Shown here: positions 1 through 64,000 of the stretch, one piece after another
Position numbering within the stretch: the first letter of the stretch is position 1
How the letters are laid out: every line of letters starts with the position of its first letter
Assembly: GCF_024228315.1 (NCBI RefSeq)
Contig: NZ_CP100454.1
Location: 2,046,001 to 2,110,000 of the forward strand
Origin: Halomarina pelagica
GTDB taxonomy: Archaea; Halobacteriota; Halobacteria; Halobacteriales; Haloarculaceae
Reading direction: 5' to 3'
DNA length: 64,000 nt
Translations under genes and position numbers: made by a program
The notes under the pieces: model-generated
What the model saw: only the letters and a program-made list of their open reading frames with translations
What the model was told of the DNA's origin: nothing
Database searches by the model: none

Positions 1-282
1 GACCCCGAGATGCCCGTCAGCGTCGTCGACCTCGGGCTGATCTACGGCGTCGAGATCGAGGAGCGCCCGGACGAGGGCGCGCGCGTGACGGTGCGGTTCA
101 CGCTCACGTACACCGGTTGTCCGGCCCGCGAGATGCTCCTCGCCGACGTGGAGGCGGCCGCGGCCTCGCCCGAGGGCGTCGCCGACGCCGAGGTCGAACT
201 CGTCTGGTCGCCGCCGTGGTCCGTCGAGATGGTCACCGACGCGGGACGGGAGGACCTCCGCGAGTTCGGGGTGAGCGTGTGA
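1..282 (+). CDS. paaD: PaaD-like MIP18-family protein, phenylacetyl-CoA epoxidase maturation (5' end outside window)
   Basis: The reading frame is open from base 1, and the family motif DPEMPVSVVDLGLIYGVEI begins at the window edge, so the true start lies upstream; the ATG at 10 is internal. The protein is a MIP18/DUF59 domain with the conserved TGCPAREM loop at about residues 36-43, which holds the family Cys. In bacteria PaaD helps mature the di-iron phenylacetyl-CoA epoxidase PaaABC of aerobic phenylacetate breakdown. Bacterial PaaD carries a C-terminal zinc ribbon that this protein lacks, because it stops right after the MIP18 domain. The next gene, overlapping by four bases, encodes a matching ribbon. 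A general Fe-S carrier role of MIP18 proteins is the alternative, but the ribbon neighbour favours PaaD. Confidence 0.8.
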   Translation, partial: DPEMPVSVVDLGLIYGVEIEERPDEGARVTVRFTLTYTGCPAREMLLADVEAAAASPEGVADAEVELVWSPPWSVEMVTDAGREDLREFGVSV

Positions 283-446
283 GACGCCTCGACCCGAGCG
301 TGACGGCGGGCGGCGAGGCCGGCCCCGCGCGCTGTCCGTACTGCGGCGGGACGAACACCGAGCGCGAGCACCCGAAGGGACCGTCGCTCTGCCGGTCGAT
401 CCACTACTGCGCGGACTGCGAGGAGCCGTTCGAGGCGATGGCCTGA
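279..446 (+). CDS. PaaD C-terminal zinc-ribbon protein encoded as a separate gene
   Basis: A GTG at 279 overlaps the previous stop (GTGA), giving 55 residues. Visible ligands are CPYCGG near residue 19 and a second pair CADCEEPF near residue 45, with the typical PaaD tail of Cys-x2-Cys followed by EPF. It matches the zinc-ribbon end of bacterial PaaD. The overlap implies translational coupling, so both halves would be made together and may form one functional PaaD. The start is inferred from the overlap; the same frame stays open further upstream, but that part lies inside the first gene. No other function is suggested by the sequence. Confidence 0.75.
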   Translation: MRRLDPSVTAGGEAGPARCPYCGGTNTEREHPKGPSLCRSIHYCADCEEPFEAMA

Positions 447-554
447 CCCGATCGGTCCGAGCCTCGACCGCTCCGGTCGCGGTCGGATCGAGTCGGCGGT
501 CCGACGCCCCCGCCGCGGGTTAGGCCTAAGCCGCTGTCAGTGCTACCGTGGGGC

Positions 555-1034
555 ATGCACGTTCGACCGGCGACGCTCACCGACATCCCGGCGCTCCGGC
601 GCATCGCGCGGGAGTCCTGGGAACGGGACGAGGCGCTCACCCGCGAGACGGCGACCGAGACGGTCGAGGAGTGGTACGACGAGTCGAAACTCGGCGCGGA
701 CGTAGAGAGCGGCGACATGCTCGTGCTGGTCGCCGCGATGCGGGACGCAGTCATCGGGTTCTCCCACGCCGTCGTCCACGGCGACACGGGAACGGTGCTG
801 CGCCTCTACGTCGAACCCGACCGTCGCCGCACCGGCGTCGGCTCGCAGTTGCTCGAAGCGACGTGCGAGGAACTCGCCGCCCGCGGGGTCGAGCGCGTGC
901 AGGCGATGACGCTCGCGGCGAACGAACCGGGTGCGACGTTCTACCGGGCGAACGGCTTCGAACGCGCAAGCAGAGGCGAGACGATCATCGGCGGGGAGCC
1001 CTACCCCGAGGACGTCTACGCGCGGCCGGTTTAG
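555..1034 (+). CDS. GNAT family N-acetyltransferase
   Basis: 159 residues from ATG 555. The GNAT fold is readable: an N-terminal RPATLTDIPALRRIARESW strand-helix, a central strand LRLYVEPDRRRTGVGSQLL containing the acetyl-CoA pyrophosphate loop (R-R-x-G-V-G), and the C-terminal NEPGATFYRANGF segment with the conserved Tyr. GNAT enzymes transfer acetyl groups from acetyl-CoA to amines on small molecules or proteins; the substrate cannot be read here. The ATG at 555 is preferred over a GTG at 540 because the family begins with M-x-V-R-P-A. It lies between the paa genes and the thermosome gene and looks like an independent unit. Confidence 0.85.
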   Translation: MHVRPATLTDIPALRRIARESWERDEALTRETATETVEEWYDESKLGADVESGDMLVLVAAMRDAVIGFSHAVVHGDTGTVLRLYVEPDRRRTGVGSQLLEATCEELAARGVERVQAMTLAANEPGATFYRANGFERASRGETIIGGEPYPEDVYARPV

Positions 1035-1110
1035 GTATTTAAATGCCGCCCGGGACGCCGAAACCCGTCGCGCCGCGGGGCGACCGTGCTCCGTTTTCGC
1101 ACACCGTACC

Positions 1111-1151
1111 GAATATTTTATATAGAATCACATTCAATCGTTCTACCGACT
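1111..1151 (+). promoter_or_regulatory. Promoter of the thermosome gene
   Basis: A strong TATA element, TTTTATATAG at 1116-1125, lies about 27 bases before the expected transcript start and only 36 bases before the ATG at 1152. The surrounding 40 bases are sharply A+T-rich compared with the coding DNA on each side. The arrangement predicts a leaderless or very short-leader mRNA, as expected for a highly expressed chaperonin. I cannot see a separate heat-shock site. Confidence 0.75.
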
Positions 1152-2828
1152 ATGGCTCAATACATGGGCAACCAGCCGCTCATCGTGCTGTCCGAGGACA
1201 GCCAGCGCACGACCGGGCGCGACGCCCAGTCGATGAACATCACGGCCGGGAAGGCCGTGGCCGAGGCGGTACGGACCACCCTCGGTCCGAAGGGGATGGA
1301 CAAGATGCTCGTCGACTCGACGGGCAACGTCGTCGTCACGAACGACGGCGTCACCATCCTCGACGAGATGGACATCGAGCACCCGGCGGCGAACATGATC
1401 GTCGAGGTCGCCCAGACCCAGGAGGACGAGGTCGGCGACGGCACGACCACCGCCGTCGTCATCGCGGGCGAACTCCTCGCGAAGGCCGAGGACCTGCTCG
1501 AACAGGACATCCACGCGACCATCCTCGCGCAGGGGTACCGCCAGGCGGCCGCGAAGGCGAAGGAACTCCTCGAGGAGATGGCGATAGACGTCTCCGAGGA
1601 CGACACGGAACTCCTCGAGCAGATCGCGGCCACCGCGATGACGGGTAAAGGCGCGGAGTCCGCCAAGGAGGACCTCGCCGAACTCGTCGTCCAGGCCGTC
1701 CGCGCCATCGCCGACGAGGAGGGCATCGACACGGACAACGTGAAGGTCGAGAAGGTCGTCGGCGGCTCCATCGAGGAGTCCGAACTCATCGAGGGCGTCA
1801 TCATCAACAAGGAGCGCGTCCACGACAACATGCCGTACTTCAAGGAGGACGCGAACATCGCCCTCCTCGACACGGCCATCGAGGTCAAGGAGACCGAGAT
1901 CGACGCCGAGGTCAACGTCACCGATCCCGACCAGCTCCAGCAGTTCCTCGACCAGGAGGAGAAGCAGCTCAAGGAGATGGTCGACAAGCTCGTCGAGGTC
2001 GGCGCGGACGTCGTCTTCTGCCAGAAGGGCATCGACGACATGGCCCAGCACTACCTCGCCCAGGAGGACATCATCGCCGTCCGCCGCGCGAAGAAGTCCG
2101 ACATGAAGCGCCTCGCGCGCGCCACCGGCGGCCGCGTCGTCTCCAACATCGACGACATCGAGGCGGACGACCTCGGCTTCGCCGGTAGCGTCGCCGAGAA
2201 GGACATCGGCGGCGACGAGCGCATCTTCGTCGAGGACGTCGAGCAGGCGAAGTCCGTCACGCTCGTCCTGCGCGGCGGCACCGAGCACGTCGTCGACGAG
2301 GTCGAGCGCGCGATCGAGGACGCCCTCGGCGTCGTCCGCGTCACCCTCGACGACGGCAAGGTGCTGCCCGGCGGCGGCGCGCCCGAGACGGAACTCGCGC
2401 TCGAGCTGCGCGACTACGCCGACTCCGTCGGCGGCCGCGAGCAGCTCGCCATCGAGTCCTTCGCGGACGCCATCGACGTCGTCCCCCGCATGCTCGCCGA
2501 GAACGCCGGTCTCGACCCCATCGACTCGCTGGTCGACCTGCGCTCGAAGCACTCCGGCGGCCAGGAGACGTCGGGCCTCGACGCCTACACCGGCGAGGTC
2601 ATCGACATGGAGGAGGAGGGCGTCGTCGAACCCCTCCGCGTGAAGACCCAGGCCGTCGAGTCCGCCACGGAGGCCGCCGTCATGATCCTCCGCATCGACG
2701 ACGTCATCGCCGCGGGCGACCTCAAGGGTGGCTCCAGCGACGACGACGACGAGGACATGGACATGCCGCCGGGCGGCGGCGGCATGGGCGGAATGGGCGG
2801 TATGGGCGGCATGGGCGGCGCGATGTAG
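1152..2828 (+). CDS. thsA: Thermosome subunit (group II chaperonin)
   Basis: 558 residues from ATG 1152. It forms the ATP-driven double-ring cytosolic chaperonin that folds proteins. Diagnostic motifs are [24 protein letters not shown] and [15 protein letters not shown] (nucleotide binding), and [15 protein letters not shown] in the C-terminal equatorial domain. The tail is acidic ([13 protein letters not shown]) and ends in GGM repeats, as in haloarchaeal Cct proteins. An in-frame start at 1086 would place 22 unlikely residues upstream, across the TATA box. A family A hairpin follows a few bases after the stop. The subunit class (Cct1, 2 or 3) cannot be fixed from this sequence alone. Confidence 0.97.
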
Positions 2829-2960
2829 GACGACCTTTTACAGGGCGGGCGAAGCCCGCCCTGTAAAAGCTCGATCAAAAGCACTCCTCCTTCGCTTCGA
2901 GCCGCTTCGCGGCTCTCCGCTCAGTCGTCGGCCCGCTCGAACCGCTCCGCGGTGCTCGCG
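2829..2960 (+). repeat. Family A 3' hairpin element, copy A1
   Basis: It starts right after the thermosome stop. The arm at 2835-2850 and the arm at 2854-2869 are perfect 16-base complements around a GAA loop; the stem starts CTTTTAC and ends GTAAAAG. The conserved tail is GCTCGATCAAAAGCACTCC, then a stretch rich in CTTCG and CGCTC words. Other copies lie at 6170, 11028 and 38200 on this strand and at 23892 and 30035 on the other. The stem followed by the A-rich tail does not look like a plain terminator. The remainder of the gap to 3258 holds only the gene remnant described separately. Confidence 0.7.
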
Positions 2961-3024
2961 GTGAGCGCGCCGGTGAACCGCCCGCCGAACACGTCTTCTT
3001 TGTCTTTCGCTCGTCGAGCGCGAG

Positions 3025-3157
3025 CTACCGCTCCCCCGCCACCTCCGCCTGCTCGACGAATCGCGCGACCACCGCGTGGCGCTCCTCGGCCAGTTCGCGC
3101 CCCCGAGCGGTGTACATCGATCTCGCCCCTCGACTCGTGCTCGCGGACGGCGTCCAT
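3025..3157 (-). pseudogene. Remnant of an HD-domain hydrolase C-terminus
   Basis: On the minus strand two adjacent frames read MDAVREHESRG and then ARSMYTARGRELAEERHAVV, continuing to VEQAEVAGER and a stop. Joined, they resemble the last helix of haloarchaeal HD-domain phosphohydrolases, which typically carries a [MH]-x-T-x2-GRELAEER pattern. The frame changes near GTCGAGGGGCGAG, and there is no HD catalytic region upstream, so this is at most a decayed gene end. The call rests on recognising a short tail only. Confidence 0.3.
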
Positions 3158-3258
3158 CGCGGCGGAGGGGAGCGAGCCGGACCGTTAGGCGCATCGGAAT
3201 CTCCCAGCGAGAGGCCCGGGACTATCACCCCGGCCGACGTATCGCGAGGTGAACGAAA

Positions 3259-4188
3259 ATGGTCGCCAGCATTATCGTTGACCTGGTTCTCCTCGCCGCC
3301 GGGGTCGGGGCGCTGTGGCTCGGGGCGCAGCTGTTCGTCGACAACGCCGCGCTCCTCGCTCGGCGCGCGGGCCTCTCGGATCTCGTGATCGGGCTCACGG
3401 TGGTCTCCGTCGGCACCTCCGCGCCGGAACTGGCGGTGTCGCTCGAGGCGGCGCTGCTCGGCAGTCCCGACATCGCCGTCGGCAACGTCGTCGGGTCGAA
3501 CCTGTTCAACGTCGGGTTCGTGCTCGGCCTGGTGGCGCTGCTGGGCGGCGTCACCGCCTCCCGCGCGCTCGTCCGGCGCGACGGGGTTGTCCTGATCGCC
3601 TCGGCGGTGCTCCTCCTCGCCGTCCTCCTCGACCTCCGTGTCTCCCGGGTCGAGGGCGCGCTCCTCCTCGGCGGTCTCGTCGCCTACGTCGCGTACCTCG
3701 TGCGCAGCGACGACCCGCCGGTCGAGGCGGTATCGACCGGCGACGCGCCGCCGCTTCGAACCGCAGTCGCGATGCTCGCGGGATTGGCGCTCGTCGTCGG
3801 CGGGGCGACCGTGCTCGTCTCGGCGGCGAGCGACCTCGCGCGCCTCGCGGGGATCTCCGAGTGGCTCATCGGCGTGACGATCGTCGCCGTCGGCACCTCG
3901 TCGCCGGAGATCGCGGCGAGCGTCGCGGCCGCGCGGCGCGGCTTCGGCGGGATCGCGGCGGGCAACCTCGTCGGGAGCAACGTCTTCAACGCGCTGGGTA
4001 TCCTCGGCGTCGTGGCGGTCGTCAGGCCCGTCGCCGTCTCCGCTGCGGCGCTCCCGGACGCGACGTGGCTGGTCGGCCTCTCGGTGCTCGTGGTCCTCCT
4101 GTTCGCGTCCGGGCGGCGGCTCTCCCGACCGGAGGGCGTGCTCTTACTGGCGTCGACGCTCGTCAGGTGGGTGCTCGACGCCCTCTAG
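3259..4188 (+). CDS. Calcium/sodium antiporter, CaCA family (YrbG-like)
   Basis: 309 residues, almost entirely hydrophobic, with about ten membrane segments. The two alpha-repeats that form the ion site are plain: GLTVVSVGTSAPELAVSL with GNVVGSNLFN in the first half, and GVTIVAVGTSSPEIAASV with GNLVGSNVFN in the second. The inverted halves are joined by a short polar loop (RSDDPPVEAVSTGDAPP). The family exchanges Na+ or H+ for Ca2+ across the cell membrane. ATG 3259 is the natural start. The gene has no operon partner: it converges with lrp, whose 3' end is only 18 bases away. Confidence 0.92.
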   Translation: MVASIIVDLVLLAAGVGALWLGAQLFVDNAALLARRAGLSDLVIGLTVVSVGTSAPELAVSLEAALLGSPDIAVGNVVGSNLFNVGFVLGLVALLGGVTASRALVRRDGVVLIASAVLLLAVLLDLRVSRVEGALLLGGLVAYVAYLVRSDDPPVEAVSTGDAPPLRTAVAMLAGLALVVGGATVLVSAASDLARLAGISEWLIGVTIVAVGTSSPEIAASVAAARRGFGGIAAGNLVGSNVFNALGILGVVAVVRPVAVSAAALPDATWLVGLSVLVVLLFASGRRLSRPEGVLLLASTLVRWVLDAL

Positions 4189-4206
4189 AAACAGCCCCGT
4201 ACCGCG

Positions 4207-4665
4207 TTACTCCTGGATCTCGAGCGGGAACTGTTCGTGCTCGCTGACGGCGTTGAGGACGACGCTCGTGTTGGACTCCTTGATGTTGGCGTCGACGAGC
4301 AACTCCTTGATCTGCCGGTTCATGTCGTCGGTGTCCCTGAACTTCCCGACGGCGACGACGTCGTGGTCGCCGGTCACCTCGTAGACGGAGATCATCTGAC
4401 GGGCGTTCCGGAGGGTGTCCGCGACGTCCTGGATGGCGTTCCCCTCGACCTTGAGCTGGATGACCGCGGTCACGTCGTAGCCGAGCGCGTCGTAGTCCAC
4501 GACCGGCGTGTACCCGCGGATCACCCCCTTGGCCTCGAGGTCCTTCAGGTGGTTGGAGATGGTCGTCACCGAGACGTCGAGTTGTTCCGCGAGACTGCGG
4601 AGGCTGGCGCGCCCGTCCTCCAGGAGGGCGTTCACCAGCTTCTCATCTAGATTTTCGTACGTCAT
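4207..4665 (-). CDS. lrp: Lrp/AsnC family transcriptional regulator next to glnA
   Basis: 152 residues from the ATG at 4665; a GTG three bases earlier is possible. An N-terminal HTH ([20 protein letters not shown], then [20 protein letters not shown]) is followed by a RAM/ligand domain ([24 protein letters not shown]). Such proteins assemble into octamers and sense amino acids. The divergent position beside glnA, sharing a 126-base gap, matches the known haloarchaeal lrp-glnA arrangement in which Lrp acts on glutamine synthetase expression. Direct regulation of glnA here is inferred from that context. Confidence 0.92.
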
Positions 4666-4791
4666 CACACTGCGAGTGTAGCTGGAGGGACTATAATTTT
4701 ACGAATATCCAGTTCTGACATACGGTACGAACTTTGCACAAACCACTACGGTTTTATCGGATAGGACAGTTGTATAGCGCGTCCAAGAAAG
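4666..4791. promoter_or_regulatory. Divergent lrp/glnA promoter region
   Basis: This A+T-rich gap serves two divergent genes. For lrp (minus strand) an AAAATTATAG element lies at about 4690-4699, about 25 bases before the start, predicting a leaderless transcript. For glnA a GGTTTTATCGG element at about 4749-4759 lies 33-43 bases before the ATG, leaving a short leader. Lrp binding somewhere in the gap is likely from family knowledge, but I cannot point to a convincing palindrome. Confidence 0.55.
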
Positions 4792-6168
4792 ATGACAAAC
4801 CCAAACGTGAAAACTGACGGAGGGTTGACCGCCGACGCACAGGCGGTGGTCGACGAGATCGAATCGAAGAACGTCGACTTCCTGCGCATCCAGTTTACCG
4901 ACATCCTCGGGACGGTAAAGAACGTCTCCATTCCCGCGAGCCAGGTGGAGAAGGCCTTCACCGAGGGTATCTACTTCGACGGGTCGTCGATCGAGGGATT
5001 CGTCCGCATCCAGGAGAGCGACATGCGGCTCATCCCCGACCCCGCGACGTTCGCCATCCTGCCGTGGCGGACCCGCGACGACGGCACCGCCGCCGCGCGG
5101 CTCATCGCCGACGTGGTCGACACGTCGACCGGCGACAGCTTCGTCGGCGATCCGCGCCACGTGCTGAAGCGCGCGATCAAGCGCGCCGGCGACATGGGCT
5201 ACACGCTCAACGCCGGGCCGGAACCCGAGTTCTTCCTCTTCGAGGAGGACGAGGACGGCCGCGCGACCACCATCACCCACGACGCGGGCGGGTACTTCGA
5301 CCTCGCGCCGAAGGACCTCGCGAGCGACATCCGCCGCGACATCATCTACGGGCTGGAGTCGATGGGCTTCGAGGTCGAGGCGAGCCACCACGAGGTCGCG
5401 GAGGGCCAGCACGAGATCGACTTCAAGTACGACGACGCGCTCACCACTGCCGACAACATCGCCACGTTCCGCTCGGTCGTGCGCGCCATCGCCGCCGAGC
5501 ACGACACCCACGCGACGTTCATGCCGAAGCCCATCGCGGGCATCAACGGCAGCGGGATGCACACGCACCTCTCGCTGTTCACCGAGGACGGCGAGAACGC
5601 GTTCCACGACGAGGACGACGAGTTCAACCTGAGCGAGGTCGCGAAGCAGTTCCTCGCGGGCGTCCTCGAGCACGCCCCCGCCATCACCGCGGTCTGCAAC
5701 CCGACGGTGAACTCCTACAAGCGCCTCGTGCCGGGGTACGAAGCGCCGGTCTACGTCGCGTGGTCCGACGTGAATCGCAGCGCGCTCGTCCGCAAGCCCG
5801 ACTCGCGGACGCCCGCCGCCTCGCGCATCGAACTGCGCTCGCCCGATCCCGCCTGCAATCCCTACCTCGCGCTCGCCGCGATGCTCCACGCCGGTCTCGA
5901 CGGCATCGAGCGGGGCCTGGAAGCGCCCGACCCCGTCCGCGAGAACATCTACGAGTTCGACGAGGCCAAGCGCGAGGAGTACGGCATCGACACGCTCCCG
6001 CCGAACCTCGGCCGCGCCGTCGACGCGCTCGAGGAGGACGAGGTCGTCCGGGAGGCCCTCGGCGAGCACGTCACGAGCAAGTTCGTGGAGGCGAAGCGCG
6101 CCGAGTTCAGCGAGTACAAGACCCAGGTCTCCCAGTGGGAACTGGACCGGTACCTGGAGAAGTTCTAA
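4792..6168 (+). CDS. glnA: Type I glutamine synthetase
   Basis: 458 residues from ATG 4792. It makes glutamine from glutamate, ammonia and ATP as a cytosolic dodecamer. Motifs in order are [11 protein letters not shown] near residue 63, the ATP-site segment [32 protein letters not shown] and [20 protein letters not shown]. The C-terminus [20 protein letters not shown] is typical of archaeal GlnA. I see no adenylylation loop of the enterobacterial kind, so control is likely transcriptional through the adjacent lrp and by protein partners. A family A hairpin follows the stop at once. Confidence 0.97.
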
Positions 6169-6169
6169 G

Positions 6170-6340
6170 AACCACCACCTTTTGCTGCACTCGTTCGCTT
6201 CGCTCACTCGCTGGTAAAAGCTGGAGCAAAACCCTCCTCACCCCCTCAGTCGCTACGCTCCTTCGGGGGTTCGGTCGGTCCGCTCGCTCCCTTCGGTCGC
6301 TCGCGGGTGTTCCACTGGTGCCCGCGGTGGTGGTCCAGGC
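6170..6340 (+). repeat. Family A 3' element, copy A2, start of a duplicated unit
   Basis: It starts within 10 bases of the glnA stop. The frame ACCTTTTGC (from about 6177) and GGTAAAAGCTGGAGCAAAAC (from about 6213) is conserved, but the sequence between is only weakly self-complementary, unlike the other copies. The tail continues CCTCCTCACCCCCTCAGTCGC and GCTCGCGGGTG-TTCCACTGGTG, ending in GGTGGTGGTC near 6337. The tail, including GGTGGTGGTC, is shared with the copy at 11028, and both lead into a TATA box and a putative small RNA. Confidence 0.65.
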
Positions 6341-6394
6341 ATTCGAATCGGTCGATCCGGCCGTACCTTTATATCCGAGAGCGGGACCAGCGTC

Positions 6395-6483
6395 CGTGTG
6401 ATCTGACGGTTATCGCGGGGTGTCTGCGGTTGTGCGACGCCACGCCCCGCGAATCCACCCCGCCGCGGCGTCGCCTGTTCGCC
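6395..6483 (+). ncRNA. Putative structured small RNA, copy 1
   Basis: A TATA element, TTTATAT at 6368-6374, precedes this block by the usual distance. Stem 1 pairs 6415-6422 with 6443-6450 (GCGGGGTG with CGCCCCGC, one U-G), enclosing a small hairpin 6425-6428/6433-6436 with a GTTG loop. An alternative stem pairs 6434-6441 with 6467-6474 (GCGACGCC with GGCGTCGC, perfect). The second copy at 11272-11362 keeps every pair through C/U changes opposite G. A one-base length difference between the copies breaks any shared reading frame, so it is unlikely to be coding. The exact ends are unknown. It lies between the convergent ends of glnA and the PAP2 gene. Confidence 0.5.
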
Positions 6484-6496
6484 GAGACGTTCCGTC

Positions 6497-7426
6497 TCAT
6501 CTGGATTCGGTCAGCCGCCGCGACCGGCGGGTGTCGCCGGCGAGGGGGAGCGTGATTCCGACGACGGTCACGGCGACGACGGCGACGAAGACGACCGCGG
6601 CGACGCGCGTCGCACCCGCCGTCAGGAGTACGACCCCGCCGAAGAGACCGAGGGCGACTGCGAGGAGCGACCGGCGGAGGGGTCGTCCGCGGATTCCGCC
6701 GTCGGCGACGGCGCGCCAGCCGAACCACCCGCCGACGGCGCTCGCGAGTTCGACGACCGGCACGAGACCGGCGCCCGACGAGCCCACGGCTCCGAGCGCG
6801 GTCACGGTCGCGAGCGCGAACGCCGGCCCGGGCCGCCGTCCGCCCGCGGTGAGCCGAGCGGTCGCGAGCAGGACGAGCAGTCCCACGGCGCTCCCGGCGA
6901 GCACGTCGACGAGGTAGTGGACGCCGAGGACGAGCCGCGAGAGGGAGACGACGGCGACGAGCGCCGCGGCGATCGCCAGTCGCCTTCGGGGGGTCGACCA
7001 GTCTACGACCAGCGCCAGCCCGCCCCAGACGACCGTCGAGCCGAGCGCGTGGCCGCTCGGGAACGCGAACCCGCCGGCGCTCGCCGCGCCGACGTACAGC
7101 ATCCGAACGATCTCGGGGAACATCTCGCGGCCGGGGATCGGTCCCCCCGGTGGTCGGGGTAACGTGAACAGGCCCTTGAGCGCCGTCGTGAGCGCCATGG
7201 CCGTCACCGTGAGCGCGACGAGGTACGCCGCGCGTTCGCGGTCGATCCAGCTCACCCGATCGGCGACGAGGTACGTCGCGCCTACGACGAGGACGAGCAA
7301 CCAGGGATCACCGAGTTGCGTCAGCACCACGAACAGCGCGAACACGGCGTCGGGAACTGCCCCGAACGTCTCGACGACGCCGATACCGCGCTCGGGGGGT
7401 GCAGCCCGTATTCCCGCGGAGAGCAT
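6497..7426 (-). CDS. PAP2-family membrane phosphatase
   Basis: 309 residues from ATG 7426, largely membrane-embedded. The three phosphatase motifs are visible: KGLFTLPRP (K-x6-RP), PSGHALGS (the second motif with the acid His) and SRLVLGVHYLVDVLAG (motif three). Family members remove phosphate from lipid pyrophosphates or phosphatidic acid at the membrane, so recycling of polyprenyl phosphate is plausible, but the substrate cannot be read. The C-terminal third adds several further hydrophobic segments. It converges with glnA and the putative RNA and lies downstream of the YihY gene in the same orientation, about 57 bases away. Confidence 0.88.
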   Translation of the reverse strand: MLSAGIRAAPPERGIGVVETFGAVPDAVFALFVVLTQLGDPWLLVLVVGATYLVADRVSWIDRERAAYLVALTVTAMALTTALKGLFTLPRPPGGPIPGREMFPEIVRMLYVGAASAGGFAFPSGHALGSTVVWGGLALVVDWSTPRRRLAIAAALVAVVSLSRLVLGVHYLVDVLAGSAVGLLVLLATARLTAGGRRPGPAFALATVTALGAVGSSGAGLVPVVELASAVGGWFGWRAVADGGIRGRPLRRSLLAVALGLFGGVVLLTAGATRVAAVVFVAVVAVTVVGITLPLAGDTRRSRRLTESR

Positions 7427-7483
7427 CACGAGCCCGTAATGGATCCTGGCTGAATAGCCCTCTGATCCGGTTCGCAGTCGCGG

Positions 7484-8764
7484 TCAGCTCCGGAACTGCT
7501 GGATGCGATCGCGCAGTCGGCCCGGGACGCCCGCCAGGTCGAGTCCGAGTCCGACGACGACGAACACGACGTACAGGCCGAGCGTCGAGAGCCAGACGAC
7601 GAGCATCGCGGCGACCGCCCAGGCACCGCTGTCGAGGAGGTAGAACGCGCCCAGGGTCATGGCGGTACCGTACAGGAGGACGAGATACGGCCCCCAGCCG
7701 CGAGCCTTCCCGCGGCGCATCCGCTGGCGGACGTAGCGCCTCAGGTCGCGTTCGATGTCGTCGCGGTGGACGGTTCGATCCTCGATCTCCGCCTCGAACT
7801 CGGCCACCTGCTCGCGCAGGCGACGCACCTCCGCCGCGAGTTCTTCGTCGTTCGGTTCCGTCTCCAGTCGTTCCAGGTCTTCGTCTGCCATGAGCGAGAG
7901 TGGTCGTTCTGATTCGGTTGTCGATGCGTCGTCTACGGTGTCGAGTCCGGTCTCCGGATCGATGCGTCCCTCCAGAACTGCGTTCAACACCACGCCGATC
8001 AGCAGGACGAGCGCGCCGAAGTAGAGGAAGGTGACGAGCAGGAGCGCTCCCGCGAGGACGCCGTAGGCGTCGAACGCGGACGCCCGTTGGGCGTAGATTC
8101 TGAAGCCCGTCTGAAGGACGGTCCAGCCGATGGCGGCGAACATCGCCCCCGGAAGGGCGTCGCCGATCGAGAGGCTCGGGCCGGGCAGGAAGTAGTAGAG
8201 CGGGAGGAACGTGACCGTCAGCCCGGTGAGGAGCATGACCGTCCCGATCAGGCCCAGAACGTCGACGCCGGCGACGACGAGGTCGAATCGCGGGATCGAG
8301 AGCAGCGCTCCGACGCCGATCGTGAACGCGATGCCCGCGCCCACGGCGACGAGCGTCACGAACGCGTCGCGGACCTGATCGACGAATCCCGCCGGTCCCG
8401 GTGCCTGATAGGCGATGGAGAACCCGATGTCGAGTCCCCGAAAGAGCTTCAGACCGCTCCAGAGGAGCGTGACCGTGCCGACGATCGTCGCGCCGCTTCG
8501 GCCCGCCTGATTCGTCAGGACGTCGCGCACCATCTCCCCGACCTGTTCGCTCCCGAGCTGTCGGCTCGCCTGCCGCGCGAGGTCGTTCGCCAACTCCTGC
8601 CCGCCGACGATCGACGCGACGACCAGTCCGAACAGCAACAGCGGGAACAGCGAGATGAAGGCGTAGTAGGCGAGGCTGGCGGCGATGAAGGTGATCCGGT
8701 CCGACTGGACCCCCTTCACCACCCCCTTCGCGATCGTGACCGTGCGACGTGCCGCTTGGCTCAC
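7484..8764 (-). CDS. YihY/BrkB family membrane protein with a C-terminal coiled coil
   Basis: 426 residues. The N-terminal part carries the family pattern RITFIAASLAYYAFISLFPLLL and about six membrane helices up to roughly residue 250 (VTFLYFGALVLLIGVVLNA). A charged region with a probable coiled coil (RLREQVAEFEAEIEDRT) follows near residues 305-330, and two more hydrophobic segments lie at the end. The family was once called RNase BN but is membrane-bound with no assigned activity. The gene starts after a clear gap and may be co-transcribed with the PAP2 gene behind it. Confidence 0.87.
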   Translation of the reverse strand: MSQAARRTVTIAKGVVKGVQSDRITFIAASLAYYAFISLFPLLLFGLVVASIVGGQELANDLARQASRQLGSEQVGEMVRDVLTNQAGRSGATIVGTVTLLWSGLKLFRGLDIGFSIAYQAPGPAGFVDQVRDAFVTLVAVGAGIAFTIGVGALLSIPRFDLVVAGVDVLGLIGTVMLLTGLTVTFLPLYYFLPGPSLSIGDALPGAMFAAIGWTVLQTGFRIYAQRASAFDAYGVLAGALLLVTFLYFGALVLLIGVVLNAVLEGRIDPETGLDTVDDASTTESERPLSLMADEDLERLETEPNDEELAAEVRRLREQVAEFEAEIEDRTVHRDDIERDLRRYVRQRMRRGKARGWGPYLVLLYGTAMTLGAFYLLDSGAWAVAAMLVVWLSTLGLYVVFVVVGLGLDLAGVPGRLRDRIQQFRS

Positions 8765-8836
8765 GCTACTGCAATTGCGCGATGATCACATATAATCGAG
8801 GGGGACGGTACGAAAAACGACGACCGTCGACGGGGT

Positions 8837-9943
8837 TCAGGTCGTCGCTCGTCGGATCTCCTCGACGTCGGCCGTCGTCTTGACCGTGGTTCCGCCGAAG
8901 TGGCTCCGCGAGGCCGGAAACCCCGCCTTTCGCAGTCGATCGAGGAACTCGTCCATCCCGATAGCGGAGACGCCCCACCGCTTCGAGAGCACGTGCTGGT
9001 CGTAGTGGGTCGGCACGTCGAGTTCCCCCTCGACGGCGTCGAGCAGGCGACGCGCGCGCTTAGCGGTGCCCATGTCGTCGGTGACGCGCTCGCGAGTCGC
9101 GGCCACGAAGTCCGGATCGTGCGCCGGTCCCAGCCAGACCGGTCCGGCCGCGAGCACCTGCTCGCTACCGCAGTTCGGACAGTGGTCGAGCGGCTCGGCG
9201 ATGAGTCCGCCGTCGTGCTCGCGATAGAGACACTCCGGGCAGTGATAGAGGTAGCCGAGTTCGTCGATGGCGGCGTTGGCGTCGGTCGCTCGCCCGCTCA
9301 CCCGGAGGTAGGTGCGGACGTAGTGGCGCGTCGCGTGGCTCAGCACGGGCGTCACGCCCACGTCGTAGCGCGCGGCGGTGCGCGCGAGCGCCGAGAGGAG
9401 GATCCGGAGGCCCATCTCGGCGTGGTAGTCGGTGTTCCGCGGGACGGCTCCGTACTTCCTGACGCCGCTCGAGAAGTGCGCGCCGCAGAGAGGAGCGGTG
9501 TCGGTCGCGGTCACGCAGACCAACTCCGTGGCGCACCTGAACGCCGCGTCCGCAAACGGGATGGGCGTCCCGAAGGGGTCCACGTCCACCGCGTCGAAGC
9601 GCGTCTCGTGCATGTAGGCGTTCGCGTCGCGGCGGACGACCTCGCCATCGAGGTCGTTGCGCGCGAGGTTCCCCCGCGCCAGGTCGGCCGCGTCCGGGTC
9701 GACGTCGCAGCAGGTCGCCTCCCAGCCCTCCGCGGCGGCGCGGACGCCCCGGATCCCGCTCGCCGCCGTCGCGTCGAGGTACGTCCGCGCCCGCCCGCCC
9801 CCGCGTTCGCGGTGGGCGCGCAGGGCGGCGATCGTCACGTCGCGGTTCAACTCCTGCTCCGGGTTGAAGAAGACCGCGTCGCCCGCGCCCTCGGCGGGCT
9901 GTTCGGGAACCTCGACGACGACGGACCCCTCTCTGACCTCCAT
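8837..9943 (-). CDS. trm1: tRNA (guanine26-N2)-dimethyltransferase
   Basis: 368 residues from ATG 9943. It dimethylates G26 of tRNA using S-adenosylmethionine. Evidence is the N-terminal [17 protein letters not shown], the SAM loop [19 protein letters not shown], the catalytic-region [11 protein letters not shown], and a C-terminal zinc ribbon ([17 protein letters not shown]). The end, [20 protein letters not shown], is typical of archaeal Trm1. An in-frame GTG five codons upstream is less likely. It is divergent from the isochorismatase-like gene. Confidence 0.95.
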
Positions 9944-10043
9944 ACCCGATCCTGTCACGCCGGGGCGAAAAACCGTGTCGTCTCCGAGCGGATCGATTCA
10001 ACCCACGCGAACCGTTTTGTCGATTCGTGCCGAGCGACGACCC

Positions 10044-10613
10044 GTGAGCGATACACCCGACGCCTCCACCGTCCTCCTGCTCGTGGACGTCCAGCGCGGC
10101 TTCGAGGATCCCGCCTGGGGCGAGCGCAACAATCCCGACCTGGAGGAGACGATTGCGTCCCTCCTCGCGACGTGGCGCGAGCGAGGGTGGCCCGTCGTCC
10201 ACGTCCGGCACGCCTCGACCGAACCCGACTCGCCGTTGCGGCCCGATCGGCCGGGGTTCGCGTTCGCGCCCGCCGCGGCTCCCCGAACGGACGAGCCGGT
10301 GTTCGAGAAGACCGTCAACAGCGCGTTCGTCGGCACCGGACTCGACGACTGGTTGCGCGAGCGCGATTACGGAACGCTCGCGATCGCGGGACTCACCACG
10401 GAGCACTGCGTCTCGACGACCGCCCGAATGGCCGAGAACCTCGGTTTCGAGGTCTACGTCCTCGCGGACGCGACGGCGACGTTCGACCGCCCTGACCGCC
10501 ACGGTGCTCCCGTCTCCGCGGCGGAGAACCATCGGCTCGCGCTCGCGCACCTCCACGGCGAGTTCGCCGCCGTCGTCGAGACGACCGACCTCCTCGGACG
10601 ACTCGATTCGTAA
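10044..10613 (+). CDS. Isochorismatase-family cysteine hydrolase
   Basis: 189 residues from GTG 10044. The cysteine-hydrolase triad is visible: Asp in [10 protein letters not shown], Lys in [10 protein letters not shown], and the nucleophile Cys in [19 protein letters not shown]. Members include nicotinamidases and isochorismatases, but the metal-site pattern of a classic nicotinamidase is not obvious, so the substrate stays open. The start is not ATG; GTG 10044 is chosen because the family begins shortly before the V-D-V-Q motif, and upstream sequence overlaps the trm1 promoter. Confidence 0.85.
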
Positions 10614-10679
10614 CGAATATATAACAAGTCGGGTTTCCGAACCGAACGTGTTTTCCCCCCGCCGCGGCAAGCACGCGAC

Positions 10680-11027
10680 GTGACGACGGCCGAGACGTGG
10701 CGGGAAGCCCTCGACGAGGCGGGCGAACTCGACGCCCGCACAGCCGAGCGGCTGCTCGACGCCCACGGCTCGCGCGCCGCCCGCGCCATCGAGGCCGTCG
10801 GCGAGCGCCGCGTGAAGGAGTACCGCGACTTCACCGTCGTCGTCGGCCACCGCGCGGAGTACGTCGTCGAGGACGGCGGGTGCACCTGCGAGGACTCGCA
10901 GTACAACCTCGACCCCGCCGACCCGGACGACCTCTGCTGGCACGCGCTCGCCGTCGAGATCGCCCGCCGGGTCGACGCCGTCGACCACCACGACATGTGG
11001 TACTCGGACGTCCACGAGTTTCTGTAA
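10680..11027 (+). CDS. SWIM zinc-finger protein
   Basis: 115 residues from GTG 10680. The SWIM pattern C-x-C-xn-C-x-H reads CTCEDSQYNL ... DDLCWHALA near residues 69-90, following a strand-rich YVVEDGG. SWIM fingers bind nucleic acid or protein partners; short haloarchaeal forms like this have no established role, though in other lineages such proteins accompany RadA/Rad51 paralogues. A TATA-like AATATATAAC at about 10617-10626 leaves a leader of some 30 bases. A family A hairpin follows the stop. Confidence 0.82.
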   Translation: MTTAETWREALDEAGELDARTAERLLDAHGSRAARAIEAVGERRVKEYRDFTVVVGHRAEYVVEDGGCTCEDSQYNLDPADPDDLCWHALAVEIARRVDAVDHHDMWYSDVHEFL

Positions 11028-11237
11028 ACCCACCTTTTACTGCGGTCGCGTGCGGCCGACCCGCTTCGCGGTCGGCCGCGGCTCCCTGGTAAAAGCTGGA
11101 TCAAAACCCTCGTCGCTCCTGCTGGCGCACTCGCTTCGCTCGCGCGCCATTAGTCGCTCCTCGGTCCGCTCGCTCACTGCGTTCGCTCGCGGGTGCTACG
11201 CTGGTGCTCTCGGTGGTGGTCGGGCCCTTCGCTCGCT
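11028..11237 (+). repeat. Family A 3' element, copy A3, start of a duplicated unit
   Basis: Four bases after the SWIM stop the frame ACCTTTTAC begins and closes with GGTAAAAGCTGGATCAAAAC near 11087-11106. Inside, GCGGCCGACC and GGTCGGCCGC form a ten-base stem with an eight-base loop, quite unlike the stem sequence at 2835. The tail (CCTCG, CGCTCGCGGGTG, CTGGTG, GGTGGTGGTC) matches the tail at 6230-6340. A TATA box and the second putative RNA follow. Confidence 0.7.
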
Positions 11238-11271
11238 CCGTATCTTTATAACAGAGAGCGGAACCAGAGCC

Positions 11272-11362
11272 TTCCGTGACGTGAGAATCGTTGCGGGGCG
11301 CTTCGCGGTTGCGCGACGCCACGCCCCGCGAACCGGATCCCGCCGCGGCGTCGCCTGTCCGC
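11272..11362 (+). ncRNA. Putative structured small RNA, copy 2
   Basis: The TATA element TTTATA at 11245-11250 lies at promoter distance. Stem 1 pairs 11293-11300 with 11322-11329 (GCGGGGCG with CGCCCCGC, all Watson-Crick), enclosing CGCG 11304-11307 with CGCG 11312-11315 around the same GTTG loop as copy 1. The alternative stem 11313-11320 with 11347-11354 is identical in both copies and excludes stem 1. The block GCGACGCCACGCCCCGCGAA is unchanged between copies, whereas the flanks drift. Boundaries are estimates from the TATA position and the end of similarity. Confidence 0.5.
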
Positions 11363-11419
11363 CATTACCGGTCCCGGCCCCTGGGGCTTCGCCCGATCTG
11401 CGAAGCCGGAATCGAGGAG

Positions 11420-12070
11420 CTACCGCTCCGCGCAGAGGTTCACGAAGTTGCGGAGGATCCTGAGCCCCGTCTCGCCGCTCTTCTCCGGGTGGAACTGCGT
11501 GCCGAAGACGTTCCCGGCCTCGTTGGCGACGATGCTGGGGAAGGTCACGCCGTAGTCGGTCGTGGCGACGACCGCGCGCCCGTCTTCGGGGACGGCGTAG
11601 TAGGAGTGGACGAAGTAGGCGTACTCCCCATCTACCCCCTCCACGAGCGGGTGCTCCCGCTCGACGGAGAGTTCGTTCCAGCCCATGTGGGGCACCTTCT
11701 GCCCCTCGGCGAAGCGGACGTTGGTGCCCGGGACGAGATCGAGGCCTTCCACGTCGCCCTGGCCGACGCGTTCGGCCTCCTCGCTCGTCGTGAGAAGCAT
11801 CTGCATCCCGAGACAGATGCCGAAGAGGGGCGTGCCCGACGCCGCGACCTCGGCGAGCGCCTCGCGGAACGGCCCGGCGTTCTCCATCCCCTCGCTGAAC
11901 GCGCCGACGCCGGGGAGGACGACGCCGTCGGCGCGCTCGAAGTCGGCGGGGTCGGTGCTCAGTTCCACGTTCGCGCCCGCGCGCTCCAGTCCGCGCGTGG
12001 CGCTCCGGAGGTTCCCGAGGCCGTAGTCCACGAGGACCACGTCGGCGACGACCGGGGTCTGGGTGCTCAT
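11420..12070 (-). CDS. hisH: Imidazole glycerol phosphate synthase, glutaminase subunit
   Basis: 216 residues. HisH releases ammonia from glutamine for HisF in histidine synthesis. The class I amidotransferase triad is present: Cys in FGICLGMQML, and His and Glu in TQFHPEKSGE. Start motif VVLVDYGLGNLRSATRGLERAG and PGVGAFSEGM are typical. It stands alone; the only other his gene in the window is hisI at 40902, so the pathway genes are scattered, as is common in haloarchaea. Its 3' end faces the second putative RNA. Confidence 0.96.
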   Translation of the reverse strand: MSTQTPVVADVVLVDYGLGNLRSATRGLERAGANVELSTDPADFERADGVVLPGVGAFSEGMENAGPFREALAEVAASGTPLFGICLGMQMLLTTSEEAERVGQGDVEGLDLVPGTNVRFAEGQKVPHMGWNELSVEREHPLVEGVDGEYAYFVHSYYAVPEDGRAVVATTDYGVTFPSIVANEAGNVFGTQFHPEKSGETGLRILRNFVNLCAER

Positions 12071-12153
12071 ACCCCCGGTTGGGGGGACCGAGCAAAGTCG
12101 CTTTCCGTCCCGTGCGTCGCCCTCTCACCCGCGATCGGATTCCGGAGAGGCCC

Positions 12154-12768
12154 TCAGAATTCGCCCAGGCGCGACTGTCCGCCGCCTCCGCTTCCGCCGC
12201 CCTCGGCGTCGCTCAGTCCCGACAGCGCCAGTGCCTCGTCGAGCGCGCCGGCGAACGTAGCCTCCTGGCTACGGTCGTACAGCGTCGCCGCCGGGTGGAC
12301 GCAGACGAGCACGCGGCGCGGCGTCCCCGCGATGCGGTGCTCGACGACGCGCCCGGCCTCCTTCGTCACCGCCACGTCGCGTTCGAGGAGGTGCTCGCTC
12401 GGCACCTTCCCGAGCGTGACGACGAGGTCGGGATCGACGCGGTCGATCTCCGCTTCCAGGTAGCCACGACAGTTCGCCAGTTCCTCCCGGGTGGGATCGC
12501 GGTTGTTCGGTGGTCGACAGCGCGCGCAGTTGGTGATGCGAACGTCCTCGCGGAGGACACCCCGCTCGCGAAGCGCACTCCAGAGGACGTCACCCGAGCG
12601 CCCGACGAACGGCACGCCCCGCTCGTCCTCCTGCGCGCCCGGGGCCTCCCCGACGAACAGGAGCGACGCGTCCGCCGGACCGCTCCCGTTTACGATCCGC
12701 GAGCGGGACGCACAGAGGTCGGGACAGCGCTCACAGTCGCGGACGGTCAGGCCGTCCATGTGTTCCAT
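12154..12768 (-). CDS. Family 4 uracil-DNA glycosylase
   Basis: 204 residues from ATG 12768 (a second ATG three codons on). It excises uracil from DNA. The Fe-S cluster Cys residues lie in the N-terminal CERCPDLCASR and in TNCARCRPPNNR. The catalytic motif is VGEAPGAQEDERGVPFVGRSG and the second motif is VCVHPAATLYDRS. The C-terminus ends in a Gly-rich acidic tail. A second enzyme of this superfamily lies at 61657 but differs in its N-terminus and in its second Cys set. Confidence 0.93.
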   Translation of the reverse strand: MEHMDGLTVRDCERCPDLCASRSRIVNGSGPADASLLFVGEAPGAQEDERGVPFVGRSGDVLWSALRERGVLREDVRITNCARCRPPNNRDPTREELANCRGYLEAEIDRVDPDLVVTLGKVPSEHLLERDVAVTKEAGRVVEHRIAGTPRRVLVCVHPAATLYDRSQEATFAGALDEALALSGLSDAEGGGSGGGGQSRLGEF

Positions 12769-12791
12769 ACCCACAGCGTGCGCGCGGCGAA

Positions 12792-13358
12792 CTACAACCC
12801 ATCGGTGTGTCGGAAGGCGTCGGCCGCTCGCGCCGCGAGTCGGGCCACGCGGAGGGGTTCCGGGCGTCCCCCCTCCGGCGTGAACGTCCGCACCACCTCG
12901 TCGGCCTCGTCGGCGTCGATCCCCGCACCGCGGACGTAGACCGTCTCCCCGTTCAGGTCGACGCGCCGACGCTCGGGCAGTCGCTCGTAGACGTCGAGGC
13001 GTTCGTCGAGCGCGTCGCCCGAGAACGCCTCGCGGAGGGCGGGTTCGAGCCCTTCGCTCTCCTCGAATGAGACGGCGACGACCGGCCGGTCGACGGTCTC
13101 GGCGAGCCGCGGGAGGTCGACGACGTTGAACCACGCGGGGGCCACGCCCGCCACGAGGACGTAGCGGACGTCCTCGCGGTCGAGGCGCTCCCACAGCGAG
13201 ATCAGCCGCTCGGTGCTGTCGGTGCCGCCGACCGAGATGGACGAGAATTCCAGTCCGTCGAGGGCGCGGTCGGTCCGGACGACCGCCCCCGCGACGGTGC
13301 TTCGCTCGCGGTCCGTGTAGGACTCCGCGATACCCAGCGCGCGCCCGCCGACGGTCAC
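12792..13358 (-). CDS. DUF99 family protein
   Basis: 188 residues from a GTG at 13358 that overlaps the stop of the gene before it (GTGA), so the two are probably translated together. The DUF99 pattern includes GGRALGIAESYTDRERSTVAGAVVRTDRALDGL with a central D-G-L, then TERLISLWERLDREDVRYVLVAGVAPAWFNVVDL. The fold is predicted to resemble endonuclease V, but no activity is established for the family and I cannot assign one. A much longer open frame continues upstream but is antisense to other genes. Confidence 0.88.
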   Translation of the reverse strand: MTVGGRALGIAESYTDRERSTVAGAVVRTDRALDGLEFSSISVGGTDSTERLISLWERLDREDVRYVLVAGVAPAWFNVVDLPRLAETVDRPVVAVSFEESEGLEPALREAFSGDALDERLDVYERLPERRRVDLNGETVYVRGAGIDADEADEVVRTFTPEGGRPEPLRVARLAARAADAFRHTDGL

Positions 13359-13531
13359 TCGCGCTCTTTCATCTCCTCGAGTCGGTCGAGCAACTCGTCG
13401 TTGGACGCGCCGAACTCGAAGCGCATCTTCCCCTCGTGTGACCCGCGGGCCGAGAGGTTCTCGTCGTCGTCGAGGTCGGTGTCGAGTTGCTGGCGGTCCT
13501 GTTCGGACTCGTCGTAGCTCCCGAAGCCCAT
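13355..13531 (-). CDS. Small acidic DUF5786-type protein
   Basis: 58 residues from ATG 13531; a GTG two codons upstream is possible. The sequence begins MGFGSYDESEQDRQQLDTDL and ends FGASNDELLDRLEEMKERE, a pattern I recognise from a haloarchaea-restricted small protein family (DUF5786, as far as memory serves). It is very acidic, with a short predicted terminal helix. It overlaps the DUF99 gene by four bases, so they share a message. The function is unknown. Confidence 0.75.
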   Translation of the reverse strand: MGFGSYDESEQDRQQLDTDLDDDENLSARGSHEGKMRFEFGASNDELLDRLEEMKERE

Positions 13532-13652
13532 GGTCACGCGACGCTAGGGAATTCTCACCCAAAAGCGTTGGGTCGGTTCTCGCGAACCGGCGGGTCACCC
13601 GCTCGTCGGAGAACGCGCGGAGGTTGAAGTGACTGCCGCGCGCATCGGCGGT

Positions 13653-14264
13653 ATGGAGGTTCACAACGTCACCGCGGACGCAGAGACGTTCACCTGCAAC
13701 GCCTACCTCGCCCTCGGAGAGACGCCGACGCTCGTCGACGCGGGCGCGATGCCGGGCGTCGTCGACGCGATCGAGGAGTACACCGACTCCCTCGACCGCG
13801 TCGTCCTGACCCACCAGCACGGCGATCACGTCGCGGAACTCGACGCCGTCGTCGAGGCGTTCGATCCGGACGTCTACGCCTACGCCGAGCACCCCCGCAG
13901 GACCCACGCGCTCGACGACGGCGACGCCGTCACCATCGGGGAGGAGACGTTCGAGGCGGTCTTCACGCCCGGCCACGCCGCCGACCACCTCGCGTTCGTG
14001 AGCGAGACGACGCTGTTCGGCGGCGACGTGGTCGTCCACGACGACGGCGCGTTCGACTACGGCAGCTTCGGGCGCACCGACAGGCCGGGCCAGTCGCGCG
14101 AGCGACTCATCCAGTCGATCCAGGATCTCCTCGACCGGATGCCGGAGGGCGTCGAGCACATGTACTCCGGCCACGGCGGCGTCTTCCACGGCGACGTGCG
14201 CGACGTGGTAGAGACGGCCCTCGAACGCGCCGAGCGACGCGAGCCGAAATACCCCGACGACTGA
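13653..14264 (+). CDS. Metallo-beta-lactamase fold hydrolase
   Basis: 203 residues from ATG 13653 (a GTG eight codons upstream is weaker). The metal site reads VVLTHQHGDHVAEL (H-x-H-x-DH), with further ligands in FTPGHAADHLAFV, LFGGDVVVHDD and the late YSGHGGVFHG. Family members hydrolyse thioesters, lactones or phosphoesters with two metals; the glyoxalase II-like layout suggests a small hydrolase but the substrate is not visible. It is divergent from the DUF5786/DUF99 pair. Confidence 0.9.
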   Translation: MEVHNVTADAETFTCNAYLALGETPTLVDAGAMPGVVDAIEEYTDSLDRVVLTHQHGDHVAELDAVVEAFDPDVYAYAEHPRRTHALDDGDAVTIGEETFEAVFTPGHAADHLAFVSETTLFGGDVVVHDDGAFDYGSFGRTDRPGQSRERLIQSIQDLLDRMPEGVEHMYSGHGGVFHGDVRDVVETALERAERREPKYPDD

Positions 14265-14358
14265 CGAGGGACGTGGTGCCCCCTCGCTCGCCGCGAGCGC
14301 GTGCCATCGCCTATCACTGCTCCCCAAGCGGTAATATCGGGCGCGACGAGTGTCGGCT

Positions 14359-14901
14359 ATGCCCGGACCCGTCTTCCTGCGCGGCGATTCGATCTCCCTC
14401 CGCACCGTCGAGGAGGAGGACCTCGACTTCCTCCAGCGGACCATCAACGACCCCGCCGTTCGGCGCTTCCTCGGCGCGCGCGATCCGATCAACGGTCGCC
14501 AGGAGCGCGAGTGGTACGAGGAGCGCGGCTCCAGCGACGAGCACGTGAACCTGCTCATCTGCCGGGGCGAGGAGCCGGCGGGGTCGATCGGTCTCCACCC
14601 GCGCGATCCGACGGGGGTCAACGCCGAGATCGGCATCTTCCTCGCCGAGGACTACTGGGGCGAGGGCTACGGCACCGACGCGAGTCGGCTCGTCACCGAC
14701 TACGCGTTCCGCGAGCGGCGCAATCATCGAGTCATGGCCCGCGTCTTCGACGGGAACGCCGGATCGCGGCGCATCTGGGAGAAGCTCGGCTTCCGCCACG
14801 AGGGCACGCACGTCGAGTCGGAGTTCGTCGACGGGGAGTACGTCGACGTCCACTTCTACGCCGTCCTGGCCGACGAGTGGCTGGGTCCGGGCGGTGACTG
14901 A
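14359..14901 (+). CDS. GNAT acetyltransferase, RimJ/RimL type
   Basis: 180 residues from ATG 14359 (MPGPVFLRGDSISLRTVEEE). The RimJ/L subfamily pattern is clear: LDFLQRTINDPAVRRFLG, then GSIGLHPRDPTGVNAEIGIFLAEDYWGEGYGTDASRLV with the acetyl-CoA loop W-G-E-G-Y-G-T-D, then NHRVMARVFDGNAGSRRIWEKLGF. Such enzymes acetylate protein N-termini or small amines; the target is not evident. It has no operon partner. Confidence 0.88.
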   Translation: MPGPVFLRGDSISLRTVEEEDLDFLQRTINDPAVRRFLGARDPINGRQEREWYEERGSSDEHVNLLICRGEEPAGSIGLHPRDPTGVNAEIGIFLAEDYWGEGYGTDASRLVTDYAFRERRNHRVMARVFDGNAGSRRIWEKLGFRHEGTHVESEFVDGEYVDVHFYAVLADEWLGPGGD

Positions 14902-14982
14902 CGTACGTACTCGGAGTACCGTTCACGAGATCAAATACGCGGACGTACTCGCGTACGCGGTGCTCGACCGGGAGTGGCAACA

Positions 14983-15408
14983 CTACCAGTCACAGGGAAC
15001 CTCGTAATAGATACCACCGACGTATCCGGGAGCCGCGTCGATGTTCAGTTCGACGCACTCGACGTCGCCGTCGCCTCTGACGGTGTCCGGTCTGACCTCC
15101 CGCCGCTCCCCGTCGTTGATCTGGAGGAACACGGTGTACTCTGTGACGGGGTGATTGCCGACGTCGGTGACGTACCAGTAGTCCTTTCCGTCGGGTGAAT
15201 ATCGTGGCGCGAGTTCTCTCGTCCCGTCCACGATGGTCTCTCGATCGTGCTCGATCCGCAGGTGATACGTGACCGACTCCTTCGCGAAGTTCGCCAGTTC
15301 GACGGCGGCGAGTCGGTAGTCCCGGTTGGACCCGAGAACGTCGAGACATCCGGCGATCGGCGCGCCGACGAGCGGGGAGAGTGTGCGGAGGTACTGACGG
15401 CGGTTCAT
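14983..15408 (-). CDS. Small putative lipoprotein, function unknown
   Basis: 141 residues. The N-terminus MNRRQYLRTLSPLVGAPIAGC has a twin Arg and a lipobox-like IAGC at residue 21, so it is likely Tat-exported and lipid-anchored. The mature part is strand-rich (VTYHLRIEHDRETIVDGTREL, TEYTVFLQINDGERREV) and suggests a single Ig-like or FxLYD-type domain, with Cys residues at the end (VECVEL, VPCDW) that could bridge. Base composition is lower in GC than its neighbours, as is the gap that follows. I do not recognise a named family. Confidence 0.65.
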   Translation of the reverse strand: MNRRQYLRTLSPLVGAPIAGCLDVLGSNRDYRLAAVELANFAKESVTYHLRIEHDRETIVDGTRELAPRYSPDGKDYWYVTDVGNHPVTEYTVFLQINDGERREVRPDTVRGDGDVECVELNIDAAPGYVGGIYYEVPCDW

Positions 15409-15814
15409 CGTTGTCGGTCTAGTGATTGTTTCCGATTCGGGTCCATGTGACGGGTTCAGAGCATCTGTAGATCTCTGGAGCTAGACCGGTTTCTCGTCGG
15501 AGAAGGTCATCGAGTAGCTCCCCGGAAACACCACCTTCGGGCCTCGTGGGGGCGATCTGACGCATTCTCTCGTATCTCGTCTATTATCAGTGATCGACAT
15601 GCTTTCGGTGTGTACCACCCCGGTATATGTTTTCCTGTGATGTCCACAACGTATGACTGATTGAGAATCCGCATCCACCGTCGCTCCGGGTCGCTCTTCG
15701 AATCACACAGGCCCACCCGCTATGTTCTACTTATTTCCAACGTTCCTCGATCAAACAGCTCCGAACCGATGACGAAACGATACTCCCGGAATCAGCAGCG
15801 TCAATCCGACGAAT
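15409..15814. other. A+T-rich gap between the lipoprotein gene and polD2
   Basis: About 400 bases with no gene that I can support. Composition is clearly lower in GC than the surroundings. Short open frames exist on the minus strand (for example 15507-15716) but show no family pattern, no ribosome binding site and no haloarchaeal amino-acid bias. There is no hairpin element of family A or B here. Confidence 0.5.
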
Positions 15815-18800
15815 CTACATGAAGTCGGCGATGCCGCTCTGTTTATTTTTATCGTTCTCGAACACGCTCTCTAAGCTCTTCTCGAGCACTTCGAGGCGCT
15901 GTTTCGTGTAGTCGCGACAGTCGTACTCGTCTGCGACGCGGATCGCGGTGGTCATGTACTTGTTCACCGACCCCTGGTGGACGGTGAGGTTGACCCGGCC
16001 GCCGCACTCCCGGCAGTCGCCGGTCAGGGGCATCCGGCGGTACTTCTCGCCGCAGTCGAGACACCGCGTCTCCTGCCGGGAGAACGCCCGGAGGTTCCCG
16101 ATGAGGTCCGGCAGGAAGTGGTACTCGATCACCCGCTCTGCGACGTCCGTCTCGTCCACCGCCCGGAGCTTCCGCGCGAGTTCGAGCTGCGCGTCCATCT
16201 TCTCCATCATGCTCCCGAGGGTCTTATACGCCGAGAGCGCCGGCCCGAGCGCCAGGTTCGAGGTGTCGTGGGTGTGATCGAAGCCCGCGTACTCGCGGTC
16301 GGTGCCGAGGTACTCCTCGGCGATGGTGATCTCCACCTCCTCGGGGTCGGCCAGCCGCCGCGTCGCCTCGTAGAACTCCCGGGGGTACTCCCGGACGATG
16401 TCCATGTTGTGCGCCTCGTCGTCGATCTCGGCGGGATCGATGCGCGAGGACATGACGAGAGGCGCGTCCATCCTCCCGCCCCTCTTGTCAGGGAGGAAGG
16501 ACTTGGAGAAGTTCAGTAGACCGTCCATGAGGAGCATCACGCAGTCCTCGTCGCCGTCGCACTGACCGATATATAAATCTTCTGCCACTAAAGAGTGGGT
16601 GTTCGAGACGGTGAGACAGTAGGTGTGATCGGTATCGGACTCGACGATCGCGACCCGGCTCACGGCGTCCGTCGCGGCGGCTCCACCGTCGGCGGCTACC
16701 GGCCGACGCGCTGTCGCGGCTGCCGTCTCTCGGTCGACTGGCCCTACCGGTAGTTCGTCGCCGACCGCCAGTTCGCTCGCCGGGACGCGCTCGACGCCGT
16801 CGGCAGCGCGGAGCATCGTGTGCTCCGGCGTGACCGTGATCGACCGTCCACCGCGGGTCTCGATTCTCACGAGGTGATCGGGCGATGGATGCCGTGAGAC
16901 GGCTTCGACCGGTTGCAGTCGCTCGTCGCCGTCGTCGTCGATGGACGGGACGACGACGTCACCGTCGAGTTCCTGCACGAGCGTTCCGAAGTCGTCCTCC
17001 CGAGGATCGTCCAGGCGTTCCTCGACGAACGCCTCGATGCGCTCGCAGCGCCACGTACCATCTTGGTCCCGGAACCAGAGCTTCGTGTCGGGGTGGAAGC
17101 AGTTCCGCCGCTTGGCCGCGTGGAAGTACGGGTGGGCGTACCCCACCGCCGCGCTCGTGAAGCCGACGACGCGGCCGACGACCGCCGCGGAGGTGTGGGG
17201 TGCCATCCCGAACACGAGTTCGCCGACGAGGTCCTGTCGCTCCTCGACGTCGTAGAACGGTTCGAGCCCGTAGTACTGCTCTAAGAGCGCGTCGACGAAG
17301 TCGGCGGTCTTGAGCATGTGCTCGGCCGCGCCGTCCGAGAGGACGATGTCCTGGACGCGCAGTTCGACCAGCTGATCGTCGTGGCGGAGCGGCTCGCCGT
17401 CCACGTCCCTCTCGTAGCCCAGCGCGCGGAGTTGCTCGACCTCCACGTCGAGTTCGGAGGCCCGGACGGCGGTGACGGGCAGGTCGGTCATGTCGTAGCG
17501 GATGGTGCCGTCCTTGAACGTCGAGACGCCGTGTTTCGCCCGGAGGACGCCCTTCTCGATGGGTTCGGGGACCTTCTCCGCGGAGGTGAGCCCCTTCACG
17601 CCCTTCAGGATCTGGAAGCTGCCGGGGCGTTCGCCCACGTTCGCGAGCGCCTCGCGGTACTCCGAGGCGAGGTCGACCGTTCGACGCTCGACGGCCTCCG
17701 CGTCGCGCCCGCAGCGCGGACAGACCGCGCGGCCGGACTCGTCGCGCTCGGCCGCGAAGCCACAGCTGTAGCACTCGTAGACGGGGTCGGTGTGCGTCGA
17801 GCAGTCGGGACAGCGCGGCTTGAACGTCCGCTCGCCGCAGTCGGGACACTCCCGCCGGGCGACCTGCACCTCGACCTGCCCGGCCGCGCCGCGCATCGAG
17901 TCGGTGTGGGACGCGGCCTGCCCGAGGTTGCGCTGGTTGCCGCCGGCTTCGCCGATGGGAAAGAGCGCGTGGACCGCGGGGCTCATTTCACGCTTCTCGG
18001 ACTTCTCCGGGCGGCCCATCCGGTTGCCGATGCGCGTCGGCGCGCGCTCCTGCACCTCGAAGGGGGCGACCTCCTCTACGGCCCGCATCGCGTTCTCTCC
18101 GCCTTCCCAGGAGCGCGCCTCGGGGGAGAGGCCGTCCCAGGTCCGTTCGAGGTCGTCGGTCAGCCCCAGCGAGCGCAGGAACGGGCGGGCGTCGGGGACG
18201 GTGACGGTCTCCTCGCCCTGCGTGTGCTCGACGAGGAGGGCCTCGAGCGCCTCGCAGATCGCGTCCTCCCGCGGGACGACCAGCGTGTCCCGGTCGCCGT
18301 TTTCGGGTTCCGCGCCGCCGGGCATCGCCGCCCCGTCGGCGCGCGCGAGGTGCCCCGCCTCGGCGGCGTCGACGAGCGCCTCGAACCCCTCGACCGGGAG
18401 GTCGTGCCAGAGGTAGGTGTACTTCGGGTGCAGCGGGGCGTCGTACTCGCGCGCCCACGACAGGGCCTCCTCGGCGCTCGGGTCCTCGAGATCGACGTGC
18501 GGGGAGTCCCGGAGCGCCTGGACGTCTGCTCCGGCGGCCGCCAGGTCCTGCACCCACCACTCGACGGTGTAGGAGGCGGGCGCGAGGGGGTGGTTGTTCT
18601 CGACGAACTCGCCGTAGTTGACGAGGTACTCGCCGAGGTCGATGATCTCCTCGACGCCGTTTCGCACCTCGAGGGCCTCCTCGGGGTCGTCGATGCGCCG
18701 GACGTCGCCGTTGGCCAGTCTGACCGTCGGCCCCTCGATGCTGTCGACGGGGACGACGCCCGCCGCCTTGCCGGGGCGCTCGGTCTTGATCTGCGTCCCG

Positions 18801-19984
18801 GTGGCGAGGAAGTCGTCCACGAGGTGCATCGTCGCGGGGTGGACGCCAGCCGTGGCGAAGCCGTGGTTGCGCGCCCGGCCGTAGCGCAGGCGGAAGCCCC
18901 CCGCCTCGCTCGGGTGGCCGAAGACGGGCCGCCCGGCGATGAGGTCGCGGAGGTACTTCTTCGCGGGTTCGACCCGCGGCGGACCGTCGGGTTCTGCGGG
19001 AGCCGCGGGTGCGTCGTCGCCGTCCCCCACCTCACTCCCGCTCTCGCCGTCCGCGTCCTCTCCTTCCGCGTCGACGCCGGCGTCGCCGCCCTCCGGGTCG
19101 CCCTCGCCCCCTTCGCCCTCGTCGGCGTCGCCTCCCCCGTCGCTCCCGATGGTGCCGTCGATGAGGTCCTGGAGCCACGGCCAGTCCACCTCCTCCAGGT
19201 TGCGGGTGTAGCGCTGGATCTTCGGTGCTTTGAGCGCGATCCCCTCCGCGAGGACGAGGCACATCCCGCCGCGCGGGGAGTTCGTGTCCACGCGTTCGAG
19301 GTCGCGAAAGCCCGAGACCTCCTCCTGGCCGGTCGCCTCGCCGTCGAGGCAGATCGGGGTGTGCTCCGCGATGAACTTCGTCTCCTCGTCCTTCGGGGAG
19401 TACTGGAGACCCGTCTCCTTGTCGTAGAGGCCGACCTCCTCCGCGTAGCGCTCCACCTCGTCCGTCCGGGGCTTGAACCGGTCGATCCCGAGCAGCGTCC
19501 GGGCGTAGTCGGCCACGAGCACCGACAGCGCCTGCGCGGTGCCGCCCGCCGAGCGGATCGGGCCGGCGTAGTAGACGCTCACGTACTCGGTGCCGTCGTC
19601 GTTGTCGTTCACCTCGACGCGGTCGATCCCCTCGATGGGCGCGGCGACCACCCCTTCCGTCAGCAGGGCGACGGCGGTGCGGACCGCCCCCTCGACCTTC
19701 CCGGCGTCGGTGTCGTAGTCGCCGACGGCCCCCTCGACGAAGTCCTCGACGAGCGCGAGGGCGGCCTCCTCGCGGGACATCTCGCCCTCGAGTTCGCGGA
19801 CGCGCTCCGCGACGCCGTCGATGCCGAGGATGTTCTCGACGCGGTCGGCCATGTCCCGGGCGACGGGGATCTCGACCTCCGGCTTCGGGTCGCCCCCGCG
19901 GCGCTTCGCCTCGCGCGCGACGCCCATCGCCTCCTCCAGACGGGACTCGATCCGCTCGAAGTACCGCCGGTCCTCGGGCCTCAT
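15815..19984 (-). CDS. polD2: DNA polymerase D large subunit DP2 with mini-intein
   Basis: 1389 residues from ATG 19984 (MRPEDRRYFERIESRLEE); 1209 after removal of the intein. DP2 is the catalytic subunit of the archaeal replicative PolD, partnered by the exonuclease DP1. Visible are YVSVYYAGPIRSAGGTAQAL, an acidic low-complexity insert at about residues 280-340, a zinc cluster CPDCGERTFKPRCPDCST, the catalytic CDGDEDCVMLLMDGLLNFSK, and a late zinc pair CLDCGEKY/CRECGG. An intein separates N961 from the catalytic C-D-G-D. The longer open frame upstream crosses the promoter and is not used. The C-terminal tail DKNKQSGIADFM carries a likely clamp-binding motif (QSGIADFM). Confidence 0.96.
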   Translation of the reverse strand: MRPEDRRYFERIESRLEEAMGVAREAKRRGGDPKPEVEIPVARDMADRVENILGIDGVAERVRELEGEMSREEAALALVEDFVEGAVGDYDTDAGKVEGAVRTAVALLTEGVVAAPIEGIDRVEVNDNDDGTEYVSVYYAGPIRSAGGTAQALSVLVADYARTLLGIDRFKPRTDEVERYAEEVGLYDKETGLQYSPKDEETKFIAEHTPICLDGEATGQEEVSGFRDLERVDTNSPRGGMCLVLAEGIALKAPKIQRYTRNLEEVDWPWLQDLIDGTIGSDGGGDADEGEGGEGDPEGGDAGVDAEGEDADGESGSEVGDGDDAPAAPAEPDGPPRVEPAKKYLRDLIAGRPVFGHPSEAGGFRLRYGRARNHGFATAGVHPATMHLVDDFLATGTQIKTERPGKAAGVVPVDSIEGPTVRLANGDVRRIDDPEEALEVRNGVEEIIDLGEYLVNYGEFVENNHPLAPASYTVEWWVQDLAAAGADVQALRDSPHVDLEDPSAEEALSWAREYDAPLHPKYTYLWHDLPVEGFEALVDAAEAGHLARADGAAMPGGAEPENGDRDTLVVPREDAICEALEALLVEHTQGEETVTVPDARPFLRSLGLTDDLERTWDGLSPEARSWEGGENAMRAVEEVAPFEVQERAPTRIGNRMGRPEKSEKREMSPAVHALFPIGEAGGNQRNLGQAASHTDSMRGAAGQVEVQVARRECPDCGERTFKPRCPDCSTHTDPVYECYSCGFAAERDESGRAVCPRCGRDAEAVERRTVDLASEYREALANVGERPGSFQILKGVKGLTSAEKVPEPIEKGVLRAKHGVSTFKDGTIRYDMTDLPVTAVRASELDVEVEQLRALGYERDVDGEPLRHDDQLVELRVQDIVLSDGAAEHMLKTADFVDALLEQYYGLEPFYDVEERQDLVGELVFGMAPHTSAAVVGRVVGFTSAAVGYAHPYFHAAKRRNCFHPDTKLWFRDQDGTWRCERIEAFVEERLDDPREDDFGTLVQELDGDVVVPSIDDDGDERLQPVEAVSRHPSPDHLVRIETRGGRSITVTPEHTMLRAADGVERVPASELAVGDELPVGPVDRETAAATARRPVAADGGAAATDAVSRVAIVESDTDHTYCLTVSNTHSLVAEDLYIGQCDGDEDCVMLLMDGLLNFSKSFLPDKRGGRMDAPLVMSSRIDPAEIDDEAHNMDIVREYPREFYEATRRLADPEEVEITIAEEYLGTDREYAGFDHTHDTSNLALGPALSAYKTLGSMMEKMDAQLELARKLRAVDETDVAERVIEYHFLPDLIGNLRAFSRQETRCLDCGEKYRRMPLTGDCRECGGRVNLTVHQGSVNKYMTTAIRVADEYDCRDYTKQRLEVLEKSLESVFENDKNKQSGIADFM
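16562..17101 (-). other. Mini-intein inside PolD DP2
   Basis: 180 residues begin with CFHPDTKLWFRDQDGTW directly after AKRRN and end at VAEDLYIGQ directly before CDGDED. Splicing blocks are readable: block A with Cys1, block B as SITVTPEHTML (T-x2-H), block F as TYCLTVSNTHSLV. There is no LAGLIDADG or other endonuclease domain, so the element is splicing-only. The terminal residue is Gln rather than Asn and the one before is Gly rather than His. C-terminal Gln inteins are known from Pyrococcus DP2, so splicing remains likely. The insertion lies exactly in the polymerase active site. Confidence 0.93.
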
Positions 19985-20168
19985 CGCCGGCGGACCGGGG
20001 GATCGTCTCTCGCCCGCTCGCGCTCGGCACCGTCGCGAGCGTCCGATTCGTGCATACCCCATCCGACACGGGCGGATCGCAAAAAGGTTGCATCTTCCTG
20101 ACGGTCTTCGGCACGGTTCGGTACCGCGTGACACAACACTTTTGCGAGCGTGCCACGCGTTCACGAGC

Positions 20169-21083
20169 ATGCCCGAGAAGACGGTCGGATTCATCGGACT
20201 CGGTATCATGGGCCTGCCGATGGCCCGGAACCTGCTCGAGGCGGGTTACCCCGTCGTCGGCTACAACCGCTCCCACGACCCCGTCGAGGCGCTGGTCGAC
20301 GACGGCGGCGAGGCGGGCGACTCCCCCCGCGACACGGCGGCGCGCGCGGACGTGGTCGTGACCTGCCTCCCCGACTCGCCCGACGTGGAGCGCGTCGTCC
20401 TCGGCGACGAGACGGAGCCGAACCCCGTGATCGACGGCCTGCGCGAGGGGACGACGGTGATCGACATGTCCACCATCTCGCCGACGGTCACCGAGCGCGT
20501 CGCCGAGGCGGTGGCCGAGGCCGGCGGCTCGATGCTCGACGCGCCCATCAGCGGCGGCGAGGAGGGGGCCATCGAGGGGACGCTCTCGATCATGGTCGGC
20601 GGCGAGGGGGGCGTGCTCGACGAGCACCGCGATCTCCTCGAGGCGATGGGCGCGACGGTTACCCACTGCGGGCCGACCGGCGCGGGGCAGGTCACCAAGG
20701 CGTGCAACCAGATCGTCGTCGCCTGCACGAACGTCGCCGTCAGCGAGGCGCTCGTCTTCGCCGACAGGGCGGGCGCGGACCTCGACGCCGTCGTGGAGGC
20801 CATCAGCGGCGGCGCGGCCGGTTGCTGGACGCTCGACAACCGCGCCCCGCGGATGATCCGCGGCAACTTCGAGCCGGGGTTCTTCGCCGACTACCAGTAC
20901 AAGGACCTCCGCATCGCCACCGACGCGGGCGAGGCCTTCGGCGCGCCCATGCCCGCCACCGAACTCGCCCACGAACTCTACAAGTCGATGGTGGCCAACG
21001 ACATGGGTCGGGACGACAACTCCGGCGTGATGCAGATGATCGAACTGCTGGCCGGGTCGGAGGCGCGCGTGGACGAGGACTAG
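20169..21083 (+). CDS. Beta-hydroxyacid dehydrogenase (HIBADH / tartronate semialdehyde reductase family)
   Basis: 304 residues from ATG 20169. The NAD(P) loop GFIGLGIMGLPMARNLLEAG opens the protein. The substrate motif is LDAPISGGEEGAIEGTLSIMVGG and the catalytic Lys lies in GPTGAGQVTKACNQIVVA. The C-terminal helical domain contains FFADYQYKDLRIATDAGEAFG. The family reduces or oxidises small beta-hydroxyacids such as 2-hydroxy-3-oxopropionate or 3-hydroxyisobutyrate; the exact substrate is open. It diverges from polD2 and is followed by an inverted pair of family B elements. Confidence 0.92.
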   Translation: MPEKTVGFIGLGIMGLPMARNLLEAGYPVVGYNRSHDPVEALVDDGGEAGDSPRDTAARADVVVTCLPDSPDVERVVLGDETEPNPVIDGLREGTTVIDMSTISPTVTERVAEAVAEAGGSMLDAPISGGEEGAIEGTLSIMVGGEGGVLDEHRDLLEAMGATVTHCGPTGAGQVTKACNQIVVACTNVAVSEALVFADRAGADLDAVVEAISGGAAGCWTLDNRAPRMIRGNFEPGFFADYQYKDLRIATDAGEAFGAPMPATELAHELYKSMVANDMGRDDNSGVMQMIELLAGSEARVDED

Positions 21084-21124
21084 GGGTGAGTAACGCGAAT
21101 CGAGTACTTTCCCACTCCCCCGAT

Positions 21125-21407
21125 CTACTCTCCGCAGTCGGCCGGGAGCGCGTGCCCGAGCGGCGCGAGGGGCGCGCGAGGGCGGGGGAGGGCTGGCGTG
21201 CGGGTGCAGTTCCTGGCGGTCCGGTGAGCGAGCACCGCGAGCGAACGGGAGCACAGGGGCCGAGTATGATGAGTCTCCTGGCGGACTGAACGGGCGAGGG
21301 GGCTCGGGGAAGGCGGGCGACGTAAGCACGCGAACGAGCGACGCGAGAGAGCGCGCGCAACGAGCCCCCCGACCCGAGCCCCCGAGGGCTTTCGAGGTCA
21401 CGGTTCC
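21125..21407 (-). repeat. Family B hairpin element, copy B1' (minus strand)
   Basis: Read on the minus strand it runs ACCTCGAAAGCCCTCG, left arm, spacer with GTGCTTACGTCG, right arm, CCCGTTCAGTCCGCCAGGA, then GACTCATCATACTCGG and a long tail ending in CGCCAGCCCTCCCCCGCCC. The arms are 21373-21383 and 21298-21308: CCCGAGCCCCC and GGGGGCTCGGG, eleven perfect pairs. Copy B2 at 29548 shares every anchor, including the tail, but has unrelated arm sequence that still pairs. It faces copy B1 head to head. Confidence 0.7.
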
Positions 21408-21428
21408 GATTCGATAGTAACCGATAAC

Positions 21429-21590
21429 ACCTCGAAAGCCCTCGCGCTCTGAACTCGTGCGAACCACGCTGCGCGCTTCGCTCCCTCCGGTCGCTCCAGT
21501 GCTTGCGGGTTCGGACTTCGTTCAGACCGCTCGCCCTTTCAGTCCGCCAGGACCGCACGAATGTCCCTCTAGCAGTCGCTCACCCGTTCG
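21429..21590 (+). repeat. Family B hairpin element, copy B1
   Basis: The left anchor ACCTCGAAAGCCCTCGCGC at 21430-21448 and the right anchor CTCGCCCTTTCAGTCCGCC near 21531-21548 flank arms TCTGAAC (21448-21454) and GTTCAGA (21520-21526). The tail diverges soon after CCGCCAGGA, so this copy is shorter than the other two. It ends just before the 3' end of idsA on the opposite strand. With B1' it makes an inverted pair whose left anchors are 23 bases apart. Confidence 0.65.
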
Positions 21591-21618
21591 ATACCTCCGG
21601 ACAATACTTCCCACCCCT

Positions 21619-22470
21619 CTACCGCTCCCGGAGGACGACGAACTCCGCGAGGTCGTGCAGGTATTCGAGCGCCTGGGCGTTCCCCTCCCCGGCGACCGTC
21701 GCCGTCTCCAGCGCCTCCAGGGCGTCGTCGGCCTGCGCGTAGGCGCGCTCGTTCACCTCCTCGGGCGTCAGGTCGGTGATCTGGACGAGCGAGGGGCGCT
21801 CCATGACCTCGTCCTGGCCGGTGGGTTTGCCCAGTTCCTCGGCGTCCGCGGTCGCGTCGAGCACGTCGTCGCGGATCTGGAAGGCGACGCCGACGCGCTC
21901 GGCGTAGGTGCCGAACGACTCGACGGTGTAACCGTCGGCCCCCGCGGCGACCGCGCCCAGTTCGGCGGCGGCGCGAAAGAGCGCGCCCGTCTTCCGCCGC
22001 GCGAGCGTCATGTACTCCTCCTCGGTGCCCGGCTCCGCGACGAGTTCCGTCGCCTCGCCCTCGCCCAGCTCGACCATCGCCTCGCTCACGATCTGCATCG
22101 CCTCCTCGTCGGTCGAAAAGAGCGCGAACGCCTCGCCGAGCAACCCGTCGCTGGCGACGATCGCCGGACCGTAGCCGAAGGCCGTCCACGCCGCGTCGAC
22201 CCCCCGGCGGAGTTCCGACCGGTCGATGATGTCGTCGATGACGAGCGAGGCGTTGTGGACGAGTTCGATCCCCACGGCGAAGTCGATCGCGTCGGCGGCC
22301 TCCCCGCCGGCGGCTTCGCACGCCAGCACCGTCACCATGGGACGGACGCGCTTGCCACCCGACAGCGAGACGTGGCGCACCCGGTCTGCGAGTTCCGGCG
22401 GCTCGACCGCGTCGAGGACCTCCTCGAGACGGTCCTCGATGCGCGACCGCCGGGACTCCAGATATTCCAT
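21619..22470 (-). CDS. idsA: Short-chain polyprenyl diphosphate synthase (GGPP/farnesylgeranyl type)
   Basis: 283 residues. It condenses isopentenyl diphosphate onto allylic diphosphates to make the C20 (and possibly C25) chains of archaeal lipids. The first Asp-rich motif is LVIDDIIDRSELRRG and the second is FQIRDDVLDATAD; SGGKRVRPMVTVLACEAAGG is the IPP-binding segment. Chain length depends on residues before the first motif (VGIELVHNASL), which I do not interpret further. A TATA-like TTTATATA lies only a few bases before the ATG on this strand, too close to serve a leaderless start. Confidence 0.94.
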   Translation of the reverse strand: MEYLESRRSRIEDRLEEVLDAVEPPELADRVRHVSLSGGKRVRPMVTVLACEAAGGEAADAIDFAVGIELVHNASLVIDDIIDRSELRRGVDAAWTAFGYGPAIVASDGLLGEAFALFSTDEEAMQIVSEAMVELGEGEATELVAEPGTEEEYMTLARRKTGALFRAAAELGAVAAGADGYTVESFGTYAERVGVAFQIRDDVLDATADAEELGKPTGQDEVMERPSLVQITDLTPEEVNERAYAQADDALEALETATVAGEGNAQALEYLHDLAEFVVLRER

Positions 22471-22647
22471 TGTATATAAAGGTGGTGACGGTGGGGCAAG
22501 TACGTGACGGAACGCGGGAGGGTTCGGCCGCGGCGCACGGACGCGGTCGGGAGGACGGAGAAGCGTCCACCTCTCCCCGAGTGGGTGGACTGATGTCTCC
22601 GACCCGCAGAACGGGGCTTTAATACGTCCCTGACGGACTACACCACT

Positions 22648-23049
22648 ATGTTTCGGGAATTCCTATTGCTATTGACCATTACGTTGGCCGTAGGCTCCGG
22701 TTGCCTCGGTCTCGGGGACCCGACTCCCGACCCCGACGAGAGGGTCCCCGAGAGACCGGAGGTCGTCCCGAATCGGTTACAGATACAGGCGTTACAGGAG
22801 AACCGTTCCGTGTCCGTCGCGGTCATCGACGAGAACGATGACGAGGCCGTGATCGATGCGACCTACGACGTGAACACGTTTCGACATTTGAATCTGAACG
22901 ACGAACTCGACGAGGGGACCCCCTACGTCGTTACGGTGTCCGTCGCCGAGGGGAACGAAGCGACGTTCCGCATCGACGAGACGGAGACGAAGGTCGTGAA
23001 GATCGAGTCGAACGGCGAGATACACGTCGTCACCGTCGAGGAGCTATAA
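22648..23049 (+). CDS. Small putative lipoprotein
   Basis: 133 residues. The N-terminus MFREFLLLLTITLAVGSGCLG is a Sec-type signal with lipobox GSGC at residue 19. The mature part is strand-rich and acidic (SVSVAVIDENDDEAVIDATYDV, PYVVTVSVAEGNEATFRIDE), about one small beta domain. GC content is lower than the neighbours. A CTTTAATAC element at about 22617-22625 fits a leaderless promoter. No named family is recognised, and the function is unknown. Confidence 0.75.
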   Translation: MFREFLLLLTITLAVGSGCLGLGDPTPDPDERVPERPEVVPNRLQIQALQENRSVSVAVIDENDDEAVIDATYDVNTFRHLNLNDELDEGTPYVVTVSVAEGNEATFRIDETETKVVKIESNGEIHVVTVEEL

Positions 23050-23088
23050 CCGACCGCGAGGGACGCGAGGGTACGCTCCCCGCCCCGC

Positions 23089-23655
23089 TCACCGACGCTG
23101 ATCTATCTCCCGTATCGGCTCCGCGGGATTCCCCCCGACGACGACGTCGTCCGGCACGTCGTCGGTCACCACCGCACCGGACGCGACGACCGCGCGGTCG
23201 CCGATCGTGACGCCCGGATTGACGACCGCCCGCCCGCCGACCCACGCGTCGTCGCCGATCTCGACTCCTCTCCCGTACTCGGTCCCGCCGACCCGTTCGG
23301 CCGCGTCGACGGGGTGCGTGGCGGTGTAGACGTGGACGCCCGGGCCGAGGAAGCAGTTTCGACCGATCTCGACCGGACACACGTCGAGGAGCACGCAGTC
23401 GAAGTTGGCGTAGAAGCCGTCGCCGACGCGGACGTTGTACCCGTAGTCGCAGCGAAACGGCGGCTCGACGTGGGGGGCCTCCCCCGTCGAGCCGAACAGG
23501 TCGTCGAGTATCGCCGCGCGCGCCTCGCCGTCGGTCGGTTCGGTCCGGTTGAAGCGGCGGGTGAGGTCCCTCGCGCGCTCGCGCTCCGCGACCAGTCGCG
23601 GGTCGAGCGGGTCGTACGGCTCGCCGTCGATCATCTTCTCCTTCTCCGATTTCAT
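23089..23655 (-). CDS. maa: Maltose/galactoside O-acetyltransferase family enzyme
   Basis: 188 residues. The family N-terminus [31 protein letters not shown] is followed by left-handed beta-helix hexapeptides ([70 protein letters not shown]). The catalytic His is in YTATHPVD. It moves acetyl from acetyl-CoA to a sugar hydroxyl; the sugar is not known. Membership of the LacA/Maa/NodL group is firm; the gene symbol is by resemblance only. Confidence 0.88.
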
Positions 23656-23739
23656 TCCTGATTCCCGGTTTCGCTGTCTCGACGTGAGTAATTAGGGTGT
23701 CCGGCCGGTGCCGTGTTCCGCCTCCTCGCAGCGCGACGG

Positions 23740-23892
23740 GCCGGACGGTGCGCCAGCGCACTCACCGCGACCGAAGGGAGCGAGCGGGCCGAGGAACCCT
23801 CGAAGGAGCGCCGACGGCGCGACTGAGGGGGTGGAGGAGGGTTTTGATGGAGCTTTTACAGGGCGGGCGAATCCCGCCCGTCCTAAAAGGTC
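23740..23892 (-). repeat. Family A 3' element, copy A5 (minus strand)
   Basis: On the minus strand it begins two bases after the etfA stop: CCTTTTAGGAC, then GGGCGGG-ATT-CGCCCGCCC, then TGTAAAAGCTCCATCAAAAC and the CCTCCTCCACCCCCTCAGTC tail. The pairing is slightly imperfect at the base but clear. The tail continues in the usual CTTCG/CGCTC-rich style to about 23760. The stem is similar to A1 in this window, closer than to A3 or A4. Confidence 0.68.
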
Positions 23893-24855
23893 CTACTGGA
23901 ACTCCTCGATCAGCGCGGGGACCACTTCGAAGAGGTCGTCCACGATGGCGTAGTCGGCGAGGTCCATGATCGGCGCGTTCGGGTCCGTGTTGATCGCGAC
24001 GATGGTGTCCGATCCCTTCATCCCGGCGACGTGCTGGACCGCCCCGGAGATGCCGATGGCGATGTAGACCTTCGGGGTGACGACCTTACCGGACTGGCCG
24101 ACCTGCCGGTTCTTCGGCAGCCAGCCGGCGTCGACGATCGGGCGCGAGGAGGAGAGCGTCGCGCCGAGGGCGTCCGCCAGCCGCTCGACGAGTTCGATGT
24201 TCTCCTCCTCCTCGATGCCGCGACCCACGGAGACGAGCACGTCGGCCTCGCTGATGTCCACGTCGCCGCCCGTCACCTCCTCGAAGCCGGTGACGGTCGA
24301 GCGCACCGCCGACTCGTCGATCTCGGCGTCGAACGCCCGCACGTCGGCGCTCCCCTCGCCTTCCGCCTGCGGCCACTCGGTGGGCCGGACCGTGACGGCG
24401 ACCTCCTCGGCGTCGACCTCGACGGTCGTCTCGACCTTCGAGCCGTACATCTCGCGGGTCACCTCGAGCGTCCCGTCCTCCCGCGAGAGGCCGATGGCGT
24501 CGGTGACGATCGGCACGTCCAGGCGCTCGGCGACGGCCGGCGCGTAGTCGAGACCGTTCACCGAGTTGGGCATGAGCACCGTCCCCGGCGCGAGGTCGGC
24601 GGCGAGCTGTTCGACGACCTGTACGTAGACGTCGTGGTTGAACTCCTCGCCCTCGGCGACGGTGTGGATCGCGTCCACGCCCTCGCGGTTCAGCTCCTCG
24701 GCGAACGCCTCCACGTCGCCGCCGACGACGGCGAGGTGGAGGTCGCCGCCCTGCTGGTCGGCGAGTTCCCGCCCGGCGGTGATCAGTTCGAAGCTCACGT
24801 CGCGGAGGCCGCCCTGTCGGTGCTCGGCGACCGCGAGGACGTCGGCGGCGCTCAT
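23893..24855 (-). CDS. etfA: Electron transfer flavoprotein alpha subunit
   Basis: 320 residues from ATG 24855, which overlaps the etfB stop by four bases. EtfAB shuttles electrons from acyl-CoA dehydrogenases to the respiratory chain. The C-terminal FAD domain is intact: [20 protein letters not shown], then [25 protein letters not shown] and [16 protein letters not shown]. The N-terminal [25 protein letters not shown] is normal for the family. The order beta then alpha with overlap implies equal production of the two chains. Confidence 0.95.
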
Positions 24856-25646
24856 CCCTCGACCACCCCCTTGTCCCGCAGGAGGTCGGCCAGTTGTCCG
24901 GCGGTGTCCTCGGCACTGCCCTCGAAGACGGTCGCCTCGCCCTCGGCTTCGGGTTCGTACATCGCGGTGAGGCTGACCGGCGACTCGACGACGCTCGCGT
25001 CCAGCCCGAGGTCCGCGAGTCCCTGCACGTCGAGTTCCTTGCGCTGGGCCTGCCGGATGCCGCGCAGGCTGGCGTAGCGCGGCTCGTTGATCCCCGTCTG
25101 GATGGTGAGCACCGCGGGGAGGGAGACGTCGGTGAGTTCCTCGACGCCGCCCTCCAGTTCGCGGCGGACGTGGGCGACGCCGCCCTCTGCGTCGAGGTCG
25201 AGGGCGTTCACGACGGCCGCCCACTCGAAGCCGACCGTGTCGGCGAGCGCGACGCCCGTGGCCCCGAAGGCGTCGTCGTTGGCCTGGACGCCGGTGAAGA
25301 CGAGGTCGGGGTCCTCAGCCTCGACGACCGCCGCGAGGATGTCCGCCTTCGCGCCGACGTCGAGCATCTCCGTACCGGCGAGCGTCTCGTCCCACACGCG
25401 GATCGCGCGGTCGACGCCCTTCGCGAGCGCCATGCGGACGGTCTCCTCCGCCCGCTCGGGCCCGATGGTGACGGAGACGACCTCGACGTCGTCTCCCGCC
25501 TCCGCGATCCCGACGGCCTCCTCGACGGCGTAGTCGTCCCACTCGTTGAGGTCGTATTCCAGGTACCGCTCGGAGATGCCGAGGCCGTCGATCTCGAAGT
25601 CGTCCTCGGCCTCGGCCACCTCCTTGACGGTGACGAGTATCTTCAT
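24852..25646 (-). CDS. etfB: Electron transfer flavoprotein beta subunit
   Basis: 264 residues from ATG 25646. Family features are the start MKILVTVKEVAE, DLNEWDDYAVEEAVGIAE, the nucleotide-binding DLVFTGVQANDDAFGATGVALAD and the late SLRGIRQAQRKEL recognition loop, which lets Etf dock onto dehydrogenases. It is upstream of etfA in one message. Whether this pair is the bifurcating type cannot be decided from the residues I can see. The upstream gap before the next minus-strand gene is only 35 bases, on a short A+T-rich spacer. Confidence 0.95.
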   Translation of the reverse strand: MKILVTVKEVAEAEDDFEIDGLGISERYLEYDLNEWDDYAVEEAVGIAEAGDDVEVVSVTIGPERAEETVRMALAKGVDRAIRVWDETLAGTEMLDVGAKADILAAVVEAEDPDLVFTGVQANDDAFGATGVALADTVGFEWAAVVNALDLDAEGGVAHVRRELEGGVEELTDVSLPAVLTIQTGINEPRYASLRGIRQAQRKELDVQGLADLGLDASVVESPVSLTAMYEPEAEGEATVFEGSAEDTAGQLADLLRDKGVVEG

Positions 25647-25681
25647 GCACCCGATAGTGGCCCCCGTGCGGTGTTAAACGT

Positions 25682-26806
25682 TTAGGAACGTCTATTACGA
25701 TCTTCCGAGTTTGGGAGGCTGATCAGGTTCTCGCGCCCGATCCGGAGTTTCTCGACGCGGCTCTCCTCGGCCATGCGCGAGAGCAACTGCGAGACCTTCG
25801 CGTTCGACCAGCCGGTCTCCGTGACGATATCGGCCTGCCGCATCCGCCCGCCGTTGTGCCGGAGGAGGCGCTCGACGCGCTCCTCGTCGCTGAGGAGTTC
25901 GTCCTCGACTTCGGCCTCCGCCTCCGCCCCCGATTCGGCGGCGGGACCGCCGGCGGAGCCACCTGCGCGATCCGGCTGGGCCGGCGCGCCCCCGTCGATC
26001 CCCGGTCCGCCGTTCGAGGACGCCGCTCCCCGCCCATCGTCCCCGTCGCGCCGACGGAGCGCGTACATCCCGACGACGGACGCCGTGACGAGGAGCACCG
26101 CCCCGCCCACCGCGGGCACGAGGAGACTGACGCCCCGTGGCTCCTCCCGCGGGTCCACCCCGCCGCGCTCGCGGTAGACGACGGTCAGTTCCCCCGGCGA
26201 GAACGCGGTTTCGCCGCGCCAGGTGAGGACGTCGTTCACCGGGCCGACGCGGGCGCTCTCGACGTAGTAGCCCTCGGGCGGGTAGATGACGAGGCGCTGT
26301 CGCGGCCCGAGCCCGTCGAGCCACATCCCGTCGGTCGTGTTGAACGCGTCCCCGACGTGGACGCGCTCGTCCTCGACGACGGAGAAGTTCGTCCAGTCGA
26401 ACGAGAACCGGAGGGTCCCCGTCGCGTTCCGCGGCCCGTCGCTGTCGTTCACCCCCGTCAGGTTCGCCGCGCGCGTGACGTTGTCGACGGTCATCGTTCG
26501 TCCGGTCGCCTCGCTCGCGAGCGCGCTGGCCCGCCGGAAGACGTCGACCGAGAGACCGACGTCGTTCCCGGACTCGAACTCGTCGGCGAGCTTCTGGAAC
26601 GCGGCCGTCTGGTCGCTATCGTTGAGAGTGTATCGAACAGACACCGTGAACCGGGCGTCGCCGTCGGGCTGGAGGTCGATCGCGATCGTCTGGACCGGAT
26701 CGAACGACGGACGGCTCCCCCCCGTCGCCTGACCGACCGGGACCGTCCCACTCACGACGAGGAGACAGAGCACGAGCGGGAGGGCGAGACGCGACCCGGT
26801 CCACAT
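25682..26806 (-). CDS. Membrane-anchored winged-helix regulator with extracellular domain
   Basis: 374 residues from ATG 26806. A signal segment (LALPLVLCLLVVSGTVPV) is followed by an extracellular strand-rich region of about 190 residues with several N-x-S/T sites, one membrane helix (VSLLVPAVGGAVLLVTASVVGMYALRR, split here for reading), a Gly/Ala/Asp-rich linker, and a C-terminal winged helix (RMRQADIVTETGWSNAKVSQ, then LLSRMAEESRVEKLRIGREN). The layout suggests a one-component sensor that controls genes from the membrane. The family is common in haloarchaea, but its ligand and targets are unknown. It is divergent from the secreted protein at 26946. Confidence 0.8.
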   Translation of the reverse strand: MWTGSRLALPLVLCLLVVSGTVPVGQATGGSRPSFDPVQTIAIDLQPDGDARFTVSVRYTLNDSDQTAAFQKLADEFESGNDVGLSVDVFRRASALASEATGRTMTVDNVTRAANLTGVNDSDGPRNATGTLRFSFDWTNFSVVEDERVHVGDAFNTTDGMWLDGLGPRQRLVIYPPEGYYVESARVGPVNDVLTWRGETAFSPGELTVVYRERGGVDPREEPRGVSLLVPAVGGAVLLVTASVVGMYALRRRDGDDGRGAASSNGGPGIDGGAPAQPDRAGGSAGGPAAESGAEAEAEVEDELLSDEERVERLLRHNGGRMRQADIVTETGWSNAKVSQLLSRMAEESRVEKLRIGRENLISLPNSEDRNRRS

Positions 26807-26945
26807 ATGCCCCGACTGCTCTCCCGGGGAGGAAAACGCTTTCCATCCCCTCGCTGGTTGATACATTCACCGGATCGGATCGAACCGGATCGGATCGAAC
26901 GCGGGAGAGTCGGTTTTTTATATCGCGGCGCGAATTTCTCGAACG

Positions 26946-28208
26946 ATGCGACGTGTCCTCGGGATCGTGTTCGCGCTGTGCGTCCTCTGTACGGGCGTGG
27001 CGGCGACACCGATCGGCGCGTCGTCCGCGCCAGCAGCGCCGTCGGCGTCCGTCGCGTCGTCCGCGCCGTCCTCGCCTCCCGCGGCCCTCCCCGTCGTCAC
27101 CGCCAACAACACCACGAACTACCTCGATCTGAACCGCACGTCGGTCGTTCGGGCGGACTTCCACCGGGCCGACTTCGACGTGTCCGCCGCCCTGTCGGCG
27201 GACTCGACGGCCGTGGCCGGGCGGTTACAGGTGGACGCGCTCGACGTCGCCTTCCGGAACGCCACCACCGCGGACGCACGGCGCGCCGTCCTCCGCCGGT
27301 ACGTCAAGCACCTCGAGAACGAGACGGCGCGGTTACGAGCCAGGGAACGGCAGGCGCTCTCGGCGTTCAACGCCGGCGAGCGGTCCGCGAGTCAATACCT
27401 GCGGACGCTGGCCCAGATCGACGCGGAGGCCGAACGCCTCGAACGCGTCGTGGGTCGACTCGACGAACTGGCGGACCGCGTTCGCGAGCCGTCGATCTCC
27501 GTCCGGCGGCTCAACACCATCCAGTCGGACCTCTTCGCCCTCGACGGTCCCGTGCGCGAACACCTCGTCTCGGTCGCGTCGGGGGACGCGCCGCCGACGC
27601 GCGTCCTCCTGGAGAGTTCCGACACCGGGGTGCTCCTCTCCACGATCGTCACCCGCGACGGGCAGCCGATGTACGTGCGCGAGACGTACCTCGGCGACGT
27701 CCGCCGGACCTCGACGGGTGCCGACAGGTACCGGGGGCTCGACGAGGCGTACGACCGCGCCCGCGAACTGTACCCGTGGGCGGCCGATCGAAACCTCGGC
27801 GGGGCCTTCGGCTTCGCCGAGGTGTATCGGATCACCTTCGTGCATCCGCAGGGGGAACTCACGACGTTCATCGACGGACAGAGCGGGAAGGTGTTCCGCG
27901 AGTATCAGCACAAGGAACTCCCGGGCGTGCCGCTCCCGCACTCGACGGGCAACGTCACCGACGAACTGAACCTCACGGTCGGACGGACCCACCCCGGCGG
28001 TCCGATGCTCGTTCGGCTGGAGAACGCCGCCGGTGAGCCCGTCAACGCGACCGTCACCGTCAACGACGAGCCGGTCGGCACGACGGGTGCCGACGGCGAG
28101 CTGTGGACGCTGTCGTCCGGGTCGAAGGTCGTCGCCGTCCGCGCGACCGCGAGCGAGGGGACGGTGACCGCCGTCGTCCAGGGCACGTCGTCGAACGCCA
28201 CGGGCTGA
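26946..28208 (+). CDS. Large secreted haloarchaeal protein (DUF7096-like)
   Basis: 420 residues. A Sec signal (RRVLGIVFALCVLCTGVAAT) leads into an Ala/Ser/Pro linker and then NTTNYLDLNRTSVVRADFHR, a start I associate with a haloarchaeal secreted family. A helical middle (residues about 95-185, with possible coiled coil) precedes a beta domain and a C-terminal Ig-like piece (VNATVTVNDEPVGTTGADGE). There is no obvious transmembrane anchor. A TATA element TTTTTTATATCG at 26911-26922 implies a leaderless message. It may work with the divergent membrane regulator, but that is only positional. Confidence 0.7.
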   Translation: MRRVLGIVFALCVLCTGVAATPIGASSAPAAPSASVASSAPSSPPAALPVVTANNTTNYLDLNRTSVVRADFHRADFDVSAALSADSTAVAGRLQVDALDVAFRNATTADARRAVLRRYVKHLENETARLRARERQALSAFNAGERSASQYLRTLAQIDAEAERLERVVGRLDELADRVREPSISVRRLNTIQSDLFALDGPVREHLVSVASGDAPPTRVLLESSDTGVLLSTIVTRDGQPMYVRETYLGDVRRTSTGADRYRGLDEAYDRARELYPWAADRNLGGAFGFAEVYRITFVHPQGELTTFIDGQSGKVFREYQHKELPGVPLPHSTGNVTDELNLTVGRTHPGGPMLVRLENAAGEPVNATVTVNDEPVGTTGADGELWTLSSGSKVVAVRATASEGTVTAVVQGTSSNATG

Positions 28209-28259
28209 CGACGGCTCGGCGACGAGGGTTTATGACCGAGGACGTGACCAGCACGTCCC

Positions 28260-28721
28260 GTGTCGGACCGCGCCACCGCCCCCGTCGTCGCCGTCGCCCT
28301 CCTCCTCGCGGTGAGCGTGGCGACGGCGACGGTGGTGGGCGCGCTGGTACTCGATCGCGCCGCGCCCGCCGATCCCCCGCCGCGCGCCGCGTTCTCGCTT
28401 CGCGCCGACGCCTCGGGATCGATCGCCCTCACGCACCTCGGCGGCGACCCGGTCGATCCCGACACGCTCCGGATGCGCGTTATGGTCGACGGCGAGCCGA
28501 TCGCTCACCAGCCGCCGGTGCCGTTCTTCGCGGCTCGCGGGTTCGAGAGCGGGCCGACCGGCGCGTTCAACGGCGCGACCCGCGGCCCGTGGCGACCGGG
28601 CGAGACGGCGACCCTCAGACTGGCGGGGACGAACACGCGCCTCCGGGAGGGGTCGACCGTGACGGTCCGCCTCTGGATCGACGGGTCGCCGCTCGCGCGC
28701 CTCGAAGCGCGCGTCGGATAG
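28260..28721 (+). CDS. Type IV pilin-like protein
   Basis: 153 residues from GTG 28260. The N-terminus MSDRATAPVVAVALLLAVSV is a class III-like prepilin start: a short charged leader, then a hydrophobic helix of about 20 residues. The rest (AAFSLRADASGSIALTHLGG, DGEPIAHQPPVPFFAARGF) is a small beta domain like the DUF1628 archaeal pilin-like proteins. Cleavage by a PibD-type peptidase such as the one at 39728 would be expected. The leader is short and no strict cleavage motif is plain, so simple type II membrane anchoring remains possible. Confidence 0.75.
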   Translation: MSDRATAPVVAVALLLAVSVATATVVGALVLDRAAPADPPPRAAFSLRADASGSIALTHLGGDPVDPDTLRMRVMVDGEPIAHQPPVPFFAARGFESGPTGAFNGATRGPWRPGETATLRLAGTNTRLREGSTVTVRLWIDGSPLARLEARVG

Positions 28722-28749
28722 CGGCGTGCAGCGCCGTGGACGCTCCGAA

Positions 28750-29406
28750 TCAGGCCGAGGACTCGCTCTCTGCGGTCTCGCGCTCCGCTCCGGGCGCTCG
28801 CGCGACCGTCGTGATGGCGATGTCGGGGCTGTAGCTCGGTCCCATGAGGTGGTGTTCGAACGTCTCGAATCCCGCCTCGCGGAACATCCGGTCGGCCTCG
28901 TCCTCGTCGTAGAAGAGCATGATGGCGTCGGCGAGGCGTTGGAACACGGAGGATTTCGGGTAGTTCGGGCCGACGACGAGCACCGTGCCGCCGGGTTCGA
29001 CGACGCGGCGGAGTTCCGCGAGGGTGGCGACGGGGTCCGGCCAGTACTCGATGGAGCCCGAGGACCAGACGGCGTCGAAGGCGTCGTCCTCGAACGGGAG
29101 GCGCTCGGCGTCGCCGAGGTAGAAGTCCACCGGGCCGGTCTTGCCGAACTTCGCCCACGCCTTCTCCAGCTGGTGGACGCTCTGATCGAGGCCGTGGACG
29201 TTCTCGGTGCGTTCGAGCAGCCCCTCGGTGGCGAATCCGGTGCCGCAGCCCACGTCGAGGACGGCGTCGCCCGCCTCGATCCCGAACAGGTCGAGCGCCT
29301 CCGCGCGCATCTCCTCGTTCCAGATGAAGGGGTTCACCTGATCGTACACCTTGGAGAGGTACTTGTAGAACAGCCGCGCGCGGGCCTTGTCTTCGAGAAC
29401 TCCCAT
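28750..29406 (-). CDS. SAM-dependent methyltransferase, MPBQ/UbiE-like
   Basis: 218 residues from ATG 29406 (MGVLEDKARARLFYKYLSKV). Class I motifs are AGDAVLDVGCGTGFATEGL, then VHGLDQSVHQLEKA, DFYLGDAERLPFEDDAFDAV and PGGTVLVVGPNYPKS. The YDQVNPFIWNEEMRAEAL start resembles MPBQ/MSBQ and quinone methyltransferases, so a role in menaquinone methylation is possible, but haloarchaeal members of this group are not characterised as far as I know. The acidic C-terminus (ERETAESESSA) is typical of halophiles. Confidence 0.82.
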   Translation of the reverse strand: MGVLEDKARARLFYKYLSKVYDQVNPFIWNEEMRAEALDLFGIEAGDAVLDVGCGTGFATEGLLERTENVHGLDQSVHQLEKAWAKFGKTGPVDFYLGDAERLPFEDDAFDAVWSSGSIEYWPDPVATLAELRRVVEPGGTVLVVGPNYPKSSVFQRLADAIMLFYDEDEADRMFREAGFETFEHHLMGPSYSPDIAITTVARAPGAERETAESESSA

Positions 29407-29547
29407 TGCCCGCGGTTGGGGCCGTCCGCGCATAGTTCTGCGGATTCGCGGTCGCGGGGTGACGTGATCGGGTTCGTTACGAGTGAGCCGTGACGGAGCA
29501 CCTCTGATGCCCTCGATACGTGACTAAGCGAATCGAATCGAATCGGA

Positions 29548-29790
29548 ACCATCTCGAAAGCCCTCGCGCTGTAGACTCGCGCGCCTCGCTGCGCTCCTCG
29601 GCTCACTGCGTTCGCCTGCGGTGCTTACGTCGGCGTGCTTCGTCTACAGCCCTCGCCCTTTCAGTCCGCCAGGAGACTCATCTTACTCGGCTTCTGAGCC
29701 CCCGCTCGCTCGCGGTGCTCGCTCACGGGACCGCCAGGAACGGCACTGCACCCGCACGCCAGCCCTCCCCCGCCCTCGCGCGGTCGCCGG
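29548..29790 (+). repeat. Family B hairpin element, copy B2
   Basis: The left anchor ATCTCGAAAGCCCTCGCGC at 29551-29569 and the right anchor CCCTCGCCCTTTCAGTCCGC near 29650 flank arms GCTGTAGAC (29568-29576) and GTCTACAGC (29642-29650), nine perfect pairs. The tail GGAGACTCATCTTACTCGGC, GGACCGCCAGGAAC and CGCCAGCCCTCCCCCGCCC matches copy B1' closely. The sequence before the left anchor (CGAATCGGAACC) also matches B1'. The element fills the gap between the methyltransferase promoter side and element A6. Confidence 0.7.
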
Positions 29791-29864
29791 CGTGACACGC
29801 GCTCGCGGCCACGAGCGAGGCGTTTCACGTCACCGTCGCACCGGCGGGTGACCCACCGTCACGC

Positions 29865-30035
29865 GAGTTCGCCGCACCGCGAGCGAGGCGCGAAGCGCCG
29901 AGCGAGCGGGCCAAGGACCCCCGAGCGCAGCGAGGGGGTGACGCCGGTTTTTAGTCCAGGTTTTGCCAGCGCGCCGCGGGCGACCGCGGAGCGTGTCGCC
30001 CGCAAGCGCGCGCAGCGAAACGTGGTTCGCAAATA
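29865..30035 (-). repeat. Diverged family A element, copy A6 (minus strand)
   Basis: On the minus strand it reads ACGTTTCGC, then a stem GCGGGCGAC (29995-30003) with GTCGCCCGC (29976-29984), then GGCAAAACCTGGACTAAAAA ending near 29947 and a CACCCCCTCGCTGCG tail. These correspond to ACCTTTTGC, stem, GGTAAAAGCTGGANCAAAA of the other copies. Unlike the other five it does not follow a gene on its own strand: it lies upstream of the ATP synthase cluster in the opposite direction. Together with B2 it accounts for most of the 667-base gap 29407-30073. Confidence 0.55.
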
Positions 30036-30073
30036 CCAAATAGGCCCTCGTCCAAGTTTCGTCTGACATAATT

Positions 30074-30406
30074 ATGGCGAGACCCGAGGTTCTTGACCGC
30101 ATCAAAGGGGCCGAGCGCGAGGCCGACGAAATCCTCGCCGAGGCCGAGAGCGACCGCGACGAACGCATCGCGGAGGCGCGCCGGCGGGCCGACGAGATCC
30201 GCGCGCAGGCCGAGGCGGAGGCCGACGAGCACGAGGCCGAGCGACTCGCCGAGGCCCGCGCGGGCATCGAGGAGGAGCGCGAGGCCATCCTCGAGGCCGG
30301 CGAGGAGGAACGCGCCGCGCTCGAAGCACAGGCGGAAGACCGCGAGGAGGAGGTCGTAGAGGAGGTGCTCGACCGGTTCAAGGAGGCCGTCCATGCTCAG
30401 ACCTGA
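30074..30406 (+). CDS. atpH: A-type ATP synthase subunit H
   Basis: 110 residues, almost entirely one charged helix (AEREADEILAEAESDRDERI, repeated Ala/Glu/Arg heptads) without a membrane segment. Subunit H pairs with E to form the peripheral stalk of the archaeal A1AO ATP synthase. It is the first gene of the cluster, as usual in haloarchaea. An A+T-richer stretch at about 30030-30072 (AAATACCAAATAGG) is the probable promoter. The end overlaps atpI by 14 bases. Confidence 0.9.
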   Translation: MARPEVLDRIKGAEREADEILAEAESDRDERIAEARRRADEIRAQAEAEADEHEAERLAEARAGIEEEREAILEAGEEERAALEAQAEDREEEVVEEVLDRFKEAVHAQT

Positions 30407-32588
30407 GCGAATGAGCCGGGTGTCGGTGACCGGCTCGAAGAAGGTCCTCGACGACGCCATCGAGACCGTCCACGACCTCAACCTGCTGCACCTCACCGAC
30501 TACGACGGCGACTGGGAGGAGTTCACCCCCGGTAACCCGCTGTCCGGTGCCGACCGGGCGTCGGAGAAGCTCGTCACCGTCCGGTCGCTCCAGAGCATCC
30601 TCGGCATCGAGGACGAGGACGCCGGCCCGGCGCGCATCGTCACCGAGGAGGCGCTGGACGAGGAGCTGGAGGAGATCCGCGGGCGCGTCAACCGGCTCGA
30701 CGACCGCCGCGACGAACTCCGCGACCAGCTGCGCGCCGTCGAGGACCGTATCGACACGATGGAGCCGTTCGCGCGGCTCAACATCGACCTCGACCTCCTG
30801 TCGGGCTACGACTCGCTGTCGGTCTCCGTCGGGGAGGGCGACGCGGAGCGGGTTCGGGACGCGCTCGACGACGCCGGCGTGGACGACTACCGCGTGTTCG
30901 CCGAGGACGGCGTCCTCGCCGTCTTCGCGCGCGTCGACGACCTCGACGAGATCCTCGTCGGGACGGACGTCACGATCTACGACGTGCCCGACGCCGAGGG
31001 GACCCCGAGCGAGTACGTCTCGGAACTCGAACACGAGCGTAAACAGCTCCAGTCGAAGCTCCGGACCGTCCGCGACGAACTCGAGGAGGAGCGCTACGAG
31101 GTCGGCGGGTTCCTGCTCGCCGCCGAGGAGACGCTCGCCATCACGGTCGAGCGTCGGGAGGCTCCGCTCGCCTTCGCGACGACGGAGAACGCCTTCGTCG
31201 CCGAGGGGTGGATCCCCACCGCGCGCGTCGGCGACCTCGAGGACGGCCTCAAGCGGGAGGTCGGCGAGCACGTCGACGTGGACGAACTCGAGGTCGCGCA
31301 GTACGACGGCCGCGGTCGCGTCGTCGAGCGCGAGGACGTGGGCGGCGCGCCCGGTCGACGGCCGACGGCCGCCGACGGCGGTGAGGAGGGCGACGAGGTC
31401 GCCGCGGACGGCGGCACCGTCGACGCGGAGCGCGGTCCCCACGGGCGGACGAGCCTCGCCCCGCCGGTGATCCAGCAGAACCCGAAGGGCGTGAACTTCT
31501 TCGAGACGCTCGTCGACGTCATCAACCGCCCGAAGTACTCGGAACTCGATCCCACGGTGGTCCTGTTTCTCACCTTCCCGGTGTTCTTCGGGCTGATGAT
31601 CGGTGACCTCGGGTACGGGTTGCTCTACACGCTCATCGGGTGGTACATCTACGCGAACTTCGACAGCGTGGCGATCAAGAGCCTCGGCGGGGTCGGCATG
31701 CTCGCGGGCCTCTCGACCGCGGTCTTCGGCATCCTCTACGGGGAGGTCTTCGGGCTGCACGTGCTCGGCGACGTGCTCTGGGCCGGGCACCCGCCCATCC
31801 ACAAGGGGCTGCAGCCCCACTACGAGCAGTACGCGTTCCTCTGGCTCGTGATCAGCGTCCTGTTCGGGCTGGCGCACCTCACGATCGGCTACGCGTTCGA
31901 CTTCTACGAGCACCTCGACCACGGGTTCGGCGACGCCATGCTCCACAGCGGGTCGTGGCTCCTGATGCTGTTCGGCCTGTGGACGTGGATCTTCAGCGAC
32001 GTGCTCGAGGGAACGGCTCCCGGGTTCATGGTCGGTCCCGAGAGCGTCTTCAACGGGAACCCCATCGCGCTCGGGTTCACCGGCTTCCCGGCGATCGTCG
32101 GCTGGGGCGGCCTGGCGGTGTTCCTCGTCGGGCTCGTCCTGCTGGTGTACGGCGAACCGATCGAGGGCGTCGAGGCGCTCAACGTGCTCGTGAACGCGCT
32201 GTCGTACACGCGGCTCGCCGCGGTGCTGCTCGCGAAGGCGGGCATGGCGTTCGTCGTGAACCTCCTCGTGTTCGGCGCGTACGAGCACGAGGGCGAGTGG
32301 CACTTCATCTTCCCCGAGCACTCGCTCGCGTACGCCCAGGAACACGGCGAGGTGGTCTTCGCCGGGATGCTCAACGGGTCCGGCCCGCTCGAACTCGTCC
32401 TCGGCGGGATCGCCGGCATCGTCATCCTGGTCGTCGGTCACGCGCTGGTGCTCGTCCTCGGCGTCACGAGCGCCGGTCTGCAGGCCGTGCGTCTCGAGTA
32501 CGTCGAGTTCTTCGGCAAGTTCTTCGAGGGCGGCGGCGAGGCGTACGAGCCGTTCGGCTACGAACGCCGCTACACGACCGAGGAGTAG
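30393..32588 (+). CDS. atpI: A-type ATP synthase subunit I (a subunit)
   Basis: 731 residues from ATG 30393 (MLRPERMSRVSVTGSKKVLD); a second ATG lies six codons on. The N-terminal half is a soluble stalk region with coiled coils (EHERKQLQSKLRTVRDELEE) and an acidic Gly-rich insert near residues 315-345. The C-terminal half has about seven to eight membrane helices, including VNALSYTRLAAVLLAKAGMA with the Arg that faces the rotor. It forms the ion half-channels with ring subunit K. The end EAYEPFGYERRYTTEE is typical. The gap that follows separates it from atpK. Confidence 0.94.
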   Translation: MLRPERMSRVSVTGSKKVLDDAIETVHDLNLLHLTDYDGDWEEFTPGNPLSGADRASEKLVTVRSLQSILGIEDEDAGPARIVTEEALDEELEEIRGRVNRLDDRRDELRDQLRAVEDRIDTMEPFARLNIDLDLLSGYDSLSVSVGEGDAERVRDALDDAGVDDYRVFAEDGVLAVFARVDDLDEILVGTDVTIYDVPDAEGTPSEYVSELEHERKQLQSKLRTVRDELEEERYEVGGFLLAAEETLAITVERREAPLAFATTENAFVAEGWIPTARVGDLEDGLKREVGEHVDVDELEVAQYDGRGRVVEREDVGGAPGRRPTAADGGEEGDEVAADGGTVDAERGPHGRTSLAPPVIQQNPKGVNFFETLVDVINRPKYSELDPTVVLFLTFPVFFGLMIGDLGYGLLYTLIGWYIYANFDSVAIKSLGGVGMLAGLSTAVFGILYGEVFGLHVLGDVLWAGHPPIHKGLQPHYEQYAFLWLVISVLFGLAHLTIGYAFDFYEHLDHGFGDAMLHSGSWLLMLFGLWTWIFSDVLEGTAPGFMVGPESVFNGNPIALGFTGFPAIVGWGGLAVFLVGLVLLVYGEPIEGVEALNVLVNALSYTRLAAVLLAKAGMAFVVNLLVFGAYEHEGEWHFIFPEHSLAYAQEHGEVVFAGMLNGSGPLELVLGGIAGIVILVVGHALVLVLGVTSAGLQAVRLEYVEFFGKFFEGGGEAYEPFGYERRYTTEE

Positions 32589-32776
32589 CCGGAGAACTCC
32601 GGCTTTTGGCGAGTTTCTTCGGTTCAGTTCCGAACCCTCAGTATAGGTATTTCGAGAGGCTCAAATCTTACGATTCTCGGCTTTACGACGGTATTGCCCG
32701 GTGAATTTGGGAAGCTTTATGAAGTCGCTGGGACGACTCCCAACTGTTCGGTTACGAGCGAACCACCCCGGAATCC
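32589..32776 (+). promoter_or_regulatory. Intergenic region with probable internal promoter before atpK
   Basis: This 188-base gap inside the ATP synthase cluster is lower in GC than the genes around it. A run of AGCTTTATGAAG at about 32712-32723 resembles a TATA element and would start a transcript about 30-40 bases before the atpK ATG. An extra promoter here would fit the need for many K (c-ring) subunits per complex. No hairpin of family A or B is seen. Confidence 0.45.
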
Positions 32777-33043
32777 ATGTTAGAATTCGTCATCGCATTC
32801 GTCAGCAGTATCGCACCGCTCCTGCAGGAAAGCGCGTCCACGGCCGCCATCCCGCCGAAGGCCGGCGCGGCGCTCGCGGTCGGTCTCGCCGCGTTCGGGT
32901 CGGGCTACGCGGAGCGCGGCATCGGTGCCGCCGCCGTCGGTGCCATCGCGGAGGACGAGAGCATGTTCGGTCGCGGCCTCATCCTGACGGTCCTGCCGGA
33001 GACGCTCGTCATCCTCGCGCTGGTCACCGTCTTCGTCGTCTAA
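32777..33043 (+). CDS. atpK: A-type ATP synthase subunit K (rotor ring proteolipid)
   Basis: 88 residues, two membrane helices: KAGAALAVGLAAFGSGYAER then FGRGLILTVLPETLVILALV. The ion-binding carboxylate is Glu75 in the second helix (LPETL). The glycine-rich first helix and the polar loop (GAIAEDESMF) are normal for the family. The N-terminus MLEFVIAFVSSIAPLLQESA may be a cleaved signal, as in other haloarchaeal AtpK. The next gene begins 21 bases later. Confidence 0.95.
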   Translation: MLEFVIAFVSSIAPLLQESASTAAIPPKAGAALAVGLAAFGSGYAERGIGAAAVGAIAEDESMFGRGLILTVLPETLVILALVTVFVV

Positions 33044-33064
33044 ACCCCCCTGCCTTCTCAAATT

Positions 33065-33643
33065 ATGAGCCTTGAAACGGTCGTAGAGGACATTCGAGAC
33101 GAGGCCCGCGCGCGTGCGGAGGAGATCCGTTCGGACGCCGAGGAGCGCGCCGAGCAGATCGTCGCGGAGGCGGAGGCCGACGCCGAAGAGATCCTCTCTG
33201 AACGAAAGCAGGCGGTGGAACGACAGATCGACCAGGAGCGCGAGCAGAAGCTCTCGAGCGCGAAGTTGCAGGCCAAGCAGGCGCGCCTTGAGGCGCGCCG
33301 CGACGTGCTGGAGGACGTCCGCGAGTCCGTCGAGGAGCGCATCGCGACGATGGAGGAGGACCGCGAGGAACTCACCCGCGCGCTGCTCGCCGCGGCCGAC
33401 GAGGAGTTCGAGAGCGACGCTCAGAAGCGCGTCTACGGCCGTGACGACGACGAGGCGCTGCTCGCGGAGATCCTCGCGGACTACGACGACTACGAGTACG
33501 CCGGCGCGGTCGAGTGCCTCGGCGGCGTCGTCGTCGAGAGCGAGGGCTCGCGCATCCGCGTGAACAACACGTTCGACTCCGTGCTGGAGGACGTCTGGGA
33601 GGACAGCCTCCGCGACGTCAGCTCCCACCTGTTCGACCAATGA
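33065..33643 (+). CDS. atpE: A-type ATP synthase subunit E
   Basis: 192 residues. The first 110 residues form a long charged helix (ARAEEIRSDAEERAEQIVAE), and the rest is a small mixed domain (YAGAVECLGGVVVESEGSRI, VNNTFDSVLEDVWEDSLRDV), the standard E-subunit plan. It pairs with H in the peripheral stalk. The stop overlaps the atpC start (ATGA), so the two are coupled. Confidence 0.94.
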   Translation: MSLETVVEDIRDEARARAEEIRSDAEERAEQIVAEAEADAEEILSERKQAVERQIDQEREQKLSSAKLQAKQARLEARRDVLEDVRESVEERIATMEEDREELTRALLAAADEEFESDAQKRVYGRDDDEALLAEILADYDDYEYAGAVECLGGVVVESEGSRIRVNNTFDSVLEDVWEDSLRDVSSHLFDQ

Positions 33644-34695
33644 GTACGGCGAACGAGGCAGCGAACTACGAATACGTCACGGCGCGGGCGCGCGCCCGGC
33701 GAGCGGCGCTGTTCGACGCGGACGACTATCGGAAGCTCGTCCGCATGGGCCCCGGCGAGATCGCCCGGTTCATGGAGGAGACCGAGTACGAGGAGGAGAT
33801 GAACGCCCTTGGCGCTCGGTACTCCGGCGTGGACCTCATCGAGTACGCGCTCAACCGCAACCTCGCGAAGCACTTCGACGACCTGCTCGACTTCGCGGAG
33901 GGGAAACTGTACGACTACCTCGCGCGCTACCTCCGCAAGTTCGACGCGTGGAACGTGAAGACCGTCGTCCGCGGGATCTACTCGGGTGCCGACCGACAGG
34001 AGATCGAGGACGACCTCATCCGCGCCGGCGAACTCGACGACCGCGTGCTGGATCGGCTCGTCGAGGCGGACTCGGTCGAGACGGTCGTCGAGGCGCTCGA
34101 CAACACGCTCTTCGGCGACGCGCTCGCCGCGGCCTACGACGACTACGAGGCGACGGGCGTGCTCGTCCCCCTCGAGAACGCCGTCGATCGCGCCTACTAC
34201 CGGACGCTCCTGTCGGGGCTTCCCCCGGAGCCGGATCGCGCGACGCGGCTCTACGTCGAGTTCCTGCAGGCCGAGATCGACTTCCGAAACGTCCGTAACG
34301 CCCTGCGGCTCGCCCGGAGCGGCGCGGACATCGACCCCGCCGAGTACTTCATTCCCGGCGGCCGCCTCTTCGACGAGGCGGAACTGCGACAGCTCGTCGG
34401 CAACCCCGACCAGCTCGTCGAGCGCATCCGTGCGAGTCCCTACGGCGACGACCTCGACGCGGCGCTCGATCAACTCGACGCCGCGGGGAGTCTGATCGAG
34501 TTCGAGCGCGCGCTCGAGGAGGCGTTACTCGAGTACTCCCACACCCTGTCGAATCGTTACCCGCTGTCGGTCTGTCCGGTCCTCGCGTACATCCTGGCGA
34601 AGGAGCGCGAGGTGGACAACATCCGCGCCATCGCGCGCGGGACCGAGGCGGGGCTGTCGGGCGACGAGATCGAGGAGGAACTGGTGGTACGATGA
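33640..34695 (+). CDS. atpC: A-type ATP synthase subunit C
   Basis: 351 residues from ATG 33640. It is all-helical, as expected of the funnel-shaped subunit that links the central shaft to the K ring. Family segments are YEYVTARARARRAALFDADD, RYLRKFDAWNVKTVVRGIYS and the ending AKEREVDNIRAIARGTEAGL. The start overlaps the atpE stop and the stop overlaps the atpF start, both by four bases. A longer frame upstream is antisense to nothing but lies inside atpE and is not used. Confidence 0.94.
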   Translation: MSTANEAANYEYVTARARARRAALFDADDYRKLVRMGPGEIARFMEETEYEEEMNALGARYSGVDLIEYALNRNLAKHFDDLLDFAEGKLYDYLARYLRKFDAWNVKTVVRGIYSGADRQEIEDDLIRAGELDDRVLDRLVEADSVETVVEALDNTLFGDALAAAYDDYEATGVLVPLENAVDRAYYRTLLSGLPPEPDRATRLYVEFLQAEIDFRNVRNALRLARSGADIDPAEYFIPGGRLFDEAELRQLVGNPDQLVERIRASPYGDDLDAALDQLDAAGSLIEFERALEEALLEYSHTLSNRYPLSVCPVLAYILAKEREVDNIRAIARGTEAGLSGDEIEEELVVR

Positions 34696-35021
34696 GTCAG
34701 GAGATCGCCGTCATCGGCAGTCCGGACTTCACGGCCGGGTTCCGCCTCGCCGGGGTGCGTCGCTTCGCGAGCATCTCCGACGAGGACAAACCCGCGGAAC
34801 TCGATAGCGCAGTCGAGGAGATGCTCACCGACGACGACGTCGGCATCGTCGTGATGCACGACGAGGACCTCGATCACCTGTCGCGGCAGGTGCGACAGGA
34901 GGTGGAGACGAGTGTCGAACCCGTCCTGGTCACGCTGGGCGGGACCGCCGGCAGCGGCGGACTGCGCGAGCAGATCAAGCGTGCCATCGGTATCGATCTG
35001 ATGGAGGAAGATCAAGAATGA
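34692..35021 (+). CDS. atpF: A-type ATP synthase subunit F
   Basis: 109 residues. The fold is a small alternating alpha/beta domain: [20 protein letters not shown], then [19 protein letters not shown] and [20 protein letters not shown], ending with a helix ([13 protein letters not shown]) that reaches into the central stalk. It overlaps both neighbours by four bases (ATGA). Confidence 0.94.
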
Positions 35022-36781
35022 GCCAAGCACAAGACATCGACGCCGAACAGCAAGAGGGCGTCATCGAGAGCGTGAGCGGTCCGGTCGTGAGCGCAGTCGA
35101 CCTCGACGCCCGCATGAACGACGTCGTCTACGTCGGCGAGGAGGGACTGATGGGCGAGGTCATCGAGATCGAGGGGAACCTCACGACCATCCAGGTCTAC
35201 GAGGAGACCTCCGACGTCGCCCCCGGCGAACCCGTCGTCAACACCGGGTCGCCGCTCTCGGTGGACCTCGGCCCGGGCATGCTCGATTCCATCTACGATG
35301 GTGTCCAGCGCCCGCTCGACGTCCTCGAAGAGAAGATGAACAGCGCCTTCCTCGACCGCGGCGTGGACGCCCCCGGTATCGACCTGGATAAGGTCTGGGA
35401 GTTCACCCCGACCGTCGAGGAGGGCGACGAGGTCGCCCCCGGCGACGTCGTCGGCACGGTCCCCGAGACCGAGAGCATCGAGCACCGGGTGCTCGTCCCG
35501 CCGGACTTCGAGGGCGGGGTCGTCGAGTCCATCGAGCCCGGCCAGTTCTCGGTGACGGAGGCGATCGCCACGCTCGACAACGGCGAGGAGATCACCATGC
35601 GCCAGGAGTGGCCGGTCCGCGAGGCCCGGCCGACCGTCGAGAAGAACACGCCGCGCACGCCGCTCGTGTCCGGCCAGCGCATCCTCGACGGCCTCTTCCC
35701 CATCGCGAAGGGCGGGACGGCCGCCATCCCGGGGCCGTTCGGCTCCGGAAAGACGGTCACCCAGCACCAGCTCGCGAAGTGGGCCGACGCCGACATCGTC
35801 GTCTACGTCGGCTGCGGCGAGCGCGGTAACGAGATGACCGAGGTCATCGAGGACTTCCCCGAACTGGAGGACCCGACGACGGGGAAGCCGCTCATGTCCC
35901 GGACGTGCCTCATCGCGAACACCTCGAACATGCCCGTCGCCGCCCGCGAGTCGTGCGTGTACACCGGCATCACGATCGCCGAGTACTACCGCGACATGGG
36001 CTACGACGTGGCGCTGATGGCCGACTCCACCTCGCGGTGGGCGGAGGCCATGCGCGAGATCAGCTCGCGCCTGGAGGAGATGCCCGGCGAGGAGGGCTAC
36101 CCCGCCTACCTCGCCGCGCGCCTCTCGCAGTTCTACGAGCGCGCCGGCAAGTTCGAGAACATCAACGGCACCGAGGGGTCGATCTCGGTCATCGGTGCCG
36201 TCTCGCCGCCCGGCGGCGACTTCTCCGAGCCGGTCACCCAGAACACGCTGCGCATCGTGAAGACGTTCTGGGCGCTCGACGCCGACCTCGCGGAACGGCG
36301 TCACTTCCCGGCGATCAACTGGAACGAGTCCTACTCGCTCTACCGCGAGCAGCTCGATCCGTGGTTCGAGGACAACGTCGCGGCCGACTGGCCGGAGACG
36401 CGCCAGTGGGCGGTCGACGTGCTCGACGAGGAGGGCGAACTCCAGGAGATCGTCCAGCTCGTCGGCAAGGACGCGCTGCCGGAGGACCAGCAGCTGACCC
36501 TCGAGGTCGCGCGCTACCTCCGCGAGGCGTGGCTCCAGCAGAACGCGTTCCACGACGTGGACACGTACTGCGACCCGGAGAAGATCTACCTCATGCTGAC
36601 GGCGATCGAGACGTTCCACGACGAGGCGTTCGAGGCGCTCGACGCCGGCGTCCCCGTCGACGAGATCGTCGATATCGAGGCCGCCCCGCGGCTCAACCGT
36701 ATGGGAACGGCGGAGAACTACGAGGAGTTCATCGCCGAACTCAAGGAGGACATCACCGAGGAACTGAGGGGTCTCTACTGA
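35018..36781 (+). CDS. atpA: A-type ATP synthase catalytic subunit A
   Basis: 587 residues. The P-loop is [20 protein letters not shown] and the catalytic Glu lies in [40 protein letters not shown] and [20 protein letters not shown] are diagnostic. The archaeal non-homologous insert is present near residues 130-200 ([20 protein letters not shown]). There is no intein, in contrast with some other archaeal and eukaryal A subunits. The start overlaps the atpF stop and the stop touches the atpB ATG. Confidence 0.97.
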
Positions 36782-38199
36782 TGAAAGAGTACCAGACAAT
36801 CACGGAAATCAGCGGCCCGCTGGTGTTCGTCGAGACCGACGAACCCATCGGCTACGACGAGATCGTCGAGATCGAGACCGGCGACGGCGAGACCCGCCGC
36901 GGGCAGGTGCTCGAGGCGACGAGCGACTACGTCGCCATCCAGGTCTTCGAGGGGACCGAGGGGATCGACCGCAACGCGTCGGTTCGCTTCCTCGGCGAGA
37001 CGCTGAAGATGCCCGTCACCGAGGACCTGCTCGGGCGCGTCCTCGACGGCTCCGGTCGCCCGATCGACGGCGGCCCGGAGATCGTCCCGGAGGAGCGCCA
37101 CGACATCATCGGCGCGGCGATCAACCCCGTCTCGCGGGAGTACCCCGAGGAGTTCATCCAGACGGGCGTCTCCGCCATCGACGGGATGAACACGCTCGTT
37201 CGCGGCCAGAAGCTGCCCATCTTCTCCGCGTCGGGGCTGCCGCACAACGACCTCGCGCTCCAGATCGCCCGCCAGGCGACGGTGCCCGAGGAGGCCGCAG
37301 AGGAGGGCGAGGAGGCGAGCGAGTTCGCGGTCGTCTTCGGTGCCATGGGCATCACGGCCGAGGAGGCAAACGAGTTCATGGAGGACTTCGAGCGGACGGG
37401 CGCGCTGGAGCGCTCGGTCGTCTTCATGAACCTCGCGGACGACCCCGCCGTCGAGCGGACCGTCACGCCGCGGATGGCGCTCACGACCGCCGAGTACCTC
37501 GCGTTCGACAAGGGCTACCACGTGCTGGTCATCCTCACGGACATGACCAACTACTGCGAGGCGCTGCGCGAGATCGGCGCGGCGCGCGAGGAGGTGCCCG
37601 GACGCCGCGGGTACCCCGGCTACATGTACACCGACCTGGCGACGCTCTACGAGCGCGCGGGCCGCATCGAGGGCCGCGAGGGGTCGGTGACGCAGATCCC
37701 CATCCTCACGATGCCCGGCGACGACGACACCCACCCGATCCCCGACCTGACGGGGTACATCACGGAGGGGCAGATCTACATCGACCGGTCGCTCAACAGC
37801 CAGGGCGTCCAGCCGCCGATCAACCCGCTGCCCAGCCTCTCGCGGCTGATGGACGACGGGATCGGCGAGGGGCTGACCCGCGAGGACCACGCGGACGTGT
37901 CCGACCAGCTCTACGCCGCGTACGCGGAGGGCGAGGACCTGCGCGACCTCGTGAACATCGTCGGTCGCGAGGCGCTCTCCGAGCGCGACAACCGCTACCT
38001 CGACTTCGCGGACCGCTTCGAGACGGAGTTCGTCCAGCAGGGCTACCACACCGACCGAAGCATCGACGAGACGCTCGACATCGGCTGGGAACTGCTCTCG
38101 ATGCTCCCCAAGACGGAACTCAACCGCATCGACGAGGAGTTCATCGAGAAGTACTACGTCGAGGACGAGTCGGAGACGGTCGAGGCGACCGCGGACTAA
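36781..38199 (+). CDS. atpB: A-type ATP synthase regulatory subunit B
   Basis: 472 residues from ATG 36781, which shares a base with the atpA stop. It alternates with A in the hexameric head but has no intact P-loop ([20 protein letters not shown] in its place), as normal for B. Other segments are [40 protein letters not shown] and [16 protein letters not shown] family A hairpin begins about 12 bases after the stop and separates this gene from atpD. Confidence 0.96.
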
Positions 38200-38400
38200 G
38201 AACACCACCTTTTACGACGCGCGGGCTTCGTCCGCGCGGTAAAAGCTGGACCAAAAGCACCGTCGGAGCGCCGCTCCGACGAGGTCTCGTTCATTCGCCC
38301 TGCTCATTCACGAGACCACTCCTCCTTCGCTTCACTCACGCCTTCGGCGTTCGTTCCGCTCAGTCGTCGGCCCGCTCGCCCCCACCGTCGCTCGCGGTAC
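38200..38400 (+). repeat. Family A 3' element, copy A4, inside the ATP synthase cluster
   Basis: The frame ACCTTTTAC starts near 38206 and closes with GGTAAAAGCTGGACCAAAAG at about 38238-38257. Within it GCGCGG (from about 38219) pairs with CCGCGC after a short loop with CTTCG. A second small palindrome GTCGGAGCGCCGCTCCGAC follows, and further on GTCTCGT and ACGAGAC words. The usual CTTCG-rich tail runs to about 38400. The 110 bases before atpD hold nothing clear beyond a possible promoter. Confidence 0.68.
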
Positions 38401-38510
38401 AGATCATCGGCCATCGGCGGGTACTCCTACCGTTCGTCTCCTCGCTTCCGACGCGTCCTCGCGCGAAGAGTGGAAAGGCGTAAGTTCGGCGGACGGGAAG
38501 CTAGCCCAAC

Positions 38511-39203
38511 ATGGCCACAGACGTCAAGCCGACGCGCAAGAACCTCATGGCGATCGAGGACCGCATCGACCTCTCCGAGCGCGGTCACGACACCTTGGAG
38601 AAGAAGCGCGATGGGCTCATCATGGAGTTCATGGACATCCTGGATCAGGCCCAGGACGTCCGCTCGGACCTGAACGACGCCTACGACACCGCCCAGCGGA
38701 AGATCAACATGGCGCGCGCGATGGACGGCGACATCGCGGTGCGCGGGGCCGCCGCCGCCCTGAAGGAGCACCCCGAGATCACCACCCAGTCGAAGAACAT
38801 CATGGGCGTGGTCGTCCCGCAGATCGAGTCCTCGAAGGTGAAAAAGAGCCTCGACGAGCGCGGCTACGGCGTCGTCGGCACGAGCGCGCGCATCGACGAG
38901 GCCGCCGAGGCCTACGAGGAACTGCTGGAGCAGGTCATCCTCGCGGCCGAGGTCGAGACGGCGATGAAGAAGATGCTCGAGGAGATCGAGACGACGAAGC
39001 GCCGCGTCAACGCGCTGGAGTTCAAGCTCCTGCCCGACCTCTACGAGAGCCAGGACTACATCGAGCAGAAGCTCGAGGAGCAGGAGCGCGAGGAGATCTT
39101 CCGCCTCAAGAAGATCAAGGCCAAGAAGGAGGCCGAGGAGGCCTCGCCCGTCCGCGAGGAGATCGAGGAGGAGACCCACGAACCCGTCGTCGCCGACGAC
39201 TGA
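38511..39203 (+). CDS. atpD: A-type ATP synthase subunit D
   Basis: 230 residues. This is the central rotor shaft: two long helices at the ends ([40 protein letters not shown]) with a short region between ([20 protein letters not shown]). The tail is long and acidic. It is separated from atpB by a 311-base gap filled by element A4, so it is probably made from its own promoter or by read-through; in either case subunit D is set apart from the other head genes. Confidence 0.95.
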
Positions 39204-39281
39204 CTAGCCCTAGCCCCGCGACGCGCCGTCGGCTCGCGTCGCCTTCTGTGCGCTTTTGTACCCCCGCCGCCACCTCCGCGT

Positions 39282-39671
39282 ATGTCCTGTCCAGACTGCG
39301 ACGCGCCGCTCGTCGCGTTCACCGTCCCCGACGACCTCGCGGCGGACGTCCCGTACGACGCCGAGGCGATCGCGCTGTGCACCCGGTGTCTCGCGCTCTT
39401 CGAATCGCGGCCACCGGCCGGAGCGCCCGACTTCTCCCGCGTGAGCGAGGAGTTCCCCGAGGGGGAGGCGGGCGTCGCCATGGCCGTCGGCGTCGGCCTG
39501 CTCGACTCGCTCGCCCTGCACCGCGCGCGCATCGAGGCGCTCTTCTCGCGCGTCGAGGAGGCGGGGTACGACCCGCTTCTGATCGTCGATCGGCTCGCCC
39601 GCCAGGGGTCGACTCAGCCCCGGATGGACCTCGACCGTCGGCGTCGGCAACTCGAACAGCTCCTCGAGTGA
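39282..39671 (+). CDS. DUF6276-like protein with N-terminal zinc-ribbon Cys pairs
   Basis: 129 residues. Two Cys pairs near the start (MSCPDCDAPLVAFTVP; ALCTRCLALF) suggest one zinc ribbon. A helical C-terminus follows, with EEFPEGEAGVAMAVGVGLLD and a late basic stretch RMDLDRRRRQLEQLLE. I associate this layout with a haloarchaeal family (DUF6276, from memory). There is no known function. The gene lies 78 bases after atpD in the same direction, so read-through is possible. Confidence 0.75.
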   Translation: MSCPDCDAPLVAFTVPDDLAADVPYDAEAIALCTRCLALFESRPPAGAPDFSRVSEEFPEGEAGVAMAVGVGLLDSLALHRARIEALFSRVEEAGYDPLLIVDRLARQGSTQPRMDLDRRRRQLEQLLE

Positions 39672-39727
39672 GACTCGAAGCTCGAGTCGTCCTCAACGTT
39701 TAATCCGGTGGGGAGGCCAGTCGCCGT

Positions 39728-40795
39728 GTGGTTCATCCGCTCGCCGCCGCGACGCCCGTCGGGAGCGTTCCCGACCTGCTGCGACTGCTCGCCGTCCCCG
39801 CGTTCGCCTGGGCCGCCCACCGGGACCTGCGAACGCGCAGGGTGCCGAACCGGACGTGGCCGCCGCTGTTGCTCCTGGGCGTGGTCGCGCTCGCGTGGGA
39901 CGCCCTCGTCGCGTTCGGCGGGCCGTCGTTTCTCGGCCGGCTGTTCCTCCTCCGGGTCGGCGTGAGCCTGGGGGTCGTCGCGCCGCTCGGCTACCTCTTC
40001 TGGCGGCTCGGCGGGTTCGGCGGCGCGGACGCCAAGGCGCTGGTGACGCTCGCGGTGCTCTTCCCGACGTACCCGACGTACTACGTCGGCGGGACGATCC
40101 TCCCGCTCGCCCGGAGCGCGGTCGGCGCGTTCTCGCTGACGGTGCTCACCAACGCGGTGCTCGTCGGGCTCGCCTACCCGCTCGCGCTCGCGGTCCGAAA
40201 CCTCGCAGACGGGCGCGTCTCGCCGCTCGCGTTCGTCGGAAAACCGGTGACGAGCGACGCGGTCGAGCGCGAGTACGGCCGCCTGCTCCGGACGACCTCG
40301 GGAGTAGGTCGAAACGGTCTCGACCTCGACGCGCTCCGGATGTACCTCCGCTGGCGCGGGACGTCGCTCGCGGCCCTCCGCGCCGACCCCGAGACCCACC
40401 GCGACCCGAGAAGCCTCCCCGGGACGCCGAACGACCCCGGCGACGGATCGCTCGCCGACTTCGAGGGACCGCCGATCGCCGCGAGCGCGGCGGACGGAGG
40501 GACGCTCGCCTCCCGCTCCTCGTCCGCGTCGTCCGCCCTTCCCCCCGATTCGCCGTCCGAACGCGCCGCGGCCGACCCGTGGGGTGCCGCGGCGTTCCTC
40601 GCGAGCATCGAGGGCGACGCCTACGGGACGACGCCCGACCGCCTCCGCGCCGGCCTCGACGCGCTCGTCGAGGAGGACGAGGTGTGGATCACGCCCGGCC
40701 TGCCGTTTCTCGTCCCGACGTTCGTCGGGCTGGTCGTCGGGCTGGTCGTCGGCGACCTGCTGTTCCTCGCGCTGACGGCGATCGGGCTGGCGTGA
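39728..40795 (+). CDS. A24-type prepilin/pre-archaellin peptidase (PibD/FlaK-like)
   Basis: 355 residues from GTG 39728. The two catalytic Asp motifs of type IV prepilin peptidases are visible: AAHRDLRTRRVPN (D-x3-R-x2-P-N) in the first loop and GGFGGADAKALVTLAVLFPT (G-x-D-K-like, here GGADAK) in the second. About six membrane helices surround a long charged cytosolic loop (about residues 165-305), as in haloarchaeal PibD. It processes pilin and archaellin precursors such as the one at 28260. Confidence 0.87.
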   Translation: MVHPLAAATPVGSVPDLLRLLAVPAFAWAAHRDLRTRRVPNRTWPPLLLLGVVALAWDALVAFGGPSFLGRLFLLRVGVSLGVVAPLGYLFWRLGGFGGADAKALVTLAVLFPTYPTYYVGGTILPLARSAVGAFSLTVLTNAVLVGLAYPLALAVRNLADGRVSPLAFVGKPVTSDAVEREYGRLLRTTSGVGRNGLDLDALRMYLRWRGTSLAALRADPETHRDPRSLPGTPNDPGDGSLADFEGPPIAASAADGGTLASRSSSASSALPPDSPSERAAADPWGAAAFLASIEGDAYGTTPDRLRAGLDALVEEDEVWITPGLPFLVPTFVGLVVGLVVGDLLFLALTAIGLA

Positions 40796-40901
40796 GATCT
40801 CTCCGTCGTGGGACCGGCGACCCGGCGAAGCGACGCGGATCACCGACGCCAACTGACAGTTCGTCAAAAGACCTATTCGCGCGTCGTTCCTCGATCCGCC
40901 T

Positions 40902-41267
40902 ATGAGCGTTGACCTCGCGTTCGAGGGACCCGACGACCTCCTGCCGGCCGTCGCGCAGGACGCCGAGACGGGGACGGTGTTGATGCTCGCCTACGTCTCC
41001 CCCGAGGCGGTCGAGCGCACCCGCGAGACGGGCCGCGCGCACTACTACTCGCGCAGCCGCGACGAACTGTGGGAGAAGGGCGCGACGAGCGGCCACGTCC
41101 AGCGCGTCGAGGAGGTGCGCGTCGACTGCGACGGCGACGCGCTGCTCTACCTCGTCCGCCAGGAGGGCGGGGCATGTCACACCGGACGCGAGAGCTGTTT
41201 CTACCGCACGATCGACGGCGAGGAGGTCGGAGAGCGGGTCTTCGACCCCGACGAGGTGTATGGGTGA
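40902..41267 (+). CDS. hisI: Phosphoribosyl-AMP cyclohydrolase
   Basis: 121 residues. Third step of histidine synthesis, opening the adenine ring of PR-AMP with Zn2+. Motifs: [40 protein letters not shown], the metal ligands DCDGDAL and the Cys residues in [15 protein letters not shown]. It is monofunctional with no HisE domain. The end overlaps the next gene by eight bases, an unusual pairing with a coiled-coil protein of no known histidine role. Confidence 0.95.
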
Positions 41268-42393
41268 CCCGATCGAGGAACTGACGGCGGCCGCGGAGTC
41301 GCTTGCGGCCGTCAGGGCGCGCGTCGCCGACGTGGGCCCCGATCGCCTCGACGCCGTCACCGGCGCGTACCGCGACCTCGTCGGGATCCTGGACCGACAC
41401 GAGGAGGACGCCACCGGCTACGGGGAGTTCGACAAGTACATCCGGTTTCAGGAGGCCGTCGCCGAACTGTTCGACGACCTGCCCGAGGACCTCCCCGCCC
41501 GCGAGGCGTTCGACGCGGCGGACGAGGCGCTCCAGAAGCGGACGCTCTCGGGGAAGGACTTCGAGCGCGCCCGCGACGCGCTCGCGCCCGCCGCGGAGCA
41601 CGCTGCCCTCCGCGACGAGTGGCGGTCGGCGCGCGAGGGGTACCGCGACGCCCGACGCGCCGTCCTCCGCCGGAAGCGCGACGCCGAGGAGCGCGTCGAG
41701 GATCTAGAACGGCTCCGTCGGCTGGGCGAGGCCGATCCCGACGCGCCGGTCGAACGCCTCCGCGATCCGATCGAGTCGTACGACGAGTCGGTCCGGACGG
41801 CGTTCGACCGGTTCGTCGAGGAGTCGAGCGCGCGCGAGGTGCTCGCGTTCGTCGAGACGACGGCGGCCTACCCCCTCGTGGAGTTCGAGCGCCCGCCGGA
41901 TCGACTCCGAGAGTTCGTCGCGGACCACCCCGTCGGCGAGGAGCCGATCTCGACGCTGCTCTCCTACGCCGACTACTCGCCGTCGAAGCTCGGTCACTAC
42001 GTCGACGCGCCGCGGGAGCTGAAGACGGCGGTCGCGACCAACCGCACCTACCTCGCGCGCCTCGACGCGACGCCGCTGACCGTCGGCTGGCCGCCGCCGG
42101 CCGCCCGCTCGCTCCGCTGGCGAGCGAGCGAACTCCTCCCGGTCGTCGCGCGCTTCGCCGACGAGGGGACGGTCGCGCGCCTGCGCGCCGTCCGCGAACT
42201 CGCTCGACTGGACGACTACGATCGCCTCCGCGAGAGCGCCGTCGCGCGGGCGGAACTCACCGCGGAGGAGCGCCGCCGCCTCGAGACGACGGACGTCGCG
42301 GCGGCGCTCGCCGAGGCGCGCGCCGAGCGCGACCGCCTCGCCGACGCGCTGGAGGAGTACCCGCCGGTCGACGAATTCGCTCCTCCCGCCTGA
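41260..42393 (+). CDS. Helical coiled-coil protein (DUF7118-like)
   Basis: 377 residues from ATG 41260, inside the last codons of hisI. The sequence is almost all helix, with long Arg/Glu-rich stretches ([20 protein letters not shown]) and no membrane segment or catalytic motif. I know similar haloarchaeal proteins only as a domain of unknown function (DUF7118, from memory). The overlap with hisI suggests that the two are co-translated; a scaffolding or chromosome-related role would fit the coiled coils but is speculation. Confidence 0.75.
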
Positions 42394-42481
42394 CGCCGAG
42401 AGCGCGAGCCGCCGCTCGGCGCGTAGATACGGTACGTCGGCGACCCGAACCGATCTGAGACATCCGACCGGAGGTGAGTCA

Positions 42482-42649
42482 ATGACCGGGGGATGCGGCT
42501 CGGAGTCGTGCGGCCCGGGGACCTCGAAGCTGAGGTGCGCGGGGACCCAGGGTCACTGTCGGGACGGCGATCAGTACGTCCAGTACGCCGCGCGATCCGA
42601 CTGCCGACACCTATTCTTCCACGGGACTCCCTATAAGGGTTCGGCGTAA
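42482..42649 (+). CDS. 55-residue Cys/His-rich small protein (probable)
   Basis: An ATG at 42482 is preceded by GGAGGTGA at 42470-42477, a full match to the haloarchaeal anti-Shine-Dalgarno end, seven bases from GGAGG to the start. The ORF runs 55 codons to TAA 42647. Cys at 5, 10, 19, 26 and 41 and His at 25, 43 and 47 (MTGGCGSESCG, LRCAGTQGHC, SDCRHLFFHG) suggest one zinc site. It falls below common gene-calling cut-offs. I do not recognise the family. The strong ribosome site in a genome rich in leaderless genes is the main support. Confidence 0.5.
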   Translation: MTGGCGSESCGPGTSKLRCAGTQGHCRDGDQYVQYAARSDCRHLFFHGTPYKGSA

Positions 42650-42820
42650 GTATTTAACCACGCCCGCTATGTCGTGCGGTTTCGTCGATTCGCGGCCGTC
42701 GATCGTGGGGCGTATCCGGACGAGCGGTGACGAAACGGCCCGCCCGACATTTGCTATCGCGGGATGGGGTTTATCGACGTGGCGGTGCTGTCCTCGTTTC
42801 GAGGACCGAGAAGAGCCGAC

Positions 42821-44191
42821 TCACGCGGCGGCCAGCAGCGCGTCGTGCATGTCGCGCGCGAGTTCGTTCGCGCGCTCGGGGGTTCGCGCCTCGGCGTAGA
42901 TGCGGACGACGGGCTCGGTGCCGCTCGGGCGGACGAGGACCCACGCGTCGCCGTAGTCGAGCCGGTGGCCGTCGGTGACGTCGAGTTCCGCCTCGCTCTC
43001 GCGTGCGGCGGTCTCGGCGGCCCCGAGGAGCGCCTCCCGTTCGGCGTCGTCCTCGTACTCGACGTTGACCCGGACGTTGTGATAGCCGCTGTGGGCGGCG
43101 GCGATCTCGCTCGCGCGTCGATCGGCGAGCAACTCGCAGAAGCGCGCGGCGGTGTACGCCCCGTCGCGGGCGAGGCGGTACTCGGGGAAGAGGACGCCCC
43201 CGTTGCCCTCCCCCGCGACCGGGACGGTGACGCCCGCCTCCTGGAGCGTCCTGATGCGCGTGATGATGTTGGTGCTACCGATGGGCGTCAGTTCGAGGTC
43301 GGCGCCGACGGCGTTCGCCACGTCCACGAGGCGCTGGGAGACGTTGACCGCCGAGACGGTCGTGTCGCCGGCGGCGAGTTCCGCGGCGGTGAGCGCCGCG
43401 AGCGCGGCGTCCCCCTCCACGTGTTCGCCCGTCTCGTCGACGAAGATGGCGCGGTCGCCGTCGCCGTCGTGGGCGATCCCGACGTCGGCGTCGGTCGCGC
43501 GTACGAGCCGGCGTAGGTCGGCGAGGTTCTTCGCGACCGGTTCCGGATCGCGCCCCGGGAAGTGTCCGTCCGGCTGGCTGTTGACCGTGACGACCCGACA
43601 GCCCAGTTCTCGAAACAGCGTCGGACTGGTGAGCGCGCCCGCGCCGTGGCCGGGGTCGAGCGCGACGGTCAGTCCCGCCTCGTCGATGCGGTCGCGGTCG
43701 ATCGCGGCGAGCACCTCGTCGACGTACGCCCGCTTCGCCCCGTCGATCCGACGGGTTCTCCCGGTTTCGTCCCACGCCGCGGTGGCGAAGCGCTCGGCGA
43801 GCAGTCGATCTTCGACGCGCTCTAAGGCGTCGCGCGCCAGTTCGACCCCGTCGCGGCCGACGAGCTTCACGCCGTTGTACTGCGGCGGGTTGTGGCTCGC
43901 CGTGATCATGAGGGCGGGAACGCCCTCACGGGCGGCGTACGCCTGGAGCGCGGGCGTCGGCAGGACGCCGACGCGGTCGACGTCGCAGCCGACGCTCGCT
44001 AGCCCGGCGGCCGCGCTGTCGGCGAGCATCTCTCCCGTCGACCGGGTGTCCCGACCGAGCGCGACGGGCACTGGACCGTCCCGTCCCTCACCGAACACCG
44101 ACCCCGCGGCCATCGCGACGCGCCCGACGAACGCGGGCGTCAGCTCCTCGTTCGCGACGCCGCGCACGCCGCTGGAGCCAAAGATCTTCAT
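42821..44191 (-). CDS. glmM: Phosphoglucosamine mutase / phosphohexomutase
   Basis: 456 residues. The four phosphohexomutase signatures are intact: the phospho-Ser loop LMITASHNPPQYNGVKLVGR, the metal loop GIAHDGDGDRAIFVDE, the sugar loop GEGNGGVLFPEYRLARDGAY and the phosphate-binding RPSGTEPVVRIYAEA. It begins MKIFGSSGVRGVANEELTPA. It interconverts hexosamine or hexose 6- and 1-phosphates for nucleotide-sugar synthesis. GlmM versus ManB activity cannot be separated by eye; the N-terminus fits the archaeal GlmM group. Confidence 0.92.
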   Translation of the reverse strand: MKIFGSSGVRGVANEELTPAFVGRVAMAAGSVFGEGRDGPVPVALGRDTRSTGEMLADSAAAGLASVGCDVDRVGVLPTPALQAYAAREGVPALMITASHNPPQYNGVKLVGRDGVELARDALERVEDRLLAERFATAAWDETGRTRRIDGAKRAYVDEVLAAIDRDRIDEAGLTVALDPGHGAGALTSPTLFRELGCRVVTVNSQPDGHFPGRDPEPVAKNLADLRRLVRATDADVGIAHDGDGDRAIFVDETGEHVEGDAALAALTAAELAAGDTTVSAVNVSQRLVDVANAVGADLELTPIGSTNIITRIRTLQEAGVTVPVAGEGNGGVLFPEYRLARDGAYTAARFCELLADRRASEIAAAHSGYHNVRVNVEYEDDAEREALLGAAETAARESEAELDVTDGHRLDYGDAWVLVRPSGTEPVVRIYAEARTPERANELARDMHDALLAAA

Positions 44192-44411
44192 CGAGTACCT
44201 CTGCGCATGGGTCTCTCAAAGGGATTGCGAAGCCTCCGTACACCTCATTACGATATATAGAACGTCGACCGCCTCGGCACCGAGACGATGGGGACGGCGC
44301 GTCCCCGGGCCTTCGAAGGCCGAGAGACCGCGTCCGCGTCCGCCTCTCGTCCCCGCGCCGACTCGGTCGGCGCTGTCGAAGCCGTCGGCGGAACGTCCGT
44401 CGCCGGGGAGC

Positions 44412-44465
44412 GATGGCAAGCCTGCCTACCACTCGAAAACGCTTTATCGTTTTAGGCTAGCCTAA
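44412..44465 (+). promoter_or_regulatory. Iron-box operator pair, promoter of the first binding-protein gene
   Basis: A perfect palindrome TTAGGCTAGCCTAA lies at 44452-44465, five bases before the ATG at 44471, over the expected transcript start. A TATA-like GCTTTATCG precedes it at 44441-44449. A weaker site with the same core, GGCAAGCC within 44412-44425, lies 40 bases upstream. The palindrome closely resembles DtxR/SirR-type iron repressor sites (TTAGG-type arms). Repression with iron bound is the likely mode, from family knowledge. Confidence 0.75.
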
Positions 44466-44470
44466 TTCTC

Positions 44471-45649
44471 ATGACGGACGACGCGCGGCGTGACGCACCG
44501 ACGCGCAGGGACGCGATCAAGTACGGCGGCGCACTCGTGAGCGGGGGGTTGCTCGCGGGCTGTACCGGCGACGGCGGATCCGATTCTCGATCCAGCGGGG
44601 CCGGTTCGAACGCGGCGACGGATACGCCGTCCGAGGGTGGGTCCGCTACTCGCGACTCCTCGTACTCGGTGACGATGGAGCCGGTCGGGACCGTCGAGTT
44701 CGATCGGGTTCCCGAGACCTGGTTCCCGTACACCGGCGACTACGCCGACATGGGCGTCGCGCTCGGCCGGGGCGACGGGCTTCTGGCGATCGGCGTCCGC
44801 GCCCGCTTCGGAACCCACCTGTACGAGGAACTACCGGGCGTCTCCGTAAACGAGGACGACCTCACGCAGTTGTGGCAGGACGGCACCGGCAAGGAGATCT
44901 TCTACGAACTCGACGCGGACGTCCACGTGATCGACCCGAACTTCATGATCAACCGGCTGCAGTGGAGCCGGGACGACGTCGACGAGGTCGCGGAACGCGT
45001 CGCGCCGTTCTTCGGGAACACGGGCTTCACGCGGGTCTACGACTGGCACGACTACCGGTACTACTCGATGTACGAGGCCTTCGAGAAGCTCGCGGAGGTG
45101 TTCCGGGAGCGAGCGCGCTACGAGGCGTTCGAGGAGTACCACGACGAGGTGCTCGCGGACGTCCAGTCGCGCTTGCCCGAGGATACGCCGGACGTCGCGG
45201 TGCTGTATCCCGCGGGGATGCCTCCCGAGTCGTTCTACCCGTACCTCGTCGGTTCCGGAACCCAGTCCAAGCACTGGAGCGACCTGAACGTCGGGGACGC
45301 GCTCGCCCGGCACGGGGTCACGGACGCGCAGGTGAGCGGCGGCACCGTCGACTACGAGACCCTGCTCGAGATCGATCCAGACGTCCTCGCCATCCGACTC
45401 CAGGGGGAGATCACCCCGGAGTACTTCGAGCGGGAGATCGTCTCGCACCTCCGGAACCACGACGTCGCGAGCGAGCTTCGGGCGGTGCGGAACGACCGCG
45501 TCGTCTACGGCGGGCTCACGTATCAGGGGCCGATCGTCCACCTCTTCCAGCTGGAGCGCGCCGCCCGGGACCTCTACCCCGAGGAGTTCGGCGACGAACA
45601 GCTGTTCGACCGCGGGCGGGTCGCCGACATCGTCAACGGGGACCGCTGA
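44471..45649 (+). CDS. Iron-siderophore type ABC substrate-binding lipoprotein 1
   Basis: 392 residues. The N-terminus has a Tat signal with lipobox: twin Arg at 12-13 (PTRRDAIKYGGALVSG) and LLAGC with Cys31, followed by a Ser/Gly/Thr-rich linker. The mature part is a PeriBP_2-type fold (FecB/BtuF class). Signature segments shared with its paralogues are YADMGVALGRGDGL, KEIFYELDADVHVIDPNF and RVAPFFGN. It stands alone under its own iron-box promoter. It delivers a ferric chelate, heme or corrinoid to a BtuC/FecC permease; the iron box points to iron. The specific ligand is unknown. Confidence 0.88.
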   Translation: MTDDARRDAPTRRDAIKYGGALVSGGLLAGCTGDGGSDSRSSGAGSNAATDTPSEGGSATRDSSYSVTMEPVGTVEFDRVPETWFPYTGDYADMGVALGRGDGLLAIGVRARFGTHLYEELPGVSVNEDDLTQLWQDGTGKEIFYELDADVHVIDPNFMINRLQWSRDDVDEVAERVAPFFGNTGFTRVYDWHDYRYYSMYEAFEKLAEVFRERARYEAFEEYHDEVLADVQSRLPEDTPDVAVLYPAGMPPESFYPYLVGSGTQSKHWSDLNVGDALARHGVTDAQVSGGTVDYETLLEIDPDVLAIRLQGEITPEYFEREIVSHLRNHDVASELRAVRNDRVVYGGLTYQGPIVHLFQLERAARDLYPEEFGDEQLFDRGRVADIVNGDR

Positions 45650-45731
45650 TCGTGAGCGCCGCGACCGAATCGGGAGACGAACTGTGGCGTCCAGACCGTC
45701 GCCGAGTCGGACGCGCGGGCTCCCACTCGAT

Positions 45732-45781
45732 TTTGGCCGGCCTAAACATCGAAGCAGCTATGCCGTATTAGGCAAGCCTAA
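45732..45781 (+). promoter_or_regulatory. Iron-box operator pair, promoter of the second binding-protein gene
   Basis: Two palindromes: TTTGGCCGGCCTAA at 45732-45745 and TTAGGCAAGCCTAA at 45768-45781, 36 bases apart. The second ends five bases before the ATG at 45787. A TATA-like AGCTATGCC lies between them. The spacing and position match the sites before the third gene. The same operon runs through oxidoreductase, permease and the exporter-type transporter. Confidence 0.75.
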
Positions 45782-45786
45782 AACGC

Positions 45787-47010
45787 ATGCAGGGAGACGG
45801 TACGACCTCGAAGGGGCCGACGCGTAGGGACTACGTGAAGTACGGCGGGGCGATCGTCGGGGGTGGGTTACTCGCCGGTTGTGCGAGCGATTCGACCGAC
45901 GACGCAACCCCCGAACCGGCGGCGTCGAACGCGTCGACGGCGACCGACGACGCCGGGTACTCCGTGACGATGTCGCCTGTGGGCGAGGTGACGTTCGAGT
46001 CGGTTCCGGAGCGGGTCGCCGCGTACGGTCCGGACGTCGCGGACGTGCTCGTCGCGCTCGGCCAGGAGGAGCGGCTCAATTCGCTCGGCCTCACCGACTT
46101 CTACGGTGAGACGCTCGCGGTCTACTACGACCGCCTCGACGGCGTCTCGTTCGACGCGTCGGGGCTCACGGCGCTGTACGACGGGGGTCTCGACAAGGAG
46201 GTCTTCTACGAACTCGACAGCGACCTGCACCTCATCGACCCGTGCGGCGTGGTCACGTTCGAGGGGTGGTCGCACGCCGACGTCGACGAGATTCGGGAGA
46301 ACGTCGCCCCGTGGCTAGGTAACGAGTACAGCCGCGAACACTCGGACCCGCCCGAGGGGTGCGCCGAGGACTACGAGTACTACACGCTGTACGAGATCGC
46401 GGAACGCATCGCCGCCGTGTTCAAGCAACGGGAGCGATTCGAGGCGATCGCCGCGGTTCACGAGCGATTTCGGGAGACGATCCGTCGGAACCTCCCGCCG
46501 GAATCGGAGCGTCCGACCGTCGGGCTGATCACCTTCTACGACGAATCGTTCCATCCCTACGAGATCAACGGACCGGGGTACGGCCGCTCGCACGTCCGAC
46601 CGATGGGTGCGGTCGACGTCTTCGCCGACGACGAGCGCGCCTACGGGAACGAATCGGCGGGGAGCTACGGCTACGAGGCGATGCTCGAACTCGACCCCGA
46701 CGTGATCCTCCACAACTTCGCGGTGTTCCCGAGTTTCGACTGGGGAGCGATCCGGGAGACCGTCAGCGGTCACCCGGTCGGGAGGGAACTGAAAGCCGTG
46801 CGGGAGGGTCGGTTCTACGCGTCCGGTGCCGGGATCCAGGGTCCGATCATGAACCTCTTCCAGCTGGAGATGACCGCGAAACAGCTCTACCCCGAGCGGT
46901 TCGGGGAGTGGCCCGGATACGTCGAGGGCCAGCCGTATCCCGAGATCCCCGAAGGAGAGCGGCTGTTCGACCGCGGGCGGGTCGCCGACATCGTCGACGG
47001 AGACATCTAA
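45787..47010 (+). CDS. Iron-siderophore type ABC substrate-binding lipoprotein 2
   Basis: 407 residues. Tat lipoprotein signal PTRRDYVKYGGAIVGGGLLA with lipid Cys just after. The mature protein carries the same PeriBP_2 pattern as its neighbours: VADVLVALGQEERLNSLGL, KEVFYELDSDLHLIDPCG, ENVAPWLGNEYSREH and YEAMLELDPDVILHNFAVFP. The C-terminal NLFQLEMTAKQLYPERFGEW is nearly the same as in gene 3. It is followed after two bases by the oxidoreductase, so it heads the transport operon. Ligand unknown. Confidence 0.88.
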   Translation: MQGDGTTSKGPTRRDYVKYGGAIVGGGLLAGCASDSTDDATPEPAASNASTATDDAGYSVTMSPVGEVTFESVPERVAAYGPDVADVLVALGQEERLNSLGLTDFYGETLAVYYDRLDGVSFDASGLTALYDGGLDKEVFYELDSDLHLIDPCGVVTFEGWSHADVDEIRENVAPWLGNEYSREHSDPPEGCAEDYEYYTLYEIAERIAAVFKQRERFEAIAAVHERFRETIRRNLPPESERPTVGLITFYDESFHPYEINGPGYGRSHVRPMGAVDVFADDERAYGNESAGSYGYEAMLELDPDVILHNFAVFPSFDWGAIRETVSGHPVGRELKAVREGRFYASGAGIQGPIMNLFQLEMTAKQLYPERFGEWPGYVEGQPYPEIPEGERLFDRGRVADIVDGDI

Positions 47011-47012
47011 CG

Positions 47013-47942
47013 ATGAGTACCGCAGGACCCCCTCGAGACAGCACCGAATACGACCACGACGTCGTCATCGTCGGGGGCGGCCCGGCCGGGTGTGCGGTCG
47101 GCGTCTTCACCGCCCGGTACGGCCTCGACACGGTGATCTTCGACCGGGGGCGCTCCTCGATCCAGCGGTGTGCGTACCTCGAAAACTACCTCGGGTTCCC
47201 CGCGGGCGTGGACATCGAGACGCTGTACGGGTTGATGCACGACCACGCCGAGGAAGCCGGCTGCGAGATCGTCGCTGACCTTGTTGAATCCGTGGAACGG
47301 GCTGAGGACGGCGAGGGCTTCATCGTGAAGCCGCAAGAGGGCGATCCCGTCACTGCGCGGCGGGTCGTCGCGGCGACGCGGTACGACGGCGAGTACATGC
47401 GCGGGCTCGACGACGACGCGGCGATGTTCGAGGAGTACGAACACGACGGCGAGACGCACGAGCACTTCGACGGTGAGTACGCCGACCACGACGGCGCGAC
47501 GCCGGTCGAAGGGCTGTACGTCGCCTCCCCATCCACGGAGGACAGACAGGCGTTGATGGCAGCCGGGCGCGGGGCGCGCGTGGGGCTCCGAGTCGTCGAA
47601 GACGCCCGCGAAGACCGCGGCTACCCCCAGGCGGTCGCCGACCACTACGACTGGATACGGCAGGAGTCCGAACTGGACGACGAGTGGAGCGACCGTGACC
47701 GGTGGCGCGAGTGGTTCGACGAGCGACTCCCCGACGATCACGGCCTCGGCGAAGAGCGTCGCGTGGCGTTACGCGAGCGGGACATCGACCGGTCGTTCGG
47801 GACGTACCTCCCCGACGATGAGATCGAGCAGCGTGAAGTGCGCGGTCAGAAGCGGCTGCTCGAACACGTCGACGACGAACTCGTCCTCGACGCGGCGCGC
47901 GAAATCGAGTCCGAACGTCGATCGACCGAGGCGAGCGACTGA
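47013..47942 (+). CDS. FAD/NAD(P)-dependent oxidoreductase of the siderophore operon
   Basis: 309 residues from ATG 47013. The FAD loop VVIVGGGPAGCAVGVFTARY opens the protein and CAYLENYLGFPAGVDIETLY follows, as in thioredoxin-reductase-like enzymes, but there is no C-x2-C redox pair. A late segment GLYVASPSTEDRQALMAAGR is the second FAD contact. Position between a binding protein and a permease suggests reduction of the imported ferric complex to release iron; I infer that from context. The C-terminal 100 residues are highly charged, helical and not part of the core fold (RDRWREWFDERLPDDHGLGE). Confidence 0.8.
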   Translation: MSTAGPPRDSTEYDHDVVIVGGGPAGCAVGVFTARYGLDTVIFDRGRSSIQRCAYLENYLGFPAGVDIETLYGLMHDHAEEAGCEIVADLVESVERAEDGEGFIVKPQEGDPVTARRVVAATRYDGEYMRGLDDDAAMFEEYEHDGETHEHFDGEYADHDGATPVEGLYVASPSTEDRQALMAAGRGARVGLRVVEDAREDRGYPQAVADHYDWIRQESELDDEWSDRDRWREWFDERLPDDHGLGEERRVALRERDIDRSFGTYLPDDEIEQREVRGQKRLLEHVDDELVLDAAREIESERRSTEASD

Positions 47943-47944
47943 CC

Positions 47945-49075
47945 ATGGCCGGGGGACCCGTCACCGACACCACGACTACCACGCGTCGGAAACGCTGGTT
48001 CTCCTGGTTCGACGGCTCGCTCATCACGCTCTGTCTCGGAAGCGTCGCCGTCGTCGTCGTCGGTGGGCTCGTCCAGGTGAGCTTCGGAGCGTTCACGATG
48101 AGCATCGTACAGACGTGGCAGGCCGTGTTCACCCCTGAAGTCGTTCTCAACGCACAGGCGTGGGAGGCGTTCCTGCTCGGAGGAGAGGTTCCCGAAATGA
48201 GTAAGGAGAGCCTCATCGTCTGGAACATCCGTCTCCCGCGAGTGTTCGTCGCCGTGCTCGTCGGGATGAATCTCGCCGTCTCGGGCGCGATCTTCCAGGC
48301 TGTCACCCGCAACGAACTGGCGAGTCCGTTCATCCTCGGCGTCTCCTCCGGTGCGGGACTGATGATCCTGTTGACGCTCGTGGTCTTCTCGGGGCTGTCG
48401 GCGTTTCTTCCGCTCATTGCCTCCATCGGCGGGGCGGTCGCGTTCCTGATCGTCTACGCGATCGCGTGGAAGAGCGGCACCTCGCCGGTTCGACTGGTGC
48501 TGGCGGGTGTCATCGTCGGGACAGTCTTCGGGTCGCTGCAGACGGCGCTGTTCTTCTTCGCCGACGACATCGGCGTCGTCCAGTCCGCCATCGCGTGGAC
48601 CACGGGATCGTTGACCGGAACCGATTGGGAACAGGTCCGAATGGCCCTGCCGTGGACGGCCGTAGCGATGCTGCTGGCACTCGTCAGCTCCCGGCAGTTG
48701 AATGTCCTCTTGTTGGGTGAGAGCACGGCGAAGTCGCTGGGCATGTCGGTGGAGAAGGTCCGCTTCGCGCTCTCGGGCGTGGCCGTGCTCGCCGCGGCTG
48801 CAAGTATCGCGGTCGCGGGTATCGTCGGGTTCGTCGGGTTGATCGTTCCGCACATGGTCCGAAACATCGTCGGCAGCGACTACAAGAAGCTCGTCATCGG
48901 GTGCGTGTTCGCCGGGCCGGCGCTGATGGTCGCCGCGGACGTGGGCGCACGCCTCGGCCTGGCGGTGCTCGTCGGGTCAGACGCGCAGATTCCGGTCGGC
49001 ATCGTCACCGGACTGGTCGGCGGGCCGTACTTCCTCTACCTGATGCGTAAGCAGGACAGGATGGGTGAGATCTGA
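47945..49075 (+). CDS. FecCD/BtuC-type ABC permease
   Basis: 376 residues with nine or ten membrane helices. Family patterns: RLPRVFVAVLVGMNLAVSGA, NELASPFILGVSSGAGLMIL, and the coupling region AGIVGFVGLIVPHMVRNIVG. It imports ferric siderophores or corrinoids as a homodimer and needs a separate FecE/BtuD ATPase. The stop overlaps an ATG (TGATG) that begins the expected ATPase gene, but that gene is a scar. No other complete ATPase of this class is in the window. Confidence 0.9.
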   Translation: MAGGPVTDTTTTTRRKRWFSWFDGSLITLCLGSVAVVVVGGLVQVSFGAFTMSIVQTWQAVFTPEVVLNAQAWEAFLLGGEVPEMSKESLIVWNIRLPRVFVAVLVGMNLAVSGAIFQAVTRNELASPFILGVSSGAGLMILLTLVVFSGLSAFLPLIASIGGAVAFLIVYAIAWKSGTSPVRLVLAGVIVGTVFGSLQTALFFFADDIGVVQSAIAWTTGSLTGTDWEQVRMALPWTAVAMLLALVSSRQLNVLLLGESTAKSLGMSVEKVRFALSGVAVLAAAASIAVAGIVGFVGLIVPHMVRNIVGSDYKKLVIGCVFAGPALMVAADVGARLGLAVLVGSDAQIPVGIVTGLVGGPYFLYLMRKQDRMGEI

Positions 49076-49302
49076 TGCAGGATAGCACGCCCGAGACGGA
49101 CGGCGGCCTCGGGACGATGGCGGAACCGGACTCGACGATAGAGAACGGTCGGCGCGACCCCGGCGGAGGATCGAGGCGACGGTGTCACTCACCGAGCGTG
49201 GGCCGCGGGTCACGTCGATCCGGCCCGCTTCACGAGGATGCGTCGGCGCCGGAAAACGGGGGTACTGGGTCGGAGACGCCGCTGACGGGCCGGCCGTCGT
49301 GA
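49075..49302 (+). pseudogene. Deletion scar of a FecE-type ABC ATPase gene
   Basis: The ATG at 49075 overlaps the permease stop exactly as a FecE gene would. The first 20 or so codons read as a FecE leader (TPETDGGLGTMAEPDSTIE). Then the frame becomes meaningless (Arg/Gly/Ser/Pro-rich) to a stop at 49302. In another frame, 49170 onward reads IEATVSLTERGPRVTSIRP, the usual C-terminal tail of haloarchaeal FecE. Walker A, signature and Walker B motifs are all absent. I infer that one internal deletion of roughly 200-250 codons joined the leader to the tail out of frame. Confidence 0.65.
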
Positions 49303-51215
49303 CTACCCCTGATTCCGAGGCGTTCGAGACGGAACTCGACGCGTACCGCGACCGCGTGTCGAAACCGTTGCTTCGGCTGTTCCGCGCGTACGGCGTCGGC
49401 GAGTGGCGTTGGCTCGCCCTCGGGCTCACCACCAGCGTGCTGACGTACGGTGCGCTGCTCGTCACGCCCATCGTTCTCGGAACGACCATCGACGCCGTGT
49501 TCACACGGGAGAGCGGATATGCCCTCCCGCTCGTGCCCGACGCGTGGCTGCCGACCGGGCAGACCGAGCAGTTCCGGCTCTCGGCGATCATTATCGGCGT
49601 CGCGCTGCTCGGCGGGGCGATCCTCCAGTGGATCCGCGGCGTGGCGATCAACTTCTTCGCCCACGGCGTCATGTTCGCTATTCGCGTCACCGCCTACGAG
49701 AAGATGCAGCGCCTCGACATGACGTTCTTCGATAACAAGGAGACTGGCGAAATTATGTCGATTCTCAACAACGACGCCGGAAATCTCGAAATCTTCTTCG
49801 ACAACGTCCTCGGCGACAGCGTCCGGATCGGCGTGATCGTCGTCGGTGTCATGGCGGCGCTGCTGTACACCAACTGGCAACTCGCACTGGTCACGTTGGG
49901 TGCCGTCCCGCTCTTGGTCGTATTCACGTGGTGGTTCGTTCGGGTCATCGAGCCGCGGTACACTCGCCACCGCGAGACCATCGGCGACCTCAATACGCGC
50001 ATCGAAAACGGGCTCAGCGGGATCGAACTCGTCAAGACAACCGCCTCTGAGGACTTCGAGAACGGCCGCGTCCGGAGCGTCTCGCGGGACGTCTTCGACG
50101 CGAACATGGACGTCTTGAAATTGAGCTACTTCTACCGGCCGGGCATGGAACTCATCACCGGCGCGGCGCTACTCGCCACCTTCATCATCGGCGGAATCTG
50201 GGTGTTCTCGGGACCGCCGCTGTTCTTCACTGGCGACCTCTCCATCGGGGACTTCGTCGTGTTCATGCTGCTCACCCAGCGGCTCACCGGGCCGATGGCT
50301 CAGTTATCTAGTATCGTCGATTGGTACGAGAACGCGCGGGCCTCGGGCAAGCGTATCTGCGGGCTGATGGACGTCCCCGTTCGCATCGAGAACGCGTCGA
50401 ACCCCCTCGCGCTTGATGACGTCGACGGACAAATCGAGTACGACGACGTGACGTTCGCCTACGAGAGCGGTGAGACGGTGCTCGACGGCGTCACGTTCGA
50501 CGTCGAAGCGGGCGAGACGGTCGCGCTGGTCGGCCCGACCGGGGCGGGAAAATCGACGGTGGCGAAGCTCCTGCTCCGACTGTACGACGTGACGGACGGG
50601 GCGGTTCGCGTCGATGGACACGACGTCCGGGATGTGGACCTCGCCGGTCTCCGAGAGGGGATCGGGTACGTGAGTCAGGACACGTTCCTGTTCGACGGGA
50701 CAGTCGCGGAGAACATCCGGTACGGGCGGTTCGACGCGACTGACGAGGAGGCGCGCGGTGCCGCGAGTGCCGCTGAGGCGCACGGGTTCATCGAGAACCT
50801 CCCGGACGGCTACGAGACGCGAGTTGGCGAACGGGGTGTGAAACTCTCGGGTGGTCAACGCCAGCGCATCGCGCTCGCCCGCGCGATCCTCCGGGACCCC
50901 GAGATCATCCTGCTGGACGAGGCGACCGCGAGCGTGGACACGGAGACGGAGTACCTGATCCAGCGGTCGCTCGACCGGTTGACGGCCGACCGGACGACGC
51001 TGGCAATCGCCCACCGCCTCTCGACGATCAAGGACGCCGACACGATTCTCGTCGTCGAGGGCGGGGAGATCGTCGAGCGCGGAAGTCACGACGAGTTACT
51101 GGCCGAGGATGGCTTGTACGCGAAGCTCTGGGGCGTACAGGCTGGCGAGCTAGACGAGCTAGCGGACGAATTTGTTGAACGGGCCGCTGGGAGCGCCGCC
51201 GAGTCGCGCCGGTAA
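49299..51215 (+). CDS. Exporter-fold ABC transporter (membrane domain fused to ATPase)
   Basis: 638 residues from GTG 49299, overlapping the scar's stop (GTGA). Six membrane helices (GLTTSVLTYGALLVTPIVLG and following) lead to a full ATPase: VALVGPTGAGKSTVAKLLLR, LSGGQRQRIALARAI, IILLDEATASVDTETEYLIQ and AIAHRLSTIKDADTI. It is a homodimeric half-transporter of the MsbA type. Mycobacterial IrtAB and yersinial YbtPQ share this fold yet import siderophores, so a role in uptake here is possible; siderophore or drug export is the default. The longer open frame upstream runs through the ATPase scar. Confidence 0.88.
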   Translation: MTTPDSEAFETELDAYRDRVSKPLLRLFRAYGVGEWRWLALGLTTSVLTYGALLVTPIVLGTTIDAVFTRESGYALPLVPDAWLPTGQTEQFRLSAIIIGVALLGGAILQWIRGVAINFFAHGVMFAIRVTAYEKMQRLDMTFFDNKETGEIMSILNNDAGNLEIFFDNVLGDSVRIGVIVVGVMAALLYTNWQLALVTLGAVPLLVVFTWWFVRVIEPRYTRHRETIGDLNTRIENGLSGIELVKTTASEDFENGRVRSVSRDVFDANMDVLKLSYFYRPGMELITGAALLATFIIGGIWVFSGPPLFFTGDLSIGDFVVFMLLTQRLTGPMAQLSSIVDWYENARASGKRICGLMDVPVRIENASNPLALDDVDGQIEYDDVTFAYESGETVLDGVTFDVEAGETVALVGPTGAGKSTVAKLLLRLYDVTDGAVRVDGHDVRDVDLAGLREGIGYVSQDTFLFDGTVAENIRYGRFDATDEEARGAASAAEAHGFIENLPDGYETRVGERGVKLSGGQRQRIALARAILRDPEIILLDEATASVDTETEYLIQRSLDRLTADRTTLAIAHRLSTIKDADTILVVEGGEIVERGSHDELLAEDGLYAKLWGVQAGELDELADEFVERAAGSAAESRR

Positions 51216-51222
51216 CTTTGTT

Positions 51223-51272
51223 TTAGGTTGGCCGAAAAAACGGAACTACTATATCGTTTTAGGCGAGCCTAA
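51223..51272 (+). promoter_or_regulatory. Iron-box operator pair, promoter of binding-protein genes 3-5
   Basis: Sites TTAGGTTGGCCGAA at 51223-51236 and TTAGGCGAGCCTAA at 51259-51272, 36 bases apart. The second is a near-perfect palindrome flanked by TT and AA, and ends five bases before the ATG at 51278. CTACTATATCG at 51246-51256, between them, is the TATA element. Occupancy of both sites would block TATA binding and transcript start. Confidence 0.78.
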
Positions 51273-51277
51273 AACGT

Positions 51278-52510
51278 ATGGCAGACGACGCCACGGAACA
51301 CGAGGCACCGACGCGCAGGGAGTACGTGAAGTACGGCGGCGCGGTCGTCGGTGGTGGCCTGCTCGCCGGGTGTACTGGCCAGGGCGAGCCGGAATCCACC
51401 CCGACCGAGACCGAGGACAGGACCACAGCCACGGAGCAGGAATCCACGGAGACGGGCGATTCCTACGAGGTGTGCATGTCGCCGGTCGGCTGTATCGAGT
51501 TCGACTCGATACCAGAGACCGTCGTCACTAACCTATGGATCAATGCGGACACGCTCATTTCGTTTGGAGAAGGGGCCCGTCTAACGGGTATGCGAACGCC
51601 GGAGACGCAAGTCGTCTCCCATTACGATCAACTCCCTGGGGTCGAAATCGACGCGAGTCAATTAGCTGAATTCGAAGTGAGTAACAAAGAACAGTATTAC
51701 GAACTCAGCCCGGACGTCTTCCACGTTGATCCGACAATCCTTCGGCTGTGGTATGACGGGTGGGATGAGAGTGACGTCAGAGAGATAGCCGAAAACGTCG
51801 CGCCGTTTTTCGGTAATGAAGGCAGCCGAACGTGGAGTGAATCGTCCTGGCCTGCCGATGAGGGTTACGAGTTCTACACGCTTGAAGAGCTCACCGAGAA
51901 GCTCGCTCGGATCTACGATGCAGAAAAGAAGGCACAAGCACTCATCAATGTTCGAGAAAAGCTACTAGCGGACATACAGTCGTCACTTCCTCCTGAAAGC
52001 GAGCGCCCGGTCGTAGCTCGTTTGTTATTCTACGATGGTGAAATCTACCCGTACGTATTCAATGGTCCCGGATTTGGCAGGGCACACCAACAACCGATGC
52101 AAGCCAGAGATGCGTTCTCAGGCCTGGAAAAGGTCTACTCGAAGAGTGGTGGTACTATCGACCTCGAAGCGCTGCTGGAGTACGACCCCGACGTGATGAT
52201 CTTCTTCGGTGGTATCGGCTACTGGTTCGATGCGTACGAAGAGACGAAGTCGGAGCTCGAAAACGACTCTGTCGGACAGGAATTGACGGCTATTAAGAAC
52301 GAGCGCTTCTATCGAGGGGGTACGTTCGATCAGGGAATACTGCTGAACCTGTTCCAGTTGGAGATGACCGCTAAACAGCTGTATCCCGAACAGTTCGGCG
52401 AATGGCCTGGCTTTGACGAACAGAGAGTACTCCCCAAGATCCCCGAGGAGGAGCAGCTGTTCGACCGCCAGCGGGTTGCGGACATCGTCAACGGAGACAT
52501 CCGAACATGA
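51278..52510 (+). CDS. Iron-siderophore type ABC substrate-binding lipoprotein 3
   Basis: 410 residues. Tat lipoprotein signal PTRREYVKYGGAVVGGGLLA with lipid Cys in the following GC. The mature part is the same fold as genes 1 and 2 (EQYYELSPDVFHVDPTILR, ENVAPFFGNEGSRTW, LNLFQLEMTAKQLYPEQFGE). Codon use from about 51540 to 52440 is visibly richer in A and T than its neighbours (TTATTC, AATGTT, GAAAAG codons), while the signal region is GC-rich. This suggests a different origin for the mature part. The stop overlaps the next start (ATGA). Confidence 0.87.
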   Translation: MADDATEHEAPTRREYVKYGGAVVGGGLLAGCTGQGEPESTPTETEDRTTATEQESTETGDSYEVCMSPVGCIEFDSIPETVVTNLWINADTLISFGEGARLTGMRTPETQVVSHYDQLPGVEIDASQLAEFEVSNKEQYYELSPDVFHVDPTILRLWYDGWDESDVREIAENVAPFFGNEGSRTWSESSWPADEGYEFYTLEELTEKLARIYDAEKKAQALINVREKLLADIQSSLPPESERPVVARLLFYDGEIYPYVFNGPGFGRAHQQPMQARDAFSGLEKVYSKSGGTIDLEALLEYDPDVMIFFGGIGYWFDAYEETKSELENDSVGQELTAIKNERFYRGGTFDQGILLNLFQLEMTAKQLYPEQFGEWPGFDEQRVLPKIPEEEQLFDRQRVADIVNGDIRT

Positions 52511-53742
52511 GCGACGAGACTACTGACACGGCGGGACCGACGCGGCGAGACTACGTGAAGTACGGCGGCGCGGTCGTCACCGGCGGGCTACTCGCCGGGT
52601 GCACTGGAGGGACCGATTCCGGCGCGTCGCCTACTGACACGGCCACGGAGACAAAGACGCCCGACGGGAGCTACTCGGTGGAGATGTTCCCCGTCGGTGA
52701 GGTGAGGTTCGAGGCCGTCCCCGAAACCGTGACGACGTACAACATGGGATGGGCGGACATGGTCGTCTCGCTGGGACAGGCCGGAACGCTACGGACGAAC
52801 CGGCTGCCTGCCCCCCGGCTGTTCTACGACCGGTTCGATATCGACTACGACGCCGACTGGCCGGCGCTGTGGCAGGACGGTGGGCTTCCCAAGGAAATCT
52901 TCTACGAACTCGACCCCGACGCGTTTCTCATCGACCCGAACCTGCTCGTGGCGTGGGATGACAATTGGGACGAAGCCGACGTCGAGGAGATCGAGAAGAA
53001 CGTCGCGCCCTTCTTCGGCTGTTATAACCGCCGGATCAGAAGCGAGTGGCAGCGGGAACTCGGCTACCCCGAGAAGGCCCCGTCGATGCTCGAGGCGTTC
53101 GACAAGGTCGGCACGGTTCTCGACGAGCGCAAACGGACCGAGGCGTGGCTCGACCTCCACACGGACCTCCAGGCGGAAGTACAGTCACGACTGCCGAGCG
53201 ACGGGGAACCGCCGTCGATAGGGCTCATCAACAGCGGCTCGGACCCGGCGAAAGGGACGTTCTACGTCCTCTATCTGGAGGATGACGGGTACGAGATGAA
53301 GCCCTACCGCGATCTCGGGCTCGTCGAGGCCGACGCGTTCGCCGGCGTCGAAACTGGGCAGTACGGACAGACGGACTACGAGACGATGTTGGAGGTGGAC
53401 CCCGACCTCATTCTCGTTCATTGGGGCATCACGACGGGCTCTGTGACGTTCGATGGTGATGGCGCGTTCGACACCGACCGGTTCCGTGAACAGTTCGTCG
53501 CGCCGATGGAAGAACACGAGATCGGGAGCCGACTCACCGCAGTGCGGAACGGTCGGGTTCTTCCCGGCCCGACCGCCGAACAGGGGCCGCTCGTCAACGC
53601 CTTCCAGACGGAGCTGACTGCTCGGCTGTTCTATCCCGAGGAGTTCGGCGAACTCGACCTGAGCGCGCCACTCGACGTACCCGAGGAGGAACAGTTGTTC
53701 GACCGTCACCGGGTCGCAGACATCATCGACGGTGACCTCTAG
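52507..53742 (+). CDS. Iron-siderophore type ABC substrate-binding lipoprotein 4
   Basis: 411 residues. Signal PTRRDYVKYGGAVVTGGLLA followed by the lipid Cys and a Thr/Asp linker. The mature part has KEIFYELDPDAFLIDPNLLV, KNVAPFFGCYNRRI and YETMLEVDPDLILVHWGIT. The GC-rich codon use resembles genes 1 and 2, not gene 3. It is translationally coupled to gene 3 and is followed after one base by the broken fifth copy. Compared with gene 2 the ligand-facing loops differ, so the set probably covers several ligands (inference). Confidence 0.87.
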   Translation: MSDETTDTAGPTRRDYVKYGGAVVTGGLLAGCTGGTDSGASPTDTATETKTPDGSYSVEMFPVGEVRFEAVPETVTTYNMGWADMVVSLGQAGTLRTNRLPAPRLFYDRFDIDYDADWPALWQDGGLPKEIFYELDPDAFLIDPNLLVAWDDNWDEADVEEIEKNVAPFFGCYNRRIRSEWQRELGYPEKAPSMLEAFDKVGTVLDERKRTEAWLDLHTDLQAEVQSRLPSDGEPPSIGLINSGSDPAKGTFYVLYLEDDGYEMKPYRDLGLVEADAFAGVETGQYGQTDYETMLEVDPDLILVHWGITTGSVTFDGDGAFDTDRFREQFVAPMEEHEIGSRLTAVRNGRVLPGPTAEQGPLVNAFQTELTARLFYPEEFGELDLSAPLDVPEEEQLFDRHRVADIIDGDL

Positions 53743-53743
53743 T

Positions 53744-54062
53744 ATGGACAGTACAGACTCAACGGAATACGAGGCACCGACGCGCAGGGAGTACGTGAAG
53801 TACGGCGGCGCGGTCGTCGGAGGAGGGGTGCTCGCCGGGTGTACTGGAGCCGGTCCGGCGTCCGAGCCGTCGGAGACGCCTGCCCGGACGAACGCCACCG
53901 AGACGACGACGGCGTCCGAAACCCCCTTCGAAGTCTGCATCGAGTCGAACGGATGTACCACCTTCGAGACCGTCCCCGAGACGTTCCTGACGTACCACAA
54001 CGCGTGGGCGGATCGGGATGGCACTCGGTCGGATCGACGACCTCCGGGGATGCGTACGTTGA
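53744..54062 (+). pseudogene. Truncated fifth substrate-binding lipoprotein gene
   Basis: The start is intact: PTRREYVKYGGAVVGGGVLA with lipid Cys, linker, then FEVCIESNGCTTFETVPETF and YHNAWAD. The frame shifts at about 54020; a neighbouring frame continues MALGRIDDLRGCVR and then stops at 54060-54062, in line with MGVALGRGDGLLAIGVR of gene 1. Nothing of the remaining 280 or so residues follows. The original frame stays open to 54265 but is only antisense to the next gene. It is a frameshifted and 3'-truncated copy. Confidence 0.8.
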
Positions 54063-54076
54063 CCGACGTGACTCGA

Positions 54077-54406
54077 CTACGCCCATCGCCCGCTCGTCTC
54101 GCGACGGAGTACCCGGAGGAGTATCCCGACGAGGAAACCCGTCGTTCCGGAGACGAGGGCGACGATCCCGCCGAAGAACACCCCGGCCGCGACCAGAATG
54201 GAGAGCGACGGCGGTCCGAACCATCCTCCGTACTGGAGTCTCGCGACGGCCGCGAACGCCGGTAGCCCCGCGAGGAGCCAGCAGACGACTGGCCCGTCGT
54301 TGTAGTACGAGAAGACGACGAGCGAGAGCGCGACCGCGAACAGGATCCCGTTTCGCGTCACCACTCTCTCCCTGCCGAACAGGAGGTGCGCCGACGTTCG
54401 TTTCAC
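54077..54406 (-). CDS. Small membrane protein, function unknown
   Basis: 109 residues from a GTG at 54406 (VKRTSAHLLFGRERVVTRNG); an ATG ten codons upstream (54436) is the alternative. Three hydrophobic segments: ILFAVALSLVVFSYYN, VVCWLLAGLPAFAAVARL and LSILVAAGVFFGGIVALVSG with GFLVGILLRVLRRE. A DUF-type haloarchaeal membrane protein is likely, but I do not recognise it. Its 3' end lies 15 bases from the end of the truncated binding-protein gene, so it probably marks the edge of the iron island. Confidence 0.6.
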   Translation of the reverse strand: MKRTSAHLLFGRERVVTRNGILFAVALSLVVFSYYNDGPVVCWLLAGLPAFAAVARLQYGGWFGPPSLSILVAAGVFFGGIVALVSGTTGFLVGILLRVLRRETSGRWA

Positions 54407-54497
54407 GATGGCCGTCCCTCGCGAGTCGACGAGCACAGGCCTTCAGGTCGGTCTCGGACTCCGTTTCGGGTTCTGCCTCCGATCACCGACACCGGGA

Positions 54498-55598
54498 TCA
54501 GAGTCCGTCCAGCACCTCCCCGAACGCCGCCAGCGCCGCCTCCGTCGTCTCCGGGTCGTGCCCCAGTGCGACCCTGACCGCTCCGGGAACCTCGAAGAAC
54601 CGTCCGGGGACGACGAGGACGCCCGCCTCCCACGCCGCCTCGCTCACCCGGTCGCCGGCCGCCCGGTCGTGGGCGAGCAGCGCGAAGGGACATCCCTCGC
54701 GGACCTCCCCCGAGAGGTCGGTCCGACCGTCGACGAAGTCGGCGAGGAGCGCGTGGTTCGCCCGGAGCAGCGCCCGGGAGCGCTCCGCGAGAGCCTCGCG
54801 GTGGTGGAGCGCCCGCCGGGCCAGCGCGCGGCTCGGTTCGGCGACGACCGGGAGGTGCCAGGCGGCGCGGTCGAGGCGGTCGGCGAGCGAACCGTCGGCG
54901 ACGATCCACCCGATCCGGAGACCGCCGAGACCGTGGAACTTCGTGAGCGAGGAGACGACGACGGCGTTCGGCAGGCCCGCCGCGGTCACACCGCCGAACG
55001 CGCCCCGGCGCGGCTCGGTCGCGTAGGGCGCGTACACCTCGTCGACGAGGAGCGTCGCGCCGACCTCGCCGGCGAGGGCCGCCGTCTCGGCCAGCGTCGC
55101 GCGATCCGCGAGCGCGCCCGTCGGGTTGTGCCGGTTCGTGCAGACGACGAGGTCAGTCTCGGCGGTGATGGCGTCGGCGACCCGCTCCGGGTCGAGGCGA
55201 CCGTCGGGGCCGCGGGGGAAGCGATCGACGGTCGCGCCGAAGCCCGCCGGGGTGACGACCTGCGGCTCGTAGCCGGGCGACTCGACCAGCACGCGGGGAT
55301 CGTCGGCCGCGGCGGTGATGGCCATCGCGACGAGCGCGTTCGCGTGGCTCGCGCCCGCGGTGACTCGGACGCTCCTCCGACTGCGGCCGTAGATCGCGGC
55401 GAGTTGCGCCTCGAGAGTCGTCCCCTCCGGCGGGTCGGGGAGGCCGACGAGGGCGTCCGGGACGACCGCGTCGTCGGCCCGACGGTCAGCGAGGTCGTCG
55501 TCGTCCGGTCGCGCCCGGAGGTCGCTGGAGCCGAGATCGTGTGCGGCCGCGTCGGGCCGTCCGGCGATCCACTCGAGGTAGGTGAGGGGCTGGAACAC
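54498..55598 (-). CDS. PLP-dependent class I/II aminotransferase
   Basis: 366 residues. The fold-type I plan is visible: VRVTAGASHANALVAMAITA (cofactor phosphate), VVCTNRHNPTGALAD (N-P-T-G), LLVDEVYAPY, and the Schiff-base Lys in VVVSSLTKFHGLGGLRIGW. The small domain ends PGAVRVALGHDPETTEAALA. It resembles histidinol-phosphate or CobD-like enzymes in length, but no substrate is plain. A His pathway role is not supported by neighbours. It is divergent from the beta-propeller gene. Confidence 0.88.
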   Translation of the reverse strand: MFQPLTYLEWIAGRPDAAAHDLGSSDLRARPDDDDLADRRADDAVVPDALVGLPDPPEGTTLEAQLAAIYGRSRRSVRVTAGASHANALVAMAITAAADDPRVLVESPGYEPQVVTPAGFGATVDRFPRGPDGRLDPERVADAITAETDLVVCTNRHNPTGALADRATLAETAALAGEVGATLLVDEVYAPYATEPRRGAFGGVTAAGLPNAVVVSSLTKFHGLGGLRIGWIVADGSLADRLDRAAWHLPVVAEPSRALARRALHHREALAERSRALLRANHALLADFVDGRTDLSGEVREGCPFALLAHDRAAGDRVSEAAWEAGVLVVPGRFFEVPGAVRVALGHDPETTEAALAAFGEVLDGL

Positions 55599-55687
55599 GG
55601 TAAGCGTGCGCGCCGTCGAGCCATGTGCGTACTGAATCCGGACGACCGTGGCGACACGCTTTCGGCGCTGGCCCGCCGCATCCCGCC

Positions 55688-56467
55688 ATGGACGAGGACA
55701 TCGGTATCGACGAGAAGCGCGTCTACGGCGCGAAGGCGGGCCGGACGGTCGCAGTCGTCGCCGCGGAGGCGGAGCTCGTGCGCGTGGACGTGTCGGGCGA
55801 CCTCGTCGGCGGCTTCGGCCTCGAACGCCGCGGGGCGGTCGCGTCGGTCGCCGCGCGCGACGGGGCGCTCGCCGTCGCCGCCGAGGGCGACGTGCTGATC
55901 GGCTCCGACTTCGCGGAGACGGGGTTCGGCCCCGCGAGCGCCGTCGGCTTCGACCCGGAGGGGGCGCTCGTCGCCGCCGGGTCGGATCGGGTCGCGCGGC
56001 TCGGGGACGACGGCTGGGCGACGCTCTCGGCGGTCGAGGACGTGCGCGCGATCGACGGCGACCTCCTCGCGGCCGCGGGGGGCGTGTTCCGCCTCGACGG
56101 GACGCGCGTCGGCCTCGCGGACGTTCGCGACGTCTCGACGGTCGGCGTCCCCCTCGCCGCGACCGCGGACGGCCTGTACAGGCTCGGGAACGGCTGGATG
56201 GACGTGCTCGACGGCGATTTCCGGGTCGTCGCGTGCGACGGCGAGCGCGCCCACGCCGCCGCGTCCGACGCGCTCTACGAACGGGAGCGGGCCGGCGCGG
56301 AGTGGACCGAGGTCCCCCTGCCGGTCGCAGACCCCGTCGCCGGTATCGGGTACGGCGAGTCGACCTACCTCGTCACCGGGTCGGGGACGTTCCTCGCGGC
56401 GGGCGAGGACGGCTGGCGCGCCCGGTCGCTGGGCGTCCGCGACGTCCGCGGGCTCGCGGTGCTGTAG
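55688..56467 (+). CDS. HVO_0234-family beta-propeller protein
   Basis: 259 residues from ATG 55688 (MDEDIGIDEKRVYGAKAGRT). The sequence is a chain of short strand repeats each with a G-x-A/V and D-G-x pattern (VLIGSDFAETGFGPASAVGF, RLGDDGWATLSAVEDVRAID), about five to six blades. I recognise the start from the haloarchaeal HVO_0234-type family, which has no proven activity. The gene reaches within 52 bases of prs and may share its message. There is no signal peptide, so it acts in the cytosol. Confidence 0.82.
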   Translation: MDEDIGIDEKRVYGAKAGRTVAVVAAEAELVRVDVSGDLVGGFGLERRGAVASVAARDGALAVAAEGDVLIGSDFAETGFGPASAVGFDPEGALVAAGSDRVARLGDDGWATLSAVEDVRAIDGDLLAAAGGVFRLDGTRVGLADVRDVSTVGVPLAATADGLYRLGNGWMDVLDGDFRVVACDGERAHAAASDALYERERAGAEWTEVPLPVADPVAGIGYGESTYLVTGSGTFLAAGEDGWRARSLGVRDVRGLAVL

Positions 56468-56519
56468 TTCCCCGGCGGCAACGAAAACGCGTTTTACCGC
56501 GCGCCGTCGAGAGGCGCAC

Positions 56520-57377
56520 ATGATACTGCCCGGATCGGCGTCGCAGTCGCTCGCGGCGTCGCTCGCCGCCGAACTCGACGCGGAGGTTGGACCCGTCGAG
56601 TACGACCGGTTCCCCGACGGCGAACTCCTCGTCCGCGCGCCGGCGAGCGGCGAACGCGCGATCGTCGTCGCCTCCACCGTCGACAGCGACGCCCACGTTC
56701 AGCTCTTGCAACTCCAGGACGTCGCCCGCCAGCACTTCGATCGGGTCACGACGGTGATCCCGTATCTCGGCTACGCCCGGCAGGACCGGGCGTTCAGGGA
56801 GGGCGACCCCGTCTCCGCGCGCGCGATGGCGCGGGCCATCTCCACGACCACCGACCGCGTCGTCACCGTCACGCCCCACGAGGAGGCGGTCTGTAACTTC
56901 TTCGACGTCCCCACGGAGTCGGTGGACGCCTCGCCGCTGCTCGCCGACCCGCTCCCCGCCGACCTCGACGAACCGCTCTTTCTCGCCCCCGACGAGAGCG
57001 CCACGCCCCTCGCGGAGACGGTCCGGGACGCCTACGGGGCGGGCGGCGTGGACTACTTCGAGAAGGCGCGCGACTACGACACCGGCGAGGTGACGCTCAC
57101 GCCGAGCGAGACGGACGTCTCGGGACGCGACGTCGTCGTCGTGGACGACATCATCGCCACCGGCTCGACGATGGCCGGGGCGATCGAGCACCTGCACGCC
57201 GAGCGCGTCGCCCGCGTCTACGCCACCTGCGTCCACCCGATGCTCGCCGCGAACGCCCGGGCGAAGCTGGCCCGGGCGGGCGTCGCGGCGGTCTACGGCA
57301 CCGACACCGTCGAGCGCGCCGAGAGCGCGGTGAGCGCCGCGTCCGTTCTCGCGCCGGCCGTCGCGGACGCGCGGTAG
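56520..57377 (+). CDS. prs: Ribose-phosphate pyrophosphokinase
   Basis: 285 residues. It makes PRPP from ribose 5-phosphate and ATP. Motifs: YDRFPDGELLVRAPASGERA, VIPYLGYARQDRAFREGDPV and the PRPP loop DVVVVDDIIATGSTMAGAIE. It is the short archaeal (class III-like) form. A short A+T-rich patch before the ATG (AAAACGCGTTTTACC) may be its promoter. The product feeds histidine, purine and pyrimidine synthesis; hisH and hisI elsewhere in the window use it indirectly. Confidence 0.95.
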   Translation: MILPGSASQSLAASLAAELDAEVGPVEYDRFPDGELLVRAPASGERAIVVASTVDSDAHVQLLQLQDVARQHFDRVTTVIPYLGYARQDRAFREGDPVSARAMARAISTTTDRVVTVTPHEEAVCNFFDVPTESVDASPLLADPLPADLDEPLFLAPDESATPLAETVRDAYGAGGVDYFEKARDYDTGEVTLTPSETDVSGRDVVVVDDIIATGSTMAGAIEHLHAERVARVYATCVHPMLAANARAKLARAGVAAVYGTDTVERAESAVSAASVLAPAVADAR

Positions 57378-57456
57378 CCATCCCCCCTTTCCGCCGGTCC
57401 TCCCCCCGCTCTCGGGGTAGCGACCGTTCTCCCACCGCGCCGACCTCCGAGCTGAT

Positions 57457-57503
57457 TTTGGTCGGCCTAAATCGATGCGCTCAAGTATTTTAGGCCGACC
57501 TAA
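57457..57503 (+). promoter_or_regulatory. Iron-box operator pair outside the island
   Basis: Sites TTTGGTCGGCCTAA at 57457-57470 and TTAGGCCGACCTAA at 57490-57503, 33 bases apart, the second flanked by TTT and A. It ends six bases before an ATG at 57510. This is the same architecture as the sites at 45732 and 51223, 3.4 kb past the end of the island. It should place the small gene that follows in the same iron regulon. Confidence 0.75.
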
Positions 57504-57558
57504 ACCGGTATGGACGCCGGACGAACGGAACGCGAACCGGAGAACGGGGGGATCGACC

Positions 57559-57735
57559 GTGCGGGCGCGTGAGTGGGTCGTCGCCTCGCTGTACTACGGG
57601 CCGGAGGACTACGACATCCCGCCGCTGCCGCGCTGGCGCGAGGGGCGCGACGAGTGCGGTCGGCTGGCGCTGTTCGCCGCGGGGACGGACGAACCGTTCA
57701 TCACCTGTGCGAGGCCGGTGACGGTGCGCCGGTAG
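57559..57735 (+). CDS. Small iron-box-controlled protein, apparently frameshifted near its start
   Basis: From GTG 57559 the frame gives 58 residues (VRAREWVVASLYYGPEDYDI, then RWREGRDECGRLALF and ITCARPVTVRR). But the iron-box spacing points to ATG 57510, whose frame ends after 20 codons at 57572. Removing one G from the run of six at 57545-57550 would join the two into a 74-residue protein. Either a sequencing or real frameshift broke the gene, or a 20-codon leader overlaps it. Trp, Tyr and two Cys residues are the notable content. I do not recognise the family. Confidence 0.55.
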   Translation: MRAREWVVASLYYGPEDYDIPPLPRWREGRDECGRLALFAAGTDEPFITCARPVTVRR

Positions 57736-57758
57736 GAAATCGAGAGTGGGGTTCCGGT

Positions 57759-60700
57759 TCAGTCCGAGGGTTCGGGCGTCGCGAGCGGTTCGACCGCGAT
57801 CGACATCTCGACGCCCTCGACCTCCCACTCGCGGCGGTGGCCGTCGGCCACGTCGCCGAACTCGGCGGCCCGCACCTCGCGGGCGATGAGGTCCTCGTGT
57901 TCGCGCACGAGGCGGGCGACGCGGTCGTCGCCGACGTCGAGGTCGACGCGCACCTCCGCCTCGATGTCGAGGTCGAGGTCCTTGCGCATCTCCTGGACGC
58001 GACGGATCACCTCGCGGGCGTAGCCCTCGCTCTCGATGTCCTCGGTGATGCTGGTGTCGACGTAGACGACCCCGCGCTCCCCGCCGTTCGTCGAGAAGAC
58101 GGTCCCGGCCACGTCGTCGGGCGTCTCGGTGACGAACTCGACCATCTCGTCGGTGAGTTCGACGGGTTCGTCGAGCCGGTCGTTGACGCTCGCCTCGAGC
58201 GCGTCGAGCGTCGCCTCGGACACGCGGGCATCGTTGAGCGCCCGCATGACCTCCTGGGCGCGGGGGCCGAAGGCGGGGCCGAGGACGCTCATGTCGGCCT
58301 GCGCGGAGTACCGAAGCTCCTCCCAGGACTCGTCGGGGGCGACGACCTCCACCTCGCGGGCGTTGAGCCGCTCGCGGAGGAGCGGGGCGTGCTCGCGGGC
58401 GGCGCGGGCGGCCTCGGCGTCGTTGGCGGCGACGACCACGCGCGGGACGGGCCAGCGGAGCTTGCGCTCGGCCTGCTGGCGGGCGTTCGCGCCCGCCTCC
58501 TCGATCCCGCGCAGCACGTCGACGTCGGCCTCCAGGTCCTCCCGGAGGAGCGCCTCGTCGGGTTCGGGCCAGTCGCACATGTGGACTGTGTCGTACCCCG
58601 CCTCGCCGGTGAGGGTGGCGTAGACGTCGTCCGCGACGTACGGCGCGTAGGGCGCGAGCAACTGGACCGTCTCCAGGAGGACGCGGTAGAGCGTCGCGTA
58701 GGCGGCGCGCTTCGAGTCGCTCGCCTCCTCGGCCCACATCCGCTCGCGGACGACCTGGATGTAGAACCGCGAGACGTCCTCGACGACGAACTCGAGGAGG
58801 GCGTCGAGCGCGCGGTCCTGCCGGAACTCCTCCCAGTGGGCGGTCATCTCGCGCTTCGTGGACTGGAGGCGCGAGAGCACCCACTCGTCGGCGAGTTCGA
58901 GGGGGACGTCCCCGACGCCGACCGCGTCGGGGTCGAACCCGTCCATCCGCATGTACGGCAGCGGGAAGCGAAAGACGTTCCAGAGGATGTTGAGGTCGCG
59001 CTGCATCGTCGCCATCTCGTCCCAGGAGAAGCGCATGTCCTCGCCCTGCGGGTTCACCGAGAGGAGGAACAGGCGCATGGGATCCGCGCCGTGGCGCTCG
59101 AGCGCCTCCCGCGGCGTGACGACGTTCCCGATGGACTTCGACATCTTGCGGCCGTCCTCGGCCAGCGCCCAGCCGTGCATGAGCACCTCCCGGTAGGGGA
59201 TCTCGCCCATCGCGGTCGTCCCCATGCCGAGTTGCGACCAGAACCAGCCGCGAGTCTGGTCGTGGGCCTCCATGATGAGGTCCGCGGGCCACAGCTCCTC
59301 GAAGTCCGCCGTCTCGGCGGGGTAGTTCAGGGTGCCCCACGACGCCACCGAGGAGTCGAGCCACACGTCGAAGACGTCCGGGACGCGCTCGTAGGTGACG
59401 CCCCCCTCCGTGATCGTGAGGTGGTCCACCGTGGGCCGGTGGAGGTCCACGTCCTCGGGATCGACGTCCTGATCGACGCGCTCGGCGAGTTCCTCGCGCG
59501 TCCCTACGACGATCACCCCCTCCATGTCGCCGTCCCACCCCTCGGGCACCCAGATCGGGATCGGGATGCCCCAGTAGCGCTGGCGGGAGACGTTCCAGTC
59601 GGGCGACCCCTCGATGAACTTCCGGAACCGGTTGTCGCGGGCCTCCGGGGGGTGCCACTCCGAGTCCTCGATGTTCGAGAGCATCTCCTCCTTCACGTCG
59701 GTGACGGTGACGAACCACTGGTCGGTGGCGAGAAAGACGATGTCCGTCCCGCAGCGCCAGCACTGCCCGTAGTCGTGGCGGGTGGTCTCGTCGGCGAGCA
59801 ACAGGCCCTTCGCGTCCAGGTCCGCGATGATGTCGTCGTTCGCGTCGCGGACGAACTCGCCGGCGTACGCCCCGCCCTGCTCGGTGTAGACGCCGTCGGG
59901 GCCGACTGGGCAGAAGATCTCGAGGTCGAGTTCCCGCCCACGCTCGAAGTCCTCCTGGCCGTGGCCCGGCGCGGAGTGGACGAGGCCAGTGCGATCCACC
60001 TCGACGTAGTCCGCGTGGTAGACCCGCCCCGCTCCCTCGCCGGCCGGGTGGGTGGGCACCTCCTCCGCGAGGGGGTGGTCGTACTCCCAGCCGAGCATGT
60101 CCGCGCCCGACAGCTCCTCGACGACCTCGTAGTCCTCGTAGCGCCCGCGCTTCAGCACGTCCTCGACCATCGCCTCGGCGAGGTAGAGGCGATCGGTCTC
60201 GCCGTCCCGCTCGGCGTCGACGGCCACGTAGTCGGCCGCCTCGTCCACCGCGACGAAGGTGTTCGCCGGGATGGTCCACGGCGTCGTCGTCCAGATGACG
60301 AGCGAGCCCTCGCGGTCACGCAGGGGGAACGTCACGTAGATGCTGGGCGACTCGATCTCGTGGTACTCCACCTCGTTCTTGGCGATCGCGGTCTCGCAGC
60401 GGGGACACTGCGTGATCGAGCGCTTCCCGCGGTCGACGAGGCCGCGCTCGTGGGCGCGCGCGAAGCCCCACCACGCCGCCTCCATGTACTCCGGCGTGAC
60501 GGTCCGGTAGGGGTTCTCCCAGTCCATCCAGACGCCGAAGGACCTGAAGTCGTCCTGGAGGCCCTCGAGTTGCTCGTCGGCGTACTCCTTGCACGCCTCG
60601 ATGAACGCCTCCATGCCGAACTCCTCGATGTCCTTCTTGTTGGCGAAGCCGAGCTTCTCCTCGACCTTCGTCTCGATGGGTAGCCCGTGCATGTCGTAGC

Positions 60701-61010
60701 CGGGGCGGTCGGTCACGTCGTAGCCGCACATCCGCTTGTAGCGGATGTAGGCGTCCTTCAGCGACTTGTTCCACGTCGTCCCCATGTGGGCCGCGCCGCT
60801 CGTGTAGGGGGGCCCGTCGACGAAGAAGAACCGCTCTGCGCCCTCCCGGTTGCGCTTGGTCTGCTCGTAGGCGTCAACGTCCCGCCAGTACTCGCGGACG
60901 CGCGCCTCGACCGCGTCCGGATCGTACTGGTCGTCTACCTCCCCGAACCGTCGTCGGAGCCCGGAGGACTCCGCGCCCGACTCGGGGGCGCTGTCGGCGC
61001 TATCGCTCAT
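57759..61010 (-). CDS. ileS: Isoleucyl-tRNA synthetase
   Basis: 1083 residues from ATG 61010. Class I signatures are PYTSGAAHMGTTWNKSLKDAY (the HIGH-type site, here HMGT) and KMSKS in EDGRKMSKSIGNVVTPREAL. The editing domain carries IWTTTPWTIPANTFVAVDEA, and the anticodon-side region has a DUF5915-like C-terminus (RVQEMRKDLDLDIEAEVRVD). It charges tRNA-Ile and clears valine. The in-frame ATG five codons upstream is unlikely. The gene faces the small gene above with 23 bases between stops. Confidence 0.97.
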   Translation of the reverse strand: MSDSADSAPESGAESSGLRRRFGEVDDQYDPDAVEARVREYWRDVDAYEQTKRNREGAERFFFVDGPPYTSGAAHMGTTWNKSLKDAYIRYKRMCGYDVTDRPGYDMHGLPIETKVEEKLGFANKKDIEEFGMEAFIEACKEYADEQLEGLQDDFRSFGVWMDWENPYRTVTPEYMEAAWWGFARAHERGLVDRGKRSITQCPRCETAIAKNEVEYHEIESPSIYVTFPLRDREGSLVIWTTTPWTIPANTFVAVDEAADYVAVDAERDGETDRLYLAEAMVEDVLKRGRYEDYEVVEELSGADMLGWEYDHPLAEEVPTHPAGEGAGRVYHADYVEVDRTGLVHSAPGHGQEDFERGRELDLEIFCPVGPDGVYTEQGGAYAGEFVRDANDDIIADLDAKGLLLADETTRHDYGQCWRCGTDIVFLATDQWFVTVTDVKEEMLSNIEDSEWHPPEARDNRFRKFIEGSPDWNVSRQRYWGIPIPIWVPEGWDGDMEGVIVVGTREELAERVDQDVDPEDVDLHRPTVDHLTITEGGVTYERVPDVFDVWLDSSVASWGTLNYPAETADFEELWPADLIMEAHDQTRGWFWSQLGMGTTAMGEIPYREVLMHGWALAEDGRKMSKSIGNVVTPREALERHGADPMRLFLLSVNPQGEDMRFSWDEMATMQRDLNILWNVFRFPLPYMRMDGFDPDAVGVGDVPLELADEWVLSRLQSTKREMTAHWEEFRQDRALDALLEFVVEDVSRFYIQVVRERMWAEEASDSKRAAYATLYRVLLETVQLLAPYAPYVADDVYATLTGEAGYDTVHMCDWPEPDEALLREDLEADVDVLRGIEEAGANARQQAERKLRWPVPRVVVAANDAEAARAAREHAPLLRERLNAREVEVVAPDESWEELRYSAQADMSVLGPAFGPRAQEVMRALNDARVSEATLDALEASVNDRLDEPVELTDEMVEFVTETPDDVAGTVFSTNGGERGVVYVDTSITEDIESEGYAREVIRRVQEMRKDLDLDIEAEVRVDLDVGDDRVARLVREHEDLIAREVRAAEFGDVADGHRREWEVEGVEMSIAVEPLATPEPSD

Positions 61011-61100
61011 GGGTGAGAAACGCACCCCCGAAGGTAAAGGCGAATCGGTCCGACAGGTGGGGCCGTCAGCGGTCGCGCGGACGACGGTACGATCGGACGA

Positions 61101-61337
61101 TCAGGCCAGGAGCGCCCGCGCCCGGGGGAGCAGGTGGCCGGTCGCCACGAGGTACGCCCCGCCGAGCGCGACCGCGCCCATGGCGAGCATCCAGAGGCCG
61201 AGCGTCTGGTCGGTTCCGAGCGTGGTGAGTCCCGCCTGTTCGGTGAGCAGACCGACGCCCGTCAGCGCGACCGTCACGGCCGCGTAGACGAGCACGGAGA
61301 GCGCCTCGAGCGCGGGTTCGAGCAACGCGTCGTTCAC
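61101..61337 (-). CDS. Small two-helix membrane protein
   Basis: 78 residues from ATG 61337. Two hydrophobic helices: LSVLVYAAVTVALTGVGLLT and LGLWMLAMGAVALGGAYLVA, with a short polar turn. Amino-acid choice and third-position GC match coding DNA. No family is recognised. The start region has an A+T-rich patch on the 61338-61432 side, shared with the divergent small gene. Confidence 0.6.
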   Translation of the reverse strand: MNDALLEPALEALSVLVYAAVTVALTGVGLLTEQAGLTTLGTDQTLGLWMLAMGAVALGGAYLVATGHLLPRARALLA

Positions 61338-61432
61338 GGGGGAGGGTATCGCGCTCTCGGATAAACCACTTGCGGAACGTGTGCTATTCGCTCTCGAACA
61401 GGTTTATGCCCGAGGTGGCGAATACGTGAGGT

Positions 61433-61660
61433 ATGGGACGTTACGGTTCGCTCGATTACACTAGGCTCACGAAGGGCGGCTTCCTGCTCGGCCTCGCGCT
61501 GTTCCTCGTCGGGGCCATCGGGGGCGCGTTCGCCCCCGCGGTGCTCGGCTCGACGCCCGGCTGGCTCTCCACCGTCTTCGTTGACATGGAGGCCGTCGGC
61601 ATCCTCGTCGGCCTGCTCTCGCCCATCGTCTTCGGCGTCGTCCTCCCGCTGACGGAGTGA
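61433..61660 (+). CDS. Small membrane protein, haloarchaeal family
   Basis: 75 residues: MGRYGSLDYTRLTKGGFLLG, a hydrophobic segment (LALFLVGAIGGAFAPAVLG), then VGILVGLLSPIVFGVVLPLTE at the end. The start M-G-R-Y-G-x-L-D-Y and the ending L-P-L-T-E look like a conserved haloarchaeal small family (DUF7860, from memory and not certain). The stop overlaps the next gene's GTG (GTGA), coupling it to a DNA-repair enzyme. No function is known. Confidence 0.75.
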   Translation: MGRYGSLDYTRLTKGGFLLGLALFLVGAIGGAFAPAVLGSTPGWLSTVFVDMEAVGILVGLLSPIVFGVVLPLTE

Positions 61661-62289
61661 CGGTGTCGCCGCGGTACCCCGAGCCCGACGACCGCCTCGT
61701 CCTCGAACCCGACTGCCGGCGGTGCCCCGAACTCGCCGACGCCCGCGAGCGCATCTCGTGGGGCGTCGGACCCGCGAACGCCGATCTCGTGGTCGTCGGC
61801 GAGGCCCCCGGCGCGGGCGCGCCCGAGGCGGATCGCTGGCGGGGCGGCAACTGGACCGGCGTGGCCTACACCTCCCGCGCCTCGGGTCGGAAGGTGCGGG
61901 CGATGTTCGAGGAACTGGGCTACCCGGACGCCTACTACACGAACGCGGTGAAGTGCTTCCCGCCCGCCCCCGGGGGCGGCAACCGCGAACCCACCGACGA
62001 GGAGCGCGCGAACTGCCGCCCGCACCTCCTGCGCGAGATCGAACTGATCGACCCGGCGTGCGTCGTCGCCACCGGCAAGCACGCCGCGCGGTCGCTGCTC
62101 GCGGTCGAGGGACGCGAGGTCGACCGCTTTCTCGACCTCGTGCTCGAACCGCAGGCGTGTCCGACGCTCGGCGTTCCGGTCCTCCCCGTACTCCACCCCT
62201 CCTATCAGGAGGTCTGGATCGCGCGGCTGGGACACACCTACGAGTCCTACCGCGACGCGATCGGAGAGGCGCTGGCGGCGTACGTCTGA
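61657..62289 (+). CDS. Uracil-DNA glycosylase superfamily protein
   Basis: 210 residues from GTG 61657, overlapping the previous stop. Motifs: CRRCPELADARERI, VVGEAPGAGAPEADRWRGGN, the Cys-containing YTNAVKCFPPAPGGGNREPT and PVLHPSYQEVWIARLG. Four Cys suggest a 4Fe-4S cluster, as in families 4 and 5. The motif-one residues GEAPGAGA differ from those of the enzyme at 12154 (GEAPGAQE), so substrate choice may differ. Two paralogues in one window are a modest curiosity; uracil removal is the safe call. Confidence 0.87.
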   Translation: MTVSPRYPEPDDRLVLEPDCRRCPELADARERISWGVGPANADLVVVGEAPGAGAPEADRWRGGNWTGVAYTSRASGRKVRAMFEELGYPDAYYTNAVKCFPPAPGGGNREPTDEERANCRPHLLREIELIDPACVVATGKHAARSLLAVEGREVDRFLDLVLEPQACPTLGVPVLPVLHPSYQEVWIARLGHTYESYRDAIGEALAAYV

Positions 62290-62314
62290 CGCCAGCGCGT
62301 CCGTCCGCGGGTCG

Positions 62315-62662
62315 TCAGAGCCAGTCGTCCGGCAGTTCGTCTCGGTTGTCGTGCAGGAGGCGGATCGCCGGTTCGATCTCGCGGAAGTGCGGACCGGGAC
62401 CGATCGTCCCCCGCTCGCGATCCCAGGCGACGAAGCCCGCCGCCGCCAGCTTCGGCAGGTGGACGTGGCGGAGGCGCCCCCGACACTCTTCCGATAGCTC
62501 TCCCCGCGCCGTGAACGCGTCGACGCCGAACGCCTCCCCCTCCGATCGGCGTCTCCGACGGTACACTTCGAGGAGGAGTCGGCGGCGATAGCGGTCGCTG
62601 AGGACGTCGAACATCGCGTCGAGCGACGAAGCGACGTCGGATTCGTGGTGGTCTGTCGTCAT
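62315..62662 (-). CDS. Winged-helix regulator, DUF7344 type
   Basis: 115 residues from ATG 62662 (MTTDHHESDVASSLDAMFDV). The pattern LDAMFDVLSDRYRRRLLLEV is the typical first helix of haloarchaeal ArsR-like winged-helix proteins, followed by LRHVHLPKLAAAGFVAWDRE with the wing, and IEPAIRLLHDNRDELPDDWL at the end. It is cytosolic and binds DNA presumably as a dimer. No target is obvious from context. Confidence 0.85.
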   Translation of the reverse strand: MTTDHHESDVASSLDAMFDVLSDRYRRRLLLEVYRRRRRSEGEAFGVDAFTARGELSEECRGRLRHVHLPKLAAAGFVAWDRERGTIGPGPHFREIEPAIRLLHDNRDELPDDWL

Positions 62663-62872
62663 TTCGTGGGCGATAGGACACGCTCGTCGCCGTCGTGGGA
62701 ACTGCACGGATCGGAGCGACCCAACCAGTGTGATCTGACGCGCCGCGTGAGGAGATCCGGGCGACCGCGTGACCGCAGAACGTCGTGTCTGTCTCCCGGT
62801 ACTGGCCGAACGGTATTAATGCGTTCCGCGAACCGTGGTAGCGTTTACCCGTTCTCGTGCTAACGGAAAGCC

Positions 62873-63334
62873 ATGACCGTCGACCTCTCCGACCTCGCCC
62901 GGCGCGAGGTGACCGGACGCCGCGAGTTCACCGTCCAGCCCCGTCACGCGACGAACGTCTTCGGCGAGCAGGACGACCCGCCCGCGCTCCCCGCGGCGGC
63001 GGACGCGACGCCCGAGGAGGCCGTGCGCGTGCTCGGCTCGCCGTCCCTCCTCGCCTTCTGCGAGTTCGTCGGCCGGGAGTCGCTGCACGGACTCCTCCCG
63101 GACGGCACGGGCACGGTGGGCGAGCGCGCCGACCTCCGCCACCGGCGGGCCGCGCCCGTCGGGACGACCGTGGCCGTCGAGACGGACCTGGTCGGCGTCG
63201 AGGGCCGCCGCCTCGAACTGGCGGCGACCGCCTCGCGCGCGGGCGACGGCGCGGTCGTCGGGACGGCGGATCTCGTCTTCCGGGTCGTCGAGCGCGCGCG
63301 GTTCCGGGCGGCGCTGGAGGGACTGGAGGGGTGA
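62873..63334 (+). CDS. Hotdog-fold thioesterase (fluoroacetyl-CoA thioesterase-like)
   Basis: 153 residues. The FlK/thioesterase-like pattern is present: RHATNVFGEQDDP, VRVLGSPSLLAFCEFVGRES with the helix that packs into the hotdog, and RRAAPVGTTVAVETDLVGVE. Members hydrolyse acyl-CoA thioesters. The catalytic Thr/Glu/His set of FlK is only partly evident by eye, so the substrate is open. A TATA-like CGGTATTAATGC at 62811-62822 is the likely promoter, leaving about 40-50 bases of leader. Confidence 0.82.
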   Translation: MTVDLSDLARREVTGRREFTVQPRHATNVFGEQDDPPALPAAADATPEEAVRVLGSPSLLAFCEFVGRESLHGLLPDGTGTVGERADLRHRRAAPVGTTVAVETDLVGVEGRRLELAATASRAGDGAVVGTADLVFRVVERARFRAALEGLEG

Positions 63335-63396
63335 GAGCGACGGTCGGGGAGCCGGCCAGCCCCAACGCCTACCCTCCCGGCGTGCGTCCCCCTCCC

Positions 63397-64000
63397 ATGG
63401 ACACGAGCGAGCAACTGTACGACCGCGAGGCGACCGGGTGGCGGCGGGGCCTCTACGACGACGTCAAACGCACCTTCCGCGCGCCGGTGGTCAACTGGAT
63501 CTTCCGGACGGCGATGGCGAACGAACCCGCGTTCACCCGCTACGCGTGGGGGCAGGTCAAGCCGCTGTTCGAGACGCGCGCGTTCGCCCGGCTCACGGTC
63601 GAGTACCGCGACGCCGTGCTCTCGGAACTGGACGACCTCCCGGCCTACGACCCGGCGGCGCTCGGCGTCTCGCCGGCCGAGTTCGCCGAGTTGCGGGGGC
63701 AACTCGCCACCTTCGACGTCGTCGCGCCCCGCCTCGCCGTGCTCTTCGAGGCGATGGACCGGGCGCTCCACGGCGAGGCGGTGGGGACCGAACCGGCGGA
63801 CGACCCCGCGACGACCGCGCCGTTCCCCGACTGGCTCGACCGCGACCGGGGCGCGCCCCCGTCGATGACCCCGCCCGACGCGGTGCCGGGCGAGCTGTCG
63901 GGGACGGTCGAGTCGATCCGGGAGTTCCACGGTTTCGAGTCGAACCTGCCGAGCATCTACCGCTGTCTCGCGCAGTGGCCCGCCGCGCTCGACCGGCTGT
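63397..64000 (+). CDS. DehI-family halocarboxylic acid dehalogenase-like protein (3' end outside window)
   Basis: ATG 63397 opens a frame that runs off the window at 64000 (201 residues seen). The start is MDTSEQLYDREATGWRRGLY, then DDVKRTFRAPVVNWIFRTAM and ALHGEAVGTEP. I recognise this as the haloarchaeal group annotated as DehI-type halocarboxylic acid dehalogenase, an all-helical fold. The catalytic Asp region lies further on in the family and may be outside the window, so activity cannot be judged. Many haloarchaea carry this gene without known dehalogenation. Confidence 0.75.
   Translation, partial: MDTSEQLYDREATGWRRGLYDDVKRTFRAPVVNWIFRTAMANEPAFTRYAWGQVKPLFETRAFARLTVEYRDAVLSELDDLPAYDPAALGVSPAEFAELRGQLATFDVVAPRLAVLFEAMDRALHGEAVGTEPADDPATTAPFPDWLDRDRGAPPSMTPPDAVPGELSGTVESIREFHGFESNLPSIYRCLAQWPAALDRL

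Follow-up and report, generated by a model that had tools for sequence, protein, structure and literature searches.

Several described systems resemble the arrangement reported here in part. In gene pairs known from Haloferax volcanii and E. coli to be coupled by termination-reinitiation (TeRe; PMC6728339, PMC10666635), the stop codon of the upstream gene overlaps or abuts the start codon of the downstream one, the Shine-Dalgarno (SD) motif lies within the upstream ORF, and independent initiation at the second gene is not expected. Thirteen of the 14 overlapping pairs tested in the two organisms proved to be strictly coupled (PMC6728339). Reinitiation in H. volcanii requires near-contact of stop and start and falls nearly to zero when the two are 22–23 nt apart (PMC10666635), and overlaps of more than 8 nt are rare in this organism; in E. 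coli the last 15 nt of the upstream gene suffice. In H. volcanii, SD motifs help reinitiation more in some cases than in others (PMC6728339) but are ineffective in 5'-UTRs (PMC3986360), so that an SD element such as the one described below points to reinitiation.

The iuc/dat siderophore operon of H. volcanii is iron-regulated and, according to the available part of its description, translationally coupled throughout (PMC7407949); the coupling is described there among six genes and the word 'leader' does not occur in that part of the text, whereas the dat leaders found here precede the first gene of this operon. ORFs of 15–31 residues upstream of genes are known from the same haloarchaeon (PMC4983044), but, as far as the accessible portion of that report goes, they are acidic, were sought only in 5'-UTRs of 150–250 nt, and are described with neither an iron link nor abutting stop and start codons. 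A leaderless bicistronic design for Corynebacterium (PMC10367133) combines a leaderless promoter, a short fore-cistron and an SD motif with the target gene behind them; it is engineered and bacterial, whereas the leader device described below is apparently natural and conserved in archaea. As far as the literature was searched, such a leader-ORF device has not been described in an archaeal iron regulon.

Iron operators upstream of a small gene

The stretch of DNA analysed, 64,000 nucleotides long and referred to here as the window, contains an iron-siderophore ABC island (window 44452-53739) with four Peripla_BP_2 binding-protein genes, FecCD and a fused ABC transporter. The small gene treated here lies outside this island and is flanked by prs and ileS. 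It is preceded by two operators, TTTGGTCGGCCTAA (57457..57470, no strand), which has one mismatch to the iron palindrome TTAGGN4CCTAA, and the main operator TTAGGCCGACCTAA (57490..57503, no strand), an exact palindrome of this type; their regulator is presumably of the DtxR/Idr type. The distance from the upstream operator (57457) to the second site (57490) is 33 bp and resembles the pairs at 45732/45768 and 51223/51259, and the upstream operator is retained both in the sister species, G051, and in a further relative, G053. Seven operator-like sites were observed in the window against an expectation of 0.06, the remaining ones preceding binding-protein genes of the iron-siderophore island; genome-wide, the exact pattern occurs 18 times and the reversed pattern not at all. 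Three island genes are operator-led, and in each of them exactly 5 nt separate the operator from the ATG.

The main operator is followed, after a gap of 6 nt, by ATG 57510, and six operator-driven genes for putative binding proteins in the same genome have their ATG 5–6 nt past the operator. A TTAGGN4CCTAA-type palindrome, held at a fixed spacing to the start and common to iron-uptake genes, is found at the small gene, which supports its membership in the haloarchaeal iron (DtxR/Idr-type) regulon, with presumed binding of the repressor at these sites. In an alignment of 43 leaders the A+T content peaks roughly 28 to 21 nt ahead of the leader ATG, partly within the operator, and the matching positions of the window mark a candidate TATA-like element (57482..57489, forward strand). 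With the peak at this distance, the transcript would start at or near ATG 57510.

The 58-residue protein and its GTG start

The frame opened by ATG 57510 comprises 20 codons, and the conserved protein is encoded in the next frame, as an earlier sequence-only reading of this DNA had noted and direct reading confirms. The gene (57559..57735, forward strand) begins with GTG and ends with TAG (57733-57735). Homologues, 56–58 residues in length, occur in 22 of the 146 genomes of the taxonomic family and in 98 of the 391 class genomes sampled, which marks the gene as real and not a product of chance. The genome itself holds a single clear copy, and in the other five members of the genus the gene was detected neither behind prs nor, by profile, elsewhere. 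The N-termini of the homologues read M(R/L)AR.W.IA and align to GTG 57559, and an in-frame stop stands immediately 5' of the start in four of the first 22 homologues and in most of the best class matches, and overall in dozens of relatives. Since the homologues begin exactly at this position and many of them carry an in-frame stop directly upstream, the protein, as judged from these alignments, starts at its own GTG 57559.

Searches of Pfam and NCBIfam returned no significant match, and the family is unnamed; sequence and fold searches of the PDB likewise gave no significant relative of the small protein. Its AF2 model (mean pLDDT 85.5, pTM 0.50) consists of a helix and a three-stranded sheet. 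The predicted three-stranded beta meander and an LP.W...G pattern recall the WW domain (PF00397), but the protein has an extra N-terminal helix and lacks a significant sequence or structure match to this domain, with one of 22 members matching at E 0.01 and no PDB match with Z of at least 2.

The sequence-only reading had proposed a small iron-homeostasis protein. The operators support such a role, as does the recurrent location of the gene downstream of genes for iron-siderophore binding proteins; a second subfamily located behind XdhC-type genes fits it less well. The members of this subfamily (LARTW...P.AP.F; L031, L039, L179, L181, L184, L190 and L193-L197) stand directly behind XdhC/CoxI-type genes, in place of iron binding proteins. 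The neighbours prompt the rather doubtful guess of a more specific function, that of an accessory factor in the uptake of ferric siderophores. A binding-protein match is found in 85 of the 98 genomes with the small gene and in 219 of the 293 without it, a difference too slight to establish that the two genes belong together functionally. Family copies with a disturbed frame were seen at L199, L200 and L189, with a run of nine G in the L199 leader; these are either pseudogenes or sequencing errors.

Leader ORFs at the small gene and at dat

The 20-codon leader ORF MDAGRTEREPENGGIDRAGA (57510..57572, forward strand) extends from ATG 57510 to TGA 57570-57572 and overlaps the main gene by 14 nt. 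Within it lies the SD element GGGGGGATC (57546..57554, forward strand), composed of a six-G run and GATC, with 7 nt between the G run and the GTG; the run occupies 57546-57551, one base further than the 57545-57550 given previously. The duplex of this element with the 16S tail of the same genome, GGATCACCTCC, amounts to −14.5 kcal/mol, among the strongest of the family, and the counterpart in G051, GGAGGGATC, reaches −15.4 kcal/mol. The exact tail pattern ending in CCTCCT is absent from the genome, since the tail reads CCTCCA.

In G051, whose protein is 93% identical, the leader METGRTGRKPENGGIARAGA agrees with that of the window in length, frame and terminal TGA, and GGAGGG stands in the place of GGGGGG. 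In G053, with a protein 81% identical and an ATG start, the leader is exactly 15 nt shorter (15 codons), with frames unchanged and the same TGA. This stop is supplied by the CGT-GAG codon pair for R4 and E5 of the protein (57568..57573, forward strand), and it exists because Arg4 is encoded by CGT, a codon used at this position by all three members of the window lineage and by none of the 65 other homologues with R4-E5. As the window, G051 and G053 are related, CGT represents the choice of one lineage. The openness of the leader in this lineage was rejected as evidence on its own: shuffled leaders of the window, G051 and G053 stay coupled in 98–100% of cases. No signal of a binding-protein remnant was obtained in the head or tail of these three leaders (p 0.17–0.99), so that an origin from a binding-protein gene is indicated for some other loci only.

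Among the relatives, 46 loci lie behind an iron-siderophore binding-protein gene whose stop is positioned at −2 to +1 of the small-protein start, and 17 further binding-protein loci carry an in-frame extension or an interposed ORF that starts at most 8 nt from the binding-protein stop (26 codons long in L064). Operator-driven stand-alone copies have the leader ATG 4–7 nt past the operator in 17 of 17 cases. Eleven of these 17 leader frames are coupled (ending at −2, −1, 0 or +14), six are fused and none ends early or late, against 3.8 coupled, 6.6 fused, 5.4 early and 1.2 late expected from shuffles, with the frame-disturbed L189 and L199 excluded, with shared ancestry among the window, G051 and G053 as well as among several other loci, and with this trio being uninformative in the shuffle test. 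In leader-coupled stand-alone relatives outside the window lineage, the stop lies 0 to −2 from the start. The leader of L049 ends with VIPEETRPIDRERVADAVRGDR, like a binding protein, that of L037 carries APTRR, and the leader of L037 and the interposed ORF of L064 begin like a binding protein (empirical p about 0.01–0.03 each, uncorrected); on this comparison, some stand-alone leaders look like collapsed remnants of a binding-protein gene.

Across the family the SD is strong where a start would have to be reached by reinitiation, with a median of −10.9 at leader-coupled starts and a value of −7.1 behind a binding-protein stop, where a control stretch gives −4.0. It is weak inside a fusion (−5.3) or an extension (−5.7); coupled and extended starts differ in SD strength with p = 7e-6 by a statistic that ignores relatedness.

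The same architecture is encountered in this genome at L223 (C1 about 3011731-3013196, minus strand), a putative siderophore dat gene. Here a 20-codon ORF, MPEHGDTIPVAVVSSGGVLA, opens 7 nt past an operator pair (C1:3013147-3013196), and its stop overlaps the start of a class-III aminotransferase gene as GTGA, with GGAGGTGT ahead of the overlap. By its resemblance to the gene that opens the siderophore operon of haloarchaea, this aminotransferase gene is taken here to be dat. An operator is present at 26 of 30 dat loci, and at all 26 of these a leader of 16–24 codons ends in an overlap of 4 or 1 nt; with frame and downstream sequence held fixed, 18.0 would be expected. Several of the loci are close relatives. 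The dat leader at L223 may be a more important find than the small gene. At the operator-less dat loci L237, L245 and L248, a short ATG or GTG ORF seems, by eye, to overlap the dat start as ATGA. Small ORFs with an iron operator also occur at L218 (C1:2474848) and L225 (C1:3023627); with 53 and 47 residues they look alike by eye, and one of them weakly resembles DUF7331.

Probable reinitiation at the GTG and its alternatives

The best explanation, and a probable one, is leaderless initiation on the leader followed by termination-reinitiation at the GTG, with the architecture read from the sequence and with coupling, transcript start and repressor binding inferred. An iron-repressed promoter would give rise to a leaderless or nearly leaderless mRNA that begins with ATG 57510 or very slightly ahead of it; ribosomes would load on this 5'-terminal ATG, translate the 20-codon leader, whose peptide sequence would be irrelevant, and terminate at TGA 57570-57572, where the SD element, i.e., the G run with GATC, would hold them for reinitiation at GTG 57559. 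The product would be a 58-residue cytoplasmic iron-starvation protein. An overlapping leader ORF had been the fourth option of the sequence-only reading, and the architecture in the relatives favours it.

The locus shares with TeRe pairs the overlap of stop and start and the position of the SD element within the upstream ORF, and differs from them in that the upstream partner is a leader of 15–65 codons without evident product, situated at the presumed 5' end of the mRNA, and in that the overlap in the window is 14 nt instead of 4 or 1. The stop lies within the TeRe distance of about −8 to +6 nt from the start in the other leader-coupled stand-alone relatives, at the 46 binding-protein loci and at dat; the 14-nt overlap falls outside this range, and the window gene would thus work like a TeRe pair rather than be a canonical member. 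In this context one should consider that, with overlaps of more than 8 nt being rare, backward reinitiation in the window lineage is less well supported than for the relatives, which is the main weakness of this explanation.

Direct initiation at GTG 57559 on a short 5'-UTR, with the leader ORF being incidental, is unlikely but deserves some weight: it would accommodate the unusual overlap, the open shuffled leaders of the window lineage and the poor conservation of the leader peptide (15 of 20 residues kept between the window and G051, versus 55 of 58 in the protein), but it has to contend with an SD element among the strongest of the family in a setting where SD motifs fail in H. volcanii, with the recurrence of the architecture at unrelated loci and at dat, with a stop kept by a rare CGT codon, and with a change in leader length by a multiple of three. 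It is very improbable that the leader encodes an attenuator or regulatory peptide by which the sensing of a metabolite would exert additional control over the iron regulon. Although such leader peptides are known in bacteria, and the leaders kept at all 26 operator-bearing dat loci are often Arg-rich, leader sequence and length vary freely between genera, with no conserved regulatory codons or peptide found among them; small-gene leaders have hardly any residues in common, and the constraint observed is on frame, position and SD.

The sequence-only reading had also offered a sequencing error, a recent lesion or slippage on GGGGGG concealing a 74-residue fusion, which is scarcely credible: one G less does join 16 and 58 residues in an open frame, as had been calculated, and in-frame N-terminal extensions in some relatives, though in none of the window lineage, make a fused form conceivable as such. 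Against this, GGAGGG in G051 with unchanged length and frame rules out all three causes, the leader of G053 differs by 15 nt with the same frames, an SD element stands ahead of the GTG, and the homologues begin at 57559, the very position that the sequence-only reading had named as speaking against an N-terminus continuous with the leader. A programmed ribosomal frameshift was rejected on the same GGAGGG and on the leader of G053, 15 nt shorter in the same frames. Judged against these relatives, the apparent frameshift is not real and does not stem from an error in the DNA.

ABCE1, the archaeal ribosome-recycling factor, is an iron-sulphur protein. It is conceivable, though very improbable, that the leader ORFs add a further level to iron control throughout the class, at which siderophore and iron-starvation output would depend on iron-responsive termination-reinitiation via ABCE1.

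With leaderless initiation and reinitiation as the preferred explanation, a suspected error turns into a gene model with the correct start, for a family that has no name and no entry in Pfam or NCBIfam; gene callers will be prone to misplace starts behind such leaders. The protein family is simply uncharacterised, whereas the leader-ORF device is conserved and testable. The family would often be translated by reinitiation behind a siderophore binding-protein gene, and in the stand-alone copies a short leader would replace that gene. Tiny 5'-terminal leader ORFs, which would serve as landing strips for reinitiation, recur in the haloarchaeal iron regulon, the siderophore operon included.
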